A stretch of 64,000 nucleotides of DNA. Source: Cryomorphaceae bacterium (GTDB taxonomy: Bacteria; Bacteroidota; Bacteroidia; Flavobacteriales_D; Sanyastnellaceae). Below are positions 1 through 64,000 of the stretch, one piece after another. The translations under genes were made by a program, and so were the position numbers. Positions within the stretch are counted from its first letter, which is position 1. Every line of letters begins with the position of its first letter. Where the stretch lies: assembly GCA_016124575.1 (NCBI GenBank), contig WGNM01000027.1, positions 1 through 64,000 of the forward strand. Reading direction: 5' to 3'. The notes beneath the pieces were generated by a model, which worked only from the letters and a program-made list of their open reading frames with translations, ran no database searches and was not told where the DNA came from.

Positions 1-406
1 GCCTCTCCCTCGTGAACGAGATTTGATGCTTTTTTAATACGCACTCAATAGTAAAGTCAGGATTACTGCGTGATCCCTGAGGGGGGTGCTCATCACAAAA
101 AGCCTCTCCCCCGTGAACGAGATTTGATGCTTTTTTAATACGCACTCAATAGTAAAGTCAGGATTACTGCGTGATCCCTGAGGGGGGTGCTCATCACAAA
201 AAGCCTCTCCCTCGTGAACGAGTCATGCTGCTTTTTTTATTCCGTACTTAATAGAAAAGTCAGGATTACTGCGTGATCCCTGAGGGGGGGGGCTCATCAC
301 AAAAAGCCTCTCCCTCGTGAACGAGATTTGATGCTTTTTTAATACGCACTCAATAGTAAAGTCAGGATTACTGCGTGATCCCTGAGGGGGGTGCTCATCA
401 CAAAAA
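1..406. repeat. Tandem array of four ~101-bp direct repeats
   Basis: Four head-to-tail units lie at 1-101, 102-202, 203-305 and 306-406, and a partial fifth starts at 407. Units 1 and 4 appear identical and unit 2 differs by one base. Unit 3 is 103 bp and diverges mainly just after the first 20 bases. Each unit starts GCCTCTCCCTCGTGAACGAG and ends CTCATCACAAAAA. The junction between units forms a terminator-like hairpin (AAAAAGC arm, CTCG/CGAG inner stem, GCTTTTT arm). The array begins before the window, so its full length is unknown. No convincing ORF lies inside. Confidence 0.95.
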
Positions 407-441
407 GCCTCTCCCTCGTGAACGAGGGAGTTGGGCTTTTT
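402..441. terminator. Bidirectional terminator-like hairpin at array end
   Basis: Arms AAAAAGCC (402-409) and GGCTTTTT (434-441) enclose a perfect 8-bp inner stem CTCCCTCG/CGAGGGAG with a TGAA loop (411-430). The A-run on one side and T-run on the other would make it work in both directions. It is the best-preserved version of the hairpin repeated in the array to its left. Confidence 0.7.
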
Positions 442-497
442 GCATTCCTAGCTGCGCTTGCGCTAAGGCGCAGACTGGCTAGGAATGCAAAAAGCCC
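433..497. repeat. 20-bp perfect inverted repeat
   Basis: GGGCTTTTTGCATTCCTAGC at 433-452 is exactly complementary to 478-497. A short GC-rich inner hairpin (TGCG/CGCA) sits in the 25-base loop. Its outer arms are shared with the terminator hairpins on both sides, so the structures exclude each other. Confidence 0.85.
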
Positions 498-516
498 CGC
501 TAACGCGAGGCTTTTT
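489..516 (-). terminator. Terminator of tRNA-Ser
   Basis: AAAAAGCC (489-496) pairs with GGCTTTTT (509-516), with a CGC/GCG inner stem around TAA. On the minus strand it lies 4 bases after the tRNA 3' end and finishes in a T-run, as expected for a Rho-independent terminator of the tRNA transcript. Confidence 0.7.
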
Positions 517-520
517 GTGA

Positions 521-608
521 TGGCGGAGAGTGAGGGATTCGAACCCCCGGTACCTCGCGGTACAACAGTTTTCAAGACTGCCGCAATCGACCACTCTGCC
601 AACTCTCC
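521..608 (-). tRNA. tRNA-Ser (anticodon TGA)
   Basis: The minus strand folds as a class II tRNA. The acceptor stem GGAGAGT pairs with ACTCTCC, the D arm starts GGCAGAGTGG, and the anticodon loop CTTGAAA contains TGA. The variable arm is long and paired around GTACCGCGAGGTAC, and the T arm has GGTTCGAATCC. The discriminator G is followed by an encoded CCA (TGG at 521-523 on plus). Length is 88 nt. The long variable arm and the anticodon both fit serine tRNA reading UCA-type codons. Its 3' end faces the repeat array, and tRNA 3' ends are common integration sites. Confidence 0.96.
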
Positions 609-687
609 GCGGCAAAAGTAGCTTTTTTTTCAATTTCAGCGCATGTTTAGCAAAAAAAATGATGGCTGATTTTGAATCGTACTTCCT

Positions 688-695
688 TACTTTTG
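688..695 (+). promoter_or_regulatory. Possible -7 element (TACTTTTG)
   Basis: Matches the Bacteroidota -7 consensus TAnnTTTG. It places transcription start about 20 bases before the ATG at 719. No good -33 TTTG is seen at the right spacing, so this is a moderate call. Confidence 0.4.
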
Positions 696-718
696 CTACC
701 TTGTTGAGTTGCAGAATA

Positions 719-2185
719 ATGAATACGATGAGAACGATACTCCTACTCCTATTTTTTTCCCTTCCAATACTGGTTTCAGCGTCTTTGAAGGCAACTTTTG
801 ACCTGAAACACTTCCTCGTACCTGGGGAGAACCCGTATATCGAAACGCACTTGTTGATCGATGGGGGGACGAGTGTATATGCCCAATTGGACTCTATTTG
901 GTACCAATCAACGATCGCTACAACTGTGATTATTCATAAAGATGGCAAGGTGGTCGACTTCAGGAAGATCAATATCAATTCTCCGCGGATACATAATGAT
1001 GAAATAGCTGACATCATAGACATCCAGCGGTTTTTGCTTGAACCAGGAGAATACTACCTTGAACTTGAACTCATTGATATTAACAACACCGATGAAGAGC
1101 CGCTGGTACTTTTCCAAGAATTTACGTTGGAACTGAACAATGCTACGGCGGGAGTGTCAGACATTACCTTTCTCTCTGGATATAGTAAATCCACTAATCC
1201 AACGGATCTTACTAAATCCGGCTATGATCTTCTTCCATACATCTCCGATCATTTCCCTGAAGAAGCGAATAAACTAGTTTTCTACGCTGAAGTTTACAAT
1301 ACAGATGTCCTTTTCGACGCCACCAGCCAATACCTTCTCACCTACTACATCGAGTCGGATGCTGGAATCGCAACCAACACGCAACGGTTTCTTCGCGAAA
1401 CACCGAAAACAGTAAGACCCCTGCTTGAATCCATCGATATTTCAAACCTTAAATCGGGCGCTTATGTCTTGAAAATTGAAATTCGAAACCGTGAAAATGA
1501 ATTGATGGCTGAAAATGGTATCATGTTTTTCCGGACATCTCAACAGTCTGATGAGCCTGCTAAAATGTCGGCATCTACAGCCTTCTCTCCACATTTCATG
1601 GATTTTGGGAACCCAGATAGCATCAACGATTACTTGCTTTGCCTTTATCCCATCGCTTCTGGAATAGAGTTTCAAACCATTGAGAAATTGGTGGCCAATG
1701 GAGATATGACAACAAAACAAAACTACTTCTATCACTTCTGGGAGAACCAAAACATCGCAGAACCAATGCCTGCATGGCAGAGATATGCCATCGAAGTTCA
1801 ATACGTTAAACGTAAGTACTCATCCCCGGTGCTACCGGGATATTTAACCGATCGTGGACGGGTATTCTTGAAATATGGGAAACCAAACACAATCGTCATC
1901 CGCCACAATGAAGTGGATGTGTACCCTTTTGAAATTTGGCACTACTACAAAATCGGAAAATTCAACAACAAACGATTTTTGTTCTACAGCCGCAGTGTGT
2001 CTACCATTGATTTCGAATTGCTACATTCAGACATGTATGGAGAATTGCAAAACGAAGACTGGCAGTATATAATGCGCGCAAAAAATAACGATCTTCGTCC
2101 CACCGATAGCGGCGTCAACCGTTCCAATCCGCAAGATACGTTCTCGGGTGATGAGCTAGAAGATTTGTTTTATAACCCAAGGTAG
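719..2185 (+). CDS. Exported GWxTD domain-containing protein
   Basis: A 488-residue protein of the Bacteroidota GWxTD family, whose function is unknown. I see an N-terminal signal peptide (hydrophobic core about residues 5-20, likely cut after VSA). A long beta-rich middle follows, and near residues 365-470 comes the domain containing LTDRGRVFLKYGKPN, the family's hallmark region; here the first residues read GYLTD rather than GWxTD. The open frame extends back to 530, but that part translates the antisense of tRNA-Ser and is not coding. The ATG at 719 sits directly before the signal peptide; 728 is an alternative. The next gene, a glycosyltransferase, starts 4 bases later, so they are probably co-transcribed. 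Confidence 0.85.
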   Translation: MNTMRTILLLLFFSLPILVSASLKATFDLKHFLVPGENPYIETHLLIDGGTSVYAQLDSIWYQSTIATTVIIHKDGKVVDFRKININSPRIHNDEIADIIDIQRFLLEPGEYYLELELIDINNTDEEPLVLFQEFTLELNNATAGVSDITFLSGYSKSTNPTDLTKSGYDLLPYISDHFPEEANKLVFYAEVYNTDVLFDATSQYLLTYYIESDAGIATNTQRFLRETPKTVRPLLESIDISNLKSGAYVLKIEIRNRENELMAENGIMFFRTSQQSDEPAKMSASTAFSPHFMDFGNPDSINDYLLCLYPIASGIEFQTIEKLVANGDMTTKQNYFYHFWENQNIAEPMPAWQRYAIEVQYVKRKYSSPVLPGYLTDRGRVFLKYGKPNTIVIRHNEVDVYPFEIWHYYKIGKFNNKRFLFYSRSVSTIDFELLHSDMYGELQNEDWQYIMRAKNNDLRPTDSGVNRSNPQDTFSGDELEDLFYNPR

Positions 2186-2189
2186 TAGC

Positions 2190-3224
2190 GTGCACGAAGT
2201 AGCTGTTGTAATTCTTAACTGGAACGGTCTCGATTTCTTGAAGTCTTTCTTGCCTGGCGTGGTTCAGCACAGTTGCGCCATGGCTGATGTTTACGTCATC
2301 GACAATGCTTCGAGCGACAACTCAATCTCGTGGATAAAGGAGAATATACCTGAAGTAAAAATCATTCACAATCCTGTGAATTATGGATTTGCAAAGGGGT
2401 ACAATGAAGGACTAAAACACGTCCAATCGAAATATTTTGTCCTCCTCAACTCCGACGTTGAAGTCACTGAAAACTGGATTCCACCTGTAATCGCATACAT
2501 GAAAAGCGAAGGCATTACAGCGGCTCAACCTAAAATCCTCGATTACAATCGGAAAACTTTCTTCGAACATGCTGGTGCTACAGGTGGATTCATCGATCGC
2601 CATGGCTTCGTTTTCTGTGCCGGACGAATATTCGATGCGTTTGAAGAAGATCATGGCCAATACAATGAGAATAAGGAGGTATTTTGGGCCTCCGGTGCAG
2701 CACTTTTTATACAAGCACAAGCGTATTTCGATGTTGGCGGACTAGATGAAGATTTTTTCGCTCACATGGAAGAAATCGACCTGTGTTGGAGGTTGAAAAA
2801 CAAAGGGTTCAGAATTGGAGCCTGTGGACAAAGCACTGTTTACCACGTAGGCGGTGGAACACTCAGTAAAATCAACCCTTTTAAGACCTTTCTCAACTTC
2901 CGAAACAACCTTTTTATCCTCGTTAAAAACTACCACGACTCGAACTTAACTTTTTTGCTTTTCCGCCGTCTGATGCTCGATGGAATAGCAGCAATTCGTT
3001 TTTTATCTGAAGGCAAAACATCTTATTTCATCGCGGTTTTCAAAGCGCACATGGCATTCTATTTCCACTTTCGCTTGATGCGTCGAAAAAGGCGCCTGCT
3101 AGCAGCAGGGATGTCGAACGAAAATCGCGTTGGATGGTACACGAAAAGTATTCTCGTCTCGTACTATTTGAGAAAGAAAAGTCACTTTTCAGACTTAAAT
3201 GTGGCCGATTTTCATCATTCGTAA
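2190..3224 (+). CDS. Family 2 glycosyltransferase
   Basis: 344 residues with a GT-A fold glycosyltransferase domain of GT2 (rhamnosyltransferase-like WcaE/RfbF group). Visible motifs are VVILNWNG at the start, VIDNASSDNS, the metal-binding NSDVE near residue 87, and HMEEIDLCWR near residue 192, typical of the catalytic-base region. The C-terminal 110 residues are hydrophobic and basic, suggesting membrane association. It should transfer a sugar from a nucleotide donor to a cell-surface glycan; donor and acceptor cannot be read from sequence. It starts with GTG, 4 bases after the GWxTD gene, and is followed by comEC 66 bases on. Confidence 0.9.
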   Translation: MHEVAVVILNWNGLDFLKSFLPGVVQHSCAMADVYVIDNASSDNSISWIKENIPEVKIIHNPVNYGFAKGYNEGLKHVQSKYFVLLNSDVEVTENWIPPVIAYMKSEGITAAQPKILDYNRKTFFEHAGATGGFIDRHGFVFCAGRIFDAFEEDHGQYNENKEVFWASGAALFIQAQAYFDVGGLDEDFFAHMEEIDLCWRLKNKGFRIGACGQSTVYHVGGGTLSKINPFKTFLNFRNNLFILVKNYHDSNLTFLLFRRLMLDGIAAIRFLSEGKTSYFIAVFKAHMAFYFHFRLMRRKRRLLAAGMSNENRVGWYTKSILVSYYLRKKSHFSDLNVADFHHS

Positions 3225-3290
3225 AACAAAACCGATCGTCTACAAAGTCGCTGTCAAACATGGAAGTTTTTATCCGTATTTCGGAAAACC

Positions 3291-5213
3291 ATGCTTCCAC
3301 AACTGCACGAAATACCCTTGGCTCGTCCGGCCCTTAGTTTGATTTTTGGCATCCTCATCGCTGATGCTTTAAAGCTAACCTTCTCCCCTTTTCTGCTTTT
3401 TGTATCCTGCGCCCTCGTATACCTCACCATCCATTTCTTTTTTTCGAAATCGGTACTCGCGCCAACATTATTGGGCATTGGCATCTGGGTTGGATGCGCT
3501 CTTCTCGGCGCTACACTGCTGCATTGGAATCGTACGAATATAAACCTGCCTGCGAAAGGAAAAATACAGGGAAAGGCGCGCATAGAAAATATTCTAAAAC
3601 ACAAAAAGTCTATCAGCACGTGCGAAATTTCTATGGCCGCAATCGTCAACAATAAACACGTCGAATACAAGCTTAACATGCTTTATTTCGATAGCGTATC
3701 CTTTGCCTGGAAAGAAGGCGACATCGTTTATGTAGAAGGAGAAATAGCCGAAATTAAGAAACCCCTCAATCCATTCGAGTTTGATGCGCATGGATACTAC
3801 TTTCAGAAAGGCGTCAGTGGCCAGCTGATCGCCGATAGTTTGAGGTATTTGAAAGCGATACCGAGTTGGTTAGACAACCTCAAGAAAAAGGGACGAGCGC
3901 ATATTGATCTTGCGATGCATTCGGTGAAAGATGCACAAGTAAGGGCTCTTTTGGTAGCTATGATAACAGGCGATAAATCGGATCTTAACCAGTCAATCAA
4001 AGGAGATTTTTCAAGCGCTGGAATCATGCATCTGTTGGCTGTAAGCGGTTTACATGTCGGACTCGTTGGGTGGTTCCCATTGCTGCTTTTGCGGTGGTGC
4101 GGACAAAGATTCTGGCTGAAAGCTGTGACAGGTATATTTGGTTTGTTGGTGGTGTGGATTTTTGCCATTTTCACCGGGTTAGGTCCATCAGCATTCCGAG
4201 CTGCTTTGATGTTCACCCTTGTAGCCATCGCTATGTTTTTCCGCTTTCGACCCTCTTCTCCAAACATGTTATGCGCTGCTGCGATCATCGTTCTAGTGTC
4301 GAACCCGACCGAGCTATTCTCTATCGGTTTTCAATTGAGCTTTTGTGCAGTTGCTGGCATCTCACTCGGAAGTCGCGTTATATCAAGCATTGTCATTTCA
4401 CGATTCAACTGGATCAATAAACTATCAAGTGCCGCAGCAGTGAGCATTGCTGCGCAAGGAGCCACTACTCCATTCACCCTCTATCATTTTGGCGTTTTCC
4501 CCATCTATTTTCTCCCCGCAAACTTGATTGCTGTACCACTTGGAACAGTGCTGATGTATTCGATTCTCGTTTTGTTAATTCCTGATCCTTCGGGATACAT
4601 GCATGCTGCGGTCGGTTATATTGCTGAGCATATCGGATTGCTCCTACTGGCCATGGCTAGCATTTTCGCGAACCTTCCATTCTCTCAAATACAAGTCACT
4701 GAATGGGGAATCGTCAATTCGGTGCTGATTGGTGTTGGGTTTCTGATTGCGCTAACATCCACCAAAAACAATCCATTGCGACTTGCAAGTGCTTGTCTTA
4801 TTGTCATCATCGGATTGACTTCCAATCGGCACTACCAGCAAGAAAACCTCGTGTTTTTCAGTGATAAAAAACGAAGCATTGGCATAGAAACTAACGACTA
4901 TGCTTTAGTAATCGGACAATCCAAAAAGCTACCATTTGAACTTCAGGGATGGGCAACCAGGCAACAAGCCAGATATATCGCCATTGTTAGCGATACGCTT
5001 CTCATTTGTCCTGAAGTTGTGATAGCCAAGAAAGGGAATCAACAATTCTCCAACTATGCATGTGTGACAGATCAAACAATAGAGACAAAAAAATATCCCA
5101 TTGCAATGAGCGCAAGGGATACTTCTATATTTCCAGGAATTCGAATTACTTCTGAGGGCAGTCAAGATATATGGCTTCCAAGCAATGGAGCCTATACGAT
5201 TTCTCCTAACTGA
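3291..5213 (+). CDS. comEC: ComEC/Rec2-type DNA uptake channel protein
   Basis: A 640-residue polytopic inner-membrane protein of the ComEC/Rec2 family, which carries single-stranded DNA across the inner membrane during natural transformation. N-terminal membrane segments (residues 1-75) are followed by a soluble OB-like DUF4131 region (about 85-185). The Competence domain then has the signature MHLLAVSGLHVG around residue 250 and about eight further membrane helices. After residue 510 only a short soluble tail remains; I see no metallo-beta-lactamase domain with its HxHxDH motif, so this is the short form common in Bacteroidota. Its stop overlaps the converging small gene by 8 bases. Confidence 0.9.
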   Translation: MLPQLHEIPLARPALSLIFGILIADALKLTFSPFLLFVSCALVYLTIHFFFSKSVLAPTLLGIGIWVGCALLGATLLHWNRTNINLPAKGKIQGKARIENILKHKKSISTCEISMAAIVNNKHVEYKLNMLYFDSVSFAWKEGDIVYVEGEIAEIKKPLNPFEFDAHGYYFQKGVSGQLIADSLRYLKAIPSWLDNLKKKGRAHIDLAMHSVKDAQVRALLVAMITGDKSDLNQSIKGDFSSAGIMHLLAVSGLHVGLVGWFPLLLLRWCGQRFWLKAVTGIFGLLVVWIFAIFTGLGPSAFRAALMFTLVAIAMFFRFRPSSPNMLCAAAIIVLVSNPTELFSIGFQLSFCAVAGISLGSRVISSIVISRFNWINKLSSAAAVSIAAQGATTPFTLYHFGVFPIYFLPANLIAVPLGTVLMYSILVLLIPDPSGYMHAAVGYIAEHIGLLLLAMASIFANLPFSQIQVTEWGIVNSVLIGVGFLIALTSTKNNPLRLASACLIVIIGLTSNRHYQQENLVFFSDKKRSIGIETNDYALVIGQSKKLPFELQGWATRQQARYIAIVSDTLLICPEVVIAKKGNQQFSNYACVTDQTIETKKYPIAMSARDTSIFPGIRITSEGSQDIWLPSNGAYTISPN

Positions 5214-5481
5214 GTTGAAAAAGCTGTCGGATGGTGCAGTCTACGTAGGCGTACCATTTTTCAATTTCACTAATCGGACGAATGGCATCAACCCGGTTGT
5301 CGTTTTTAGAATAAATGGCCTCAACGAAAAAATCCTCCAAAGCATAGATGCATAGAATGTATGCGCCATCTACGAGGCGTTGTCCGAGACATGTGCCATT
5401 ATCCCACAAATAGTTGGTTCGTTCATCGATCGGCAACCGACCAAATTCATTGATATTCATACGTGTCTGTTTAGCTTTCAT
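5206..5481 (-). CDS. Conserved small protein of unknown function
   Basis: 91 residues, soluble, acidic, no signal peptide or clear motif. Its composition (many aromatic residues, pattern INEFGRLPIDERTNYLWDNG then FFVEAIY) resembles an uncharacterised small protein I associate with Bacteroidota genomes; I cannot give a function. A second start, MNINEF at 5460, fits better with how such proteins begin. It converges on comEC with an 8-base overlap of the two 3' ends. Confidence 0.65.
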   Translation of the reverse strand: MKAKQTRMNINEFGRLPIDERTNYLWDNGTCLGQRLVDGAYILCIYALEDFFVEAIYSKNDNRVDAIRPISEIEKWYAYVDCTIRQLFQLS

Positions 5482-5540
5482 TCCTGCTGCACAGCTAACT
5501 TCCCAGACACGTTTACGACGAGAAAAGAAAAAGGGTTACA

Positions 5541-5918
5541 TCAGGCTACGAGGTCGTGGCTCGGACAAAAAAACTTTTCCAAGATGAACGGCAGGTTGAT
5601 GTATTCCTGACGTTTGCTGATCAATGCCATGGCCCCCATCATTTCGGCTTCTGCCCTTGTAGCGCGATCGTCGTCAGATGTCAAAAAGGCAAAAGGCACA
5701 TCTGTATAACACTTGCGCATGAGCTTCAAGGTGTCAAATCCTGAAAGTCCGTTTAACTCAACCTCCGACAATACAAGATCAAAATGTTGCTTCCCCATGC
5801 GATCCAATCCGACCTTTCCGTCATGAGCTACATAAACATTGTGGCCGTAGTTTGAGAGAAACTTTGCAGTTAGTGCCGATGTGATTACATCAGAGTCGAT
5901 GATTAGAATGTTTTTCAT
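5541..5918 (-). CDS. Single-domain response-regulator receiver, Asp replaced by Glu
   Basis: 125 residues forming only a CheY-like receiver. Acidic pocket residues D8 and D10 (ILIIDSD), T80 (FLTSDD) and K102 (ISK) are present. The phospho-acceptor position holds Glu52 (DLVLSEVELNG where DLVLLDVMLPG is usual). Glu at this site often mimics the phosphorylated state or marks a pseudo-receiver. I chose MKNILII at 5918; an upstream ATG at 5966 lies beyond the likely promoter at 5937-5944. There is no output domain and no kinase gene beside it, so the partner is unknown. Confidence 0.85.
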   Translation of the reverse strand: MKNILIIDSDVITSALTAKFLSNYGHNVYVAHDGKVGLDRMGKQHFDLVLSEVELNGLSGFDTLKLMRKCYTDVPFAFLTSDDDRATRAEAEMMGAMALISKRQEYINLPFILEKFFCPSHDLVA

Positions 5919-5936
5919 AGGGCGATCTTTGTTAAT

Positions 5937-5950
5937 CAAAGCTATCTTTG
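5937..5950. promoter_or_regulatory. Overlapping divergent -7 elements
   Basis: The sequence CAAAGCTATCTTTG holds TAGCTTTG on the minus strand (5944-5937) and TATCTTTG on the plus strand (5943-5950). Both match TAnnTTTG and share two bases. Minus transcription would start about 12 bases before the receiver ATG at 5918. Plus transcription would give a leader of about 65 bases for the HMG-CoA lyase gene. Confidence 0.55.
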
Positions 5951-6020
5951 TATCCCTGTTTTTCATGTAGGATGCATCACTTCCTCTGTCGTAAGATTCC
6001 TCCTACATAATTTAAAAGCT

Positions 6021-6869
6021 ATGAAAATCATTGAATGTCCGCGTGATGCCATGCAAGGTCTGCACGATTTTGTACCCACAGCCTTAAAAACGAAATACAT
6101 CAACGCTTTGCTTTCTGCTGGCTTCGATACCATCGACTTTGGGAGTTTTGTGTCTCCAAAAGCGATTCCGCAGATGCGCGATACAGCAGCCGTTTTGGAC
6201 GGATTGGATCTTTCTAAAACGTCGGCGAAACTATTGGCGATTGTAGCCAATGAGCGAGGTGCAATGGATGCTGCGTCTCACGAGCAAATTTCATTTTTGG
6301 GGTATCCCTTTTCGGTCTCTGAGGTTTTCCAACAGCGCAACACCAATGCTTCCATCGAAGATTCGCTGAAGCTTGTTGAAGCCATACGCAACATATGCGA
6401 GAAGAGCAATCAAGAATTGGTCGTCTATCTTTCAATGGCCTTTGGCAATCCGTACAATGAAGCCTGGCACCCCGATTTGGTTTTAGGCTGGAGCGAGCGT
6501 TTAGCGAAAGATTTTGATATCCGAATTTTAGCTTTGAGCGATACCATAGGCTCTTCCAAGCCAGAGAACATAGAACCCCTGTTTGCAGCTTGTATCAAAG
6601 AATTACCGGATGTTGAATTTGGCGCTCACCTGCATACCACACCAGATTCTTGGCGCGAAAAAATCGAATCGGCATACAATGCCGGATGCCGACGTTTTGA
6701 TGGTGCTTTAAAAGGATATGGCGGATGTCCGATGGCTGCCGATGATCTAACCGGCAACATGCCTACAGAAAAAATGATCTCCTGGTTCAATGAACAGGAG
6801 ATCGAATGCTTGGTGGATGAAAATATCTTAATAGAGTGCCTTAAGATCTCTCAGGAGATTTTCTCTTAA
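6021..6869 (+). CDS. Hydroxymethylglutaryl-CoA lyase
   Basis: 282 residues, TIM-barrel HMG-CoA lyase, which splits HMG-CoA into acetyl-CoA and acetoacetate in leucine breakdown. Catalytic and metal residues are visible: R8 in ECPRDAMQG, the HxH pair H203/H205 (GAHLHTT), C236 in the family signature GYGGCPMA, and N246 (TGNMP). Length is close to the usual 290-310. It is a single gene between a divergent receiver gene and a 380-base non-coding stretch, with no other leucine-pathway genes nearby. An inverted repeat lies in its 3' end (6774-6801). Confidence 0.92.
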   Translation: MKIIECPRDAMQGLHDFVPTALKTKYINALLSAGFDTIDFGSFVSPKAIPQMRDTAAVLDGLDLSKTSAKLLAIVANERGAMDAASHEQISFLGYPFSVSEVFQQRNTNASIEDSLKLVEAIRNICEKSNQELVVYLSMAFGNPYNEAWHPDLVLGWSERLAKDFDIRILALSDTIGSSKPENIEPLFAACIKELPDVEFGAHLHTTPDSWREKIESAYNAGCRRFDGALKGYGGCPMAADDLTGNMPTEKMISWFNEQEIECLVDENILIECLKISQEIFS

Positions 6870-7251
6870 GTTAGTTCAAACAATGATTGAATACCTCGAA
6901 GCCATAATGCTTTCGGTACAATTGAATTGATTCGAACTTGCGGATGTTTATTCTTATTCTACAGCGTTTCACGGGTGTCTGGTTAGGTTAATAACTCGAT
7001 ACCCGAATCTTACGGAGAATATATAGAATGGTTACATTAGTTGAGATAGTGCGCGAAAATCAAGATACGCCGCGAGTCTTTCTTTTTGATAAAAATGAAC
7101 TCTACTTTCTCATTTATAAGTTTTGTACTGAACGTCTTCATAAGCAAATTTGGTTAGCAAAAGTTAGCAATTCTTCTCTCATCTCTCACAGCACCGACTT
7201 TTCGGTTGCTAACAATTATCGGGTGAAAACTGTTAGTACTTACGCAACAGA
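6870..7251. other. Non-coding stretch with structured repeats
   Basis: No convincing gene. The sequence holds an 8-bp motif GTTAGCAA twice in direct orientation (7153-7160 and 7163-7170, 10 bases apart) and once inverted as TTGCTAAC (7206-7213). A hairpin CGGGTGTC/GATACCCG lies at 6972-7005. A 99-codon open frame from 7028 runs into the 3' end of the next gene and has no recognisable content. Confidence 0.6.
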
Positions 7252-7608
7252 TCAAACACCTGTTTTCGCTTTCTTGGCTTTCAATATAGCGTCTTGCCAT
7301 GATCTTCTATCGTCGACAATGAAATGAATCATGTCGCCGTTTCGGAGAAAAACAGACAATCCGTTTGGAATAATAGACAACGTTCGGAAGTAATCTACCT
7401 TATCAATATCAATTAGGGGGACTGATACAGGTTGAAACTGTTTGTGATCCTTGTGTTCAAAGACGATTGCATCACCATTTAAAGTGAGGATTCCCGCTCT
7501 AGCGATGAATCCTTCCATGCAACTTGCTCCCTCTGTGCGAATAACTTCCACTTGCTGAGTCTTTAAATTTGGATCGTGAAAACCACTATCCTTCCTTTGA
7601 TTATACAA
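7252..7608 (-). CDS. Small PH/GRAM-like domain protein, function unknown
   Basis: 118 residues, soluble. The pattern of alternating hydrophobic strands ending in an amphipathic helix (GILTLNGDAIVFEHKD, VSVPLIDIDKVDYF, GLSVFLRNGDMIHFIVDD, then SWQDAILKAKKA) resembles a bacterial PH/GRAM-like fold, which often binds lipids or peptides. This is a fold-level inference. It lies 39 bases after the ZIP transporter gene and may belong to the same transcript. Confidence 0.65.
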   Translation of the reverse strand: MYNQRKDSGFHDPNLKTQQVEVIRTEGASCMEGFIARAGILTLNGDAIVFEHKDHKQFQPVSVPLIDIDKVDYFRTLSIIPNGLSVFLRNGDMIHFIVDDRRSWQDAILKAKKAKTGV

Positions 7609-7647
7609 AGATGTGAATAATTTCCCTAATTCTGTTGATGAAATTTG

Positions 7648-8406
7648 TTAATGTCCCAAAGTGAGGGCCGCTATTGCAATCCCAACCACTACGACCATCA
7701 ACTTCACAAAGTTGAATCTATGTCCGTCTGAACTCTCAAAAAGTATGGTCGTTGAAATGTGCAGAAGTATACCAATCAAGATGCCGCTCATGGCTGTCAT
7801 AAACTGATCTATCCCCTCTGGGAAAGCATGTATGATGCTATCGCCAATAACGATTCCTAAAACTGGCATCAATCCAAAAATCGCAACAAACGCCCATTGC
7901 ACGGCTTGCTTCAAATTCGACCCCATCAACATTCCTGCAAGCACCATGGCTACTGGAAACTTGTGCACTACCAACCCTATCAACAGCGATTGTGATGCGA
8001 GGTGAATGTGCTGATGAGCATGTCCGTGGTCGTGAACACCCCCTGCCAAAGGCATGGCCTCAATGAAGGCGTGCAAGCACAAACTCACGAAAATCATGAC
8101 GGGGAAAGACTTCTTGACATTCCCTTCATGCTCATGAAAGTGTCCGTGCTCAAGCCCCTGACTCATATACTCCAACAAAACCTGAAGCATGAATCCTGCT
8201 AATACATACCAACCTGCATTGGCTGCGTTTGTCGAGAAAAGCTCTGGAACCAGATGTAGAAACACCAAGCCCATAAGGTAAGCCCCACCAAATGTGAGCA
8301 TCAATCCCAAATGGTTAAGCCATTTTTTGCCCCACAACAATATTATTCCTCCTCCGACAAGTGCGGTAGAGAAAAGTATCAGACTGTTCAATAATATTCC
8401 GTTCAT
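7648..8406 (-). CDS. ZIP family metal transporter
   Basis: 252 residues with about eight membrane helices, ZIP (ZupT-like) fold. Metal-site motifs in helices 4 and 5 are visible as HAFIEAMP and HKFPVAM. Histidine-rich cytoplasmic loops (HGHFHEHE and HDHGHAHQHIH) fit zinc or another divalent cation. It probably imports zinc or iron into the cytoplasm. The ATG overlaps the stop of the upstream methyltransferase by 4 bases, showing translational coupling. Confidence 0.9.
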   Translation of the reverse strand: MNGILLNSLILFSTALVGGGIILLWGKKWLNHLGLMLTFGGAYLMGLVFLHLVPELFSTNAANAGWYVLAGFMLQVLLEYMSQGLEHGHFHEHEGNVKKSFPVMIFVSLCLHAFIEAMPLAGGVHDHGHAHQHIHLASQSLLIGLVVHKFPVAMVLAGMLMGSNLKQAVQWAFVAIFGLMPVLGIVIGDSIIHAFPEGIDQFMTAMSGILIGILLHISTTILFESSDGHRFNFVKLMVVVVGIAIAALTLGH

Positions 8407-9146
8407 GCTTTTGTGGCGACAAGTATCACACGTGGCGATTCAGCGCGGATGTATTCGTTCAAGAAATAGTCGCCAAAGGTAGCTAAGATCTTAAATCCTG
8501 CATCGACAAAAAGCGAAGTTAATTCATCTATCGACAATGCTTGGACAAATTCTGTGTGCTCGTAGGCATTTCCGTTGTCGTCGAAATTGATTTTCTTTAT
8601 TATTCGACCTCCCTCTATCTTTCTAGATATATTGAACCTCACCCCGCCTTTCTCTATAACTTCATTTGCTACCAACGTGCGTTCGAGTAACGTGAGGTTC
8701 AGAAAATCGAGGACAAATATTCCATTCGGTTGAAGGTGCGTGTGAATGCGGCCGAGCACTTTGGAATTTTCAATGCTGCTATCGAAATACCCGAAACTGG
8801 TGAACAGGTTGGTTATAAGATCAAATTTCCTGTGAAGATCAAATGTCCGCATATCGGCCACACCATACCGCTGATGTGGTCCTGATTTCTCTTTCGCAAC
8901 TTTGATGCTTTCAGGGGCCAAATCAATGCCTGTGACATCAAACCCCTTGTTTGCAAACACACGACAGTGTCTACCATCGCCGCAGGCAAGATCAAGCACA
9001 GTTGCAGACTTATCCAGATTCAGGTAATTTACCAACTGATGAATAAACTCCTCAGCTTCTGCATCATTTCGATTATCGTATAGTTTATGGTAGTATGGCG
9101 AATTAAACCATGCCTTAAACCAATCACTCTTATCTTTTTCCGACAT
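8403..9146 (-). CDS. Class I SAM-dependent methyltransferase
   Basis: 247 residues. The SAM-binding motif I is LDLACGDGRH, followed by the acidic strand-2 end GIDLAPESIKVAKE and motif II/III segments typical of the Methyltransf_25 group. The N-terminal part (FKAWFNSPYYHKLYDNRND) matches the family's usual start. Substrate is unknown; small molecules are more likely than nucleic acid. It is the first gene of a coupled pair with the ZIP transporter. Confidence 0.88.
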   Translation of the reverse strand: MSEKDKSDWFKAWFNSPYYHKLYDNRNDAEAEEFIHQLVNYLNLDKSATVLDLACGDGRHCRVFANKGFDVTGIDLAPESIKVAKEKSGPHQRYGVADMRTFDLHRKFDLITNLFTSFGYFDSSIENSKVLGRIHTHLQPNGIFVLDFLNLTLLERTLVANEVIEKGGVRFNISRKIEGGRIIKKINFDDNGNAYEHTEFVQALSIDELTSLFVDAGFKILATFGDYFLNEYIRAESPRVILVATKA

Positions 9147-9199
9147 GTCCTTTAAGATTCTTCCTACACATAATAATTAGCAATATTAGGAAATGCGCA

Positions 9200-9207
9200 T
9201 AACTTTG
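9200..9207 (+). promoter_or_regulatory. Possible -7 element (TAACTTTG)
   Basis: A match to TAnnTTTG about 64 bases before the GTG of the siaB-like gene, in the only non-coding space (9147-9270) between it and the divergent methyltransferase. No clear -33 TTTG is seen. Confidence 0.45.
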
Positions 9208-9270
9208 CGACACCAAAACTCAATACTTGCTGCCTAAACTTGAGTTGTTTAATTACTAAAACACGACTAA

Positions 9271-9807
9271 GTGAAGGAAAACAATGATCTCTTTAACAAC
9301 TTTGGCCATTTCAATGACAAAGGAGTTATGTTGGCTTTTCGAGGAGATATCTCGAGTCCAATGCTTGACGGACTGCTTGATGTAGCAGAAAGAAAACTAA
9401 CCCTAATGGGCTGTGCTACAGGCACGCGAAAACGTGCATTTCACATTTTAGTCGAATGTCTGCAAAACCTCCAAAAACACTCAACAGCGAAAAAAGACGA
9501 ACCCGGAAATGGTGTGGTGATCATGGTTTCAACGCCCGAAGGCATTCGGATAGCGACAGGCAATGCGGTTCCAAAAGACATATATCCTGAGCTACAATCA
9601 CGCATCGATCAACTCAACGACCTTGAGCCGGAGAAGCGTAAAAAAGAATATCAAGACCAACTTGTTAACGGAAAAATATCAGATGTAGGTGGGGCGGGCT
9701 TAGGATTTATCGATATTGCACGAAAATCTGGTAATGAACTAGAATATTCTTTCTCACCTATGGATGAAGAACGTTTATTCTTTTGTTTTAACGTAAAAGT
9801 ATCTTGA
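9271..9807 (+). CDS. SiaB family protein kinase
   Basis: 178 residues related to SiaB (DUF6272), a GHKL-type protein kinase that in Pseudomonas aeruginosa phosphorylates SiaC and so controls cell aggregation. Visible are an N-box-like helix VECLQNLQKHS (about residue 65) and a glycine-rich box DVGGAGLGFIDIARKS (about residue 140), consistent with an ATP-binding anti-sigma-factor-like fold. It starts with GTG; no in-frame ATG fits as well. The target gene follows 2 bases later. No SiaA phosphatase or SiaD diguanylate cyclase gene is in the window. Confidence 0.85.
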   Translation: MKENNDLFNNFGHFNDKGVMLAFRGDISSPMLDGLLDVAERKLTLMGCATGTRKRAFHILVECLQNLQKHSTAKKDEPGNGVVIMVSTPEGIRIATGNAVPKDIYPELQSRIDQLNDLEPEKRKKEYQDQLVNGKISDVGGAGLGFIDIARKSGNELEYSFSPMDEERLFFCFNVKVS

Positions 9808-9809
9808 CG

Positions 9810-10184
9810 ATGGATGATATTCGAATTGAAGGCAGCCCAAAAACACCGACAGTTAACTTCCTAGCCGGAGAAGGTGTTTTGGATATTAAAGGCAGGTCGA
9901 TTCCTGAAAATTCAATCGAGTTTTATAAACCGCTTATAGATTGGATTGAATCGTACAGTAAATCTCCACAGAACAAAACCACTGTTAATATCCAATTGGA
10001 GTATTTCAACACAAGTTCTTCTAAGTGTATTCTTGATTTGTTCAAGAAACTTGAAGCAGTAAACCATGAGATCGTCATCAATTGGTATTATGAAGAAGAT
10101 GATGAAGATATGCTCGAGGCTGGCGAAGATTATGACGCCATCATCAACATCCCCTTTAAAATGATTGAAATCGAAGAGCTTTAA
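9810..10184 (+). CDS. SiaC family regulatory phosphoprotein (DUF1987)
   Basis: 124 residues of the DUF1987/SiaC family. When the ATG at 9810 is used, the conserved LEYFNTSSSK motif places its Thr at residue 68, the same number as the SiaB-phosphorylated Thr68 known for P. aeruginosa SiaC. In that system unphosphorylated SiaC binds and activates a diguanylate cyclase. A strongly acidic stretch (YEEDDEDMLEAGED) follows. It is 2 bases downstream of the kinase gene and ends at a strong terminator. Confidence 0.88.
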   Translation: MDDIRIEGSPKTPTVNFLAGEGVLDIKGRSIPENSIEFYKPLIDWIESYSKSPQNKTTVNIQLEYFNTSSSKCILDLFKKLEAVNHEIVINWYYEEDDEDMLEAGEDYDAIINIPFKMIEIEEL

Positions 10185-10201
10185 ACCTGCTCGATAGATA
10201 T

Positions 10202-10236
10202 AAAAAAAAGCCCGCTTCTCAGTGGGCTTTTTTGTT
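10202..10236. terminator. Bidirectional Rho-independent terminator
   Basis: The stem AAAAAAGCCC/GGGCTTTTTT with a short loop serves the siaB-siaC transcript on plus and the converging ABC transporter gene on minus, whose stop codon overlaps it. Confidence 0.85.
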
Positions 10237-13200
10237 AATCTTGTGCGCTTCGTTTTAGTCCAAGTCGCAATGCAATTGTTTCTGGCAGCGATGATAACCC
10301 CTCAATGAATTTCCGCATCCCATCAAAACAAAGTAAAATTGTCAATAGGGATGTCATCAGCCAAATAACCGCAATATTCGCAGAGAATGTGGTCACCTGC
10401 GTTCCAAAGAATCGTTTTGAAGGCGAGTAAAAATGCGCGCCGAAAAAGCTTTTGTGGACAGGAATCTGATAAATAGGATCGATCTTCTGCACCAACTCAC
10501 CTTCGTATGTCACCAAACGCTTGATATCGCTGCTGTTGGTCACAAATTCCTCTAAACGATCATTGTGGTACTTATCTTTTGTCGCAATCATTGAATCACG
10601 CGCTGCAGTTGTCGCCGTTAGTCTGTTGTTCATTGCGTCTTTCTCACGCACCACCTGTCGGTAATTGGCCTTGTAATACTCGTACAACAAATCTATTGAC
10701 GCTTCGATGCTATCGAGTTTTACTTGTGTCAGTGCTTTATCCCCATCCAAATACATTGGCGAAAATCCTTTCACTGTCTTCACTTCTTTCTGCATCTCGT
10801 TGAACAAGATGTTCGCGTTCTCCTCCAATTGTGCTTGGTTGTCGCCGCTATCAATTAGCTTGCGCGAATCGGTGATGATAGAACGCATTTCTTTTGTCCA
10901 GAAATCTCGTTTCCAACTGAACTGACTTACGCGGGTGTCGTAGTCGAAAAACTGCTTGTCGTACCTATTGTTCTTGAACTGATATACAGCCAGTGCTTCG
11001 TATGCCCAGCGACTAGCCATCACGTTACCAATCGTTGGAACTCCTGACTGTGAGGCAAATGCTGGATACAATTTGTCAAATTTCACGATCACTCCGCTAA
11101 ATAACAATTGAGGGATGATCAAAATCGGAATCAAGATGTAGATAACCTTGGCAGAATTAAAGCTTGCCGAGATATTCAAACCCAGCAGGTTAGCAAAGCA
11201 AGAAGTTGAAAACAAAATCAAGAAGAATGGCAAAATCATATCTGCAATTCCCAAAACAGAATTTCCAATGATCACATAGCTCATGGTCTGTATGGCGGAG
11301 ATCGTAAACATGATGCCGATCTTCGCGAATAGATAACTGTTCTTTGAAAGGTTCAAGAATTTCTCTCTGCGCAACATTTTCTGGTCGCGAATGATCTCTT
11401 CTGCACTAACTGTGAGTCCTAAAAACAAGGAAACAATCACAGAGATAAAAAGAAACTGCGGAATATTGTCGCTTTCGCGGAAGGTGTAAACTACTTCTTC
11501 TCCACGCTCGCTAACATAGAATTTGACAAAAAAGCTGAGTAAAAGAGCCAAGGCAGGCGCCTCAAGCAAATTGATGAGCATGTATTGTTTATTCGACAAC
11601 TTCGCTAAGAAATCGCGCTTCAGGAATACCATCAATTGGCGAAATTTGCCAGGAATGCTAAAATTCGATTTTGGGGCATCCACGTCACCAGCCTCTGCTT
11701 TTATCTGGTTGCCGATGTAGACGTTGAAGAAGTTATTCCATTCATGTGGAGATATCTTTCTATGCTCAGTCAAATTTCCAAATTCATCAACCACTTTCGA
11801 TTCGATGATATTAAAAATCTGCTCTGGATTAACGTTTCCACATCGCGCACATTCGCTTTCTGTAAGGTTGACATGATTTACCAACCTCTTGAAGTAAATG
11901 ATACTCTCAACAGGGTTACCGTAGTAAATCGGATACCCTCCTTGATCGAGTAAAAACAATTTATCAAACATCTTGAAGATATCTGATGACGGTTGGTGAA
12001 TAACAACAAAAACCAATTTTCCGCGGAGCGTGAGCTCTTTGAGAAGGTCCATGATGTTCTCAGAATCACGAGAAGACAAACCGCTTGTAGGTTCATCAAC
12101 GAAAAGCACGCTCGGCTCGCGAATGAGCTCAAGAGCGATATTCAATCGCTTTCTTTGTCCGCCCGATATCGTTTTATCCAATGGTGACCCAACGCGTAGA
12201 TCTCTGGTTTCAAAAAGACCTAGTTGCTGTAATGTTTGCTCTACAATCGATACAAGTTCAACTTCTCCTTTGTCTCCGAAGCAGAGTTTTGCATTGAAAA
12301 ACAGGTTTTGAAAAACCGTCAACTCTTCTATCAAAAGGTCGTCTTGTGCCACGTATCCTATAACACCTTCGAGGTTGTCGCTTTCGTGGTGGACATCAAT
12401 GCCGTTGATTTTTACCGATCCAAAGGTTGGAACTAGGTTGCCATTCAAGACGTTTAGCAAGGTCGATTTACCTGATCCACTTCCTCCCATGATCCCTATG
12501 AGATTGCCGGAAGTCTCGACGATACTCAGTTGGTGTAGGGCTTGTTTCTTCTGACGTTCGAAATGGTAGGATACGTTTTCAGCTTTAAAAACGATATGCG
12601 ATTCATCCAGGTCGGATAAGAATCCGTGAATGACATCGCTGTAGTAAATCGGGGTAATCTTCGGACCACGAATGCTTGCTCCTTGAGAGAAAACCTGGGC
12701 ACTCGTGCCGGTTAAGACTTGTCCGTTTAAATACAAGTCATCGTTTCCAAAATACCTGAGAAAGAAAAGATTGTCGGTTGGAATATGGAAAAGTATTGCT
12801 TTCCCTTGCATTCCATCAGATTTCAAAAATCTCGACTTCTCCAAATCTCCTTTCTGGCCATTCTTGATGATCAGGAAATTCTCTGAATCGATAAGCGATT
12901 CGGAGTTTGCGGTGATGAGACTTTTGATGCCGTTGTAGACATCTTTGTCGATATTAAACGTATCTGCAACTGTCTCAACAAACTCCCACTCTTGTTCCGT
13001 TGTATCTGTAAAAGCTGCAATGAATTCCATCACACGGACAAGGGCGTAGAATTTTTCTTTCTGCGCTAGCTCTTCGTTGATGCGAGTGCAAATGCGAAGT
13101 ACTTTAACGGAGTTCAGAGAAATACGTTTCTTGCGTGTGTCAGACCCAGCATTTTTGCGTGTATTGAACTCTTCAATGAAAGATTCATACATCTTCAAAT

Positions 13201-13345
13201 ACTGTTGAACAAGTTCTTTGTTCAGCTGCTGGCGCAGGAATACAGCTACGATGTCGCGACCTCCATTGCCATTTTTACCATCACCACCTTCACGGGCGAT
13301 TATGGCAAAAAGCTGCATTAATGCTCGGAGAATTCCTGCACTCAT
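10235..13345 (-). CDS. ABCG-like ABC transporter with N-terminal TerB-like region
   Basis: 1036 residues with ATPase and permease fused. Residues 1-160 are helical and TerB-like (ALVRVMEFIAAFTDTTEQEW); residues 165-245 are a beta-rich, FHA-like segment. The ABC domain then has Walker A GGSGSGKS (287-294), signature SGGQRKR and Walker B VLFVDEPTSGLSS, most like the eukaryotic White/ABCG order (ATPase first). A membrane part follows, with about six helices and a large charged region (about 830-980) before the last helix. Full-length forms like this occur in Bacteroidota; the substrate is unknown. It is the last gene before the shared terminator and has no accessory transporter genes beside it. 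Confidence 0.88.
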   Translation of the reverse strand: MSAGILRALMQLFAIIAREGGDGKNGNGGRDIVAVFLRQQLNKELVQQYLKMYESFIEEFNTRKNAGSDTRKKRISLNSVKVLRICTRINEELAQKEKFYALVRVMEFIAAFTDTTEQEWEFVETVADTFNIDKDVYNGIKSLITANSESLIDSENFLIIKNGQKGDLEKSRFLKSDGMQGKAILFHIPTDNLFFLRYFGNDDLYLNGQVLTGTSAQVFSQGASIRGPKITPIYYSDVIHGFLSDLDESHIVFKAENVSYHFERQKKQALHQLSIVETSGNLIGIMGGSGSGKSTLLNVLNGNLVPTFGSVKINGIDVHHESDNLEGVIGYVAQDDLLIEELTVFQNLFFNAKLCFGDKGEVELVSIVEQTLQQLGLFETRDLRVGSPLDKTISGGQRKRLNIALELIREPSVLFVDEPTSGLSSRDSENIMDLLKELTLRGKLVFVVIHQPSSDIFKMFDKLFLLDQGGYPIYYGNPVESIIYFKRLVNHVNLTESECARCGNVNPEQIFNIIESKVVDEFGNLTEHRKISPHEWNNFFNVYIGNQIKAEAGDVDAPKSNFSIPGKFRQLMVFLKRDFLAKLSNKQYMLINLLEAPALALLLSFFVKFYVSERGEEVVYTFRESDNIPQFLFISVIVSLFLGLTVSAEEIIRDQKMLRREKFLNLSKNSYLFAKIGIMFTISAIQTMSYVIIGNSVLGIADMILPFFLILFSTSCFANLLGLNISASFNSAKVIYILIPILIIPQLLFSGVIVKFDKLYPAFASQSGVPTIGNVMASRWAYEALAVYQFKNNRYDKQFFDYDTRVSQFSWKRDFWTKEMRSIITDSRKLIDSGDNQAQLEENANILFNEMQKEVKTVKGFSPMYLDGDKALTQVKLDSIEASIDLLYEYYKANYRQVVREKDAMNNRLTATTAARDSMIATKDKYHNDRLEEFVTNSSDIKRLVTYEGELVQKIDPIYQIPVHKSFFGAHFYSPSKRFFGTQVTTFSANIAVIWLMTSLLTILLCFDGMRKFIEGLSSLPETIALRLGLKRSAQD

Positions 13346-13377
13346 CGTTGTTTGACCTTAATATTGTTATTGTGATC

Positions 13378-13794
13378 TTACTTCTTGAATCCTATCAAAA
13401 GTACGGCGCAGCCAGACTGTTGTTTGTTCAAATCAAGCTGTGCTTCAATGGTGCACTGCATGGTGTTTTCTACTACGAAATCCCAATATGGCGCATTGCT
13501 AAAGTCGCTGCTTGTAAACAATAGGTTATGCTCTTGATCGTACAATCTGAAAACCAAATTCCCTGAATCCATTCCGCTGCAAGCGGCGATTCTATATGTG
13601 TTTCCACCAAATAAACTGAGTTCGAACTCGGCTACTTGATCATTGTACAAGAGGGCTCTGTAAAACTGTCCGTCTGAGATATACTCCTTAGCAAGGTTCA
13701 TCTCGCACTGATCAGCAATTTCATCGCATTGAGCAGTGGCAGTCTGTATAGATAACACCGCAAAGAAGGCGGCAAGTGTCAAAAAATTCTTCAT
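13378..13794 (-). CDS. Exported protein of unknown function
   Basis: 138 residues with a clear signal peptide (cut likely after TATA|Q). The mature part has six cysteines and a beta-rich pattern (FELSLFGGNTYRIAACSG, LVFRLYDQEHNLLF, GCAVLLIGFKK), like a small jelly-roll of the pre-peptidase C-terminal type. It lies 9 bases downstream of the lipoprotein gene and is probably co-transcribed with it. I do not recognise a specific function. Confidence 0.75.
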   Translation of the reverse strand: MKNFLTLAAFFAVLSIQTATAQCDEIADQCEMNLAKEYISDGQFYRALLYNDQVAEFELSLFGGNTYRIAACSGMDSGNLVFRLYDQEHNLLFTSSDFSNAPYWDFVVENTMQCTIEAQLDLNKQQSGCAVLLIGFKK

Positions 13795-13803
13795 GATGTT
13801 TCC

Positions 13804-14697
13804 TTACTGAGTTATCGACTTTCTAATTTCTGTCACCTGACGTGCAATTTCTGCAAGTTGCTCTTCCGAGATCTGGACATTCGATTTTGAATTCAAATAC
13901 GTTACTTTATCTGCCGCATCTGTTATCGGCTTCACGTAAGCGTAATTAATTACGAGTCCTTCAAATTGCTTCGACAACTCTGCCATTTTACCGGCCAATT
14001 CTATTGTTTGTGGACTATCATGCTTTTTCAAAAGATTGACGAGTGAATTCACTGCAAACCCTTGTTCTCCGATGCGGGTTTTGAAACTATCATCTTGATC
14101 GGCTGCATCAATAGCCAGATAAAGGGCTTCTACCCACCCACCAGCGAGTATTAAGGTTGCCACTTCGTCTTCATCGTTTTGCTTCAAATACTTGTCTCCT
14201 GCTTTGAACAGGTCAGCATTGAGTTTATACAATGAATCTTGAACGTCGATATTCTTTGCGAATCGATCGATCAAAGATTGATCAATGTTATTGCGTATAT
14301 CGAGATCTGTAGCCAACGATTCAACCACTTTAAAGTAGTCGAGCTTCTTCTGAGAATTATTGAAATTTGAGAGATAAGCCAAATCGGCACCATACACACC
14401 CATGTTCAGTGATTTCTGGTACTGATTGATGTATTTCTTTTCGTTTGCCAGGGGATTCAGAAGTTCTTCTCTGTAGGAAATCTCCTTTTTGTGCATCAAT
14501 ATCGCCGTTTGTATTGGCGATGGAAGAGAAAAAATCTCACTATCGATCTTCACCAAAGAAGAAGTAACTGCATTCTGTGCTTCATCAACAGTAACTGCTG
14601 ACTCGTCTTGGGCATTTTGTGCAGCATCATCGGCGCATCCCGTTAACAGGGGCACCGACAGCATTGCTGGGGCTAGAATATAAATAATCCGTTTCAT
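13804..14697 (-). CDS. Lipoprotein of unknown function, helical
   Basis: 297 residues, beginning with a lipoprotein signal peptide whose lipobox is LLTGC (Cys20). The mature protein is almost entirely helical and acidic, with no catalytic motif that I recognise. It appears conserved in Bacteroidota by its general look. It precedes the small exported protein by 9 bases, and the pair may be surface or periplasmic partners. Confidence 0.75.
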   Translation of the reverse strand: MKRIIYILAPAMLSVPLLTGCADDAAQNAQDESAVTVDEAQNAVTSSLVKIDSEIFSLPSPIQTAILMHKKEISYREELLNPLANEKKYINQYQKSLNMGVYGADLAYLSNFNNSQKKLDYFKVVESLATDLDIRNNIDQSLIDRFAKNIDVQDSLYKLNADLFKAGDKYLKQNDEDEVATLILAGGWVEALYLAIDAADQDDSFKTRIGEQGFAVNSLVNLLKKHDSPQTIELAGKMAELSKQFEGLVINYAYVKPITDAADKVTYLNSKSNVQISEEQLAEIARQVTEIRKSITQ

Positions 14698-14796
14698 AGA
14701 GTGGTTTATTACAATGGTCTTACGCGAATGACCTTGATAGGTTTCCGAAATTACCGATTTTTTTAAGCCACTACCAAGTGAAAAACGAACCTTTGA

Positions 14797-16284
14797 TTAC
14801 TGTCCTTCGAAACAGCCTTTTCGCCCGGGCAATACCCGAAATTGTTGGTCTAAATCCAAAAACGGGGTTAATGAGGTGCTAATTGGTCCTCCGTTCCAGG
14901 TTGAGCTGGCACTTGATATAAGGTGAAAATCACCCTCTCCTGCTGCAACGAAGGGTGGTGTCGATCCATTTACAACACTCAAATAATTCGATCCGTCGGC
15001 TGTCGATGTCTCTGAATCAACAGCGCAGTAGCTAAACTGATACTGCGGATTTCCGCTATCTTCCATACTCACCAACAACTCCCCGAAATCGGTTAGCCCA
15101 GCATTGTTGCCCCAAATGATACAATTATAAAAGAATGTGTCTGTAAGTGGCCTTACAATTACTTGATTTGTGCTGGTCAAGTAGTAATTACTCAAACTCA
15201 ACGTTGGAGTCTGTCTATTAGAACCTGTCCAGTAATTCGCAAATGTGCAATACTCAAACTGGTACTTCCCTCCTATGCCCAGATTGGCGCAACTTTGTCC
15301 ACAGTTGGAAATCAAATTGTTATTGCCATAGATACTCGCTCCTTGTCCGTACAGCCCAATAACCCCCATGTTCTCTATCCGTGTATTGGTCAAGGTCAGG
15401 GCATTCTCTGAAGCATTTCCAAGTGTATCTACTTGGATGCCGATGTTCCCATTTTTAATGATGGCATAATCGATATTCGAACCGGTCGATTCAAAAAGCC
15501 AAATACCTCCGCGCACGGCGGTGAATTGCTCTATTCCAAAATCACTCTCGTATTCAAATGTGAGCTCAATCCCCCACTGTCCGGGCAAATCAGTGTATCC
15601 CGGGTCAAGTCGGTCTCCTTGAAAGACAACTTCGTTTTGATACTGTCCGTTTACATCTATACACCCTTTGAAAACGTAGATACCTGATCCTTGGTGGCAA
15701 TGCACTTGCGTTCCTTGGTTGATGGTCAAGCAACAGTTTTCATCAACCGCTACAATGCCATAAACGACGTGGGGTCGATCGGCATTCCACACTTCATTGC
15801 AGTCGAGTACTGTTAGTCCACCCAATCCTCCATGGAAATAAGCATCCTGTCCCCATGCGGCGAGCCAAACTTGTTGTTGATTCCCGTTGGTTTCAAAAAT
15901 GATGCGATCTTCAATAACGAATGGGTTCGATTGATTGCCAGGATCTACTGTTACCTCCACAAAAATCCACATCGAGTCGCCAGCGGCAATCTCAATTTCA
16001 GTAAACAAGTCGCCCGGCAAACCGTCGACATTCATTCTGAAGTTCGATTGATTGCCTCCTTCGAGCTCTATCGAAGAAATGCGCACGCGGTCTGGATTGT
16101 TGTTGTATACGCGAACCGACTTTGTAATTGAGCCTATGGTTGTGAAGACCGTGTCGAAAAGGACTGTGTCTACAGAAAAATCTAATTTCGCATCTGTGCT
16201 TTCTGTTATCTTCTCTCTTCTGCAAGAAGTGATTCCTAAAGCAAAAGTCACTATGACCAACAAGAATATTTGGGCGTATTTCAT
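14797..16284 (-). CDS. Lipoprotein with parallel beta-helix-like repeats
   Basis: 495 residues from the ATG at 16284, which is right in front of a lipoprotein signal peptide (lipobox GITSC, Cys21); the open frame reaches back to 16350 without a signal. After an Ig-like region with paired beta strands (SVRVYNNNPDRVRISSIELEG, residues 45-130), the rest reads as right-handed parallel beta-helix coils rich in Asn/Gly (NIDYAIIKNGNIGIQ, TLTNTRIENMGVIGLYG, EYCTFANYW). Likely outer-membrane or surface exposed. Its divergent neighbour is the glycosylase gene. Confidence 0.82.
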   Translation of the reverse strand: MKYAQIFLLVIVTFALGITSCRREKITESTDAKLDFSVDTVLFDTVFTTIGSITKSVRVYNNNPDRVRISSIELEGGNQSNFRMNVDGLPGDLFTEIEIAAGDSMWIFVEVTVDPGNQSNPFVIEDRIIFETNGNQQQVWLAAWGQDAYFHGGLGGLTVLDCNEVWNADRPHVVYGIVAVDENCCLTINQGTQVHCHQGSGIYVFKGCIDVNGQYQNEVVFQGDRLDPGYTDLPGQWGIELTFEYESDFGIEQFTAVRGGIWLFESTGSNIDYAIIKNGNIGIQVDTLGNASENALTLTNTRIENMGVIGLYGQGASIYGNNNLISNCGQSCANLGIGGKYQFEYCTFANYWTGSNRQTPTLSLSNYYLTSTNQVIVRPLTDTFFYNCIIWGNNAGLTDFGELLVSMEDSGNPQYQFSYCAVDSETSTADGSNYLSVVNGSTPPFVAAGEGDFHLISSASSTWNGGPISTSLTPFLDLDQQFRVLPGRKGCFEGQ

Positions 16285-16364
16285 TGACGACAAAGATGAG
16301 AAGTTTAGACCTATTACAGACGTAAATTGAGGGCTTTGTAGTATGTTCAACCAAAATTTATATT

Positions 16365-16967
16365 TTGAAAGATCTGATTTCCTTTTTTGAAAAAGTTGAC
16401 CCCGTTATTGCAGACATAATAGTTCAGTTAGGTCCATTGGCTGAAACAGAAGAGCGATCTGCTTTCAAAACGCTTGTTTCGGCTGTTATTAGTCAGCAAC
16501 TATCTGTGAAAGCAGCCAACACCATTCATGATCGGCTCATTCATTTAATGGATGGAGAAGTAACGCCTCAACGCATGTTGGAATTGGATAGCGAAAGAAT
16601 GAGGTCAGTGGGCATCAGCGGACAAAAACAAGGGTACCTTCATTCTTTGGCGGAACACTTCATTGCCGATTCAGACACCTACAACAACCTTCATGCATTG
16701 GATGATGAAACGGTTATATTGCAGCTGACACGCATCAAAGGCATTGGGCGTTGGACAGCTGAAATGTACCTGATGTTCAATTTAAAACGTCCCGACATCT
16801 TTCCGTTTGATGACCTGGGCATTCGACAGAATATGGAAAGGCTTTACAACATCCCCTCTTCTAAAAAACCGAATCGTTCAGAATATGAAGCCATAGCTGC
16901 GAAATGGCGTCCGCACAGAACGGCAGCATGCAGGTATCTTTGGGCTTCAAAAGACATAAAAAAATAG
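16365..16967 (+). CDS. DNA-3-methyladenine glycosylase, AlkA-like HhH-GPD
   Basis: 200 residues of the HhH-GPD superfamily, which removes alkylated bases in base-excision repair. The helix-hairpin-helix is LTRIKGIGRWTAEMYLMF, followed by the catalytic Asp region FPFDDLGI (D149/D150). The substrate-pocket helix SAVISQQLSVKAA is also typical. There is no iron-sulfur cluster loop. The start is TTG; no in-frame ATG precedes it, so the start is less certain than the rest. Confidence 0.88.
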   Translation: MKDLISFFEKVDPVIADIIVQLGPLAETEERSAFKTLVSAVISQQLSVKAANTIHDRLIHLMDGEVTPQRMLELDSERMRSVGISGQKQGYLHSLAEHFIADSDTYNNLHALDDETVILQLTRIKGIGRWTAEMYLMFNLKRPDIFPFDDLGIRQNMERLYNIPSSKKPNRSEYEAIAAKWRPHRTAACRYLWASKDIKK

Positions 16968-16991
16968 CCCCACCAAATTGGCAGGGCTAGT
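16964..16991. terminator. Terminator between glycosylase and rpoD
   Basis: TAGCCC (16965-16970) pairs with GGGCTA (16984-16989), with extra pairing CCAA/TTGG in the loop and A/T-rich flanks on both sides. It overlaps the glycosylase stop codon and lies just after the converging rpoD gene. Confidence 0.65.
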
Positions 16992-16995
16992 TTCT

Positions 16996-17865
16996 TTATC
17001 CGAGGTAAGATTTTAAAATCTTACTTCTCGAAGTGTGTTTCAATCGTCGGATTGCTTTTTCTTTGATTTGACGAACCCGCTCGCGCGTGAGGTCAAACCG
17101 TTCACCGATTTCTTCAAGAGTCATTGGATGTTCGCCATTCAAACCAAAGTATAAACGAATCACATCCGCTTCGCGGGTTGTTAAGGTCCGAAGAGATCTT
17201 TCAATCTCTCTTCTCAATGACTCGTTCATCAAATCTGTGTCTGGAGAAGGGGTATCACCCGTCTGCAACACATCATACATTGTGCTCGAACTATCGTCAC
17301 CATCCTTCAACGGCGCATCCATTGATACGTGACGACCGGCATTTTTAAGCGATTGCTTTACCTCGTCAAGTGTCATTTCTAGCACTTCAGCCAATTCAGC
17401 AGCGGTTGGAGGACGTTCGTACTCCTGCTCCAAACGGGCGAAAGCTTTGTTGATCTTGTTGATAGACCCAATCTTGTTCAACGGCAGACGAACAATACGA
17501 GACTGTTCAGCCAAAGCCTGAAGAATAGATTGACGAATCCACCAAACGGCGTAAGAAATGAATTTAAAACCGCGCGTTTCATCGAAACGTTGTGCAGCTT
17601 TAATCAATCCTAAGTTACCTTCATTAATCAAGTCAGGAAGCGACAACCCTTGGTTTTGATATTGCTTCGATACCGAAACAACGAAACGAAGGTTAGCTTT
17701 GGTTAATTTCTCCAAAGCGGCCTGATCTCCTGCCTTGATGCGGCGTGCCAACTCTACCTCTTCATCAGCGGTAATTAAGTCTACACGACCTATTTCTTGC
17801 AAGTACTTATCCAGAGACGCTGTCTCACGGTTGGTTACTTGTTTTGTTATTTTTAACTGTCTCAT
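16996..17865 (-). CDS. rpoD: RNA polymerase primary sigma factor (RpoD/SigA)
   Basis: 289 residues, the short primary sigma factor typical of Bacteroidota, lacking region 1.1 and the long non-conserved region. Visible are region 1.2 ([19 protein letters not shown]), region 2 ([51 protein letters not shown]), region 3, and the region 4 helix-turn-helix ([20 protein letters not shown]). This factor recognises the TAnnTTTG/TTG promoters seen in the window. The gene stands alone between a terminator and pnp. Confidence 0.96.
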
Positions 17866-17993
17866 TGCCTCGATTTGCTATCCATCTAAATTACCGAAGA
17901 TTCGGTTCGATACTTATTGTAACGAAAAATTTAGAAAGATGTAACGTTAAAACATCAAAAATGATGCAGAAAAAATTATACTGACTTTCTGTC

Positions 17994-20246
<2,253 letters not shown>

Positions 20247-20271
20247 GTGTCTTTTTGCGTACTACTTTCAA

Positions 20272-20311
20272 GCAAAAAGAGGCAATAGCGTTTAATCTAT
20301 TGCCCCCTCTT
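20272..20311 (-). terminator. rpsO-pnp intergenic hairpin
   Basis: Read on the minus strand, AAGAGGGGGCAATAG pairs with CTATTGCCTCTT around ATTAAACG, leaving a GGG bulge, and a T-run follows. It may be a leaky terminator after rpsO or an RNase III-type processing site ahead of pnp, as known for the E. coli rpsO-pnp junction; which of these applies is inference. Confidence 0.65.
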
Positions 20312-20345
20312 GAATCTATATTTCTATCTTGTCTTTAATCGTCAT

Positions 20346-20615
20346 TTATTTGCGCAGACCCAACTCCTTAACAATGCTACGGTAGCGTTCGATGTCTGTG
20401 TTCTTCAAGTAATCAAGAAGCTTGCGGCGCTTACCAACAAGTTTGATCAAAGAACGTTGAGTTGTGTAGTCCTTATGGTTGTTTTTCAAGTGACCAGTAA
20501 GGTGACTAATGCGAAATGTAAACATCGCAATTTGTCCTTCAGAAGATCCGGTGTCAGTCTCTGACTTTCCGTATTTGGCGAAGAATTCTTTCTTCTTTTC
20601 AGTATCTAAGTACAT
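20346..20615 (-). CDS. rpsO: Ribosomal protein S15
   Basis: 89 residues, the usual length for small-subunit protein S15, which binds the central domain of 16S rRNA. Family features are seen throughout: TGSSEGQIAMFTFRISHLTGHLKNN broken across residues 20-44, then KDYTTQRSLIKLVGKRRKLL and the C-terminal RYRSIVKELGLRK. It is the first gene of a probable rpsO-pnp unit. Confidence 0.98.
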   Translation of the reverse strand: MYLDTEKKKEFFAKYGKSETDTGSSEGQIAMFTFRISHLTGHLKNNHKDYTTQRSLIKLVGKRRKLLDYLKNTDIERYRSIVKELGLRK

Positions 20616-20661
20616 GCCAATATCAATTTAGATGATTTTTATGTATCCCGCTTTGGGACGG

Positions 20662-20669
20662 CAAAGGTA
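20662..20669 (-). promoter_or_regulatory. -7 element of rpsO (TACCTTTG)
   Basis: CAAAGGTA on plus reads TACCTTTG on minus, an exact TAnnTTTG match 47 bases before the rpsO ATG. A short TCCC/GGGA hairpin (20646-20658) lies at the start of the leader. Confidence 0.6.
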
Positions 20670-20690
20670 GACTTTCTTTTCTGAAAAACC

Positions 20691-21536
20691 TTAGCCGAGC
20701 AACATTTTAAATATACTTGTCAGTTTTTCTTTTATATGTTGTCTGTCGACAATCAAATCGAGGAAACCGTGTTCAAGGACAAACTCAGCACGTTGGAAAC
20801 CTTCAGGCAAGTCTTTACCGATGGTCTCTTTCACAACACGCGGGCCTGCAAAACCAATGAGCGACTTCGGTTCAGCGATATTAAAATCGCCTAACATGGC
20901 GAAAGACGCCGTAACTCCACCGGTTGTTGGGTCAGTTAAAATCGATATGTATGGCAAACCTGCGTCAGCCAATTGGGTAAGCTTGGCAGATGTTTTAGCC
21001 ATCTGCATAAGAGAAAATCCAGCTTCCATCATGCGTGCACCGCCTGATTTGGATATGCAGATAAAAGGAGATCTGTGTTTTATCGCATAATCAACAGATT
21101 TAGCAAACTTCTCTCCTACTACCGATCCCATTGAACCACCTATGAAGTTGAAATCCATGCACGCCACAACAATCTCGCGCTCATTCATCGTACCTACTCC
21201 GCAACGCATGGCATCTCCCAATTCGGTTTTCGCCATGGTAGCTTTGATCCTGTCAGCGTATTTCTTGGTGTCGACAAAATTCAGCGGGTCAGCAGAGGTT
21301 AAATTGGCAAACAACTCCTTGTATTTGCCATCGTCGAAGAGAATATAGAAGTACTCATCGGAGCCAATGCGCTCGTGGTGTGAACAACTCGGACAAACCC
21401 AAAGGGTGTCGGCATGCTCTTGCGAGGTGAGTACTTTTTTGCACTCAGGGCACTTATACCAATTGCCTTCAGGAATCTCTTTCTTGTCGGTAGACTTGGT
21501 AGTGATACCTTCTTTAATACGTTTAAACCATCCCAT
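20691..21536 (-). CDS. accD: Acetyl-CoA carboxylase carboxyltransferase subunit beta
   Basis: 281 residues. The N-terminal four-cysteine zinc ribbon is C29/C32 (KCPECKK) and C48/C51 ([12 protein letters not shown]). The crotonase-fold carboxyltransferase body carries [10 protein letters not shown] and [18 protein letters not shown], the oxyanion/CoA-binding loops. With AccA it moves the carboxyl from biotin to acetyl-CoA in fatty acid synthesis. accA is not in the window. A -7 element lies about 20 bases upstream of the ATG. Confidence 0.97.
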
Positions 21537-21555
21537 GCATGATAATTTGAGAGGG

Positions 21556-21563
21556 CAAATATA
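21556..21563 (-). promoter_or_regulatory. -7 element of accD (TATATTTG)
   Basis: CAAATATA on plus gives TATATTTG on minus, an exact consensus match, with a predicted leader of about 15 bases before the accD ATG at 21536. Confidence 0.55.
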
Positions 21564-21637
21564 GGAAACTACAACGCGAATGAACGCTCATTTTCTTTTC
21601 CATTTCCTCCCGCCCTGCGGGGATGACGAAAGCGCAC

Positions 21638-24148
21638 TTAGAATGGATAGCCGATTCCGAAGTTGATTCCCACTTGCGGACGGAAGGTATAATCGGGATT
21701 TCCCGTCACTGAGCGGACAAATTCACCGTACTCAGTTTTTGGCTCCCAAAACCAGCGTTCGCCAGGAATTTTTGCAGGATCTTTAAGTTGTGTTGCGATA
21801 TCGAGTCGGACAAGGAAAAAATCGAAGTCAAAGCGAAAACCCAAACCTCCAGAAAAAGCCAACTCACCAAGGGCTCTGGTGCTATTAAAACCAGCACCTG
21901 GACGGTTGCCATCCTCTTCCATGAGCCATAAATTGCCGACATCCAAGAAAAATGCCCCTTCCAGCGTCGTTGTTAGGTCGAACCGATACTCGGCAGAAGC
22001 TTCTAAAAGCAAGTCTCCCAAATTGTTGAACGTCACCAACGCCGTTGTGTCGCGGTAGCTACCCGGACCTAGGGTTCGCGGACGCCAAGCCCGAATGCCA
22101 TTGGCGCCTCCGCCATAGAAGCTCTTCTCGAATGGTAGCACATTTAAATTCTTCCCAGTAATACCAGCGCCACCGTGAAAACGTATAGCGATGCTGTTTT
22201 TCTCTCCAACGTTGCGGTAAAACCTGAAATCTTCTTCGAGACGAACGAATTGTGCAAAGCGAATATCGCCTATTCGATAACTTCCCAATTCATCTACTTT
22301 TTGTTGCGTTTGCTCAAAAAGCCACCGAATACCGAAACCAGCAAATTCACTGCCCAAACGGTTGTAGAAATAGCTCTTTTGCTGCTGAGGCTTTTGCGTA
22401 TTCACATTCCAAACAGCACGAAACAAGGAAATTAAGTGATCTTGATAACTGGTTGAAAGAAATGTGTCGTCTAACCTGTTCAATAAGTCTGAAAACGCTG
22501 CCGACTTCTTAATCTTCACTGTACTCAATTCCCAAATATCAACCGAAATTCTACTGCCGTTTTCTTGGTTCTCAATGAACGACATCCCATATCTCACCTG
22601 GTATAGCTGGCGCTCATAATCGGGGCGGTTTTGATAGTTAAAACCCGCTGTGAGTGAAGACCTTATGTCGTTCGACTTCTTGAACCACTCGCGTGGAAAA
22701 GGTATAAACTTGTGGAAGTTCATCACCAACTCGGGTCCGATCTCGAAAGTGTTAAATCGCAAGTTGTCGGCAACATCAGAAGTAGAAAGATCCTCACCTT
22801 GCGTAAGTGTCAGAGGTTGCTGAGCTTCAACCGCTCCATTGATCCTAACTTGTCCTGTTTCGGCACCCAAAAAAACATTTCGATTGCTGTAAACCAAACT
22901 TCCTTTGATTCCAAACAATCCATCGCGGTGGGTTACACCCGATTCAGCGGAGAGGTACTTTTGCTTGTTTTGATTGAGGAAGACCTCGCAATCGAGAACG
23001 TTTGATAGACTATCAGACTCTTTCATGTTCATCGTAACAGAGCGGATAATGGGAAGGTCTACCATTTTTTTGTAGGTCGCTTCTACCCTATCTTTCTGAT
23101 ACAAATCTCCTTTTTGGAAATCGAGCAGATAGCGCAGAAGATCTGGACGAATCGATATTGGTCCACGCGATAAATAATACACACCTCCAGAATAAAGCGT
23201 ATCTGTTGGTTCGTAATCTTTATCTATCGGGTTGTAGTCGATGTGGAAATATATGTCGCCAATAAAATATCGCTTGTGTGCTTTCCGTCCTAAACTATCT
23301 GCCGAAGCTGCTGTTTGCGGAGGATTGATAATCAAATCCACCTTCACACCATGTTTATTGTAACTGCTATCGACCTTGTATGTGATATAGTCTTTGGTGA
23401 AGGTGTAATAACCCCGGTTATTTAGGTAAGAGGTTATTGATTCACGCTCCAAATCCATGCTTTGCACGTCAAATCTATCGCCGACATGCAGTGTGGAATT
23501 GGTTAGCAGAAAATCTGATTTACTAGAAATGGTAGGATCTTCAGAAAGGTAAATCAACGTGTCGATATAATAAGCCAAGTCAGGTTTTACATAATAAACG
23601 ATGGGTTTCACCTTCCGGCCATTGGCTTTGTAGTTTACTTCGTAACTCACATCGGTGCGGAAAAAACCATTTTTGCTGAACAAGATTTTAAGCTGATCGG
23701 CTGACTTCTCCGCTTTTAAAGAATCAAAGACAACAGGAGCTTCGCCTACTGTTCCTGACAACCAATCTCGCCAAGTCAAAGTATCACTTAAAATATCTTT
23801 TTCCTCCTTAATAGTCAGCTCTTTACCCCTGTCTTCTTTACGCTTTAGTTTACGCTTTTTCCGTTCTGATTTTCGTCTACTCGCGGACAACTGACGGTTT
23901 GGATTCACCAAATTGTACACTCCCAAATTGAACCGCATTCCGAGCACCCTGCGATTTGTTTTTTGCTTCAGGACAGCTTTAATATCGTCGTCAGAAAGGT
24001 CTAAATCTGCAGGGCGATCTTGAATCTTAACCTGCTGTCGCACCAGCAATGCCTCACCATCAGGCAAACGCCGAGTTGGGTTGCATCCGGCGATTAAGCC
24101 GAAAACAAAAGTGATAAGAAGTACCCGTATGAAATTAAACTTGCTCAA
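21638..24148 (-). CDS. tamL: TamL, lipoprotein form of TamA (BamA family)
   Basis: 836 residues. The protein begins with a lipoprotein signal (LIAGC, Cys22), which marks the Bacteroidota TamL variant of TamA, an Omp85 protein that helps insert outer-membrane or surface components. A basic insertion rich in Lys/Arg (about residues 88-112) follows the first POTRA-like strand set. POTRA domains run to about residue 430, then a 16-strand barrel ends with FRPQVGINFGIGYPF. The start codon is TTG at 24148; it directly precedes the signal peptide. The partner tamB is not in the window. The divergent methyltransferase starts 41 bases away. Confidence 0.9.
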   Translation of the reverse strand: MSKFNFIRVLLITFVFGLIAGCNPTRRLPDGEALLVRQQVKIQDRPADLDLSDDDIKAVLKQKTNRRVLGMRFNLGVYNLVNPNRQLSASRRKSERKKRKLKRKEDRGKELTIKEEKDILSDTLTWRDWLSGTVGEAPVVFDSLKAEKSADQLKILFSKNGFFRTDVSYEVNYKANGRKVKPIVYYVKPDLAYYIDTLIYLSEDPTISSKSDFLLTNSTLHVGDRFDVQSMDLERESITSYLNNRGYYTFTKDYITYKVDSSYNKHGVKVDLIINPPQTAASADSLGRKAHKRYFIGDIYFHIDYNPIDKDYEPTDTLYSGGVYYLSRGPISIRPDLLRYLLDFQKGDLYQKDRVEATYKKMVDLPIIRSVTMNMKESDSLSNVLDCEVFLNQNKQKYLSAESGVTHRDGLFGIKGSLVYSNRNVFLGAETGQVRINGAVEAQQPLTLTQGEDLSTSDVADNLRFNTFEIGPELVMNFHKFIPFPREWFKKSNDIRSSLTAGFNYQNRPDYERQLYQVRYGMSFIENQENGSRISVDIWELSTVKIKKSAAFSDLLNRLDDTFLSTSYQDHLISLFRAVWNVNTQKPQQQKSYFYNRLGSEFAGFGIRWLFEQTQQKVDELGSYRIGDIRFAQFVRLEEDFRFYRNVGEKNSIAIRFHGGAGITGKNLNVLPFEKSFYGGGANGIRAWRPRTLGPGSYRDTTALVTFNNLGDLLLEASAEYRFDLTTTLEGAFFLDVGNLWLMEEDGNRPGAGFNSTRALGELAFSGGLGFRFDFDFFLVRLDIATQLKDPAKIPGERWFWEPKTEYGEFVRSVTGNPDYTFRPQVGINFGIGYPF

Positions 24149-24189
24149 TGCGAACGAAATTAGTCGTTATTTTGCGGCACTGCGAAGGT

Positions 24190-24933
24190 ATGATATCAAA
24201 AAATCAAATGCGCTATGTGAAGTCGCTTAGACTTCAAAAACACCGATTGGAGCATCAACAATTCACTGTTGAGGGCACAAAATCGGTATTAGAGCTATTG
24301 GATAGCGGCTTCGAAGTTGAATACATCGTATGCTCTGAAGTCCATCCGGCACCCTCAACTTCTGTGCCTATTCATTTGGTTTCTGAGCGGGATATGAAAG
24401 AATTATCTGCGCTAGCTACTCCGCCCGGATTGCTTGCTGTTGCTAAATTGCCAAATTGGTATCTATCTCCTTCAGCGCCAACAGAAAAAGATGTTGAACA
24501 AGGCGTCCTCGTGCTCGACGGTGTCCGTGACCCCGGTAATTTGGGGACATTAATTCGCACGGCTGAGTGGTTCGGATTTCGGAAAATTTTGGCCGACAGC
24601 GATACTGTGGATTGCTTTAACCCAAAGGTTGTCCAAGCCAGCATGGGATCTGTTTTTCGCATGGAGGTCTTGTATCATTCACTCGAAACCTTCTCAGGAA
24701 TTGAAGCACCTTGGTATGGATTGGATCTTGGGGGCAGTTCACTTTTTGAACTAAGTTCAACACACGGTTATTTTGTGGTGGGCAATGAAAGCCACGGACT
24801 AAGAGCAACTGTTCGGGAAAGAATCACAGCTCACTTGCATATTCCAGGTGAAGGCAATGCCGAATCATTAAATGCTGCTATGAGCGGAGCCATTTTGCTT
24901 TCGGAGCTTTTCAGAAAAAGAAAGTCAGCTTAA
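24190..24933 (+). CDS. TrmH/SpoU family RNA 2'-O-methyltransferase
   Basis: 247 residues from ATG 24190; the frame is open from 24148, but the earlier part overlaps tamL and lacks family similarity. Residues 1-75 look like a SpoU substrate-binding domain (MRYVKSLRLQKHRLEHQQF, VEGTKSVLELL). The SPOUT knot has motif 1 LDGVRDPGNLGTLIRTAEW, motif 2 FVVGNESHGL and motif 3 AESLNAAMSGAILLSELFR. It methylates a ribose in rRNA or tRNA; the exact site is unknown. It converges with the acyltransferase gene, with 4 shared bases at the stops. Confidence 0.92.
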   Translation: MISKNQMRYVKSLRLQKHRLEHQQFTVEGTKSVLELLDSGFEVEYIVCSEVHPAPSTSVPIHLVSERDMKELSALATPPGLLAVAKLPNWYLSPSAPTEKDVEQGVLVLDGVRDPGNLGTLIRTAEWFGFRKILADSDTVDCFNPKVVQASMGSVFRMEVLYHSLETFSGIEAPWYGLDLGGSSLFELSSTHGYFVVGNESHGLRATVRERITAHLHIPGEGNAESLNAAMSGAILLSELFRKRKSA

Positions 24934-26126
24934 AAAAGCGACTCCCTATCGGCTTGTTTGTGGTTGAAAACCGGATTTGCATACATCTGCAAAAGCACCT
25001 CGCGGGCTTGCTTTGTGTAGCCTTCTCTCTTTAATAGCACCTTCTTCGCCAGTCCCATTTGTAATGCCCTACCTCTCAAGTAGTTACCAAAAGCAATTTT
25101 TTGGATACCCGAATACAAGTGCGCATAATCGCGGGTACCAGTCAATAAATCGTGGGCGATATAATTCGTTGGCCAAAGCTTATACATCAAGTGCATGCGG
25201 CGGTCGATTTCGTGCGACAACAAACGAAATTGCTCGTTTTTCGGCAAGTTTTCTGGCAATCTCTTTAAGGTAGAATGTAGTTTCGTGCCAACAGCTATGT
25301 TTACCCTTCCTTTATGTCCTGTGATACCTTTCAATGCGCTTCTATAATCTTCACCGGGCTGCTTTTCGTAGATACCATTTTCCTTAATGGTAAGAAGTTC
25401 ATTTGCTTTATAAATGTCGCAAGGATCGTATTCATAGCTCACCACCATCGGCACAATGTTCAACGGCAACAGCGCTTCGCGGATGTTTTCATCACGACTT
25501 GAAACAAGCATTTTCAATAGTCCACTCGCTGTTCTGTCATCACCATCTTTCGACCTTCCTTCTTTGTGGGCTATCCAAATCGATATTTGTTCTTCGCGTA
25601 TTGTTTTGTGAATGTAGTTCGACAATCGTTTGCTGTATGCCAACATTTCTTTTGGGTTGACATTTCGGTTGACGATAAAACTCTTGTTCAAACGCACCAA
25701 ATCACGTATCATTTGATGGTGTAGCAAGTTGTCTCCAATGGCTATTTGGGTAGTCTTAAAACCTTTCTCCAAAAGGCTCACATTCAACAGTGCACTATCC
25801 AATATGATATCCCGGTGGTTACTCAGAAACAAATAAGGCTCATCTTTTCGAATATTCTCCATGTTCGAAAACGTGAGGCCATTGGTAGTGGTTTGGGTAA
25901 TGACTTTGAACGCTGGTCCACTGATGTCTTCTTGAAACTGATCTACAGACTTTATTTCGCGTAGCATCTCTGCAACATCGGCTTCTTCGAGGTAGGGATA
26001 GATGAATTTCATCATCTCGTACAGCGGCGGCTGGGTTAGCATACGCTCTGCGACCATCGATACCTCGTCGTTGTTAAAAGGTCTAATTTCTTCGAAGTTG
26101 TTTATATCGACCAGTTCGGGTGTCAT
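24930..26126 (-). CDS. 1-acyl-glycerol-3-phosphate acyltransferase-like protein
   Basis: 398 residues of the PlsC-like acyltransferase superfamily. The block SNHRDIILDSALLN (residues 102-115) takes the place of the NHx4D motif; here the spacing from His104 to Asp110 is one residue longer than usual, though Asp106 or Asp110 could serve. A second block, IWIAHKEGRSKDGDDRT, corresponds to the EGTRS phosphate-binding motif. No strong membrane helix is seen. It probably acylates a glycerophospholipid or a related lipid. Confidence 0.8.
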   Translation of the reverse strand: MTPELVDINNFEEIRPFNNDEVSMVAERMLTQPPLYEMMKFIYPYLEEADVAEMLREIKSVDQFQEDISGPAFKVITQTTTNGLTFSNMENIRKDEPYLFLSNHRDIILDSALLNVSLLEKGFKTTQIAIGDNLLHHQMIRDLVRLNKSFIVNRNVNPKEMLAYSKRLSNYIHKTIREEQISIWIAHKEGRSKDGDDRTASGLLKMLVSSRDENIREALLPLNIVPMVVSYEYDPCDIYKANELLTIKENGIYEKQPGEDYRSALKGITGHKGRVNIAVGTKLHSTLKRLPENLPKNEQFRLLSHEIDRRMHLMYKLWPTNYIAHDLLTGTRDYAHLYSGIQKIAFGNYLRGRALQMGLAKKVLLKREGYTKQAREVLLQMYANPVFNHKQADRESLF

Positions 26127-26145
26127 AATCGTGGCTGTTTATTTC

Positions 26146-26153
26146 GCGAAAAT
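26146..26153 (-). promoter_or_regulatory. -7-like element TATTTTCG
   Basis: CGAAAATA on plus reads TATTTTCG on minus, one mismatch from TAnnTTTG, 20 bases before the acyltransferase ATG. The same octamer precedes three other genes in the window (27701, 46809, 56898). Confidence 0.4.
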
Positions 26154-26170
26154 ACAACATTTGAAAATGG

Positions 26171-26178
26171 TACATTTG
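26171..26178 (+). promoter_or_regulatory. -7 element TACATTTG
   Basis: Exact TAnnTTTG match ending 4 bases before the GTG of the DEAD-box helicase, so the transcript would be leaderless or nearly so. Confidence 0.4.
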
Positions 26179-26182
26179 CACT

Positions 26183-27481
26183 GTGAAATTTGAAGAATTA
26201 AAAATAACGCGTCAGTTTCTGAATGCTATCGAAGACCTCGGGTTCGAGGAGACGACCTTCATTCAGGAAAAAGCCATTCCTCCTGTTCGAGCCGGACAAG
26301 ATGTAATTGGCATTGCGCAAACAGGAACAGGTAAAACCTTGGCTTATCTATTGCCTGTTTTGCAGCAATTGAAATACGCTCAACCAAAAGGAGTGCGTTG
26401 TTTGATTCTTGCACCAACGAAAGAATTGGTTGTTCAGATTCACGGACAAGTTGAGTTGCTTAGCAAATATACTGATTTGCGAAGCATAGCATTGTACGGC
26501 GGCATCGGCCCAAAAGCACAGATCGCCGAATTGAAAAAAGAGAAAGACATCATTGTAGCCACTCCTGGGAGATTCATGGAGATTTACATGCGTGATGAGA
26601 TTCCTACCAAGCAAATCAAACATTTGATTCTTGACGAAGCTGACCGCATGATGGATATGGGATTCATGCCACAATTGCGACGCATCTTTGAGGTGATACC
26701 AAGTAAACGTCAGAATCTTTTGTTCTCTGCAACCTTCCCTCCTCGTGTTGAAAATTTAGCCGATGAGTTTCTCCTTTGGCCTACGCGTATTGAGGTTACG
26801 CCCGAAAGTTCAGCCGTAGAAACAGTGAATCAGGTGCGATACAAGGTTCCTAATTTTAAGACCAAACTCAATTTACTCTTGTATCTCCTTGAAGATCGAG
26901 AGCGCCTGCACCGCGTCATTATTTTCACTCACACCAAAGATTTAGCAGAGAATATTGGGAAGTATTTGGAGCGGAGTGAGTTGGGCACAGTGCGGGTTAT
27001 TCACTCCAATAAAGGACAAAACTCGCGAATCAATGCATTGGACGAGTTTAGAACTGGAGACATTCGAATTTTGGTTAGCACCGATGTTTCTTCGCGAGGA
27101 ATTGATATCCCGGAGGTGAGTCATGTAATCAATTTCAGTGTGCCGCGTGACTATTTGGACTACGTGCACCGCATCGGACGAACTGGCAGGGCATTCAAAG
27201 CCGGAGAGGCCATTACCTTTGTCGATGCTCCAGAAGAATTTCACTTGCGCCGAATAGAAGGAATTATCGGCACCACTGTGCCACTGGCGGAATTTCCGAA
27301 AGCGGTTTTTGTAGAGGAGACATCGAAGGAAGAAAGGCAAGAACAAGCCCGAGAAATCGATAAACAGAAAAAGAGAGAAGACCCTGATTATAAAGGAGCC
27401 TTTCACGAGAAAAAACGAAACCTTGTTGGGGCTAAAAAGCCAAAGCCGAAAACGAGATCGACATCCAATAGAAAGAAGTAA
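26183..27481 (+). CDS. DEAD-box ATP-dependent RNA helicase
   Basis: 432 residues with the full motif set: Q motif (about residue 25, FIQEKAIPPV), I AQTGTGKT, Ia PTKEL, Ib TPGR, II DEAD, III SAT, and in the second RecA domain IV IIFTHT, V STDVSSRGIDIPEVSHVINF and VI HRIGRTGR. A basic tail (KKPKPKTRSTSNRKK) probably binds RNA. It likely works in ribosome assembly or mRNA turnover (RhlE-like group). It starts with GTG. The nearest ATG upstream is out of frame. Confidence 0.93.
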   Translation: MKFEELKITRQFLNAIEDLGFEETTFIQEKAIPPVRAGQDVIGIAQTGTGKTLAYLLPVLQQLKYAQPKGVRCLILAPTKELVVQIHGQVELLSKYTDLRSIALYGGIGPKAQIAELKKEKDIIVATPGRFMEIYMRDEIPTKQIKHLILDEADRMMDMGFMPQLRRIFEVIPSKRQNLLFSATFPPRVENLADEFLLWPTRIEVTPESSAVETVNQVRYKVPNFKTKLNLLLYLLEDRERLHRVIIFTHTKDLAENIGKYLERSELGTVRVIHSNKGQNSRINALDEFRTGDIRILVSTDVSSRGIDIPEVSHVINFSVPRDYLDYVHRIGRTGRAFKAGEAITFVDAPEEFHLRRIEGIIGTTVPLAEFPKAVFVEETSKEERQEQAREIDKQKKREDPDYKGAFHEKKRNLVGAKKPKPKTRSTSNRKK

Positions 27482-27496
27482 TTGGAAGCCGAAGGG

Positions 27497-27676
27497 CTAC
27501 CTACTCCATTTGATTTTATCTTCTTGACCGAATAGGTTTTGTCCGAAGATACGGATCTGCTTCCGAGTTGTGCTGCGCAGTTTGTTGTGCCAAGAACTTC
27601 TGCAATATGCGTCACAAAACTTCTGATCAGTCCGACCGCTAAGCTGCTTTTCACATTCTTTACAATGGCGAATCAT
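27497..27676 (-). CDS. Small zinc-ribbon protein, possibly truncated
   Basis: 59 residues from MIRHCKECEK at 27676; the frame is open to 27700. Cysteines C5/C8 (CKEC) and C21/C25 (FCDAYC) form a zinc-finger knuckle pair like that of small Bacteroidota proteins that start with a treble-clef zinc finger and continue for 100 or more residues. Here the frame stops about 30 residues after the last cysteine, so it may be a truncated member. TATTTTCG at 27708-27701 on minus supports the shorter start. Confidence 0.5.
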   Translation of the reverse strand: MIRHCKECEKQLSGRTDQKFCDAYCRSSWHNKLRSTTRKQIRIFGQNLFGQEDKIKWSR

Positions 27677-27700
27677 ACCGAAATTTTCTGCATGATACAC

Positions 27701-27708
27701 CGAAAATA
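27701..27708 (-). promoter_or_regulatory. -7-like element TATTTTCG
   Basis: CGAAAATA on plus; on minus it lies 25 bases before MIRHCKECEK and upstream of the alternative ATG at 27700. Confidence 0.35.
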
Positions 27709-27712
27709 AACG

Positions 27713-27770
27713 TCTCTGACAACGACTTTGTGGGTGTACATTATTTTTTTGTGTGTCGATAAAATCGACA
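27713..27770. repeat. IS-end-like motif with palindrome
   Basis: The segment TGACAACGACTTTGTGGGTG (from 27717) and the TTTTGTGTGTCG that follows closely match 62298-62341, just upstream of the transposase start. In 22 bases beginning TGACA, 20 agree. The segment ends in a perfect 7-bp inverted repeat TGTCGAT-AAA-ATCGACA (27754-27770). It may be a solo insertion-sequence end. Confidence 0.55.
27754..27770. promoter_or_regulatory. Perfect 7-bp palindrome near promoter
   Basis: TGTCGAT-AAA-ATCGACA lies 22 bases before the TATCTTTG element of the small lipoprotein gene, about where a -33 region and an operator would sit. It could be an operator or part of an insertion-sequence end. Confidence 0.4.
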
Positions 27771-27791
27771 TAGAATAATGCTTTTTACTTG

Positions 27792-27799
27792 TATCTTTG
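27792..27799 (+). promoter_or_regulatory. -7 element TATCTTTG
   Basis: Exact TAnnTTTG match 6 bases before the ATG of the small lipoprotein gene at 27805, implying a nearly leaderless transcript. Confidence 0.5.
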
Positions 27800-27804
27800 T
27801 GGAT

Positions 27805-27930
27805 ATGAAGCACCACAGAACCATCATCTGGATGTTTGCGCTCGTCTTAGCACTGGGCGCTGTCTCTTGCAAAACGAAGCAAAAATGCGCAGCTTACGAC
27901 AACGTTGAATTGTCGCAAACTGCTCATTGA
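27805..27930 (+). CDS. Very small lipoprotein, 41 residues
   Basis: Start ATG 27805, stop TGA 27930. Residues 1-22 form a lipoprotein signal (MKHHRTIIWMF, then ALVLALGAVSC with Cys22). The mature part is about 20 residues long, with one more Cys (Cys28) and charged residues. A consensus -7 element stands directly upstream. Its stop lies 1 base before the end of the converging nucleoside phosphorylase gene. I do not recognise a family, and the call rests on the signal peptide and promoter. Confidence 0.55.
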   Translation: MKHHRTIIWMFALVLALGAVSCKTKQKCAAYDNVELSQTAH

Positions 27931-27931
27931 T

Positions 27932-28744
27932 TTAGTTTTCTTTTATCAACTGTTCGAACAAGTCCGAAAATAGTACTTCAGTTTTCATCGCTACAGCGAT
28001 GATCTCTTCTATATTCACTGGTTTGAGATCATCGGGATTGCAATCATCGGTTAAAACAGAAATCGCAGCGCATGGCAACCCCATGTGATTGCAGGCTATT
28101 ACTTCTGGCACGGTCGACATTCCCACAGCGTCTGCACCGATTGTCCGCAGAAAGCGATATTCTGCTCTGGTTTCCAAATTCGGACCTTGGACAGAAACAT
28201 ACACCCCTTTCGCTATTTTGATTCCCTTGTCGGACGCTATCGTTAGAAGTTTGTCGTTCAAAACAGGTGAATACGGGTGCGACATATCTGGAAAGCGCGG
28301 ACCTAACTCATCTTCATTCGGACCTCTCAGTGGATTCTCAGGTTGCAGATTGATATGATCATCAATCAACATCAAAGATCCTTTTGGCAGGTCTGGATTC
28401 ATAGAACCCGCTGCGTTTGAAAGCAAAGCATACTTTACTCCCAGCAATTTCATAATGCGCACAGGCATTACAACTTGGTCCATAGAATACCCTTCGTAGT
28501 AGTGAAAACGCCCTTGAAAGGCGACCACCTTCTTTCCCGCCAATGTTCCATAGATCAACTTACCGAAATGGAACTCCACCGTAGCGATTGGAAAGTTCGG
28601 GATAACATTGTAGCTCAGCTCTTTGATAACCTCAATTCGGCTTGCAAGGTTCGACAGTCCGGTACCTAAAACAATGCCTACTTCGGGCTCAGTGATTCCG
28701 CGCGCGCGCAGGAAATCGACTGCTTCTTTCAACTCTTCGTACAT
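27932..28744 (-). CDS. punA: Purine-nucleoside phosphorylase (trimeric PNP type)
   Basis: 270 residues, the usual length of the trimeric PNP/MTAP family, which splits purine nucleosides with phosphate in salvage. Visible are the phosphate-binding GTGLSNLA, the GRFHYYEGY loop, SNAAGSMNPDLPKGSLMLIDDHIN, the purine-binding VSVQGPNLETRAEYR and MSTVPEVIACNHMG, and Asn near SVLTDDCNP. It lies 10 bases after the glycosyltransferase gene and may be co-transcribed with it and the rhodanese. Confidence 0.93.
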   Translation of the reverse strand: MYEELKEAVDFLRARGITEPEVGIVLGTGLSNLASRIEVIKELSYNVIPNFPIATVEFHFGKLIYGTLAGKKVVAFQGRFHYYEGYSMDQVVMPVRIMKLLGVKYALLSNAAGSMNPDLPKGSLMLIDDHINLQPENPLRGPNEDELGPRFPDMSHPYSPVLNDKLLTIASDKGIKIAKGVYVSVQGPNLETRAEYRFLRTIGADAVGMSTVPEVIACNHMGLPCAAISVLTDDCNPDDLKPVNIEEIIAVAMKTEVLFSDLFEQLIKEN

Positions 28745-28754
28745 AAAATCATCA

Positions 28755-29354
28755 TCAATTTAAGTCAAGCTCCCGCAACGAACTATTGCGAAAGTCTTGC
28801 AATGTATCAATATCATTAAGTTCTTGTATCAAACCTACCGATTTCTCGAGTGACTGTGCCCTTTTCAGGGTATTCGCAAGTACTGAGTCAGTCGACCATT
28901 CAATACCACCAAAGACATCTATTTGCATCTTCATACCTATTAAATAGTATCCACCATCGGGCGATGGACCTAGAACGATGTCGTTGTCGTTTAATGATTC
29001 AAAAGCTTCATGCATGCATTGGGTATTCAATCCATCGATATCTGAACCAACCAATACAACCTGCTCAGCCCCTCTTGCAAATGAATGAGAGAAAACATGC
29101 ATCATACGCTCCCCTAAGTCGCTCCCCTCTTGTTCAACAACTTCAAAACCTGTAGTGTTCAACTCACCCTCACCCGCTAAAAAAAGAAAGCAACTCCAGT
29201 TCCCTGAAATTGCTGATTGCATCGCACTCCGAAGCAGTTCTGTATATACTTTTAAGGCAGCCTTCTCACCAAGATCATGTGCGAGTCGGGTTTTGACTTT
29301 TCCCAATTGGGGCCTTCTTGCCATGATGGCTAAGACCCTATTCTTCTCACTCAT
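28755..29354 (-). CDS. TIGR04282 family glycosyltransferase
   Basis: 199 residues with a GT-A nucleotide-sugar transferase-like fold. The start (VLAIMARRPQLGKVKTRLA) and VLVGSDIDGL plus LGPSPDGGYYLIGM are the hallmarks of TIGR04282, named for arsenosugar biosynthesis; many members have other, unknown roles. The first codons overlap the end of the rhodanese gene by 8 bases, which points to coupling. Confidence 0.85.
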   Translation of the reverse strand: MSEKNRVLAIMARRPQLGKVKTRLAHDLGEKAALKVYTELLRSAMQSAISGNWSCFLFLAGEGELNTTGFEVVEQEGSDLGERMMHVFSHSFARGAEQVVLVGSDIDGLNTQCMHEAFESLNDNDIVLGPSPDGGYYLIGMKMQIDVFGGIEWSTDSVLANTLKRAQSLEKSVGLIQELNDIDTLQDFRNSSLRELDLN

Positions 29355-29832
29355 ATACCTTCTCAGCCTTAATCAACCATTTACCCCACCTTTCATTGTA
29401 AGCATGTACTTTGCGTGTTGGTCCTTGCGCGTTAACCACTTGTCGGCCGCTGTTGACCCAATAAAAAATACCTCCGTAGAGGTTGCCCACATTCCGAAAG
29501 CCTGCCTTCATCAGTTTTTCACCAACCTTTTCGCTTCTATATCCTACTGAGCAGTATACTATAATGAGTGCGTCTTTCGGCAAATCGCTCACACGATCCA
29601 TTTCAAAATCGTCGTATCCAATGTGAATTGCTCCGGGGATATGAGAGACTTGAAATTCATTGAGCTCGCGCGCATCGAGGTATACAACTCTTGTTTTCTC
29701 CGTAATTTCTTCTGGTTTGACTACGCGCACCGATCCGGTGGTCATGCTTTTAAACATCTCATCGAAGGTGCCTTCTTGAGCACAGCCAGAAATTGCCATT
29801 GTTATGATCAGTGAAAGTAGGTAGTAGCGCAT
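29347..29832 (-). CDS. Rhodanese-like lipoprotein
   Basis: 161 residues. Lipoprotein signal with AISGC (Cys17). A single rhodanese domain follows: VVYLDARELNEFQVSHIPGA, then the active-site loop IVYCSVGYRS with Cys94, and the C-terminal AGFRNVGNLYGGIFYW. It probably carries sulfur in the periplasm or at the outer membrane. The next gene downstream overlaps it by 8 bases. Confidence 0.88.
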   Translation of the reverse strand: MRYYLLSLIITMAISGCAQEGTFDEMFKSMTTGSVRVVKPEEITEKTRVVYLDARELNEFQVSHIPGAIHIGYDDFEMDRVSDLPKDALIIVYCSVGYRSEKVGEKLMKAGFRNVGNLYGGIFYWVNSGRQVVNAQGPTRKVHAYNERWGKWLIKAEKVYE

Positions 29833-29847
29833 GCCCCGAAATTAATT

Positions 29848-30555
29848 CTATTTTCCATTCAAAGCCCAACTGTACGTTATAAAACTCGGTTTCACACCTT
29901 GCTTTATTTGAACAGGGGCATAACTATTAATGAATCCTATCAGATCAGATTTCGCAGTAAAATCATCCGCAAACCATTCGAAGATCTGACTCAATTCTGC
30001 TTTATCAGCAGAAATCTTATTCCTGTTTGTATCGGCCAAAAAAGACTTTGTCAACTTGGTTAATGTGGCATCGAGCGATTCAGCTCGTATGACATAGTTT
30101 GCGAGTTTCGGACAGCTAAAGCTAGCGCAGTTTATTGCAAAATGGACGCGGGGATCTTTGAATTTCGGTCGTAATATCTCATTCTCAATTTGATTGAGAG
30201 AATACACTTTATCTTTCAGCTTCACGATCTTCTTATCCCACGGTTTATCAATATCCATGATAGATTTCAACGGCATGTTATCGACGATCAATTTCACGGT
30301 AAACACATTGTAGACATTGATCCAAAATGCCATTTCTTCATTTCGACTCCAAGAAGCATCCGGATGTTGATTTGAGAACAGAGACACCGTTTTTGAAAAA
30401 TTAGGATCTGCTTTGATCGCAGCGTAGTCGACAACACCCGATGAAGACACATGCGCTTTCAACACCTTGTCCCATGAAATTTGAGCTTCGTCGCCAGGGT
30501 CAGCAGACACGTTCAAGGTGTAAAGGATGACAAAAAGTAGATTCAGTAATTTCAT
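29848..30555 (-). CDS. Exported DUF547 protein
   Basis: 235 residues with a signal peptide (cut near NVSA|D) and a DUF547 domain, recognised from EMAFWINVYNVFTVKLIVD, KIVKLKDKVYSLNQIENEIL, and DPRVHFAINCASFSCPKL. The domain is common in Bacteroidota and proteobacteria, with some papain-like features but no proved activity. It is separated by 15 bases from the rhodanese gene downstream. Confidence 0.9.
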   Translation of the reverse strand: MKLLNLLFVILYTLNVSADPGDEAQISWDKVLKAHVSSSGVVDYAAIKADPNFSKTVSLFSNQHPDASWSRNEEMAFWINVYNVFTVKLIVDNMPLKSIMDIDKPWDKKIVKLKDKVYSLNQIENEILRPKFKDPRVHFAINCASFSCPKLANYVIRAESLDATLTKLTKSFLADTNRNKISADKAELSQIFEWFADDFTAKSDLIGFINSYAPVQIKQGVKPSFITYSWALNGK

Positions 30556-30571
30556 TTTCAGTGATTTTAGG

Positions 30572-30579
30572 CAAAGCTA
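30572..30579 (-). promoter_or_regulatory. -7 element of the DUF547 gene (TAGCTTTG)
   Basis: CAAAGCTA on plus reads TAGCTTTG on minus, an exact match 17 bases before the DUF547 ATG. Confidence 0.5.
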
Positions 30580-30682
30580 CAGCCAGATTATAACATGGAT
30601 GTCACGAAATTCTTGCAAATTGCTCACACCACGATCGCGGGAATTAGCAAAAAATCTGCCAACTTCGCGACAAATGTTGAAA

Positions 30683-31846
30683 ATGAAAAAGATAGGAGTA
30701 ATTGGCGCAGGCGCGATGGGTTCTGGGATAGCGCAAGTTGCAGCGAGCAACGGACATACAGTCGTGCTTTCAGACAACAGTTCAGAGCAACTAGAGCGCA
30801 GTAAAAACGCGTTGGCCAAAGTGATGAACCGTTTGGTTGAGAAAGGGAGCATCGAGGCGAACAAATCACAAAGCATTCAAGAAGCCATTTCGTATTCAAC
30901 AACCCTTACTGCATTTGCTGATTGTGATCTTATTATAGAAGCCATCGTCGAACGGTTGGATATTAAACAAGAAGTCTTTAAGCAATTGGAAAGCATCGTA
31001 TCGCGTAATTGCATTTTGGCTACCAACACCTCTTCCCTATCTGTAGCCTCCATTGCAGCAGCATGTAAGTTTTCAGAAAGAGTGATTGGAATTCATTTTT
31101 TTAATCCAGCACCGCTGATGCCTTTGGTGGAGATTATACCTGCTATTCAAACAAACACCACCGTGGTTGGTGAAGTGCGTTCATTGATTGACGGATGGAA
31201 AAAAGTAACCGTAGTGGCCAAAGACACCCCCGGGTTTATCGTCAATCGCGTGGCAAGACCATTTTACGGAGAAGCCTTGCGCATATACGAAGAAGGCGTT
31301 GCAGACTTCGCCACCATTGATCGCGCGATGCGAGAATTGGGTGGGTTTCGCATGGGTCCATTCGAATTGATGGACTTTATAGGCAACGACGTTAACTACG
31401 CAGTTACCGTTTCTGTTTTTGAGGCATTCTATTACGACCCGAGGTACAAACCATCGCTTACACAGCGAAGACACAGCGAAGCTGGATGGTTTGGACGGAA
31501 AAATGGCAGAGGGTACTATCCCTATGGAGAAGGCACTGCCATGCCAGAAGGACAAAATAATCCGGAACTGCAGCAATTGATTTTAGACCGCATTTTGGTG
31601 ATGCTTATCAATGAGGCTGCAGATGCCTTATTTCTGAATATTGCCACCAAAGAAGACATCGATTTATCGATGACCAAAGGAGTGAACTACCCAAAGGGAC
31701 TCTTAAAATGGGCCGATGAAATTGGAATAGATTTGGTTATCACCAGAATCGACAGTTTGTACGACTTGTATCGTGAAGACCGATATAGATGTAGTCCGTT
31801 GCTCCGGAAAATGCAACAGACCAACACGCGATTTTACAGCAACTAA
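30683..31846 (+). CDS. 3-hydroxyacyl-CoA dehydrogenase
   Basis: 387 residues from MKKIGVIGAG at 30683; 30674 is a second in-frame ATG and the frame opens at 30527, which overlaps the divergent gene. The Rossmann motif GVIGAGAMGSGIAQ (residues 4-17) binds NAD. The catalytic region is GIHFFNPAPLMPLVEIIP, followed by DTPGFIVNRVARPFYGEA. Two C-terminal helical domains are present, as in PaaC/PaaH-type 3-hydroxyadipyl-CoA dehydrogenases, but no other phenylacetate genes are nearby. It acts in fatty acid or aromatic acyl-CoA oxidation. Confidence 0.9.
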   Translation: MKKIGVIGAGAMGSGIAQVAASNGHTVVLSDNSSEQLERSKNALAKVMNRLVEKGSIEANKSQSIQEAISYSTTLTAFADCDLIIEAIVERLDIKQEVFKQLESIVSRNCILATNTSSLSVASIAAACKFSERVIGIHFFNPAPLMPLVEIIPAIQTNTTVVGEVRSLIDGWKKVTVVAKDTPGFIVNRVARPFYGEALRIYEEGVADFATIDRAMRELGGFRMGPFELMDFIGNDVNYAVTVSVFEAFYYDPRYKPSLTQRRHSEAGWFGRKNGRGYYPYGEGTAMPEGQNNPELQQLILDRILVMLINEAADALFLNIATKEDIDLSMTKGVNYPKGLLKWADEIGIDLVITRIDSLYDLYREDRYRCSPLLRKMQQTNTRFYSN

Positions 31847-33594
31847 GCCCTCTTTAATCTTCGCCAGATAGTAAGCAGTGCTGCACCGAAAATGACCGCA
31901 AGTCCGAAAATAAGCAAAGCCTCACCTATTTGGTTGTAGATCAATTTTCCGATTGCAAACAGCAAAGCGTAGACGAATCCTGTTCCCAACATCATGCTCA
32001 GGATTTGAAGAGGCAAGCTGCCGTCGCCCTTGACCGTTTCGATGTTCGCAAGCTCCTTCCATTTCTTTCCTGACGGACGAATGATTGTGGCGAAAGACCT
32101 CAAAGTTTCGTCGTTGGTTGGCGGCGTCATGAAGGTGACTAGAAGCCAGCCAGCAGTTGTTACTGCCACACCTGTTACCAGCGTCACCCATTGCGGCCAA
32201 TCGGGCTTGAGAATTAAAATTGCTATCGCATAGATAAATGAGATTACCATGCCTGCGATTTCGGTATAAGCGTTAATGCGCCACCAGAACCAACGCAAGA
32301 TGAAGATCAATCCTGTGCCAGCCCCTATTTGGAGTAAGACATTGAATCCTTCTTTAGCGCTTCCGATAAGAAAAGAACCCAAAGCAGCGAGAATCATAAG
32401 CACAACAGTAGCAATGCGACCAACATTGACTAGCTGTTTATCGTTCGCAGCAGGATTCACAAAGCGCAAGTAAAAGTCGTTCACAACATAGCTCGCACCC
32501 CAATTGAGGTGTGTTGATATGGTACTCATAAAAGCCGCCATCAGCGACGCGACCACCAATCCGAGCAGTCCAGCAGGCAAATACGTAAGCATCGCCGGAT
32601 ATGCTAAGTCATGACCAACAATTGATGCATCGACATTTGGGAATGCTCGCTGGATGGAATCTAGATCCGGAAAAATGATTAAAGATGCCAGAGCGATAAC
32701 GATCCATGGCCATGGGCGCAGAGCGTAATGAGCCACATTGAAAAAGAGAGTCGCACCGATAGCATGGTTCTCATTTTTTGCCGACAGCATGCGCTGTGCA
32801 ATGTAACCACCACCACCAGGCTCAGCACCAGGATACCACACACTCCACCATTGCACAGCTAAGGGAATGATGAAAATGCCAATAAATAAATCCCCGTTGG
32901 ATATGTCTGGAATGAGCGACAGCTTATCTTGCAGTACCGGCGAAGCTACAAGGACGTCTATACCTCCAATTTCTGGAAGGTTAACGACAAAAATTGCTGC
33001 TCCAATGGAGCCTATCATGGCAAAAATGAATTGGACAAAATCTGTGAGTAGCACCCCTCTTAATCCGCCGAGGGTGCTGTAGACAACCGTAATAATAGAA
33101 GCCAATAAGAGCGTTTTCCACGGCGGAATGCCCAGTAGTACGCTTCCAATCTTTGCGGCTGCCAGACATACTGTTGCCATGATCACCACATTGAAAAATA
33201 CCCCAAGATAAATTGCTCGAAACCCCCTTAAGAAAGCAGCTTCTTTGCCGCTATAGCGCAATTCATAGAACTCGATATCGGTGAGTACTTTGGAACGACG
33301 CCACAATCGCGCATAGACAAAAACTGTGAGCATACCCGTGAGTAAGAAAGCCCACCAAACCCAGTTGCCCGACACCCCATTTTGTCGGACGATATCGGCT
33401 ACAAGATTTGGGGTATCTGCCGAGAAAGTTGTTGCTACCATCGACACCCCGAGGAGCCACCAAGGCATATTTCTACCAGAAAGGAAAAACTCAGCAGCAC
33501 TGCTACCTGCTTTGCGCATAGTCAGCAGACCTATTAATAAGGATACCAAGAAAAAGGCAGCAATGATTGCCCAGTCGATAGTCGATAGTTGCAT
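31843..33594 (-). CDS. Sodium:solute symporter family transporter
   Basis: 583 residues with about 14 membrane helices in the SSS (LeuT-like) fold. Family patterns include the early GRNMPWWLLGVSMVATTFSADTP stretch (around residues 40-62) and YSTLGGLRGVLLTDFVQF, the conserved helix 5-6 loop. It imports a solute with Na+; sugar, amino acid or other substrate cannot be told. Its TAG stop shares CTAA with the stop of the converging dehydrogenase gene. Confidence 0.92.
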   Translation of the reverse strand: MQLSTIDWAIIAAFFLVSLLIGLLTMRKAGSSAAEFFLSGRNMPWWLLGVSMVATTFSADTPNLVADIVRQNGVSGNWVWWAFLLTGMLTVFVYARLWRRSKVLTDIEFYELRYSGKEAAFLRGFRAIYLGVFFNVVIMATVCLAAAKIGSVLLGIPPWKTLLLASIITVVYSTLGGLRGVLLTDFVQFIFAMIGSIGAAIFVVNLPEIGGIDVLVASPVLQDKLSLIPDISNGDLFIGIFIIPLAVQWWSVWYPGAEPGGGGYIAQRMLSAKNENHAIGATLFFNVAHYALRPWPWIVIALASLIIFPDLDSIQRAFPNVDASIVGHDLAYPAMLTYLPAGLLGLVVASLMAAFMSTISTHLNWGASYVVNDFYLRFVNPAANDKQLVNVGRIATVVLMILAALGSFLIGSAKEGFNVLLQIGAGTGLIFILRWFWWRINAYTEIAGMVISFIYAIAILILKPDWPQWVTLVTGVAVTTAGWLLVTFMTPPTNDETLRSFATIIRPSGKKWKELANIETVKGDGSLPLQILSMMLGTGFVYALLFAIGKLIYNQIGEALLIFGLAVIFGAALLTIWRRLKRA

Positions 33595-33669
33595 AGTTCT
33601 AAATTCTGCTGAAATCTACAACAAAGCCACTTGAGCGGCAAACTGTATAAAAACAGGTTTATACCTATA

Positions 33670-34395
33670 TTATATAGCGACTCTTTTTATGAAACGCAGA
33701 TTATGGGAATATTGGCCTATTTCCTCATTGAAGATTCCTTGGTGATCGAGCTTATCGATGCGCACATTTCCAGAGGCATGGATGATTTTTGATTCACCGT
33801 CTGCTTTCAACACAATTCCGACATGTGTTATTCGACCTTCAGCATTATTAAAAAACGCCAGGTCATTTGTTTCCGCCACATCAACAAAAGGAATCCCCTC
33901 TCCTATTTCAGCTTGCAAGTATGCATCGCGGGGAATTTTTTGTTTTGCCAAGGAAAACGACAATTGCGTCAACCCTGAACAGTCGATACCCAAGATTGAC
34001 TTACCACCCCACCTGTATGGCGCACCAAGAAACGTTTTAGCCCAATCAGCAGGTTTGAGCATCGACTCTTGAGTAGTGTAAGAAAAGACATTGATTTCTG
34101 GGTAAAGCCAAGAACCAGCGGGAATTTTTAATTCCCCGAAGGGAGAATGAATCGTTTCAAGGGGTTTTTCGCTCCTGTAAATTGAAGTCAATCTATCCAG
34201 ATTAACCGGATAAAACATCCTTTTATCGATCCATCCCGTATATTCGTCGACAAAAGATGCACATTTTATCCAATTATTTTTCTCTTCTAAAATCCGAACA
34301 GGTTCCCCGAAAAGGAATTCTGAAATCATTTCTGATTTATCACTGTTTTCGAGCCTTACAGGAGCAAGAGGCACCTTGATTACACCTTGATTCAT
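33670..34395 (-). CDS. NlpC/P60 (C40) cell-wall peptidase
   Basis: 241 residues. Two SH3-like segments (about 1-65 and 75-108) precede the NlpC/P60 domain. The catalytic triad is visible: Cys139 in GIDCSGLTQ, His191 in ITHVGIVL and a polar third residue at His206 (IIHASG). It should cut gamma-D-glutamyl bonds in peptidoglycan peptides. No signal peptide is seen, as in other Bacteroidota members, so it may act on recycled muropeptides in the cytoplasm. Confidence 0.9.
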   Translation of the reverse strand: MNQGVIKVPLAPVRLENSDKSEMISEFLFGEPVRILEEKNNWIKCASFVDEYTGWIDKRMFYPVNLDRLTSIYRSEKPLETIHSPFGELKIPAGSWLYPEINVFSYTTQESMLKPADWAKTFLGAPYRWGGKSILGIDCSGLTQLSFSLAKQKIPRDAYLQAEIGEGIPFVDVAETNDLAFFNNAEGRITHVGIVLKADGESKIIHASGNVRIDKLDHQGIFNEEIGQYSHNLRFIKRVAI

Positions 34396-34470
34396 GGTAG
34401 CAATTTACACAGAAAGGCATGAAATCAAATAGACATTTAGTCGTTACTTAAACTTTTTTCGTCGAACTTA

Positions 34471-34501
34471 TTTGGATGTTTATCGAATATATGTATCTTT
34501 G
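34471..34501 (+). promoter_or_regulatory. Strong Bacteroidota promoter of the giant gene
   Basis: TTTG at 34471-34474, 19 bases of spacer, then TATCTTTG at 34494-34501. Both elements and the spacing fit the Bacteroidota -33/-7 consensus, the best match in the window. The predicted leader is about 105 bases, AT-rich, unusually long for this genome's short leaders. Confidence 0.8.
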
Positions 34502-34613
34502 TACCGAAATCAATTGTGGGCTCGCAACCCATCAGAGCTATTCTTAAATCATCTGTACAGTAGTCCTTACTGTTTTGCTTATTTAACTTTTTGTTTAATT
34601 AACCTTTCTTCAA

Positions 34614-37600
34614 ATGAAACATTCTACGAGTGCTGCTTTGAGCAGTTTTGTGCGATGTACATGGACAAGCGTCACCGATTACGCAACGGTGGGACTTGTG
34701 ACTATTGCATTGTTAATGTCAACTTTTGTCTTTGGACAAGGATCTGTTCCTTCCAACGACCTTTGTTCAGGTGCGTTACCGATATTATGCGGTGAGCAAC
34801 TTGATGGAACTACTGAATTCGCGAATTCAGATGGTTTAGAGTTTTGTGGCAACACACCATTTGATCAAGTTGCTGGAGAGCCTGGTGTTTGGTTCAAGCA
34901 CGCTGGAACCAACGCTTTCGTTACACTAACTTTAGATGAAGCAGACAGCCAGGACAATTTCGACACTTTTGTTGGAGTGTACACGGGGTCATGTAACGAT
35001 TTGGTTTGTTTAACCGGAGATGATGATTCAGGCGTAGGTCTGAATTCTTCTGTTACTTTCCTTGGCGAATCTGGTGTTGAGTACTTTTTGTACGTTACCG
35101 GATGGGATCCGGATGGTGAGGCTGACGGAGACAACGGTCCTTTCAACTTCTCACTTAGCTGCGTTCCTGCTTGCTCACCTGAGATTACCATCTCATGTCC
35201 TGCAGACGTAACAGTAGAATGTGGAACAGACATTTCACCAGAATCACTTAACCTCCTTCCCCTAATCGACTCTAACGACTGCGTTGGAGATTTGACTATC
35301 ACATTTATGGATGATCAAATTTCGAACAACAGTTGTCCACTTGTGATTGCTAGAACGTGGATCGCTACAGATGGCGAAACCACTGAAATGTGTACTCAAA
35401 CCATTACTGTTCAGGACACTCAAGCTCCTGTATTTACGGCTTTCCCTGAAGACATGACCATCGAGTGTTTCGGTGGCGGCTTGGAAGAAGTTCTTTCATA
35501 TTTGGATGACAATGACGTTCAATTTCCTGAATTTACTGATAACTGTGGAGCAGAGCTTATCTATGAGCCTTTCTTGATCACAGAAGGTCTTGAGTGTCCG
35601 GTTGTTGCTATCTGCGGAAAGCAATTCACCGTTGTTGATGCTTGTGGAAACTCTGTTGAGCGTTTGTTCACAGTTACTATTACTGACTACACTGGTCCTG
35701 AGTTCTCAGCATTCGATGCTGAAGTACTTGTTTCTTGTTTAGAAGACGTACCTGGTCCAGAAAGCCTTACTGCTACTGACGCTTGTTCAGGAAGCGAGTT
35801 TGAAGTTGAGACATTTGAATCAAACACTGGTGAGTTGATCAATTCTTGTGATTTGAGCACTGCCTTTGGTCCTGGTGATGATTGGGCTTTGTGGTTGCCA
35901 TCATTGTACGATGCTGGTATCACTTCTTCTGCTAACTTCTTGTTCGATGCCAATGGCGGACATTTCGATCAGTTCATTGATGGAACTGCTCACATGTACG
36001 GAACAATCGTTAACGATGTTAACCCGAACGAATCATTCGTTGTTGATTTTTGGTTTGAAAATGCTGCAGACTGGGCTACATGGTCTGGACTTGGTCGCAA
36101 CGTTAAAGACGATCTAGGTTGCGCTGCAGATGGTAACTTGTTTGAGACCTACACTTACTACGAAATGGTAAATGGTTTCTCAACAATGACAGGTGCTGGC
36201 GATTTAGCTGGTAGCTCATTGTCGTTCTACCACATGCCTGATAGCTACTACTTCGGTCTTCAGATCGGTTTGGGTGCTAACAACAAAAACTGTGGTTACG
36301 GTCTTTCTGCATGGTTTACCTATGATGGTTTCATCAACGGAGAATGGATCGAAGGTCACGGTGACGTGAACGCTGATGCTTCATGTGAGCCTAACTTCAA
36401 CACTGACTGTGCAAACAACACTGAGTTCACTTACATCTACCGTGCGGTTGATGCTTGTGGAAATCCTAGTATTGCTTTCCAGACGATCATCGTTAATGAT
36501 GAAATCGCTCCAGAATTTGTTGACTTCCCTGCTGACATCACTGTTGATTGTCAGAACTACCCAGTTGAAATTCCAGAAGTATCTGCTGTTGACAACTGTA
36601 TTGGTGAAGTAACTATAATTTACCTTGGTGAAACTACAGCTGCTGGTGAGTGTGCAAACGAATTCGTTGTAACACATTCATGGGCTGCTTTCGATATTTG
36701 TGATAACCGCGCCGACATTTCTTGGAATGTAAACGTAGTTGACAACGAAGCTCCAGTAATGGAAGGACTTCCAGCTGCTGAAGTAACTGCTGAGTGTGAT
36801 GCTGTTCCAGCTGCACCAGAAGTAACTGCTACCGACAACTGTTCATTGGTTGATGCGATTGAATTGTCATTCGAAGAAAACATTCAAGAAGGAAACTGTG
36901 TTGGAAACTACACAATCATCCGTGTTTGGTCAGCAACTGACGAATGTGGCAACACATCTGATTTCACGCAAGTGATCAATGTTCAAGACACAACGGCTCC
37001 TACTTTTGACGCTTATGTATACTACACTGCAATCCCTTGTGAGGATGTTGATGCTTACACATTGACAGCGTCTGACAACTGCGGATCAGCTTCTGTTGAA
37101 ATCATTGAAGAAGTTCTTCAATCTGGTGGATGTATGGGCGTATTGTACCGTGTTTATGAGGCTACTGATGAGTGTGGAAACGTTTCTAGCGTTGAGCAAT
37201 ACATCACAATCACCGACACTACAGCGCCTTCGTTGGTAAACGTTCCTGAAGACATGACTGTTGAGTGTTCTGATGTTTCTATGAATGATGACGGTTATTT
37301 CTTCTCTGCTGGTGACGTTTACGGTGTAGACAACTGCGCTAATGAAGTTACCATCACCTATTCTGAATCAGTTCAGGAAGACGGAGACGATTGTCCACAA
37401 TCTTATATCATTGTTCGTACTTGGGTTGCTACCGATTACTGTGAGCATGAAACTACAGACGAGCAAATCGTTACTGTTATTGATACTACTTCTCCTGAAT
37501 TCGTTGAATTCCCTGGTGATCTAATTGTTGAGTGTTCTGACGAATTCCCAGCTGTTGTTTACCCAATCGGTGTTGACAACTGTGACGAATCAGTAGAAAT

Positions 37601-40600
37601 CGTATTGACTGAAGAAATCGAAGACGGTGATTGTCCTGCTGAGTACATACTACGTCGCATCTTCCGTGGATTCGATGATTGTGGTAACGAAGTAATGGGT
37701 GTTCAGACTATCAACTTCGTTGATACTCAAGCTCCTTTCTTCACTGCTGTTCCAGACGCAATGACTATTGAATGTAACACCGATATCCCAGCTTCAGAAG
37801 CATTTGCATCTGATTTGTGTTCTGATGTTACTGTATCATACTCTGACGCTTATGCAGACAACGGATCTTGTCCACAAGAATACTACATGCTTCGCACATT
37901 CGTAGCGATTGATGCATGTGGAAATTCTGCTGAAGCAACTCAATTGATTCACATCGTAGACACCACAGCACCAATATTTGATGCTTACGAAGTGTCTATC
38001 TCAATGCCATGTGATAACATCGAAGTACTTCTATTGACTGCTACAGACAACTGTGGTAACGTAGAAGTTTCTTACAACGATACTCAGGTTTCAGGTGGTT
38101 GTGCAGGTCACATCATCCGCGACTTCGTTGCAGTTGATGAGTGTGGTAACGAAGCTTACGCTCAGCAAGTAATCATTCTTGTTGATGAAGTAGCTCCAGT
38201 TATTACTGCTGGTCCTGCCGATATGGTTATCGAGTGTGATCAAGAAGTACCTGGTTGTAACGTAGAATTGATTTCTTACGAAGACAACTGTACTGAAGTA
38301 GAAGTATCATGTGCTGATGTTGTAGCTGCTGGCGATTGTCCACAGGAATACACCATCACCCGCACTTACACTGCTGAAGACAACTGTGGAAACACTTCAA
38401 CTTACGTTCAGACTATCAGTGTTGTTGATACAACAGCACCATACTTTGAATTTGTTGCTCAGAGTGTTACAATTGAATGTGATCAAGATGTACCAGCTCC
38501 AGCTGCTGAAGTTGGTGACAACTGCGGAGATGCAACATGGACTGTTTCGGGTGTTACTACTCCTGGAGAATGTGATAGCGAATACGTAATGGTACGCACT
38601 TACACTGCTACTGATGCTTGTGGAAACACATCAACAGAAGAGCAAGTGATCACCGTTGTTGACACAACAGCTCCTGAGTTCACATTTGTACCAGGTCCTG
38701 TTACTTTGGAATGCGATCAGGAAATGCCTGCACCATCTGCGACAGCAACCGACAACTGCAGTGAACCTGTAGTTTCACATGTTGACGTTGTTGTACCAGG
38801 TCAGTGTGCAAACGAGTACACAGTTGTACGCACTTACACAGCTACGGATGCTTGTGGAAATGTTGCTACAGCAGAGCAATCTGTTAGCTTCATTGACACT
38901 ACGGCACCTGTATTTGATGCTTACACTATTTTCAACCAGATTCAGTGCGATGAGGCCTTGGATTTTCCAATGCTTACAGCCACTGATAACTGCGGTGAAG
39001 TAACCGTTACTTGCATCTACACACCAGTATCTGGTGGTTGCGCCGGAAACATCATTCGTGATTGTGTAGCTACTGATGCTTGTGGGAACACAACAACTGC
39101 TCAGCAAATCTTCCAATTGGTTGACAATACTGCGCCAGTATTTGTTTCAGGTCCTGCAGACATGATCATTGAATGTGGAAACGATGTACCGGGTTGTGAT
39201 GTGGAATCTGTAGTTGTTGAAGACAACTGTACAGCTTTCGAAGTAACATGTGCAGATGTAGTAGTTGCTGGCGATTGTCCTGCAGAATACACCATCACAC
39301 GCACCTACACTGCGATTGATAACTGCATGAACATGTCTACTTACGTTCAGACCATCAGTGTTGTTGATACAACAATGCCTTGGATTGAGTACGTAGGTGC
39401 AGATGCTACCATCGAATGTGATCAAGCAATTCCAGCTGCTGAAGCTTTGGTTGGCGACAACTGTGGCGATGCAACATGGACATCAGCTGATGCAATCATC
39501 GCTGGTGAGTGTGCAAACGAGTACACACTTTTACGCACTTACACTGCCACTGACGAATGTGGAAACACAAACTCAGCAGTTCAAACAATATACGTTGTAG
39601 ACACTACTGCACCATACTTTGTATCGGTTGCGCCAAGTGTAACCATTGAATGTGATCAAGATATGCCAGTTCCAGCAGCTGAGGTTGCTGACAACTGTGG
39701 AGATGCTACATGGACAGTTTCTGGAGTAATAACTCCAGGACAGTGTGCAAATGAATACGTAATGGTTCGCACTTACACTGCTACTGATGCTTGTGGAAAC
39801 ACAGCAACTACTGAGCAAGTGATCACCGTTGTAGATACAACAGCACCGTTCTTCATCTCTGTTGAGCCAAGCGTAACCATAGAGTGTGATGAAGACATGC
39901 CTGCTCCAGCTGCTGAGGTTGGTGACAACTGCGGAGATGCTACATGGACAGTTTCGGGTGTTACAACTCCAGGTGAGTGTGCAAACGAATATGTTATGGT
40001 TCGCACCTATGTAGCAAGTGATGCATGTGGAAACACAACTAGTGCTACACAAACCATCACGGTTATTGATACAACTGCACCAATCTTCTCGTTTGTTGCA
40101 CCAAGCGTTACCATTCAGTGTGATCAGGAATTGCCGGCTCCAGCGGCTCAGGTGACCGACAACTGCGGTGATGCAACATGGACAGTTTCAGGTGTTACAA
40201 CGCCTGGAGCATGTGCAAATGAATATGTAATGGTTCGTACTTATGTGGCTGTTGATGCATGTGGAAACATGACAGAAGCAACACAAACAATCACTGTTGT
40301 CGACACCGTTGCTCCTGAGTTTATGGAGTATGGCGATAGCGTTACAATAGAGTGCACAATGGAGATTCCAGCACCTTATTCATACGTTATTGACAACTGT
40401 GATGAGCTAGTTGATGTTGTTGTAACTGATGTTACTGCAGCAGGTGATTGTCCACAAGAGTACACCATCACGCGTACCTACACTGCAACTGATGATTGTG
40501 GCAACAGCTCATCTGTACAGCAAGTGATCACGGTTGTAGATACTACAGCACCAATGTTCACTTCAGTTCCTCAGAACAACGAGATCAGCTGCGATGCGAA

Positions 40601-42149
40601 TCTTCCAACAGAAGAAGCAACAGCAACTGACAACTGTGGAATTGTTACAGTTATGTCATCTGACCAGATCATTCCTGGACAGTGTGCTAACGCATACACA
40701 GTAGTTCGTACTTGGGTAGCAACAGACGAGTGTGGTAACTCTAGCGAAGCTGAGACCATGTACTACGTTTACGACAACCAAGCACCAGTATTCACTACAG
40801 TGTTGACGGATGTTGTTGCAGAGTGTGCAGACGAAGTTCCGGCAGCTCCTGAAGTGGCGGCTACCGACAACTGTGGAGAAGTGCTTATTTCAATGACAAG
40901 CTCAATAGAGTTTGATGATTGTGGTAACTACTATGCAGTATATACTTACTACGCTGAAGACGCTTGCGGAAATCAGGCGGATCCAATTTTCTACACCGTA
41001 ACCGTTCTTGACGAAACAGCACCTGTTTTTGATCAAGAGTTAGAAGCGAATGTAGTTCTAGATTGTACAGAGGAAGTTCCAGCTGCACCAGTTTGCACTG
41101 CAACCGACAACTGTGCAGGTGAAGTAGAAGTTAGCTACGAAGAAGTGCTACTTGGAGATCTTCCTGCTGAAGGAAGCATTGCTGATTGTTTGGCATTGAC
41201 TCCTGCTGCATACGAAGATGGCGAGACATGCAATGGACTAGACCCTTGGAGTTTGATATTGTTTAGTTTTGATGATGCTGATGCAGTATTGTATAGCTCT
41301 TTAGAAGTGAACTTTGTTCAATACCCTGATGGTTCAGCAACATTAACAGGTTCTGTTGTTCGCAACGATGATCCATCTCGTGGTTGGGACATCAGCGTAA
41401 ACTTCGCAAACGGAATGGATTGGGCATCTTGGTCAACCCAAGCTTTCCCTACAGGATACAAAGATGATTGTAACCTTTCAGGTGACAATCACCTTGATTG
41501 GACTTACTACATCATGCAAGCAGGAGCTACACTTACTGGATGGGGAGCAAACGCAGGTTCTACTTTGAACCTTGCTCACGCGCCTAGTAACCTATACTAC
41601 GGTTACCAAGTTGGTGTTGCAGCAAACAACGTTAACGTAGACTACGGTAGCGGTGGCTGGTTCACTTACAGTGGTTTGTACCAAGGTAACAGCGTTTCTG
41701 GAGCTGGTGACTTCGCATTCGATCACGATTGCTGTCCGCGTTACTCAATCGAGCGCACTTGGTGTGCATCTGATTGTACAGGTAACGAGACCTGTTTCAC
41801 ACAGACCATTTCTTTCGAAGATCTTGGCTTGACTCCTCCAGCAGTTGGTGGTGATTTCCAAGAAGTGACTGTTGCGAAAGGTGAAGACTTCGTTTTGACG
41901 AAAGTTCAACCTAACCCAGCGTACGACAACACGATGATCGAATTCTACAGCGACAAGAACAACACAGTTGTACTTGAAGTATTGGATATGAGCGGACGTC
42001 GCGTTGCTACCTTGTACGAAGGAACAGTTATCAAAGGTCAGACATACCGCAACACGTTGAATGCAGCTCTAATGCAGAGTGGTGTTTACACTGTACGTTT
42101 GTCTTCTTTGACTCAATCAGCACACGCTAAGTTGATTGTAACTCGATAA
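34614..42149 (+). CDS. Giant secreted HYR-repeat protein with T9SS sorting domain
   Basis: 2511 residues. A long N-terminus with a signal peptide (core near 25-40) is followed by a pre-peptidase-like domain (about 44-185). About 23 HYR/Ig-like repeats of 70-80 residues run from about 190 to 2400. A typical unit reads TIECDQ..PAP..TDNCG..G.C.NEY..RTYTATDACGN..QTITVVDTTAP, with four Cys likely forming disulfides. Two homologous ~190-residue domains interrupt the array at 405-600 and 2187-2375. The C-terminus (about 2430-2511) is a T9SS type A sorting domain. Probably a surface adhesin or matrix protein. It has its own strong promoter and terminator. Confidence 0.92.
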   Translation: MKHSTSAALSSFVRCTWTSVTDYATVGLVTIALLMSTFVFGQGSVPSNDLCSGALPILCGEQLDGTTEFANSDGLEFCGNTPFDQVAGEPGVWFKHAGTNAFVTLTLDEADSQDNFDTFVGVYTGSCNDLVCLTGDDDSGVGLNSSVTFLGESGVEYFLYVTGWDPDGEADGDNGPFNFSLSCVPACSPEITISCPADVTVECGTDISPESLNLLPLIDSNDCVGDLTITFMDDQISNNSCPLVIARTWIATDGETTEMCTQTITVQDTQAPVFTAFPEDMTIECFGGGLEEVLSYLDDNDVQFPEFTDNCGAELIYEPFLITEGLECPVVAICGKQFTVVDACGNSVERLFTVTITDYTGPEFSAFDAEVLVSCLEDVPGPESLTATDACSGSEFEVETFESNTGELINSCDLSTAFGPGDDWALWLPSLYDAGITSSANFLFDANGGHFDQFIDGTAHMYGTIVNDVNPNESFVVDFWFENAADWATWSGLGRNVKDDLGCAADGNLFETYTYYEMVNGFSTMTGAGDLAGSSLSFYHMPDSYYFGLQIGLGANNKNCGYGLSAWFTYDGFINGEWIEGHGDVNADASCEPNFNTDCANNTEFTYIYRAVDACGNPSIAFQTIIVNDEIAPEFVDFPADITVDCQNYPVEIPEVSAVDNCIGEVTIIYLGETTAAGECANEFVVTHSWAAFDICDNRADISWNVNVVDNEAPVMEGLPAAEVTAECDAVPAAPEVTATDNCSLVDAIELSFEENIQEGNCVGNYTIIRVWSATDECGNTSDFTQVINVQDTTAPTFDAYVYYTAIPCEDVDAYTLTASDNCGSASVEIIEEVLQSGGCMGVLYRVYEATDECGNVSSVEQYITITDTTAPSLVNVPEDMTVECSDVSMNDDGYFFSAGDVYGVDNCANEVTITYSESVQEDGDDCPQSYIIVRTWVATDYCEHETTDEQIVTVIDTTSPEFVEFPGDLIVECSDEFPAVVYPIGVDNCDESVEIVLTEEIEDGDCPAEYILRRIFRGFDDCGNEVMGVQTINFVDTQAPFFTAVPDAMTIECNTDIPASEAFASDLCSDVTVSYSDAYADNGSCPQEYYMLRTFVAIDACGNSAEATQLIHIVDTTAPIFDAYEVSISMPCDNIEVLLLTATDNCGNVEVSYNDTQVSGGCAGHIIRDFVAVDECGNEAYAQQVIILVDEVAPVITAGPADMVIECDQEVPGCNVELISYEDNCTEVEVSCADVVAAGDCPQEYTITRTYTAEDNCGNTSTYVQTISVVDTTAPYFEFVAQSVTIECDQDVPAPAAEVGDNCGDATWTVSGVTTPGECDSEYVMVRTYTATDACGNTSTEEQVITVVDTTAPEFTFVPGPVTLECDQEMPAPSATATDNCSEPVVSHVDVVVPGQCANEYTVVRTYTATDACGNVATAEQSVSFIDTTAPVFDAYTIFNQIQCDEALDFPMLTATDNCGEVTVTCIYTPVSGGCAGNIIRDCVATDACGNTTTAQQIFQLVDNTAPVFVSGPADMIIECGNDVPGCDVESVVVEDNCTAFEVTCADVVVAGDCPAEYTITRTYTAIDNCMNMSTYVQTISVVDTTMPWIEYVGADATIECDQAIPAAEALVGDNCGDATWTSADAIIAGECANEYTLLRTYTATDECGNTNSAVQTIYVVDTTAPYFVSVAPSVTIECDQDMPVPAAEVADNCGDATWTVSGVITPGQCANEYVMVRTYTATDACGNTATTEQVITVVDTTAPFFISVEPSVTIECDEDMPAPAAEVGDNCGDATWTVSGVTTPGECANEYVMVRTYVASDACGNTTSATQTITVIDTTAPIFSFVAPSVTIQCDQELPAPAAQVTDNCGDATWTVSGVTTPGACANEYVMVRTYVAVDACGNMTEATQTITVVDTVAPEFMEYGDSVTIECTMEIPAPYSYVIDNCDELVDVVVTDVTAAGDCPQEYTITRTYTATDDCGNSSSVQQVITVVDTTAPMFTSVPQNNEISCDANLPTEEATATDNCGIVTVMSSDQIIPGQCANAYTVVRTWVATDECGNSSEAETMYYVYDNQAPVFTTVLTDVVAECADEVPAAPEVAATDNCGEVLISMTSSIEFDDCGNYYAVYTYYAEDACGNQADPIFYTVTVLDETAPVFDQELEANVVLDCTEEVPAAPVCTATDNCAGEVEVSYEEVLLGDLPAEGSIADCLALTPAAYEDGETCNGLDPWSLILFSFDDADAVLYSSLEVNFVQYPDGSATLTGSVVRNDDPSRGWDISVNFANGMDWASWSTQAFPTGYKDDCNLSGDNHLDWTYYIMQAGATLTGWGANAGSTLNLAHAPSNLYYGYQVGVAANNVNVDYGSGGWFTYSGLYQGNSVSGAGDFAFDHDCCPRYSIERTWCASDCTGNETCFTQTISFEDLGLTPPAVGGDFQEVTVAKGEDFVLTKVQPNPAYDNTMIEFYSDKNNTVVLEVLDMSGRRVATLYEGTVIKGQTYRNTLNAALMQSGVYTVRLSSLTQSAHAKLIVTR
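35814..36400 (+). other. Non-repeat domain copy 1 in the giant protein
   Basis: About residues 401-595, inserted in the third repeat. Key parts are DDWALWLPS, GTAHMYGTIVND, VVDFWFENAADWATWS, TGAGDLAGSSLSFYHMPD, YYFGLQIGLGANNKN and GYGLSAWFTYDGF. It matches copy 2 at 41171 along its length. Beta-rich; function unknown. Confidence 0.75.
41171..41745 (+). other. Non-repeat domain copy 2 in the giant protein
   Basis: About residues 2187-2376, inserted in the last repeat. The parts that match copy 1 are GSATLTGSVVRNDDPSRGW, VNFANGMDWASWS, GANAGSTLNLAHAPSNLYYG and GYQVGVAANNVN with GGWFTYSGLY. The two copies bracket nearly the whole repeat array. Confidence 0.75.
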
Positions 42150-42168
42150 TTAGAATCTCAATAAAAAG

Positions 42169-42206
42169 AGAGGCTGTTCTGAAAAGAGCAGCCTCTTTTT
42201 TTTTTG
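42169..42206 (+). terminator. Strong Rho-independent terminator
   Basis: AGAGGCTGTTCT (42169-42180), loop GAAA, AGAGCAGCCTCT (42185-42196), with one G-T pair, then a run of ten T. It ends the giant gene's transcript 20 bases after its stop. Confidence 0.92.
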
Positions 42207-42290
42207 TTAACATCCGCCGAGTGAGGCGAAACAATGTTGCCGATTGGCAATGAAAGTAGCCCTCAACTTTTCTAACTTGCGGCACACATT

Positions 42291-44753
42291 ATGGCTGGCT
42301 TAGCAACATTCATCGACGTCATTATTCCCATCGCCATTCCAAATTTGCTTACTTATCGGGTTCCGAGAGAGTTGGAAACTTTGGTAGGCATTGGGCATCG
42401 CGTAATTGTGCCATTGGGGAAGAATAAGTTGCAGACCGCCATCGCAGTCAAAGTTCATTCTGAACCGCCCGCTAAATACGAAGCGAAGTATGTAGAAGCA
42501 TTGCTAGACGATGTTCCTGTGGTATCGCAGCAGCAGATCAAGTTCTGGATGTGGATGGCCGACTATTACATGTGCACAGCTGGGGAAGTGGCTGCCAGCG
42601 CCTTGTTATCGAGTTTGAAGTTAGCTAGCGAAACAAAGCTCGTTTTGCGAGAAGGCTATCGCGATCTCGATACCAATGAATTGACAGACAGGGAGTTTCT
42701 TGTGATAGAAGCTCTAGAGGTAAAGGGCGAGTTGGAGATTAAAGATGTAAATGAGATTACGGGCATAAAAACCGTCCATCCGCTTATTAAGCGACTGATG
42801 GAGAAAGGTTTTATAACCACACTTGAAGAACTCAAAGAAAAGTACACACCGAAGACCGCTGATTTTCTAATACTGTCGGATAAAGCGAAAGATGAGCAGT
42901 GGTTGGAACAAGTGATCAATGAATTGGAACGCAGGGCACCGAAGCAGTTGGACCTGTTGTTTGCCTATTTGCGAGAAGATCCGGATCGGTTAGGCGTAAA
43001 CAAAGTCAAGCTGCAAAAGATGGCTGGCGTTGATGCCTCGGTTGCACGCAAATTGGAAGAGAAAGAGGTGCTCCATATTGAAACACGCGTGATAGATCGC
43101 ATGCCCGTGTTTGATGGAGAGACCGAGTTGAGCAAATCGCTGAGTGAAGACCAAACCCGTGCATTGGAAGAAACAAAAACGCACTTCGAAACACAAGAAG
43201 TTGTGCTTATGCACGGGGTAACGGGATCGGGAAAAACGGAAGTGTACATAAAACTTATTGAAGAGGCGGTATCTCAGGGACGCCAAGTATTGTATTTGCT
43301 GCCAGAAATAGCGTTAACAACGCAGTTGATTTCAAGGTTACGGGTTCATTTTGGTGAAAAAATCGGAGTGTATCATTCCAAGTTCAATTCGAATGAACGA
43401 TTGGAGACATGGCGTAAAGCGATGATACCTGGAGGATATGATATTGTCATAGGTGCGCGATCATCGCTGTTTTTGCCATTTCGCGATCTCGGCTTGATCA
43501 TCGTTGATGAAGAACATGAATCAAGTTTCAAGCAATACGATCCAGCTCCGCGATACAACGGCAGAGATGCAGCCATTGTGCTAGGAAAACTATACAATGC
43601 CAAGGTGCTTTTAGGCAGCGCGACACCAAGTATTGAGTCATTTTACAACGCCACGAATGGCAGGTACGGACTGGTAACAATGACACGCCGACATGGCAAT
43701 ATGGTGATGCCCGAGATACAATGTGCAGATGTAAGAAAAGAGACCAAGCGCAAAACCATGCGTTCTCACTTTGCGTCTTTTTTGGTAGAGCAGATCGAGC
43801 AGACCTTGAAGAATGAAAAGCAGATAATATTATTTCAGAACAGGAGAGGGTATGCACCTTTGTGGCAATGCCGTACATGTGGATGGGTGCCGCAATGCAC
43901 GCGTTGTGATGTTAGTTTGACATACCATAAGCGCGATCACCATTTGAGTTGCCACTATTGTGGATATACGCAGCAACCGCCGGGCAAATGTGAGGCTTGC
44001 GGCAGTTACGACCTCAAATCGGTTGGTTTTGGAACAGAGAAGATTGAAGAAGACCTGACCGCGATGTTTCCAAAGGCGCGAATAGCACGGATGGACCTTG
44101 ATACCACCCGATCGAAACATGCGTATCATGAGATTCTAACGGCATTTGACCAGGGTGATATCGACATACTTGTCGGTACACAAATGGTGACAAAAGGATT
44201 GGACTTTGAACACGTAGCCCTAGTTGGTGTTTTGAACGCTGATCAGATGTTGCATTTTCCTGATTTCAGAAGTTTCGAACGCGCTTTTCAGCTGATGACC
44301 CAGGTTGCAGGACGAGCAGGGCGGAAGCATGAAAGAGGAAATGTGATTATACAAACCTTTCAGCCCGACCATTTTGTCGTTCTAAAAGTCATGGAGCACG
44401 ATTACCACGGAATGTATGAGCAAGAGTTGAGGGAGCGGCGAAAGTATCATTACCCGCCCTTTATGCGACTTATAAAGCTGAATTGTAGACACAAAGATGA
44501 AGCGTATTTGAAAGAAGGCGTTGGGGTTTTGGCATCGATGCTACGAGACAAGTTCGGCGATCGGGTTATTGGTCCTGAAACACCCTATGTGGCGCGGATA
44601 AATAACTATTACCACCGCAATATTTTGCTCAAAATTGAGCGAGAAGCATCAACGATTAAATTCAAGGAGATATTGCGAGGGGTGCTGGATGCTTTTCATG
44701 GCGATGCAGATAGACGAACAATTCGCATTCAGCCCGACGTAGATCCCATGTGA
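42291..44753 (+). CDS. priA: Primosomal protein N' (PriA helicase)
   Basis: 820 residues, the replication-restart helicase that reloads the replisome at stalled forks. Visible are the 3'-DNA-binding N-terminus (FIDVIIPIAIPNLLTYRVP), Walker A GVTGSGKTEV (about residue 308), Walker B/DEEH in IIVDEEHESSFKQ, and the cysteine-rich zinc region with CRTCGWVPQCTRC and CHYCGY plus CEACGS. Helicase motifs V-VI follow (GTQMVTKGLDFEHV, QVAGRAGR). Length is usual for Bacteroidota PriA. It ends directly next to the converging PLP protein gene with no gap. Confidence 0.96.
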   Translation: MAGLATFIDVIIPIAIPNLLTYRVPRELETLVGIGHRVIVPLGKNKLQTAIAVKVHSEPPAKYEAKYVEALLDDVPVVSQQQIKFWMWMADYYMCTAGEVAASALLSSLKLASETKLVLREGYRDLDTNELTDREFLVIEALEVKGELEIKDVNEITGIKTVHPLIKRLMEKGFITTLEELKEKYTPKTADFLILSDKAKDEQWLEQVINELERRAPKQLDLLFAYLREDPDRLGVNKVKLQKMAGVDASVARKLEEKEVLHIETRVIDRMPVFDGETELSKSLSEDQTRALEETKTHFETQEVVLMHGVTGSGKTEVYIKLIEEAVSQGRQVLYLLPEIALTTQLISRLRVHFGEKIGVYHSKFNSNERLETWRKAMIPGGYDIVIGARSSLFLPFRDLGLIIVDEEHESSFKQYDPAPRYNGRDAAIVLGKLYNAKVLLGSATPSIESFYNATNGRYGLVTMTRRHGNMVMPEIQCADVRKETKRKTMRSHFASFLVEQIEQTLKNEKQIILFQNRRGYAPLWQCRTCGWVPQCTRCDVSLTYHKRDHHLSCHYCGYTQQPPGKCEACGSYDLKSVGFGTEKIEEDLTAMFPKARIARMDLDTTRSKHAYHEILTAFDQGDIDILVGTQMVTKGLDFEHVALVGVLNADQMLHFPDFRSFERAFQLMTQVAGRAGRKHERGNVIIQTFQPDHFVVLKVMEHDYHGMYEQELRERRKYHYPPFMRLIKLNCRHKDEAYLKEGVGVLASMLRDKFGDRVIGPETPYVARINNYYHRNILLKIEREASTIKFKEILRGVLDAFHGDADRRTIRIQPDVDPM

Positions 44754-45431
44754 TCAGCGATACTCGCGTGCACCGAAAATACTACTGCCAATTCTCACCA
44801 TTGTACTTCCTTCTTCGATAGCGATTTGATAGTCGCCACTCATGCCCATGGAAAGGGTATCGAAATCATTGTTGAGTAAGATCTTCGAGGCATCAAAAAT
44901 GGACTTTAACCCTCGGAATTCACTTCTTACTTGGCTATCCTCGTTGGTAAAGGTAGCCATGCCCATTAGTCCGCGCAGTCTGACATTCGGCAGGTTATTC
45001 CATCGTTTTGAAGCAAGAAATTCATTTAACTCCGCAGCATCGAAACCAAATTTTGTTTCTTCAGCGGCGATGTGTACTTGCAGTAAGACGTCGATTACAC
45101 GGTTGTTAGCAGCAGCGCGTTTTTGGATTTCTTCAAGTAATTTTTCACTGTCTACGGCATGAATGAGCGTTACAAAAGGGGCGATGTACTTCACCTTATT
45201 GCTTTGCAGATGACCGATCAAATGCCATTGAATATCCTTCGCTAAAATGGTTGCTTTCACCTCCATTTCCTGAACTTTATTCTCCCCGAAAACACGATGT
45301 CCGGCCCGATAAGCAACTTCAATGGCCTCTGAAGGATGCGTTTTCGATACAGCAACCAGTGTTACATGAGGTGGAATGGTAGCTTTTATTTCAGCTAGAT
45401 TGTCTGTTATTTCTTTGTCTGAAGCTGTCAT
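44754..45431 (-). CDS. YggS family PLP-binding homeostasis protein
   Basis: 225 residues, a fold-type III PLP protein of the YggS/PLPBP family, which keeps free pyridoxal phosphate in balance. The PLP lysine is K30 in VAVSKTHP. Other marks are GENKVQEMEVK, WHLIGHLQSNKVKYI, and LSMGMSGDYQIAIEEGSTMVRIGS near the C-terminus. Its stop abuts that of priA. The 5' end overlaps the DUF1015 gene by 4 bases, so the two are probably coupled. Confidence 0.94.
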   Translation of the reverse strand: MTASDKEITDNLAEIKATIPPHVTLVAVSKTHPSEAIEVAYRAGHRVFGENKVQEMEVKATILAKDIQWHLIGHLQSNKVKYIAPFVTLIHAVDSEKLLEEIQKRAAANNRVIDVLLQVHIAAEETKFGFDAAELNEFLASKRWNNLPNVRLRGLMGMATFTNEDSQVRSEFRGLKSIFDASKILLNNDFDTLSMGMSGDYQIAIEEGSTMVRIGSSIFGAREYR

Positions 45432-46654
45432 TTGTCGGCATTGAATTCATAAATAACCAGACCACTGCGCAGCTTCGGCTCAATCCACGTGCTTTTTGGC
45501 GGCATTGTTTTACCCAGATCAGAAATAAGTTTTAGCTGATCGAAAGGTACAGGGTGAAGTAAAAAAGCGCATTCAAACTTTCCCGAATCCACCATTTTGG
45601 TAATTTCATGAATCCCCGTTGTTTCGGGCTCAAAGGCAATGCGGTTGTCGTTACGGAGGTCAGTAATTCCCAATATCGGTGAGAGGATGTTATTGGTGAG
45701 CCAGTCGGCATCGGGCAGTTCTAGGTGCACAGCCGGACTAAAATCAAGGCGATACCATTTGTTAGCCATGTAAAGGTCGATGGTTCCTACCTTCGGTAAA
45801 CGCGTTTTTTCGCCCAACTCGCTGATCGAGGCTACCTTTTCGAGTTCAGCTAAAAACCCTTCCGGACTTAGATTTCCGAGGTTTTTCACTAAGCGATGAT
45901 ATCCATGAATAACCAGTGCTGATGCCGGAATGATGTACGACATAAAGTAGTCGCTCATATCGGCCGCACTTCCCGTTTCTTTTCTCTTTCGCGCTAGCAG
46001 CGCGGATGATGCACTTCTGTGATGTCCGTCAGCAATATACATCGCATTTACCTTTCTGAAGTACGCCTCTATCTCAGCTATTTCAGCTAAATCATCGACA
46101 CGCCACAATTGATGCAGCACTTTATCAGCAGTCCGGAAATTGTACATTGGAACGCGGTTTCGCACATCCATGTAAAAGGCGTTCAGGTCGGGAATATCGG
46201 TATGGCAAAGAAGAATGGGCTCCGCGTTGAAGTTTGTTGCGTCTAGGTAATCACAAAAGAGTTCTTCTCTTTTTTGAAGCGTTTGCTCGTGGATTTTTAT
46301 CTTTCCGTTTTCATAGTCCGACACGCTTACGCCGCCTATGATTCCCGTGCAGTCGAGTCCATCCTTTGCCTGCCGGTAAACATAATAGGATGGATGCTCT
46401 TCAACTTCAAGACTTCCTTCTTCAACAAACTCTTCAAAGCGTTTTCGCACCCGCACAAATCGGTCTTGCGATCCTGGTTCAGAAGGCTTTTCACTATCAA
46501 AATCGGGGTGGATGATATGAATAAAGCTATACGGGTTGTATCGCAGCTTGTCTTTAAGCTGTTCTTCTGAATAAGTAACATACGACCTCGATGCTACCAA
46601 GTGGACAAGCTCAGGCAGTGGGCGATATGCTTTGAAAGGTTTTATTGTCGACAT
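45428..46654 (-). CDS. DUF1015 family protein
   Basis: 408 residues from MSTIKPFKAYRP at 46654; the frame is open to 46690 but similarity begins here. DUF1015 proteins are uncharacterised. The block YIADGHHRSASSALLARKR and the early IKPFKAYRPLPELV are the family marks. In many Bacteroidota the gene sits next to serA/serC; here these lie 4 kb away with a signalling pair between. It is coupled to the PLP protein gene downstream by a 4-base overlap. Confidence 0.88.
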   Translation of the reverse strand: MSTIKPFKAYRPLPELVHLVASRSYVTYSEEQLKDKLRYNPYSFIHIIHPDFDSEKPSEPGSQDRFVRVRKRFEEFVEEGSLEVEEHPSYYVYRQAKDGLDCTGIIGGVSVSDYENGKIKIHEQTLQKREELFCDYLDATNFNAEPILLCHTDIPDLNAFYMDVRNRVPMYNFRTADKVLHQLWRVDDLAEIAEIEAYFRKVNAMYIADGHHRSASSALLARKRKETGSAADMSDYFMSYIIPASALVIHGYHRLVKNLGNLSPEGFLAELEKVASISELGEKTRLPKVGTIDLYMANKWYRLDFSPAVHLELPDADWLTNNILSPILGITDLRNDNRIAFEPETTGIHEITKMVDSGKFECAFLLHPVPFDQLKLISDLGKTMPPKSTWIEPKLRSGLVIYEFNADK

Positions 46655-46808
46655 ACACTTAAAAAAATCCGGTGCAAGGAAAAGAAACACGTGAGACTCG
46701 CCAAATGTTTGACTCCTATACCGTGCGAAAGTACAGACATTCGGCTTATTTTAGGAGAATTAACCAAATTGAGTAGTTCTACCTATATGCACGTCGTTGA
46801 TTGACTGT

Positions 46809-46816
46809 ATTTTCGC
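46809..46816 (+). promoter_or_regulatory. -7-like element TATTTTCG
   Basis: One mismatch to TAnnTTTG, 10 bases before the sensor kinase ATG at 46826. The same octamer occurs before three other genes here. Confidence 0.4.
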
Positions 46817-46825
46817 TTTATAACC

Positions 46826-48748
46826 ATGCCGAATTTTCGAATTGCATTTTCAATTCTCTCCCTATTTCTAGGAGTATGGGTTTCAGTCTGCGCAGCAGAG
46901 GAAGAGAGCTTACAAAAGATACTCGACCAGGCAGCACTGCTGCAGCAGGCTGATCCCGACTCAGCTATTCAGCTACTCAAGCGCGCTGAGGCACCCCCAC
47001 TTGGAGAAGAAACCCCAGAATATTTTGAAGTCTTGTTCAAGCTAGGAGTAATTCTTGAGCAGACCTCTGCTTACGATCAGGCCATGTTTTATCTTGATAG
47101 TGCTGAACACATCGGTCGGCGCATGGAATCGCATTTATTGATTTCCAAAGCACTGAATTCGAAAGGAGTTGTGTTTTTGAATCGAGGAGTGTATGACAGC
47201 GCCCTTGAACACTTCATTTTGGCGTTAGAAGAAGCGGAGCATACTGATTCACAAGAGGTTAAGATATCGGCAATTACCAATGCCGGACACGTTGCATTTT
47301 ATCAGGGAAACATGATTGATGCCATGGAATATTACAAGCGAGGGAAAGCGATGGCCTTATCGTTTGGCGATACATTGGCAATAGTTAGAACGATGTCGCA
47401 CGTAGCATTGGTTCACCAAGTGCAGGAGAATTACGAAGAAGCCCTCAGCATCAATGAAGAGGGATTGCGGATGTTCATCGAATCAAAACAGGGTCCTGAT
47501 TTAGTGATAGCCACTTTGTATCAGGATTTAGCTGTTTGCACCAAACATTTGGGGCAATTGGATAAAGCGAATGGGTATTTTGAGCGTGCCATTGAAGTTT
47601 GCACAAAGCTCGATAATAAAGAAGGAGTGGCGCAAGCCTATGTGAATAGAGCCATTATGTGGATTGAATCGGGCGCACCATCAAAAGCGATTCCTCAACT
47701 TAACAAGGCACTTCTGATTTGTGAATCGGTGGGTTCGAAGCAAGGGCAGATGTATAGCCACAAAAGCTTGTCGGACGCTTACGTTGCGCTGAACATGCCT
47801 GACTCTGCACTGGTCCACTACATCCGTTATCATGAGATTGGAGAGGAGATGCTGAGTAAATCGACTCAGGAGCAGTTGAACGAAATGAGAACCAAGTTCG
47901 AGACTGCAGAGAAAGAGAAGCAAATAGTAGAGCTTGAAATTGAGAAAGAACGTCAATTCATAGAGATTGAACAAAGAGACAGTGCAATTGAGCGCCTTTG
48001 GATCATTTTTGGTGCTGGATTTTTGGTTTTTAGTTTGATCATTGTTTTGTTTTTCATTTATCGCCACAACCAAGAGTTAAAACGTAAACGCCGCCGACAA
48101 AAGCAGTTTGCAGAAGAGATGATTCGCTGGCAAGAGAATGAACGAAAAAGGGTAGCGGGTGAATTGCACGACGGCATCGGGCAGAGTTTGGTGATGGTGA
48201 AGAATCACCTCCAAAAGATTCGTGGAACTTTTGAGGAAGACAGTGAGCTTTCGGTCATGCAGAAAGTTGAAGACGCTGTTGCGGATACCATTCAAGAAGT
48301 TAGGCAGATCAGCTATTCTTTACGTCCGTTTCACCTCGAAATTCTTGGTTTGGAAGGCAGTATCAATGAACTTTTAAAAGACATTGAGATCACCACCCAG
48401 TTGCATGTTGAGAGCAGACTTGAAGGACTAGATGGTGCCTTCGGGAAAGAATCAGAGATCCACGTTTTTAGGATGATACAAGAAGGGTTGCAGAACATTG
48501 TTAAGCATGCAAAGGCGACAAAGGTGTCTTGTGAAGTTAAAGATCTGGGAGATCGCTTGCGTATTTATATTGCTGATGATGGACATGGTTTCGATGTTTC
48601 GCATGTATTTGCAAAAGTATCTGGCCTGGGCCTTCTCGGTATGAAAGAACGCGTAGATTTTCTAGGTGGCGAATTCCAAATTGACTCCACGCATGGGAAA
48701 GGCAGTAGTTTAGTTTTCATTCTTCCAAAAAGCGCACAGCATGATTAA
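46826..48748 (+). CDS. TPR-containing sensor histidine kinase, NarX/DesK-like
   Basis: 640 residues: signal peptide, then six or seven periplasmic TPR repeats (about residues 30-340), a coiled coil (about 350-390), one membrane helix (about 392-412, IIFGAGFLVFSLIIVLFFIY), a HisKA_3 dimerisation domain with phospho-acceptor His448 (ELHDGIGQS), and a HATPase domain with N-box EGLQNIVKHA and GLGLLGMKERV. Such TPR kinases are common in Bacteroidota; the signal is unknown. The stop overlaps the start of its regulator gene by 8 bases, so the two form one unit. Confidence 0.93.
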   Translation: MPNFRIAFSILSLFLGVWVSVCAAEEESLQKILDQAALLQQADPDSAIQLLKRAEAPPLGEETPEYFEVLFKLGVILEQTSAYDQAMFYLDSAEHIGRRMESHLLISKALNSKGVVFLNRGVYDSALEHFILALEEAEHTDSQEVKISAITNAGHVAFYQGNMIDAMEYYKRGKAMALSFGDTLAIVRTMSHVALVHQVQENYEEALSINEEGLRMFIESKQGPDLVIATLYQDLAVCTKHLGQLDKANGYFERAIEVCTKLDNKEGVAQAYVNRAIMWIESGAPSKAIPQLNKALLICESVGSKQGQMYSHKSLSDAYVALNMPDSALVHYIRYHEIGEEMLSKSTQEQLNEMRTKFETAEKEKQIVELEIEKERQFIEIEQRDSAIERLWIIFGAGFLVFSLIIVLFFIYRHNQELKRKRRRQKQFAEEMIRWQENERKRVAGELHDGIGQSLVMVKNHLQKIRGTFEEDSELSVMQKVEDAVADTIQEVRQISYSLRPFHLEILGLEGSINELLKDIEITTQLHVESRLEGLDGAFGKESEIHVFRMIQEGLQNIVKHAKATKVSCEVKDLGDRLRIYIADDGHGFDVSHVFAKVSGLGLLGMKERVDFLGGEFQIDSTHGKGSSLVFILPKSAQHD

Positions 48749-49403
48749 AAGAATCATCATCGTAGATGATCATCCCATCTTTTTAAAAGGACTTGCTGAA
48801 GTAATTCAGGAAGATCAAAAAAATTGTGTTGTTGATTTAGCTCACGACGGACAAGAAGCCATTCAACTTGTTAAAATCATGCGGCCGCATTTGGTGATTC
48901 TGGATCTTGAAATGCCCGGAATGAATGGTTTGGAATTGTCGCGTCAGCTGGAAGCCAATTTTCCCGAAATCAAGAAAGTGATGCTTACCATGCACAACAA
49001 TCCAACGGCGTTAGATTTGGCCATGGAAAGCAATGTGATGGGCTATGTATTGAAAGAAAATGCCGTAACTGAAATACGAAGCTGTATAGAAGCGGTATTT
49101 GAAGACAAAACCTACATCAGTCCGCAGATGCGCGAATCATTGCGCAAGCGATCAGTGAAACAAGATGGACGAATTTCAGATTTAACACCGACAGAATTAA
49201 GGGTTTTGGGCATGATAGCTCAAAACATGACCTCACGCAGTATTGCTGACGAGTTGTATATCAGCGAGAAAACAGTGAGCAATCACCGTCAGAACATAGC
49301 CTTGAAATTGGGATTAAAAGGAGTACACATGCTCTTGCGCTATGCACTCGAAAATCAAGGTGTGTTGAAGATGGTGGCGAAAAACGACACCAATCATTCT
49401 TGA
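48741..49403 (+). CDS. NarL/FixJ family response regulator
   Basis: 220 residues: a receiver with D9/D10 and phospho-acceptor D55 (VILDLEMPG), T in VMLTMHNN, K in YVLKENA, followed by a LuxR-type helix-turn-helix (LTPTELRVLGMIAQN to YISEKTVSNHRQNI). It is the cognate partner of the TPR kinase, whose gene it overlaps. The last 10 bases overlap the converging TPR lipoprotein gene. Confidence 0.94.
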   Translation: MIKRIIIVDDHPIFLKGLAEVIQEDQKNCVVDLAHDGQEAIQLVKIMRPHLVILDLEMPGMNGLELSRQLEANFPEIKKVMLTMHNNPTALDLAMESNVMGYVLKENAVTEIRSCIEAVFEDKTYISPQMRESLRKRSVKQDGRISDLTPTELRVLGMIAQNMTSRSIADELYISEKTVSNHRQNIALKLGLKGVHMLLRYALENQGVLKMVAKNDTNHS

Positions 49404-50014
49404 CGATCAAGCAATTGGTTGAGTAGCTCTACTTTCGATATGCCTTCAAAGCACATCGGGTTGTTGTTGCAGACGTATTGAACGAAAGGATCTTCAGGGC
49501 TATCAGCCATCATTTCTTTCATCATTTGAATGGCTTCTGGTTGATCGAGCATAAACATTGCAACTGCTTTGTTTACGGCATCTTGCGTTGTGAATTCTCC
49601 ACCACTCGTTTGCCGACTTGAAAATCCTTCAAGTGCACGTGAATAGTACGATTTGGCTCGATTTTCTTCTGCCAAACGATCGTGTAACAATCCCATTTGA
49701 AGAAAAACTTCAGGCTGTGTTTCGTTGATCGCTATGGATTGATGCAATTCTGCAACTGCTTTATCGTATCGCTTGTTGCTGCTTAAAATCATCGCCTTGG
49801 TGTTGTGAACCAAGTAAAACGAAGGATCGATTTTCGCTGCTTTGTCGAGCATCGCCAGCGCACTATCAGGCTTTGTTCTGTATAAGTTGAGAGCAGATCG
49901 TTGAAGAGCCTTCGCTTCTGGGTTAAAAGGATCAACTGCTTCGTTGTTGCCGCATGATGAAATCAAGACGATCAACGAAAGTGCTAGAGAAATACGCGTA
50001 AGAAAAATAGACAT
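49394..50014 (-). CDS. TPR lipoprotein
   Basis: 206 residues from the ATG at 50014, which precedes a lipoprotein signal (LIVLISSC, Cys18); the frame is open to 50077 inside serA. Three or four TPR units follow (LNLYRTKPDSALAMLDKA, FYLVHNTKAMILSS, EVFLQMGLLHDRLAEENRA). It is downstream of serA by 16 bases and likely shares its transcript. Role unknown; TPR lipoproteins are protein-protein adaptors. Confidence 0.82.
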   Translation of the reverse strand: MSIFLTRISLALSLIVLISSCGNNEAVDPFNPEAKALQRSALNLYRTKPDSALAMLDKAAKIDPSFYLVHNTKAMILSSNKRYDKAVAELHQSIAINETQPEVFLQMGLLHDRLAEENRAKSYYSRALEGFSSRQTSGGEFTTQDAVNKAVAMFMLDQPEAIQMMKEMMADSPEDPFVQYVCNNNPMCFEGISKVELLNQLLDRQE

Positions 50015-50030
50015 CCGGTTTGTTTTATTC

Positions 50031-50996
50031 TTAGGCTTGTACGCCAAACATGGCAATAATGTTATCAGCAAGTTCAAGTCCGATGCGATCTTGTGCTTCT
50101 AAGGTAGCTGCACCCACGTGAGGCGTCAAACTAATGCGCGGATGAGAAAGCAGGTCTTGACGTGGAGTAGGTTCATTTTCAAATACATCCAACGCCGCAG
50201 CGGCTATATGTCCGCTATTCAACCCATCCAAAAGCGCATTTTCATCAATGGATCCACCGCGAGCAGTGTTCACAAGGTAGACGCCTTTTTTCGTCATTGC
50301 CAATTCTTCAGCACGAAGAATAGCACGGCCACCATCTTGTTTCGGAACGTGCAGGGTAATCATATCGGCATTGGCCAGCAGATCGTGGAATTCTACTTGT
50401 TCGACATTGACATCGATACTACCAAAACCAGAAATATTGAGTTTTACTGGAGTATGAGAAGGCACACGGTCATAGGCGATCACATTCATTCCACAACCCA
50501 AAGCGTATGATGCCACTTCACGTCCGATTCTCCCAAAACCTATAATACCTAAAGTTTTACCTCTAAGCTCAGCCCCTTTTCCATACTTCTTTTTCAGTGC
50601 AGCAAATTCTGCAAGTCCGTTTGTAGGCATCTGGCGGTTGCTATCGTACAACGAGCGCACCATATCAAACAATTGCGCCATCACCAATTCGGCAACTGAT
50701 CCCGAAGAAGAGCCAGGTGTGTTGAAGACATTTATTCCTTTTTCTCGTCCGTAAGCAACGTCAATATTGTCCATGCCCACGCCACCGCGGCCAATAAACT
50801 TCAGGTTCGGACATTGGTCTATTACCTCTTTACGCACAGTTGTAGCGCTGCGAACAAGCACGCCAACATACCCTTCAGCGTTGATTGCGTTGGCGAGTTG
50901 ATCTTGCGGTACCATTTCAGTGATAACCGTAAATCCTGCAGCTTCTAGCGCATCTTTTCCGCTTTTGCTTATTCCGTCGTTTGCTAAAATCTTCAT
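50031..50996 (-). CDS. serA: D-3-phosphoglycerate dehydrogenase
   Basis: 321 residues, the short form without the C-terminal ACT or ASB regulatory domains. NAD-binding GIIGFGRIGRE, and the catalytic triad Arg (VNTARGG), Glu (DVFENEP), His (LTPHVGAAT). It oxidises 3-phosphoglycerate to 3-phosphohydroxypyruvate, the first step of serine synthesis. It starts 3 bases after serC, so both steps are transcribed together. Confidence 0.93.
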   Translation of the reverse strand: MKILANDGISKSGKDALEAAGFTVITEMVPQDQLANAINAEGYVGVLVRSATTVRKEVIDQCPNLKFIGRGGVGMDNIDVAYGREKGINVFNTPGSSSGSVAELVMAQLFDMVRSLYDSNRQMPTNGLAEFAALKKKYGKGAELRGKTLGIIGFGRIGREVASYALGCGMNVIAYDRVPSHTPVKLNISGFGSIDVNVEQVEFHDLLANADMITLHVPKQDGGRAILRAEELAMTKKGVYLVNTARGGSIDENALLDGLNSGHIAAAALDVFENEPTPRQDLLSHPRISLTPHVGAATLEAQDRIGLELADNIIAMFGVQA

Positions 50997-50999
50997 TTC

Positions 51000-52073
51000 T
51001 TATCCATTTACTCGGGCCAATTCAGCCATTACATCTGCCAATACTTGTACACTTTCAACCGGCAATGCGTTGTACATCGACGCACGGTATCCACCAACTG
51101 AGCGGTGACCTTTTAAACCTGATATTCCAGCAGCTTTCCACATGCTGTCGAAAGTTTCCGACAAGCTTTCGTCATTCAACATGAACGTTGCATTCATATG
51201 AGAGCGGCTATCTGCGGTAGCGTGACCTTTAAAAAGTGGATTGCTATCGATGGCATTGTACATCACCCGAGCCTTTTCGTTGTTGCGTTTTTCGATGGCG
51301 TCAACACCACCCAAGTCGCGCATCCAGCGGAGCGTCAGCATACTCACATAGATAGGGAATACAGGAGGCGTATTCAGCATTGAATCTTTGCTGATGTGTT
51401 TTTCGAGATCAAGGTAGGTTGGTATTTTACGACCTGTTTTACCAAGTTGCTCTTTGTCTATGATGTACACCACAGTTCCAGCAGGACCCATATTTTTCTG
51501 TGCACCTGCATATATCATCGCAAAATCATCGGCTTTGATGCGTTTTGAGAAGATATCAGAACTCATGTCGCACACCACCGGGATGTCGCTTTTTGGAAAA
51601 TCCTGAAACTGTGTACCGTAAATTGTATTGTTCGAAGTGAAGTGCAAGTATGCAGCATCGTTTGGAACGACAATGTTTTTTGGGATGTGGTTGTATCCAG
51701 AATCCGCAGAGCTGGCGATAACATCGACATCGCCAAGCAGTTTCGCTTCTTTTATCGCACCGCTGGCCCAAGTGCCCGTGTCGATATACGCAGCTTTTGC
51801 CCCTACTGGTAAGTAGTTGTAAGCAGTGGTCAAAAAGCCTAAAGTTGCGCCACCTTGCAGAAAAAGCACCTCGTACCGTTCTGGCAGCTCGAGCAACTCT
51901 TTCACGAGAGACCGCGCTTCTTCCATAACATCAACGAAAGGTTTGCTGCGGTGCGATATTTCAATGAGAGAAAGTCCAGAGTTGTTGAAGTCTACCACTG
52001 CGCGTGAAGCTTCTTCGAGAACTGATTGAGGCAGAATGCAAGGACCTGCCGAGAAGTTGTGTACCTTATTCAT
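51000..52073 (-). CDS. serC: Phosphoserine aminotransferase
   Basis: 357 residues from MNKVHNFSAGP at 52073; an upstream in-frame ATG (52094) gives an extra 7 residues without family likeness. Class V aminotransferase fold, PLP Lys193 in GAQKNMGPAG, and the C-terminal SRSHMNATFML and GHRSVGGYRASMYNALP. It converts phosphohydroxypyruvate to phosphoserine (and acts in pyridoxine synthesis). The serB step is not in the window. Confidence 0.95.
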   Translation of the reverse strand: MNKVHNFSAGPCILPQSVLEEASRAVVDFNNSGLSLIEISHRSKPFVDVMEEARSLVKELLELPERYEVLFLQGGATLGFLTTAYNYLPVGAKAAYIDTGTWASGAIKEAKLLGDVDVIASSADSGYNHIPKNIVVPNDAAYLHFTSNNTIYGTQFQDFPKSDIPVVCDMSSDIFSKRIKADDFAMIYAGAQKNMGPAGTVVYIIDKEQLGKTGRKIPTYLDLEKHISKDSMLNTPPVFPIYVSMLTLRWMRDLGGVDAIEKRNNEKARVMYNAIDSNPLFKGHATADSRSHMNATFMLNDESLSETFDSMWKAAGISGLKGHRSVGGYRASMYNALPVESVQVLADVMAELARVNG

Positions 52074-52185
52074 GGGTGAATTTTCTGACCACAAAAGTCT
52101 GAATTTTAACGTGGCCAGACGTTAATACATCGTGTTTTTTTCCTCTTTTTTTCCTGCGCACGGCAGGGATGTGAAAGCGAGTGTT

Positions 52186-52860
52186 CTAATCAACCAGATT
52201 TAGAAACTTCAGCTTGTTTCTTTGAAGCACGATCATCTCTTGGAGTCGGATGAAATTTCGCTGATCGAAGCAGAATTCATAGGCAAAAAGCAGAAAATCC
52301 AAACGGTAGGTTTCGTCGTCTAAATTGAGAGCAACTTCACCGATTTGTTGTGTGGTAAGACAATATTCAGGAACAGATCGCTTCATGAAACTGAGGCGTT
52401 GGCGTTCAAAAGCAATTTCTTCGATTTGTTGATTGAGGATGTTCAATCGGGAAGTGGTGCATGGAAATGAACAGGCCGTATTTGGCGCATTGAACGATTG
52501 GACATCCAAGGCGCTGCCTTGACCGCCTGAGAGACCAAAGATGGCCATGAATTCATCTTGACTCTTGGCAATGGAAAGTGCATAAGCTTGTCCTTCAATC
52601 AAGAAAACATTCATGCGCAGGTGAGTTAAAGCGCTGTCTGACAGGGCAATATCAATTAAACACTCACCACTTGGCAGTGAGTCAATGCTTGCAGATACAT
52701 TCACATCGGTGCCGTGTGCGCCATTGATGAAAATAGAGCCTGAGAGTTCGGGCATCGCCACAGACAGCGACGTATTGAAAGATTGCGCTTGCGAAGAAAC
52801 AAACGCAAGCAAGAGGAGAGGAATAAAAAGAAATTGAATTTTCAGATAACCGTTCAACAT
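52186..52860 (-). CDS. Exported protein with DUF4476-like C-terminus
   Basis: 224 residues from ATG 52860, with a signal peptide (core IQFLFIPLLLLAFVSS, cut near AQA). The second half has the pattern TTQQIGEVALNLDDETYRLD then FLLFAYEFCFDQRNF, close to the DUF4476 helical motif. Function unknown. It starts 2 bases after the flippase gene and is probably co-transcribed with it. Confidence 0.75.
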   Translation of the reverse strand: MLNGYLKIQFLFIPLLLLAFVSSQAQSFNTSLSVAMPELSGSIFINGAHGTDVNVSASIDSLPSGECLIDIALSDSALTHLRMNVFLIEGQAYALSIAKSQDEFMAIFGLSGGQGSALDVQSFNAPNTACSFPCTTSRLNILNQQIEEIAFERQRLSFMKRSVPEYCLTTQQIGEVALNLDDETYRLDFLLFAYEFCFDQRNFIRLQEMIVLQRNKLKFLNLVD

Positions 52861-52862
52861 GT

Positions 52863-54380
52863 TTACTTTTTCCAACGCTTTTTTAATGCTTGAACAGGCA
52901 AACGTGAGGCCAATTCATCGAGGATATCGTCTTTACCCTGTTTAAAGACAAAAGGTGCGAACCAAGCGACTATTCCGAGAGCAAGCATGTTTACGAATAG
53001 CCCCATGAAAAGTTTAACAAATTGATTGTCGCCTATGTTTCCGTTTATTTTCAATGCAATGTATGAAGACACTGCTACGACAAGGCTGATGAGCAAGGCG
53101 GGGACAAATTTTTTGATCAGACGGTTTGGTTTTAGGTCGACCAAATGAAGCGAGAACCCCATGATCAATACAAATTGGATAACGACAGCCAGCACCAGCG
53201 CCCATGCCACGCCATGCAGTCCGCTTTTTAAACCGAAATATGTGCCGATAGCGACGCAGATTAGGAAAGAAGCCTTGATAAGACTGGCAGTGTAGACCCG
53301 ATCCATGGCGCGAACGATAGAGTCAGCGATTTTGATTACCGACCTGAAACCGACAGTAGCGAAGAGGATTTGCACCAGAGGCACAGCGTCGAGGTATTTT
53401 GGTCCGAGGAAGAGAACCGTTATTTGTTCTGCGAAGAAGATCATAAACACACTACCTGGGATTACCAAGATAGCGATGTGGTAAACGGCGCTTAGGAAAG
53501 CCCTTTGCATGCGTGCTTTATCGTCTTGCAGTTGCGACAAGCCTGAGAACATTACACTATCAGACAGTTTGCCGAGTACCGTGATGGGCAGCCCCATGAG
53601 ATAAACCGACCGATCGTAGATTCCCGTGTTTCGCCAACGGTCCATATCGCCAACGGCAAAATCAGTTTGCGCATATTTCCCCACGATCAGCGTATCGACT
53701 TTGGTAGCAGCGTAGTTGAACATATTGAACAGCGTGCTACCGCCACCGTATCGGATCATATCTTTTGTTGTTTCCCAGTTCCATGACATGCCGATTTTAA
53801 CCGGTTTGTAAATCCAGTAGAGAATCGTCATCAGCGTATTTTGAGAAAGCAGAGCGAAAACGTAGGCCCACAGATCGTAGCCATTGAATGCCAAGCCGAG
53901 ACCCACGCCCAAGTTTCCGATTGTCATGGCAGTTGTTGAGCTGAAGAACAGCTTTTTGAACTCCATTTCTTTGATTATCATGCTTCTGGGCACGATGGCG
54001 AGGGCGGAGATGAAGAAGCTCAAGCTGATCCACCTTAAGACAGAAGTGAGGGGCGGGTGTTCGTAGTATTCAGCCACCGATGGTGCGAGGAGGTACATAC
54101 CCAAAGTGAAAGAGATACCCAGGATAACTGAAATGAAGAAAGCGCCATTGAGGTGTTCTTGCGTCAGGTTTTTCCGTTGTATCAGCGCTGGGCCGATGCC
54201 TATTTGCGAGAATATTTCGATGAATCCGACAACCACCAAAGCGATGGCCATGACACCGAAGGCTTCTTCACTTATTTGGCGGGCGAGTATAGAAATGAAG
54301 ACAAGTTGCAGGATAACCTGGCTTGTGACATTCAGCGCTTGCCACCCAAATGATTTTATGAATTTTTCGCGTATGCTCAC
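52863..54380 (-). CDS. MOP-superfamily lipid-linked oligosaccharide flippase (Wzx-like)
   Basis: 505 residues with about 14 membrane helices, of the polysaccharide transporter (WzxC-like) family. The N-terminus (FIKSFGWQALNVTSQVILQLVFISILARQ and LGPSDFGVMA-like ISEEAFGVMAIALV) matches the family. It should move undecaprenyl-linked glycan units across the inner membrane. No other glycan genes lie beside it, so the substrate is unknown. It begins a short unit with the DUF4476-like gene. Confidence 0.9.
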   Translation of the reverse strand: MSIREKFIKSFGWQALNVTSQVILQLVFISILARQISEEAFGVMAIALVVVGFIEIFSQIGIGPALIQRKNLTQEHLNGAFFISVILGISFTLGMYLLAPSVAEYYEHPPLTSVLRWISLSFFISALAIVPRSMIIKEMEFKKLFFSSTTAMTIGNLGVGLGLAFNGYDLWAYVFALLSQNTLMTILYWIYKPVKIGMSWNWETTKDMIRYGGGSTLFNMFNYAATKVDTLIVGKYAQTDFAVGDMDRWRNTGIYDRSVYLMGLPITVLGKLSDSVMFSGLSQLQDDKARMQRAFLSAVYHIAILVIPGSVFMIFFAEQITVLFLGPKYLDAVPLVQILFATVGFRSVIKIADSIVRAMDRVYTASLIKASFLICVAIGTYFGLKSGLHGVAWALVLAVVIQFVLIMGFSLHLVDLKPNRLIKKFVPALLISLVVAVSSYIALKINGNIGDNQFVKLFMGLFVNMLALGIVAWFAPFVFKQGKDDILDELASRLPVQALKKRWKK

Positions 54381-54477
54381 GGGGAATTGCTGTGCGAAGA
54401 TAGGTTTTCAATTGTGTGCATTCAAAAGAAAAGCGAATAATCCTTTTTCGACGAGCTTGGAGGAAAGTAGAAAGCAT

Positions 54478-54507
54478 AAAAAAGTCGGCTCAGGCCGACT
54501 TTTTTCC
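54478..54507 (-). terminator. Terminator after rny
   Basis: AAGTCGGC/GCCGACTT stem with a short TCA loop, flanked by A-run and T-run. It lies 15 bases after the rny stop on minus and separates the rny unit from the flippase gene. Confidence 0.88.
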
Positions 54508-54522
54508 ATTGCGTTGTGCGGA

Positions 54523-56064
54523 TTATCGCGCGTAGTTTACTGCTCGTTTTTCGCGAATCACCGTAATTTTGATTTGACCAGGGTAGGTCATTTCCGTTTG
54601 AATTTTTTGCGAAAGATCGAAAGAGATTTGATCCGCTTGTTGATCGGTAACTTGATCGCTTTCTACCATAACACGCAGTTCACGTCCGGCTTGAATAGCG
54701 TACGACTTCGTTACCCCTGGAAACTCTAGAGCCAAGTTTTCGAGGTCTTTCAAGCGTTGGATGTAGCTTTCAACCACTTCTCGTCGGGCACCTGGTCGAG
54801 CACCAGAGATGGCATCACACACCTGGATGATAGGAGAAAGCAGGGTTGTCATTTCCATTTCATCGTGGTGCGCACCAATGGCGTTGATGATGTCTGGTTT
54901 TTCACCGTATTTCTCAGCCAGTTTAGCACCGAGCACAGCGTGCGGCATTTCAGATTCTTCATCGAACACCTTACCGATATCGTGTAATAGTCCAGCTCGT
55001 TTCGCTGCTTTCGCGTTTAGTCCGAGTTCGGCAGCCATTACAGCCGATAGGTTAGCTACCTCGCGTGAGTGTTGCAAAAGGTTTTGACCGTAAGAAGAGC
55101 GGTATTTCATACGTCCAACCATTCTGATCAATTCAGAGTGCAGGTTGTGAATACCCAGATCGATGCAGGTACGTTTACCGACCTCCATGATTTCTTCTTC
55201 GATGTTTTTGCGTGTTTTGTTTACAATTTCCTCGATACGAGCGGGGTGGATACGACCATCGCTCACCAATTGGTGCATTGACAATCGCGCGATTTCGCGT
55301 CGCACAGGATCGAAGCAAGAGAGGATGATAGCTTCAGGAGTGTCGTCGACAATGATTTCAACACCAGTAGCTGCTTCTATTGCACGGATATTTCTTCCTT
55401 CACGACCAATGATACGACCTTTGATATCGTCGTTTTCGATATTAAATACCGAAACCGAGTTTTCGATAGCGTGTTCAGTGGCAACGCGTTGGATAGACTG
55501 AATGATGATTTTTTTCGCTTCAGCGTTTGCTTTCAGCTTTGCGTCATCGAGTATTTCTTGAATTTGGTGGCTAGCCATGGCGCGGGCTTCTTGTTTGAGC
55601 TCGTCCATGAGTTTAGCCTTAGCTTCTTCTTGAGAGATACCGCTGATTTCTTCGAGAATGGCAACAGATTTCAGGTGAGCTTTTTCGAGATCGCCTTGTT
55701 TTTTCTCAACAATTTCTAATTGTTTTGAGAGGTTTTCGCGCACCTTTTGCAGATCAGTTTCGGTGCGTTTGTTTTGTTCAATTTGCTTAGAGAGCTGTGA
55801 TTCGCGTGCTTTAATGCGGTCTTCGCCAGACTGAACTTTTTTGTTTCTTTCCTTTAATTCTCGGCTATGTTCTTCTTTCAGCGCGAGGAATTTCTCTTTT
55901 GCTTGAAGTATTTTGGCTTGTTTAACATTTTCGCCTTTTTCTTCGGCTTCGCGGACGATTTCTTGGGCTTTTTTATCGAGTAGTTTGGTGAAGAGAAGGT
56001 AGGCCAGTCCGGTACCTATCACTACTCCTGCTATAGCCCCAATGGCTATTGGTAATAATTCCAT
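54523..56064 (-). CDS. rny: Ribonuclease Y
   Basis: 513 residues, the normal length. N-terminal membrane helix (residues 4-25), long coiled coil (about 30-190, rich in Lys/Glu), KH domain ([21 protein letters not shown] near 215) and HD domain with [18 protein letters not shown]. It is a membrane-bound endoribonuclease that starts mRNA decay. It follows zapA by 35 bases and ends at a strong terminator. Confidence 0.97.
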
Positions 56065-56099
56065 ACAAGTTCTAAATGTGGCACATCAGACACATTAAG

Positions 56100-56381
56100 T
56101 TAGGCGAGAGCATCTTGTAGTTGTTTGCGTATATCTTCCAACTCGGATAGTAGGGAGTTATCTACCGGTTGTTTTTGAGCTTTCAGCGCCAAAGTGGCCA
56201 TTTGGAGGGCAGTCATGGCAATAAGATCTTGACGATCTTTCACTGCGTAGTTTTCCTGAAAGAATTTCACGTTATCGTCTACCTTTTTCGCGGCTTCACG
56301 GATCAGTTCCTCCTCATCACGTTTTATAGTGAGAGGATATTGCCGTCCGGCTATTTTCACTTTGATAGACAACTCACTCAT
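56100..56381 (-). CDS. zapA: Cell division protein ZapA
   Basis: 93 residues. The N-terminal beta hairpin (ELSIKVKIAGRQYPLTI) and the helical dimer region (EELIREAAKKVDDNVKFFQEN, then DLIAMTALQMATLALKAQ) match ZapA, which bundles FtsZ filaments at the division ring. It lies 6 bases after a small coiled-coil gene and upstream of rny, a recurring order in Bacteroidota. Confidence 0.93.
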   Translation of the reverse strand: MSELSIKVKIAGRQYPLTIKRDEEELIREAAKKVDDNVKFFQENYAVKDRQDLIAMTALQMATLALKAQKQPVDNSLLSELEDIRKQLQDALA

Positions 56382-56387
56382 GCGTGT

Positions 56388-56666
56388 TTATTTATGAAGG
56401 AGCGCAATACACTTGTCGATTTCTCTCACCAACTCATTGATCTTTTGTTTAGCATCAGAATGTTCTTCAGTGCCGGTCAATGTTTTAGCGATTTTTAGGG
56501 TTTTGTTAGATTCTTCTAACGCCTCGATTTCACGTTCCTTATTCATCAGCGACAGACGCAGATCATCAACTTGGGCATTCAATTCTTCAATTTTACTTTG
56601 AAGCATCAAACGTTCATCCAGCAAGCTAGAGACATGGTGTTTAATATCGGAGACTAAGCGGTTCAT
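56388..56666 (-). CDS. Small coiled-coil protein upstream of zapA
   Basis: 92 residues, mostly one continuous coiled coil (about 15-60, heptads in LQSKIEELNAQVDDLRLSLM). It recalls ZapB in shape, but sequence likeness cannot be judged by eye. Its place 6 bases before zapA makes a role in cell division likely. First gene of the unit with zapA and rny. Confidence 0.8.
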   Translation of the reverse strand: MNRLVSDIKHHVSSLLDERLMLQSKIEELNAQVDDLRLSLMNKEREIEALEESNKTLKIAKTLTGTEEHSDAKQKINELVREIDKCIALLHK

Positions 56667-56909
56667 CTAATTCGTAAAAAGTCTAACGACCCATGCAAAA
56701 GTAAGAATGAATTTGTGATTTACAGGAATGAATTTACAAATCCCCTTAACCGCAGCGCGTTAATAAGTCTAAACAACTTGATACCCTAAGATTTATCAGC
56801 CAGAAGCGAGTGAGAAGGCATCAGAAACCAGTACCGATAAATAGCGAAGTGTCAACAACTTTAGGCAATTCAAGCGGATGTAGATAAAGTAGCAGCCTAT
56901 TTTCGCGTT
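56667..56909. other. Intergenic region between division unit and M23 gene
   Basis: 243 bases without a convincing ORF. The only feature I see is TATTTTCG at 56898-56905, a -7-like element for the peptidase gene. 6S RNA is known next to zapA in some proteobacteria, but I cannot see the required long bulged hairpin here. Confidence 0.5.
56898..56905 (+). promoter_or_regulatory. -7-like element TATTTTCG
   Basis: Lies 5 bases before ATG 56910 and 14 before ATG 56919, so it favours the second ATG or a leaderless transcript. Confidence 0.4.
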
Positions 56910-58625
56910 ATGGGAGTGATGAGAACAATCTTCGTCTTACTAAGTATATCCGCAATTTTGGAAACATCGGCCCAGCAAGGGACACGGACAGGATTGCGAT
57001 CACCTTTGGACATACCATTGAACCTCAGTGGCAACTTCGGAGAATTCCGCAGCAATCATTTTCACACCGGTTTGGACATCAAGACCCAGGGGAAAGAAGG
57101 ATTGAAAGTGTATGCATCGCAGGCAGGGACAGTAAGCAGAGTAAAAGTAGGGCCCTATGGATTTGGGAATGCCTTGTACATTGACCATCCGAGCGGATTG
57201 ACCACAGTATATGCCCACCTGCAGTCGTTCAGTCCCAAGATCGATTCACTATTGAAAGCCGAGCAGTACAGGCGGCAGACCTGGGAAATAGAATGGTACC
57301 CCGAACCGAATACACTTTTCGTTGATTCATCAGAAGTGATAGGACGGAGTGGCAATTCAGGCAGCAGCGGGGGTCCGCATTTGCACTATGAAATAAGAGA
57401 AACTGCTACAGAGTTCCCCTTGAATCCATTGTTATGGGATTTTGCTGTTGCCGATCATCAGGCACCCGTTATCAAAGGATTGTATGTGATACCCGTAGCT
57501 GACACCAGTGAAGTTGCTGGTAGTAGTCAAGAGCTTTATTTACCAACCGTGAATACAACCGGCAAAGTGACCCTTCAGCAGAAAGGAGTGATAGACATAT
57601 CGGGTCCGATAGGCCTAGGTATTCACACCATCGACGTTTTGGATGGCAATTCAAATCTGTGTGGTATTTACTCCATAGTTATGAGATTGGACGGAGAAGA
57701 AGTTTACAAACAAGAAATGGACATCCTTGATTTTTCAGCCAACCGTTTTCTCAACGCCCATGCCCTGTATCCCGCATTCAAAAAGAAGAAGTCTAGCGTG
57801 CACAAAACCTACAGACTTCCATACAACAGGTTGCCCATTTATAAGACCATACGAGATAACGGACAGATTCAGCTGCAAGACGACCAAGTTCACACCTTAG
57901 CAGTAGAAGTTAAAGACGTGCACGGCAACAAATCGAGCTGCAGCATTGACATCCGCCGCGTGAGGCGAAAAGCACAAAGTGCACACACTGATTTATCACC
58001 TCGGGGAGTAAAGAAATTCAAGTATGATGTTGTAAATACCTTGCGGACAGATAGTTGCAATATTTATATGCCAGAAGGCAGATTGTATGACGACGCCTAC
58101 GTATGGATTGCGCCTCGCAAAGGAGAGGCCACCTTGTATTCAATGTTGTACGAGATTGGCGACAGGATGACCCCATTGCAGGATACGTATGTCATTAAAA
58201 TAAAGACCAGAGAAGTAGCGGCTGGGAAAGAAGATAAATTGGTAATAATGCGGTATGACGGCTCAAAGTATATATCGTTAGGAGGAGATTATAAGTTAGG
58301 GTGGATGATATTGGAAACCAAAGAGTTTGGAGTTTATTGTGTTGGGATAGACGACATATCGCCGACCATAAAGCAGCGAGAATTTGTTTTGCCAAAGACT
58401 GGAGACAAAGCTCAGATTTCATTTAATATTTCGGATAATTTATCGGGGATATCTCATTATGAGGCCAAGGCAGACGGAGAGTGGGTGCGAATGCATTGGG
58501 ATCCTAAGCGAGCCTTGTTGTGGTATGACGCCAGTGATCGGAAGATAACATCGAGTACCAAGCGATTTGAATTGAAAGTTTGGGATGAGCGCGGCAACGT
58601 CAGAGAGTGGGTGAATACGCCATAA
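56910..58625 (+). CDS. Exported M23 family metallopeptidase
   Basis: 571 residues. Signal peptide (cut near TSA|QQ). The LytM/M23 domain covers about 35-175 and has zinc ligands H52 and D56 in NHFHTGLDIK, plus H157/H159 in PHLHYEIR. A long beta-rich, Ig-like part follows with no other recognised domain. It probably trims peptidoglycan cross-bridges at the cell wall. The protein may start at ATG 56910 or at 56919. The DUF2007 gene begins 17 bases after its stop. Confidence 0.93.
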   Translation: MGVMRTIFVLLSISAILETSAQQGTRTGLRSPLDIPLNLSGNFGEFRSNHFHTGLDIKTQGKEGLKVYASQAGTVSRVKVGPYGFGNALYIDHPSGLTTVYAHLQSFSPKIDSLLKAEQYRRQTWEIEWYPEPNTLFVDSSEVIGRSGNSGSSGGPHLHYEIRETATEFPLNPLLWDFAVADHQAPVIKGLYVIPVADTSEVAGSSQELYLPTVNTTGKVTLQQKGVIDISGPIGLGIHTIDVLDGNSNLCGIYSIVMRLDGEEVYKQEMDILDFSANRFLNAHALYPAFKKKKSSVHKTYRLPYNRLPIYKTIRDNGQIQLQDDQVHTLAVEVKDVHGNKSSCSIDIRRVRRKAQSAHTDLSPRGVKKFKYDVVNTLRTDSCNIYMPEGRLYDDAYVWIAPRKGEATLYSMLYEIGDRMTPLQDTYVIKIKTREVAAGKEDKLVIMRYDGSKYISLGGDYKLGWMILETKEFGVYCVGIDDISPTIKQREFVLPKTGDKAQISFNISDNLSGISHYEAKADGEWVRMHWDPKRALLWYDASDRKITSSTKRFELKVWDERGNVREWVNTP

Positions 58626-58642
58626 AATTGTACCTTAAGGAC

Positions 58643-58996
58643 ATGAAACACCCCGTATTGATGAGGACCTTTACAATGCCGCAGGAAGCTTATATGGCAA
58701 AATTGGCACTTGAGAGCAGAGGCATAGAGGTAAAATTGGAGGATGAATTAACGGTTCAGGTCTTGAATTTTTATTCGAATGCCATTGGCGGAATAAAGTT
58801 ATTTGTTGAAGCTGACCGAGCAGCGTTTGCTTATCGCATATTGGTAGAAGACGGATATGAGGATGGCGAAAACTTGATGGAGCAGACCGCTTTTGAATCG
58901 GATCAGAATCAACAGCGTAGTGCTATTGTTTTGAAGATTGTGAAGATCGTTTTTTTGGTCGCCATGGTTGTGTTTATTTTCATGCTTTTTAAATAG
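58643..58996 (+). CDS. DUF2007 protein with C-terminal membrane anchor
   Basis: 117 residues from the ATG at 58643; an upstream start inside the peptidase gene gives no family likeness. The DUF2007 (putative signal-transducing) domain is seen in LMRTFTMPQEAYMAKLALES, then GIEVKLEDE and GIKLFVEADRAAFAYRIL. A single C-terminal helix (about 97-116) anchors it in the membrane. It is likely co-transcribed with the M23 gene. Confidence 0.85.
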   Translation: MKHPVLMRTFTMPQEAYMAKLALESRGIEVKLEDELTVQVLNFYSNAIGGIKLFVEADRAAFAYRILVEDGYEDGENLMEQTAFESDQNQQRSAIVLKIVKIVFLVAMVVFIFMLFK

Positions 58997-58997
58997 T

Positions 58998-59684
58998 TCA
59001 CATCTTGGTGATTCTAGAGCTTATTATTTTTCCTTCATGAATTTGATATAGCGTGAACGGGTTGAAATCAGATATATTGACGCAACCGATTTCAACGAGA
59101 GCTGCATCTTCAGAAGAAATGTACATATCGGGAGTATTTGGCATGAAACCATAGTGCAGCGGACGTTCAACATTTCTCCATACGTTTAGATAGGGAAGCT
59201 CATTTCGTTTGTCGCGCCAGATCAGTGCGGCAGCTCCTTCGATGTCTGTAAGGATACGATAATCATCGAATTCATTTAGCGCAGCAAAAATCACTTTCGA
59301 GTCGATATTTAGGTTTTCATGATTGAAGACTGCATTATTCAGAAGTGCGTAGTGATCGATCAAGTTTTTGAAGTTAGATATTGTACCATTGTGCGCACCG
59401 ATAACATCGCCGAAATGAAAAGGGTGAGCATTTTCGATAGACACATTTCCCACACTAGCCGCTCTGGTATGTCCGATAAACAGGTTAGTAGGGGGCGGGT
59501 TGAACGACAAAGCGAGCGATTTGGAGAAAGGGCCGAGTGCTTTCGAGATGTGAGGATATTGTGAAATCGTTTCAGCGAAGAATCCGGCAGAGTCGGTGCC
59601 GCGCGATTCGTTGAGAGCGAACAGGGTAGAAAGAATACTGGGCGAGATTTGGGATTGGGATGAGAAGGCGAGGAGGCCGCACAT
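58998..59684 (-). CDS. Class II glutamine amidotransferase-like protein
   Basis: 228 residues, Ntn-hydrolase fold. The N-terminal catalytic Cys2 (MCGLLAF) and blocks RGTDSAGFF, FIGHTRAAS, and HPFHFGDVIGAHNGTI are typical of GATase_2 domains. There is no synthase domain, so it would be a stand-alone glutaminase-like enzyme of unknown role. It runs divergently from the palindrome array upstream. Confidence 0.85.
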   Translation of the reverse strand: MCGLLAFSSQSQISPSILSTLFALNESRGTDSAGFFAETISQYPHISKALGPFSKSLALSFNPPPTNLFIGHTRAASVGNVSIENAHPFHFGDVIGAHNGTISNFKNLIDHYALLNNAVFNHENLNIDSKVIFAALNEFDDYRILTDIEGAAALIWRDKRNELPYLNVWRNVERPLHYGFMPNTPDMYISSEDAALVEIGCVNISDFNPFTLYQIHEGKIISSRITKM

Positions 59685-59713
59685 AGAGTGATGATTTTGG
59701 AAAAACTAAGATA

Positions 59714-60008
59714 GTTTATCCGCAGTTCTGTAAAACACATTTTATACAATCGCGGATAGGGGGAAGCTGGGGTCTAGTTTTTCAGTGATTTTTGGTGTAA
59801 ACAGAGGTAACCAGCGATAACCAGAGGTAGGTTTATCCGCCTTTCTGTAAAACACATTTTATACAAATGCGGATAGGGAGGGAGCTGGAGTCTAGTTTTT
59901 CAGTGAAATAGGCGCAAACAGCCTGAACTGCAAGCAGTTTATCCGCCTTTCTGTAAAATACATTTTATACAAATGCGGATAGGGGGGCTGTGGTCAAATT
60001 TTCCAGTG
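59714..60008. repeat. Three tandem copies of a TATCCGC palindromic element
   Basis: Imperfect palindromes at 59714-59762, 59831-59878 and 59937-59986, each GTTTATCCGC...GCGGATAGGG with inner TGTAAAA and TTTTATACA arms. Each is followed by a related tail (AGCTGGGGTCTAGTTTTTCAG in the first two; diverged in the third). Spacing is 117 and 106 bp. They fill the 391-bp gap between the amidotransferase and the sulfide oxidoreductase genes. The look is that of REP or MITE-like elements. Confidence 0.85.
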
Positions 60009-60075
60009 TGATATAAGTTACAAATCGCCTCAATTACTTTTCGTTGCTTACACTCAATTTATAACCCGCCATCAA

Positions 60076-61338
60076 ATGAAGTCAAATCATCAAATTGTTA
60101 TTATCGGAGGTGGAACTGCCGGTATTATGGTAGCTTCTCAACTATTGAAGAAAGATTCAAAACTCGATATCGCGATAATAGAACCGTCAGATAAACATTT
60201 TTATCAGCCAGCATGGACATTGGTAGGTGCAGGTACCTATGACATGGCGAAAACTGAAAGACCTATGTCTTCTGTTATGCCAAGTGGGGTAAGTTGGATT
60301 AAAGAGTATGCCGATAGTTTTCAGCCCGAAGAAAATGCCATAACCATGAAATCAGGATTAAAACTGAACTATGAAGTCCTTGTTGTAGCCCCCGGTTTGG
60401 TTATGGATACTTCTTTAATTGAGGGGCTTACAGAATCTTTAGGGAAAGGTGTAGTATGTTCCAATTACACCAACCCAGAACATACATGGGAAGTGCTAAA
60501 GAATTTTAAAGGTGGCAATGCTGTTTTTACTCAGCCTACAACACCTATAAAATGTGGAGGAGCGCCTCAGAAGATGGCATATATGGCTGCCGATTATTTT
60601 AGGAAAAATGACTTACAGTCTAAAACGAATGTTGTTTTAGCTATGCCAGGCTCTGTGATTTTTGGTGTGAAGCCTATTGCAGAAACTCTTATGGAAGTAA
60701 TCCACCGCTACAATATTCATTTCAAACCTTTTTATGCACCAGTCAAGATAGACGGAGAGAACAGAATAGTAACTTTTAAAAGCGTGGCGCCTAGTGAAAA
60801 TCAGTGTGTTGTGAATGAAGGGAATGTTTTGAAAGAGACATTGTCTGGCTCGAGCAGTATTGAAATGCCATTTGATATGCTTCACCTGGCCCCACCGCAA
60901 ACAGCACCTAAGTTTATCAAAGAATCCTCTTTGGTGAATGAGGCGGGTTGGTTAAATGTTGATACAGGCACACTACAACATAAAACGTATCAGAACATTT
61001 TTGGACTAGGCGATGTGGCCGCACTTCCGACTGCAAAAACAGGAGCTGCAATACGCAAACAAGTGCCAGTTGTTGTCGATAATGTGCGTCAAATATTAAG
61101 TCATCAAAGACTTGGTGCAAAAACATACAACGGCTATTCATCTTGTCCATTGGTTACCGGTTATGGCAAAATGGTGCTAGCTGAATTCGATTACCAAAAC
61201 AACTTTATCCCTGATCCGAAACTAAAACAAATGCTTGTTTTTAATTCAAACAAAGAGCATTGGCGTTTGTGGATGTTGAAGAAGTATATTTTACCAAGTT
61301 TGTATTGGAACAAGATGATGAAAGGCGAAGATGTATAA
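60076..61338 (+). CDS. sqr: Sulfide:quinone oxidoreductase, type II-like
   Basis: 420 residues. FAD-binding GGGTAGIMVASQLL at the N-terminus and a second dinucleotide site (IFGLGDVAALPTAKTGAAIR) near 310. The redox cysteines C160 (TPIKCGGAPQKM) and C357 (SSCPLVTGYG) match the type II SQR pair. The C-terminus is amphipathic, for membrane attachment. It passes electrons from sulfide to quinone, for detoxification or energy. No sulfur genes are adjacent apart from the rhodanese far away at 29347. Confidence 0.9.
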   Translation: MKSNHQIVIIGGGTAGIMVASQLLKKDSKLDIAIIEPSDKHFYQPAWTLVGAGTYDMAKTERPMSSVMPSGVSWIKEYADSFQPEENAITMKSGLKLNYEVLVVAPGLVMDTSLIEGLTESLGKGVVCSNYTNPEHTWEVLKNFKGGNAVFTQPTTPIKCGGAPQKMAYMAADYFRKNDLQSKTNVVLAMPGSVIFGVKPIAETLMEVIHRYNIHFKPFYAPVKIDGENRIVTFKSVAPSENQCVVNEGNVLKETLSGSSSIEMPFDMLHLAPPQTAPKFIKESSLVNEAGWLNVDTGTLQHKTYQNIFGLGDVAALPTAKTGAAIRKQVPVVVDNVRQILSHQRLGAKTYNGYSSCPLVTGYGKMVLAEFDYQNNFIPDPKLKQMLVFNSNKEHWRLWMLKKYILPSLYWNKMMKGEDV

Positions 61339-61382
61339 CTCAGCCATTCATGACGCTCCAAAAAACACTCTTTCTTGGGTTA

Positions 61383-62252
61383 CTAACTCGAGGGAATTCC
61401 CCATGATTCATTAAGCAGACTGAAGGTGATGCCAACTTCGAATTTTCGAACGGTATCAAATATTCCAAAGAATGAAAACTCATCGAGATATTTCTGGACA
61501 TACGGCATTGCTACACCGAAATGGATAGTTGAGATTTTCGATTGAAAATTCTCGAGAATACCGACAAGAGCTCCTTCTTTTCGTGATTTTTTCAAATCGA
61601 TTTTGGGCACTGAGTGTCGTGAATGCCGGTTTAGTTTTTTGAGGAAATATCTTCGTCGTGCCATGCTTTTGTCTTTCAAATTCAACTCTTGTTCCCATTT
61701 ATAGTTCTTTTGAGAATGAATTAGAATTGGTCGATGCACCGTCGTTGGATTTTCTTTTTGGAAAGTTCTCAAAGCTGATGCAATGGTTACCTTCTGCGGG
61801 GTTTTACCTTTCGGTCTTTTCCCGATTAACGACACATTTGCACACAGTTCGGCTTGAACTTCAAATAGATTGAACTCAACCATTTTAATGAGCGTTTGTC
61901 CCATAGCAAGTCTCAGTTTATGCATCATAAACCACACGCTTTCATAGCGTTTCATGTTTAGTCTGCGTTGCATTTCTGATGCTGATATGTTAGCCTTTGA
62001 TGAGCTCAAAATTAAAATAGCTTTGAACCATGTACTTATCGGTAAATTACTGTGCATCAATATGGTCTGGCTTTTCAAGGTTATGGGCTTTGAGCATTTT
62101 TTGCATTTCCACTGCCAAGATGATTGAAACCAATAATGGCTTTTAGATTTGCATCCTGAACATTGAATTCCGGTTTTTTCACGCAATGTTTTGAAGTATT
62201 CGCGAGAATCGTCTTCATTTTCTGCGATTTTTTTTAAGGTCTGAAGGTCCAT
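61383..62252 (-). CDS. IS1595/ISXO2-type transposase, catalytically degenerate
   Basis: 289 residues. The N-terminal zinc ribbon has C31/C34 and C50/C53, followed by the conserved helical region ISASEMQRRLNMKRYESVWF typical of IS1595/ISXO2. The DDE block is changed: where V-E-(V/L)-D-E-x-Y is expected, VEFNLFEV (residues 125-132) stands, so the first catalytic Asp and Glu are missing. The late YVQKYLDEFSF matches the end of the family domain. The frame is intact, so either a domesticated protein or an early stage of decay. No matching left inverted repeat is seen. Confidence 0.7.
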   Translation of the reverse strand: MDLQTLKKIAENEDDSREYFKTLREKTGIQCSGCKSKSHYWFQSSWQWKCKKCSKPITLKSQTILMHSNLPISTWFKAILILSSSKANISASEMQRRLNMKRYESVWFMMHKLRLAMGQTLIKMVEFNLFEVQAELCANVSLIGKRPKGKTPQKVTIASALRTFQKENPTTVHRPILIHSQKNYKWEQELNLKDKSMARRRYFLKKLNRHSRHSVPKIDLKKSRKEGALVGILENFQSKISTIHFGVAMPYVQKYLDEFSFFGIFDTVRKFEVGITFSLLNESWGIPSS

Positions 62253-62295
62253 TTTGTGTTCTAGTTTGCACGAATGTAGGACAGAAGAATGCAGG

Positions 62296-62342
62296 TTTGA
62301 CAGCGACTTTGTGGATGTAAGCTAGAATTTTGTGTGTGTCGG
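62296..62342. repeat. IS-end-like motif upstream of the transposase
   Basis: TGACAGCGACTTTGTGGATG at 62298, then TTTTGTGTGTGTCG, closely matching 27713-27760. It sits 45 bases beyond the transposase start, where the inverted repeat of an insertion sequence is expected. Confidence 0.55.
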
Positions 62343-62371
62343 AATTATGGTTTTGAGGCTGCATTTATTAG

Positions 62372-62418
62372 CCTATCCGCAATCGTATAATTCGAATTTT
62401 ATAACACTGCGGATAAAA
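62372..62418 (-). repeat. Fourth TATCCGC palindrome, inverted orientation
   Basis: CCTATCCGC at 62372 and GCGGATAAAAT up to 62418, with a diverged AT-rich centre. Read on the minus strand it has the same arms as the array at 59714, so the segment with the oxidoreductase and the transposase lies between inverted copies. Confidence 0.7.
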
Positions 62419-62426
62419 TGGTTCTC

Positions 62427-62434
62427 TACTTTTG
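62427..62434 (+). promoter_or_regulatory. -7 element TACTTTTG
   Basis: Exact TAnnTTTG match 22 bases before the ATG at 62457. Confidence 0.45.
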
Positions 62435-62456
62435 CTTTTATCACTATTTTTCATCC

Positions 62457-64000
62457 ATGCTTTCAAAACCAGAACAATCCGCCCTCCGCGCCGACATTTT
62501 CCGCCACCTCGATGGTATCGTCACAGCCCCGATAGCTTTCGCCCTTCACAACAACAATGTCACTGCCTCTATTCTCCAGAAAGGAATTGTAAATGTGTCT
62601 GACCTCGCTGCCGAATTCAAAGCAAATGAGGGCTATCTGAACGTTGCACTGCGTGTGCTTGCTTCTCAAGGTTGGTTAAACCAAATCGTGAATAACGAAA
62701 CAAACCAAGTTCAATACGCGTGTAACCAAAAATCTGAGATCGCTTTCTCACTGTTTTATCTCTACACAGACATCGTTGACCTAATGACAATCTCTGGAAA
62801 ACACCATCCCAGAAAGTTTTCAGTAGATGCCTTCAACGCGATGGAGAAGATTTGTGTGAATTATCAAAACAATTTCGGACTTCCATCTGGCTCGGGTCAA
62901 ATTGAACAAGAGGTGCAAAATCAAGTGCTGAAGCACATAGAAGGGGCGCTGATAGGACCAACAATCGTCCATCTGGGTATGGGTGGGATGTTCCATAAAT
63001 ATTTTATGGAGGCCTCTTTCCGGGCCGATGAATACCACGAAAATCCTGAAAGTTTCCATAAACTGCTGAAATTCTTCTCTTACTTGGGTTGGTTTAAGCA
63101 AAAAAATGAAACCTTTCAATTCACGGATCGTGGACTATTCTTCGCTCGCAGAGCAAGTTCATATGGTGTCACGGTTTCTTATTTACCGATGTTCAGACAT
63201 GCTCAAGATTTTATCTTTGGCGACGCCAAGAAACTCAGAGAACTGTCGGATGGCGAAGATGAAAAGCATGTGGATCGTGCTATGAACGTGTGGGGAAGTG
63301 GTGGCGCTCACGCTACTTACTTCAAAAGAATTGATGAAATCGTTATTGAACTGTTTAACCGCCCTATCGAAGATCAACCGAAGGGGATACTCGACATGGG
63401 GTGCGGAAATGGTGCTTTTCTCGAACATTTGTTTGAAGTCATTGAACAACGGACAAGTAGAGGTAAAATACTTGATGAATATCCTCTTTTCCTAGTTGGC
63501 GCTGATTACAATGAAGCAGCTCTGAAAATTACAAGGGCGAATCTCATCAAAGCCGATATCTGGGCAAAGGTTGTTTGGGGTGATATCGGTCGGCCAGATC
63601 TGCTAGCGGCTGACTTAAAAGAAAACTACGGAATCGATCTTGGAACTCTCTTAAATGTTCGCACTTTCCTCGATCACAACCGTATTTGGGAAGATCCTAT
63701 TGAACATACTGCGAATAGAGAAAGTCTGTCAACAGGTGCTTTTGTGCATAGAGGTGCGCGAATCGCTAACAATGCTGTCGAAGATAATCTATTGGCTCAC
63801 TTCAAAAAATGGGCGCCTTATGTTCAGAAATTCGGATTGCTTGTGATCGAACTTCATACCATTCCCCCAGAAATAACAGCGAAAAACATAGGAATTACCC
63901 CAGCCACGGCTTACGATGCAACGCATGGGTTCTCTGACCAATATATAGTGGAACCGGAGGTGTTTCTAAAGGTTGCGGGAGAAGCAGGACTTTATCCGGA
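62457..64000 (+). CDS. AprA-like class I methyltransferase (cut by window end)
   Basis: The ATG at 62457 opens a frame that runs to the window end (over 510 residues, no stop seen). Two winged-helix-like parts (about residues 10-85 and 205-260) precede the methyltransferase. Motif I is GILDMGCGNGAFLEHLFE (near 312), followed by PLFLVGADYNEAALKITRAN, WGDIGRPDLLAADL, LNVRTFLDHNR and HGFSDQYIVEPEVFLKVAGE. These late blocks match the methyltransferase of AprA-type polyketide loading modules, which also occurs as a stand-alone protein. Substrate is unknown. Confidence 0.8.
   Translation, partial: MLSKPEQSALRADIFRHLDGIVTAPIAFALHNNNVTASILQKGIVNVSDLAAEFKANEGYLNVALRVLASQGWLNQIVNNETNQVQYACNQKSEIAFSLFYLYTDIVDLMTISGKHHPRKFSVDAFNAMEKICVNYQNNFGLPSGSGQIEQEVQNQVLKHIEGALIGPTIVHLGMGGMFHKYFMEASFRADEYHENPESFHKLLKFFSYLGWFKQKNETFQFTDRGLFFARRASSYGVTVSYLPMFRHAQDFIFGDAKKLRELSDGEDEKHVDRAMNVWGSGGAHATYFKRIDEIVIELFNRPIEDQPKGILDMGCGNGAFLEHLFEVIEQRTSRGKILDEYPLFLVGADYNEAALKITRANLIKADIWAKVVWGDIGRPDLLAADLKENYGIDLGTLLNVRTFLDHNRIWEDPIEHTANRESLSTGAFVHRGARIANNAVEDNLLAHFKKWAPYVQKFGLLVIELHTIPPEITAKNIGITPATAYDATHGFSDQYIVEPEVFLKVAGEAGLYP

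Follow-up and report, generated by a model that had tools for sequence, protein, structure and literature searches.

The usual view of a giant repeat protein is that of an inert stalk which carries an adhesive tip. HycP of Clostridium cellulolyticum consists of a CBM3 and 23 HYR modules of about 75 aa and showed no role in the adherence of cells to cellulose, and in the available text of that study the function of bacterial HYR modules is stated as unknown (PMC3723904). According to the accessible part of a survey of fibrillar adhesins, adhesive domains should lie well away from the anchor, their position being variable in Bacteroidetes (PMC8286594); the survey works with lists of 82 stalk and 27 adhesive families.

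The protein described here is encoded in a stretch of 64,000 nucleotides from a Cryomorphaceae bacterium (contig WGNM01000027.1, positions 1 to 64,000; hereafter the window). It resembles HycP in joining a long HYR array to a different, binding-type module; unlike it, it has a homologous pair of end modules and a tail of the type IX secretion system (T9SS), HycP having a single C-terminal cellulose-binding module, no such pair and, in the text available, no T9SS tail reported (PMC3723904). With the fibrillar adhesin-like proteins it shares the build of tandem stalk domains (20 HYR_4C stretches) plus a non-stalk module, and one Por_Secre_tail protein is mentioned in the excerpt of the survey; it differs from them in the homologous modules at both ends, the fixed C-terminal distance of the second and the absence of the module from the domain families searched here (PMC8286594). 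No adhesive Pfam domain was found by name among the families matched by the open reading frame (ORF), its head or the modules; the protein is said here to work like a fibrillar adhesin and is not called a member. The HYR_4C family (PF23237) covers the stalk repeat alone, and the inserted modules fall outside it. Among the literature matches listed, none dealt with these modules or with HYR repeats as T9SS cargo.

The gene and its pair of inserted modules

The features of the gene are collected in Table 1. A sequence-only reading had described the product as a giant T9SS cargo, and both a Por_Secre_tail over the cut-off and a HYR_4C array (318.7 bits in the Pfam scan) were found in the ORF. The tail scored 33.4 bits with PF18962 (cut-off 27) and 33.7 bits with TIGR04183 (cut-off 23), and was recovered at aa 2433-2509 with E 8.1e-10 in a genome-wide tail search. 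The same genome contains SprA (TIGR04189, 2452 bits) and at least 150 T9SS-A tails (150 of 212 candidates scored), so that export by T9SS is moderately supported. The Gln directly after the probable cleavage site is consistent with the Q-rule of Bacteroidetes, as given in the accessible text of the source (PMC5837995). In a relative, G047, SprA occupies two adjacent open frames of 1519 and 952 aa (G047:C2:2716693-2723858), a split which is apparently a frameshift or an assembly error.

Table 1. Parts of the HYR-repeat gene, with positions in the window
Feature	Position	Strand	Basis
Giant HYR-repeat T9SS cargo, 2511 aa	34614..42149	+	open frame; PF23237 in 20 stretches; PF18962 and TIGR04183 tail
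Probable signal peptide, aa 1-41, ends ..STFVFG before Gln42	34614..34736	+	by eye from sequence
N-terminal head, aa 42-186, ~145 aa	34737..35171	+	without Pfam match (aa 43-186 scanned)
HYR repeat hosting D1 (approximate limits)	35679..36500	+	repeat anchors; aligned host halves
Module D1 (N-type), conserved core Cys412-Cys591	35847..36386	+	alignment, predicted model
HYR_4C stalk between modules, 21 repeats counted	36501..41003	+	Pfam HYR_4C, repeat count
HYR repeat hosting D2 (approximate limits)	41004..41822	+	repeat anchors; aligned host halves
Module D2 (C-type), conserved core Cys2192-Cys2373	41187..41732	+	alignment, predicted model
T9SS type A C-terminal sorting domain, aa 2433-2509	41910..42140	+	PF18962 E 5.5e-8; TIGR04183 E 2.7e-8
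Terminator-like hairpin and T-run, directly 3' of gene	42163..42202	+	consensus match only

By eye, about two HYR-like repeats separate the head from the repeat that hosts D1. Two terminator-like sites were found in the stretch against 0.3 expected per shuffle, by consensus match only. Counterparts of D1 and D2, 96% and 98% identical, lie on two stretches (L007 and L009) of one Flavobacteriales metagenome-assembled genome, with the same neighbouring genes.

The two domains of about 190 residues, proposed from the letters alone to be mutually alike, are homologous. Their alignment of 179 columns has 36% identity and scores 100 bits, BLASTP gave E 5e-31 in the pairwise comparison and 4e-28 against the whole protein, and the Smith-Waterman score was 292, compared with 39 +/- 7 (maximum 85) in 1000 shuffles. 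The rest of the protein gave no further match to D1 or D2 at E < 0.1. All the blocks on which the likeness had been noticed are present, WATWS (aa 487), SSLSFYHMPD (534) and GLGANN (552) in D1, and WASWS (aa 2270), STLNLAHAPS (2316) and GVAANN (2334) in D2. The proposed insertion of each module in an HYR repeat also held, the host half VP.P...A.D.C standing before the module and ..A.D..GN.. after it. The alignment of the host halves showed that the insertion site is identical in both, after the second Cys of the four-Cys repeat. The module stands before what we take as the third Cys of the host repeat; in D2, Cys2373-Cys2374 would be the closing Cys of the module followed by the third Cys of the host.

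Family searches and predicted fold

The view that the domain belongs to no named family holds in the libraries that were searched: no credible match of the modules to any Pfam, NCBIfam or PHROG family, nor to a PDB sequence, was obtained. For Pfam, NCBIfam and PDB this also covers 40 aligned module members, the PHROGs queries being D1, D2, the copy from genome G296 and the whole protein. Pyocin L2, which appeared at E 0.63 in the PDB sequence search, was taken as a chance match. Plasmid records gave no match in tblastn with the G296 copy, and BFVD searched with the D1 model returned nothing credible. The first alignment, of two rows, was also run on genome contigs and returned 3 loci. Similar domains may exist in secreted proteins of other phyla; the profile searches here covered genomes of the window's own phylum.

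The best model of D1 (ma05ae79d6a85) had moderate confidence, with pLDDT 73.1 and pTM 0.74 (33.0-58.5 pLDDT for the other four), and the best model of D2 with its host repeat (m7779c51ff725) was weak, with pLDDT 61.8 and pTM 0.56 (next 44.6); both were built from the same six sequences. The strand order in the module is the same in the two models, and the structural neighbours are partly the same barrels, which agrees with alike folds of the two copies within the limits of the weak D2 model. For D1 these neighbours were a designed barrel (Z 8.9), the lipocalin-like BcnB (7.8), PagP (7.7) and streptavidins (6.5-7.0; 3.1-3.5 A over about 105-111 residues), and for D2 designed barrels (8.8 and 8.6), CarO (8.5), the haem-binding domain HtaA (7.2), which is barrel-like, and streptavidins (5.7-6.4), it being understood that Z values of 6-9 can reflect only a common arrangement. 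BcnB was absent among the matches listed for D2, and HtaA was found neither among the best 50 rows for D1 nor in the PDB sequence search. Foldseek gave nothing at E <= 1e-3 for either model; most of the best 50 rows for D1 were streptavidin entries, and the first rows for D2 were unrelated folds.

From these models the module is likely a small antiparallel beta-barrel of avidin- or lipocalin-like shape, a fold that is moderately supported. Membership of the avidin family was considered and set aside, as hhalign gave a probability of 0.1% against streptavidin, and the fit to designed barrels and PagP is as good or better; Pfam found no avidin match at E <= 1 in the 40 module members. The models resemble avidin and streptavidin in shape, but the module is about 60 residues longer, carries a Cys pair and has no detectable sequence kinship with them.

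Distribution, layout and divergence of the end copies

The profile search found other copies in the window's own family and beyond. The window's genome has six copies in four ORFs. In the own family (f1), where the search gave at least 150 matches, the module occurs in 90 of 114 genomes, 39 of the 50 good-quality ones and 19 of 21 genera. In a sample of the phylum it was detected in at least 7 of 395 genomes, the own one included (at least 6 with the first profile), both tallies being lower bounds with at most 8 candidates scored per genome. Elsewhere it was present in 9 of 118 genomes of family f8, that of G429, and in 2 of 27 of the family of G296. Outside its own family the module is rare at this search sensitivity.

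The pair recurs in HYR proteins of many relatives, as the sequence-only reading had suggested looking for. The least biased count is a census of three genomes, the window's own together with the near-closed relatives G046 and G047, which were chosen for having 1 and 2 contigs; these two are of one genus and rich in copies. It gave 30 matches in 17 ORFs, 10 of which are bracketed at both ends; in three (684, 952 and 2007 aa) a single C-type module precedes a dockerin-like tail, two (5806 and 4966 aa) have two strong, divergent N-side copies that form a clade of their own, and two are cut by contig ends, the types being assigned by the tree and the tails by eye except that of the 2007-aa protein, which has Pfam support. 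The pair is not obligatory, 5 of the 17 being unbracketed.

The spacing was examined in 29 complete bracketed ORFs, which are no random sample, most having been chosen for being paired: of a first set of 20 stretches, 19 were taken for a listed pair and 1 for a large ORF, and those of a second set for a large ORF with one listed copy, as outliers or, in two cases, for a listed pair. The end of the C module is 134 +/- 7 aa (124-159) away from the C-terminus; the first residue of the N module, numbered from the beginning of the open frame, is 417 +/- 287 (67-1389). Between the two there are 15-23 HYR repeats in 28 of the 29 ORFs, those from family f1. In the layout table, from which L059, L092, L093 and copies under 50 bits are excluded, none of the arrays contains a third copy above 50 bits. 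The heads that precede the N module vary, Pfam identifying Laminin_G_3 and NIDO and giving no match for three others; in the lineage with a laminin G (LamG) head the N module follows LamG, outside any HYR repeat.

The tails vary as well. The T9SS-A cut-off was reached in 6 of 10 relatives, namely in 5 of 5 of the main lineage, in the single one of G429 and in none of the 4 with a LamG head. The tails of these four (L010, L064, L067 and L069) are T9SS-A-like under the cut-off (21.8, 19.8 and 14.4 bits, and no match), and would represent either a divergent tail subtype or another export route. A dockerin- or EF-hand-like tail (CPxDFNxDGxxGxxDLL...) replaces the T9SS-A tail at L012:2158-2397, in the 2007- and 684-aa ORFs of L142 (G046) and in the 952-aa ORF of L145; EF-hand and Dockerin_1 came near the Pfam cut-off for L012 and the 2007-aa ORF, and this is possibly another sorting or attachment tail of the family.

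Several unusual arrangements were also observed. L143 (G046, 5806 aa) and L144 (G047, 4966 aa) appear by eye to be LamG-headed; each has about 50 HYR repeats and, on the N side, two divergent modules, and lacks a C-type. L143 has in addition a weak third module match at aa 1527-1610. On the minus strand of L011:1-8160 (contig C44 of the own genome; 2720 aa, cut by the contig end) a divergent module is combined with HYR repeats and other repeats, which we take to be SdrD-B-like, and a second, very divergent module-like stretch, LTEFADNTARITGSI, was noticed by eye. At L094:8094-8549 (G091) a 1401-aa ORF encodes an HYR protein that has a lone N-type module and ends in a CHU_C (T9SS type B) tail. 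In L147 (G552, family f8) modules stand in direct tandem near the N-terminus (aa 38-218 and 217-397), and no HYR repeat was found.

The mean identity between the two copies of one protein is 36% (27-44%), compared with 47% for N-N and 46% for C-C pairs between proteins. In 28 of 28 proteins, near-copies included (at 90% identity the N copies form 25 clusters and the C copies 26), each copy is nearer to a same-end copy elsewhere than to its own partner, and therefore the ends are specialised. The trees agree with the identity data that N and C types form separate lineages, the N/C label changing 2 times on the tree as compared with about 20.5 times after shuffling. The earlier picture of a stalk with matching modules at both ends thus stood as regards homology and position, but not as regards equivalence, the two modules not being interchangeable. 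Identical residues in at least 90% of both types are found at 22 positions (two C, four W, K, H, Q, N, D, P, A, F and eight G), which may form one shared site or just the core of the fold.

Most likely D1 and D2 derive from one ancestral module and have since specialised. In tree tests on groups named after the tree was seen, neither a single clade of all N copies (p 0.49) nor one of all C copies (p 0.52) was rejected within f1, and likewise a separate duplication in the LamG-headed lineage, with its N and C copies in one clade, was not rejected (p 0.535). Both end copies of G429 fall in the clade of the five copies of its family f8 with support 100/100, and a grouping of its N copy with those of f1, likewise defined in view of the tree, was rejected (AU p = 0.0018); the second tree excludes L089, L086, L059 and new copies under 50 bits. 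The bracketing in G429 looks as if it arose separately, the alternative being that gene conversion made its two copies alike.

Possible roles of the two ends

The recurrent two-ended layout suggests that each end of the stalk has its own job. The reading that we prefer, at a probability of about one half, is a T9SS-secreted surface stalk of fibrillar-adhesin-like build with a specialised barrel module for contact or binding at the tip and at the base. The protein would leave the cell by type IX secretion and stay attached to it through its C-terminal side, which we infer from the tail. From outside to inside, there would follow the variable head, D1, the stalk of about 20 HYR repeats, D2, the rest of an HYR repeat with a short linker, and the T9SS tail. 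Since the tail type would place the C-terminus at the cell, D2 would mark the base of the stalk, about 134 residues from the C-terminus, and D1, which follows the head, its outer end. Sitting in one loop of a stalk repeat, the module would bulge from the rod and leave it unbroken, its ends probably held by a bond between the conserved Cys residues. The base module may act on the cell surface, the matrix or neighbouring stalks, and the other near the tip, both types keeping one set of polar and aromatic positions. Binding of one and the same ligand or partner at both ends, the guess of the sequence-only reading, would be compatible with this picture. Homologous modules at both ends, one of them fixed by the tail, do not fit an adhesin with a binding tip only. 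The adhesive reading is weakened because HycP, with its cellulose-binding module, showed no role in adherence to cellulose in the published text available (PMC3723904).

Four other explanations are given here from the least to the most improbable. It is unlikely, but less so than the rest, that the modules bind nothing and are structural caps, by which the array is terminated or shielded from unravelling, proteolysis or lateral aggregation and its two ends are set. In favour are the location at the ends of the array, the insertion site common to both host repeats and the conserved Cys pair, and a C-type module also closes the short arrays of 4-5 repeats in the 684- and 952-aa proteins; however, the 5806- and 4966-aa proteins have two N-side copies and no C-type, the modules of L085, L147 and L148 (family f8) are in proteins without HYR repeats by the HYR model used, and the conserved polar K, H, Q, N and D exceed the obvious needs of a cap. 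An improbable explanation is that the C-type aids export or anchoring, through recognition, cleavage or attachment by T9SS, the N-type being a separate, perhaps adhesive, derivative. Few of the at least 150 T9SS-A tails of the genome are on module proteins (6 copies in 4 ORFs), and the tails after the C-type differ (T9SS-A, the divergent LamG-lineage form and dockerin-like), although the distance of 124-159 aa to the C-terminus is kept in all 29 complete bracketed ORFs and, in proteins with a C-type only, the module is 94-95 aa away from the C-terminus and is followed by a dockerin-like tail (two tails with Pfam support, the others by eye).

That the N module binds the C module of another molecule, alongside or on the next cell, and so builds fibres or a staggered layer, has little probability. 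The two ends do bear homologous yet consistently different forms, and the N-N and C-C identities correlate (r = 0.81), which is equally expected from shared descent; against such pairing, unpaired C-type proteins and the unpaired N-type of L094 exist. Hardly probable at all is a neutral by-product, in which duplication of a module-bearing repeat was followed by expansion of the array between the two modules, the ends being kept without selection for a two-ended function. Duplication of a repeat predicts the common insertion site, but such a history is difficult to reconcile with the separation of the types in 28 of 28 proteins without homogenisation, with the apparently separate bracketing pair in G429 and with the absence of a third copy above 50 bits within the arrays of the layout table.

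Starting from the preferred stalk with a specialised module at each end, it is tempting to speculate further, with odds hardly better than those of the export aid, that the modules represent an undescribed calycin-like barrel family of Bacteroidota surface proteins. Their N and C types would be complementary end connectors, the tip of one stalk meeting the base of another or both holding the same surface polymer, and would give an ordered HYR fibre or layer, for which bracketing would have evolved at least twice.

Across one bacterial family, two homologous modules that have specialised are found at the opposite ends of the stalk, a layout that may have more than one origin. The module itself is without an entry in the libraries searched (Pfam, NCBIfam and PHROGs), and its two copies of about 190 aa, expressible alone, provide a definite target for the study of what the base of such a stalk does.
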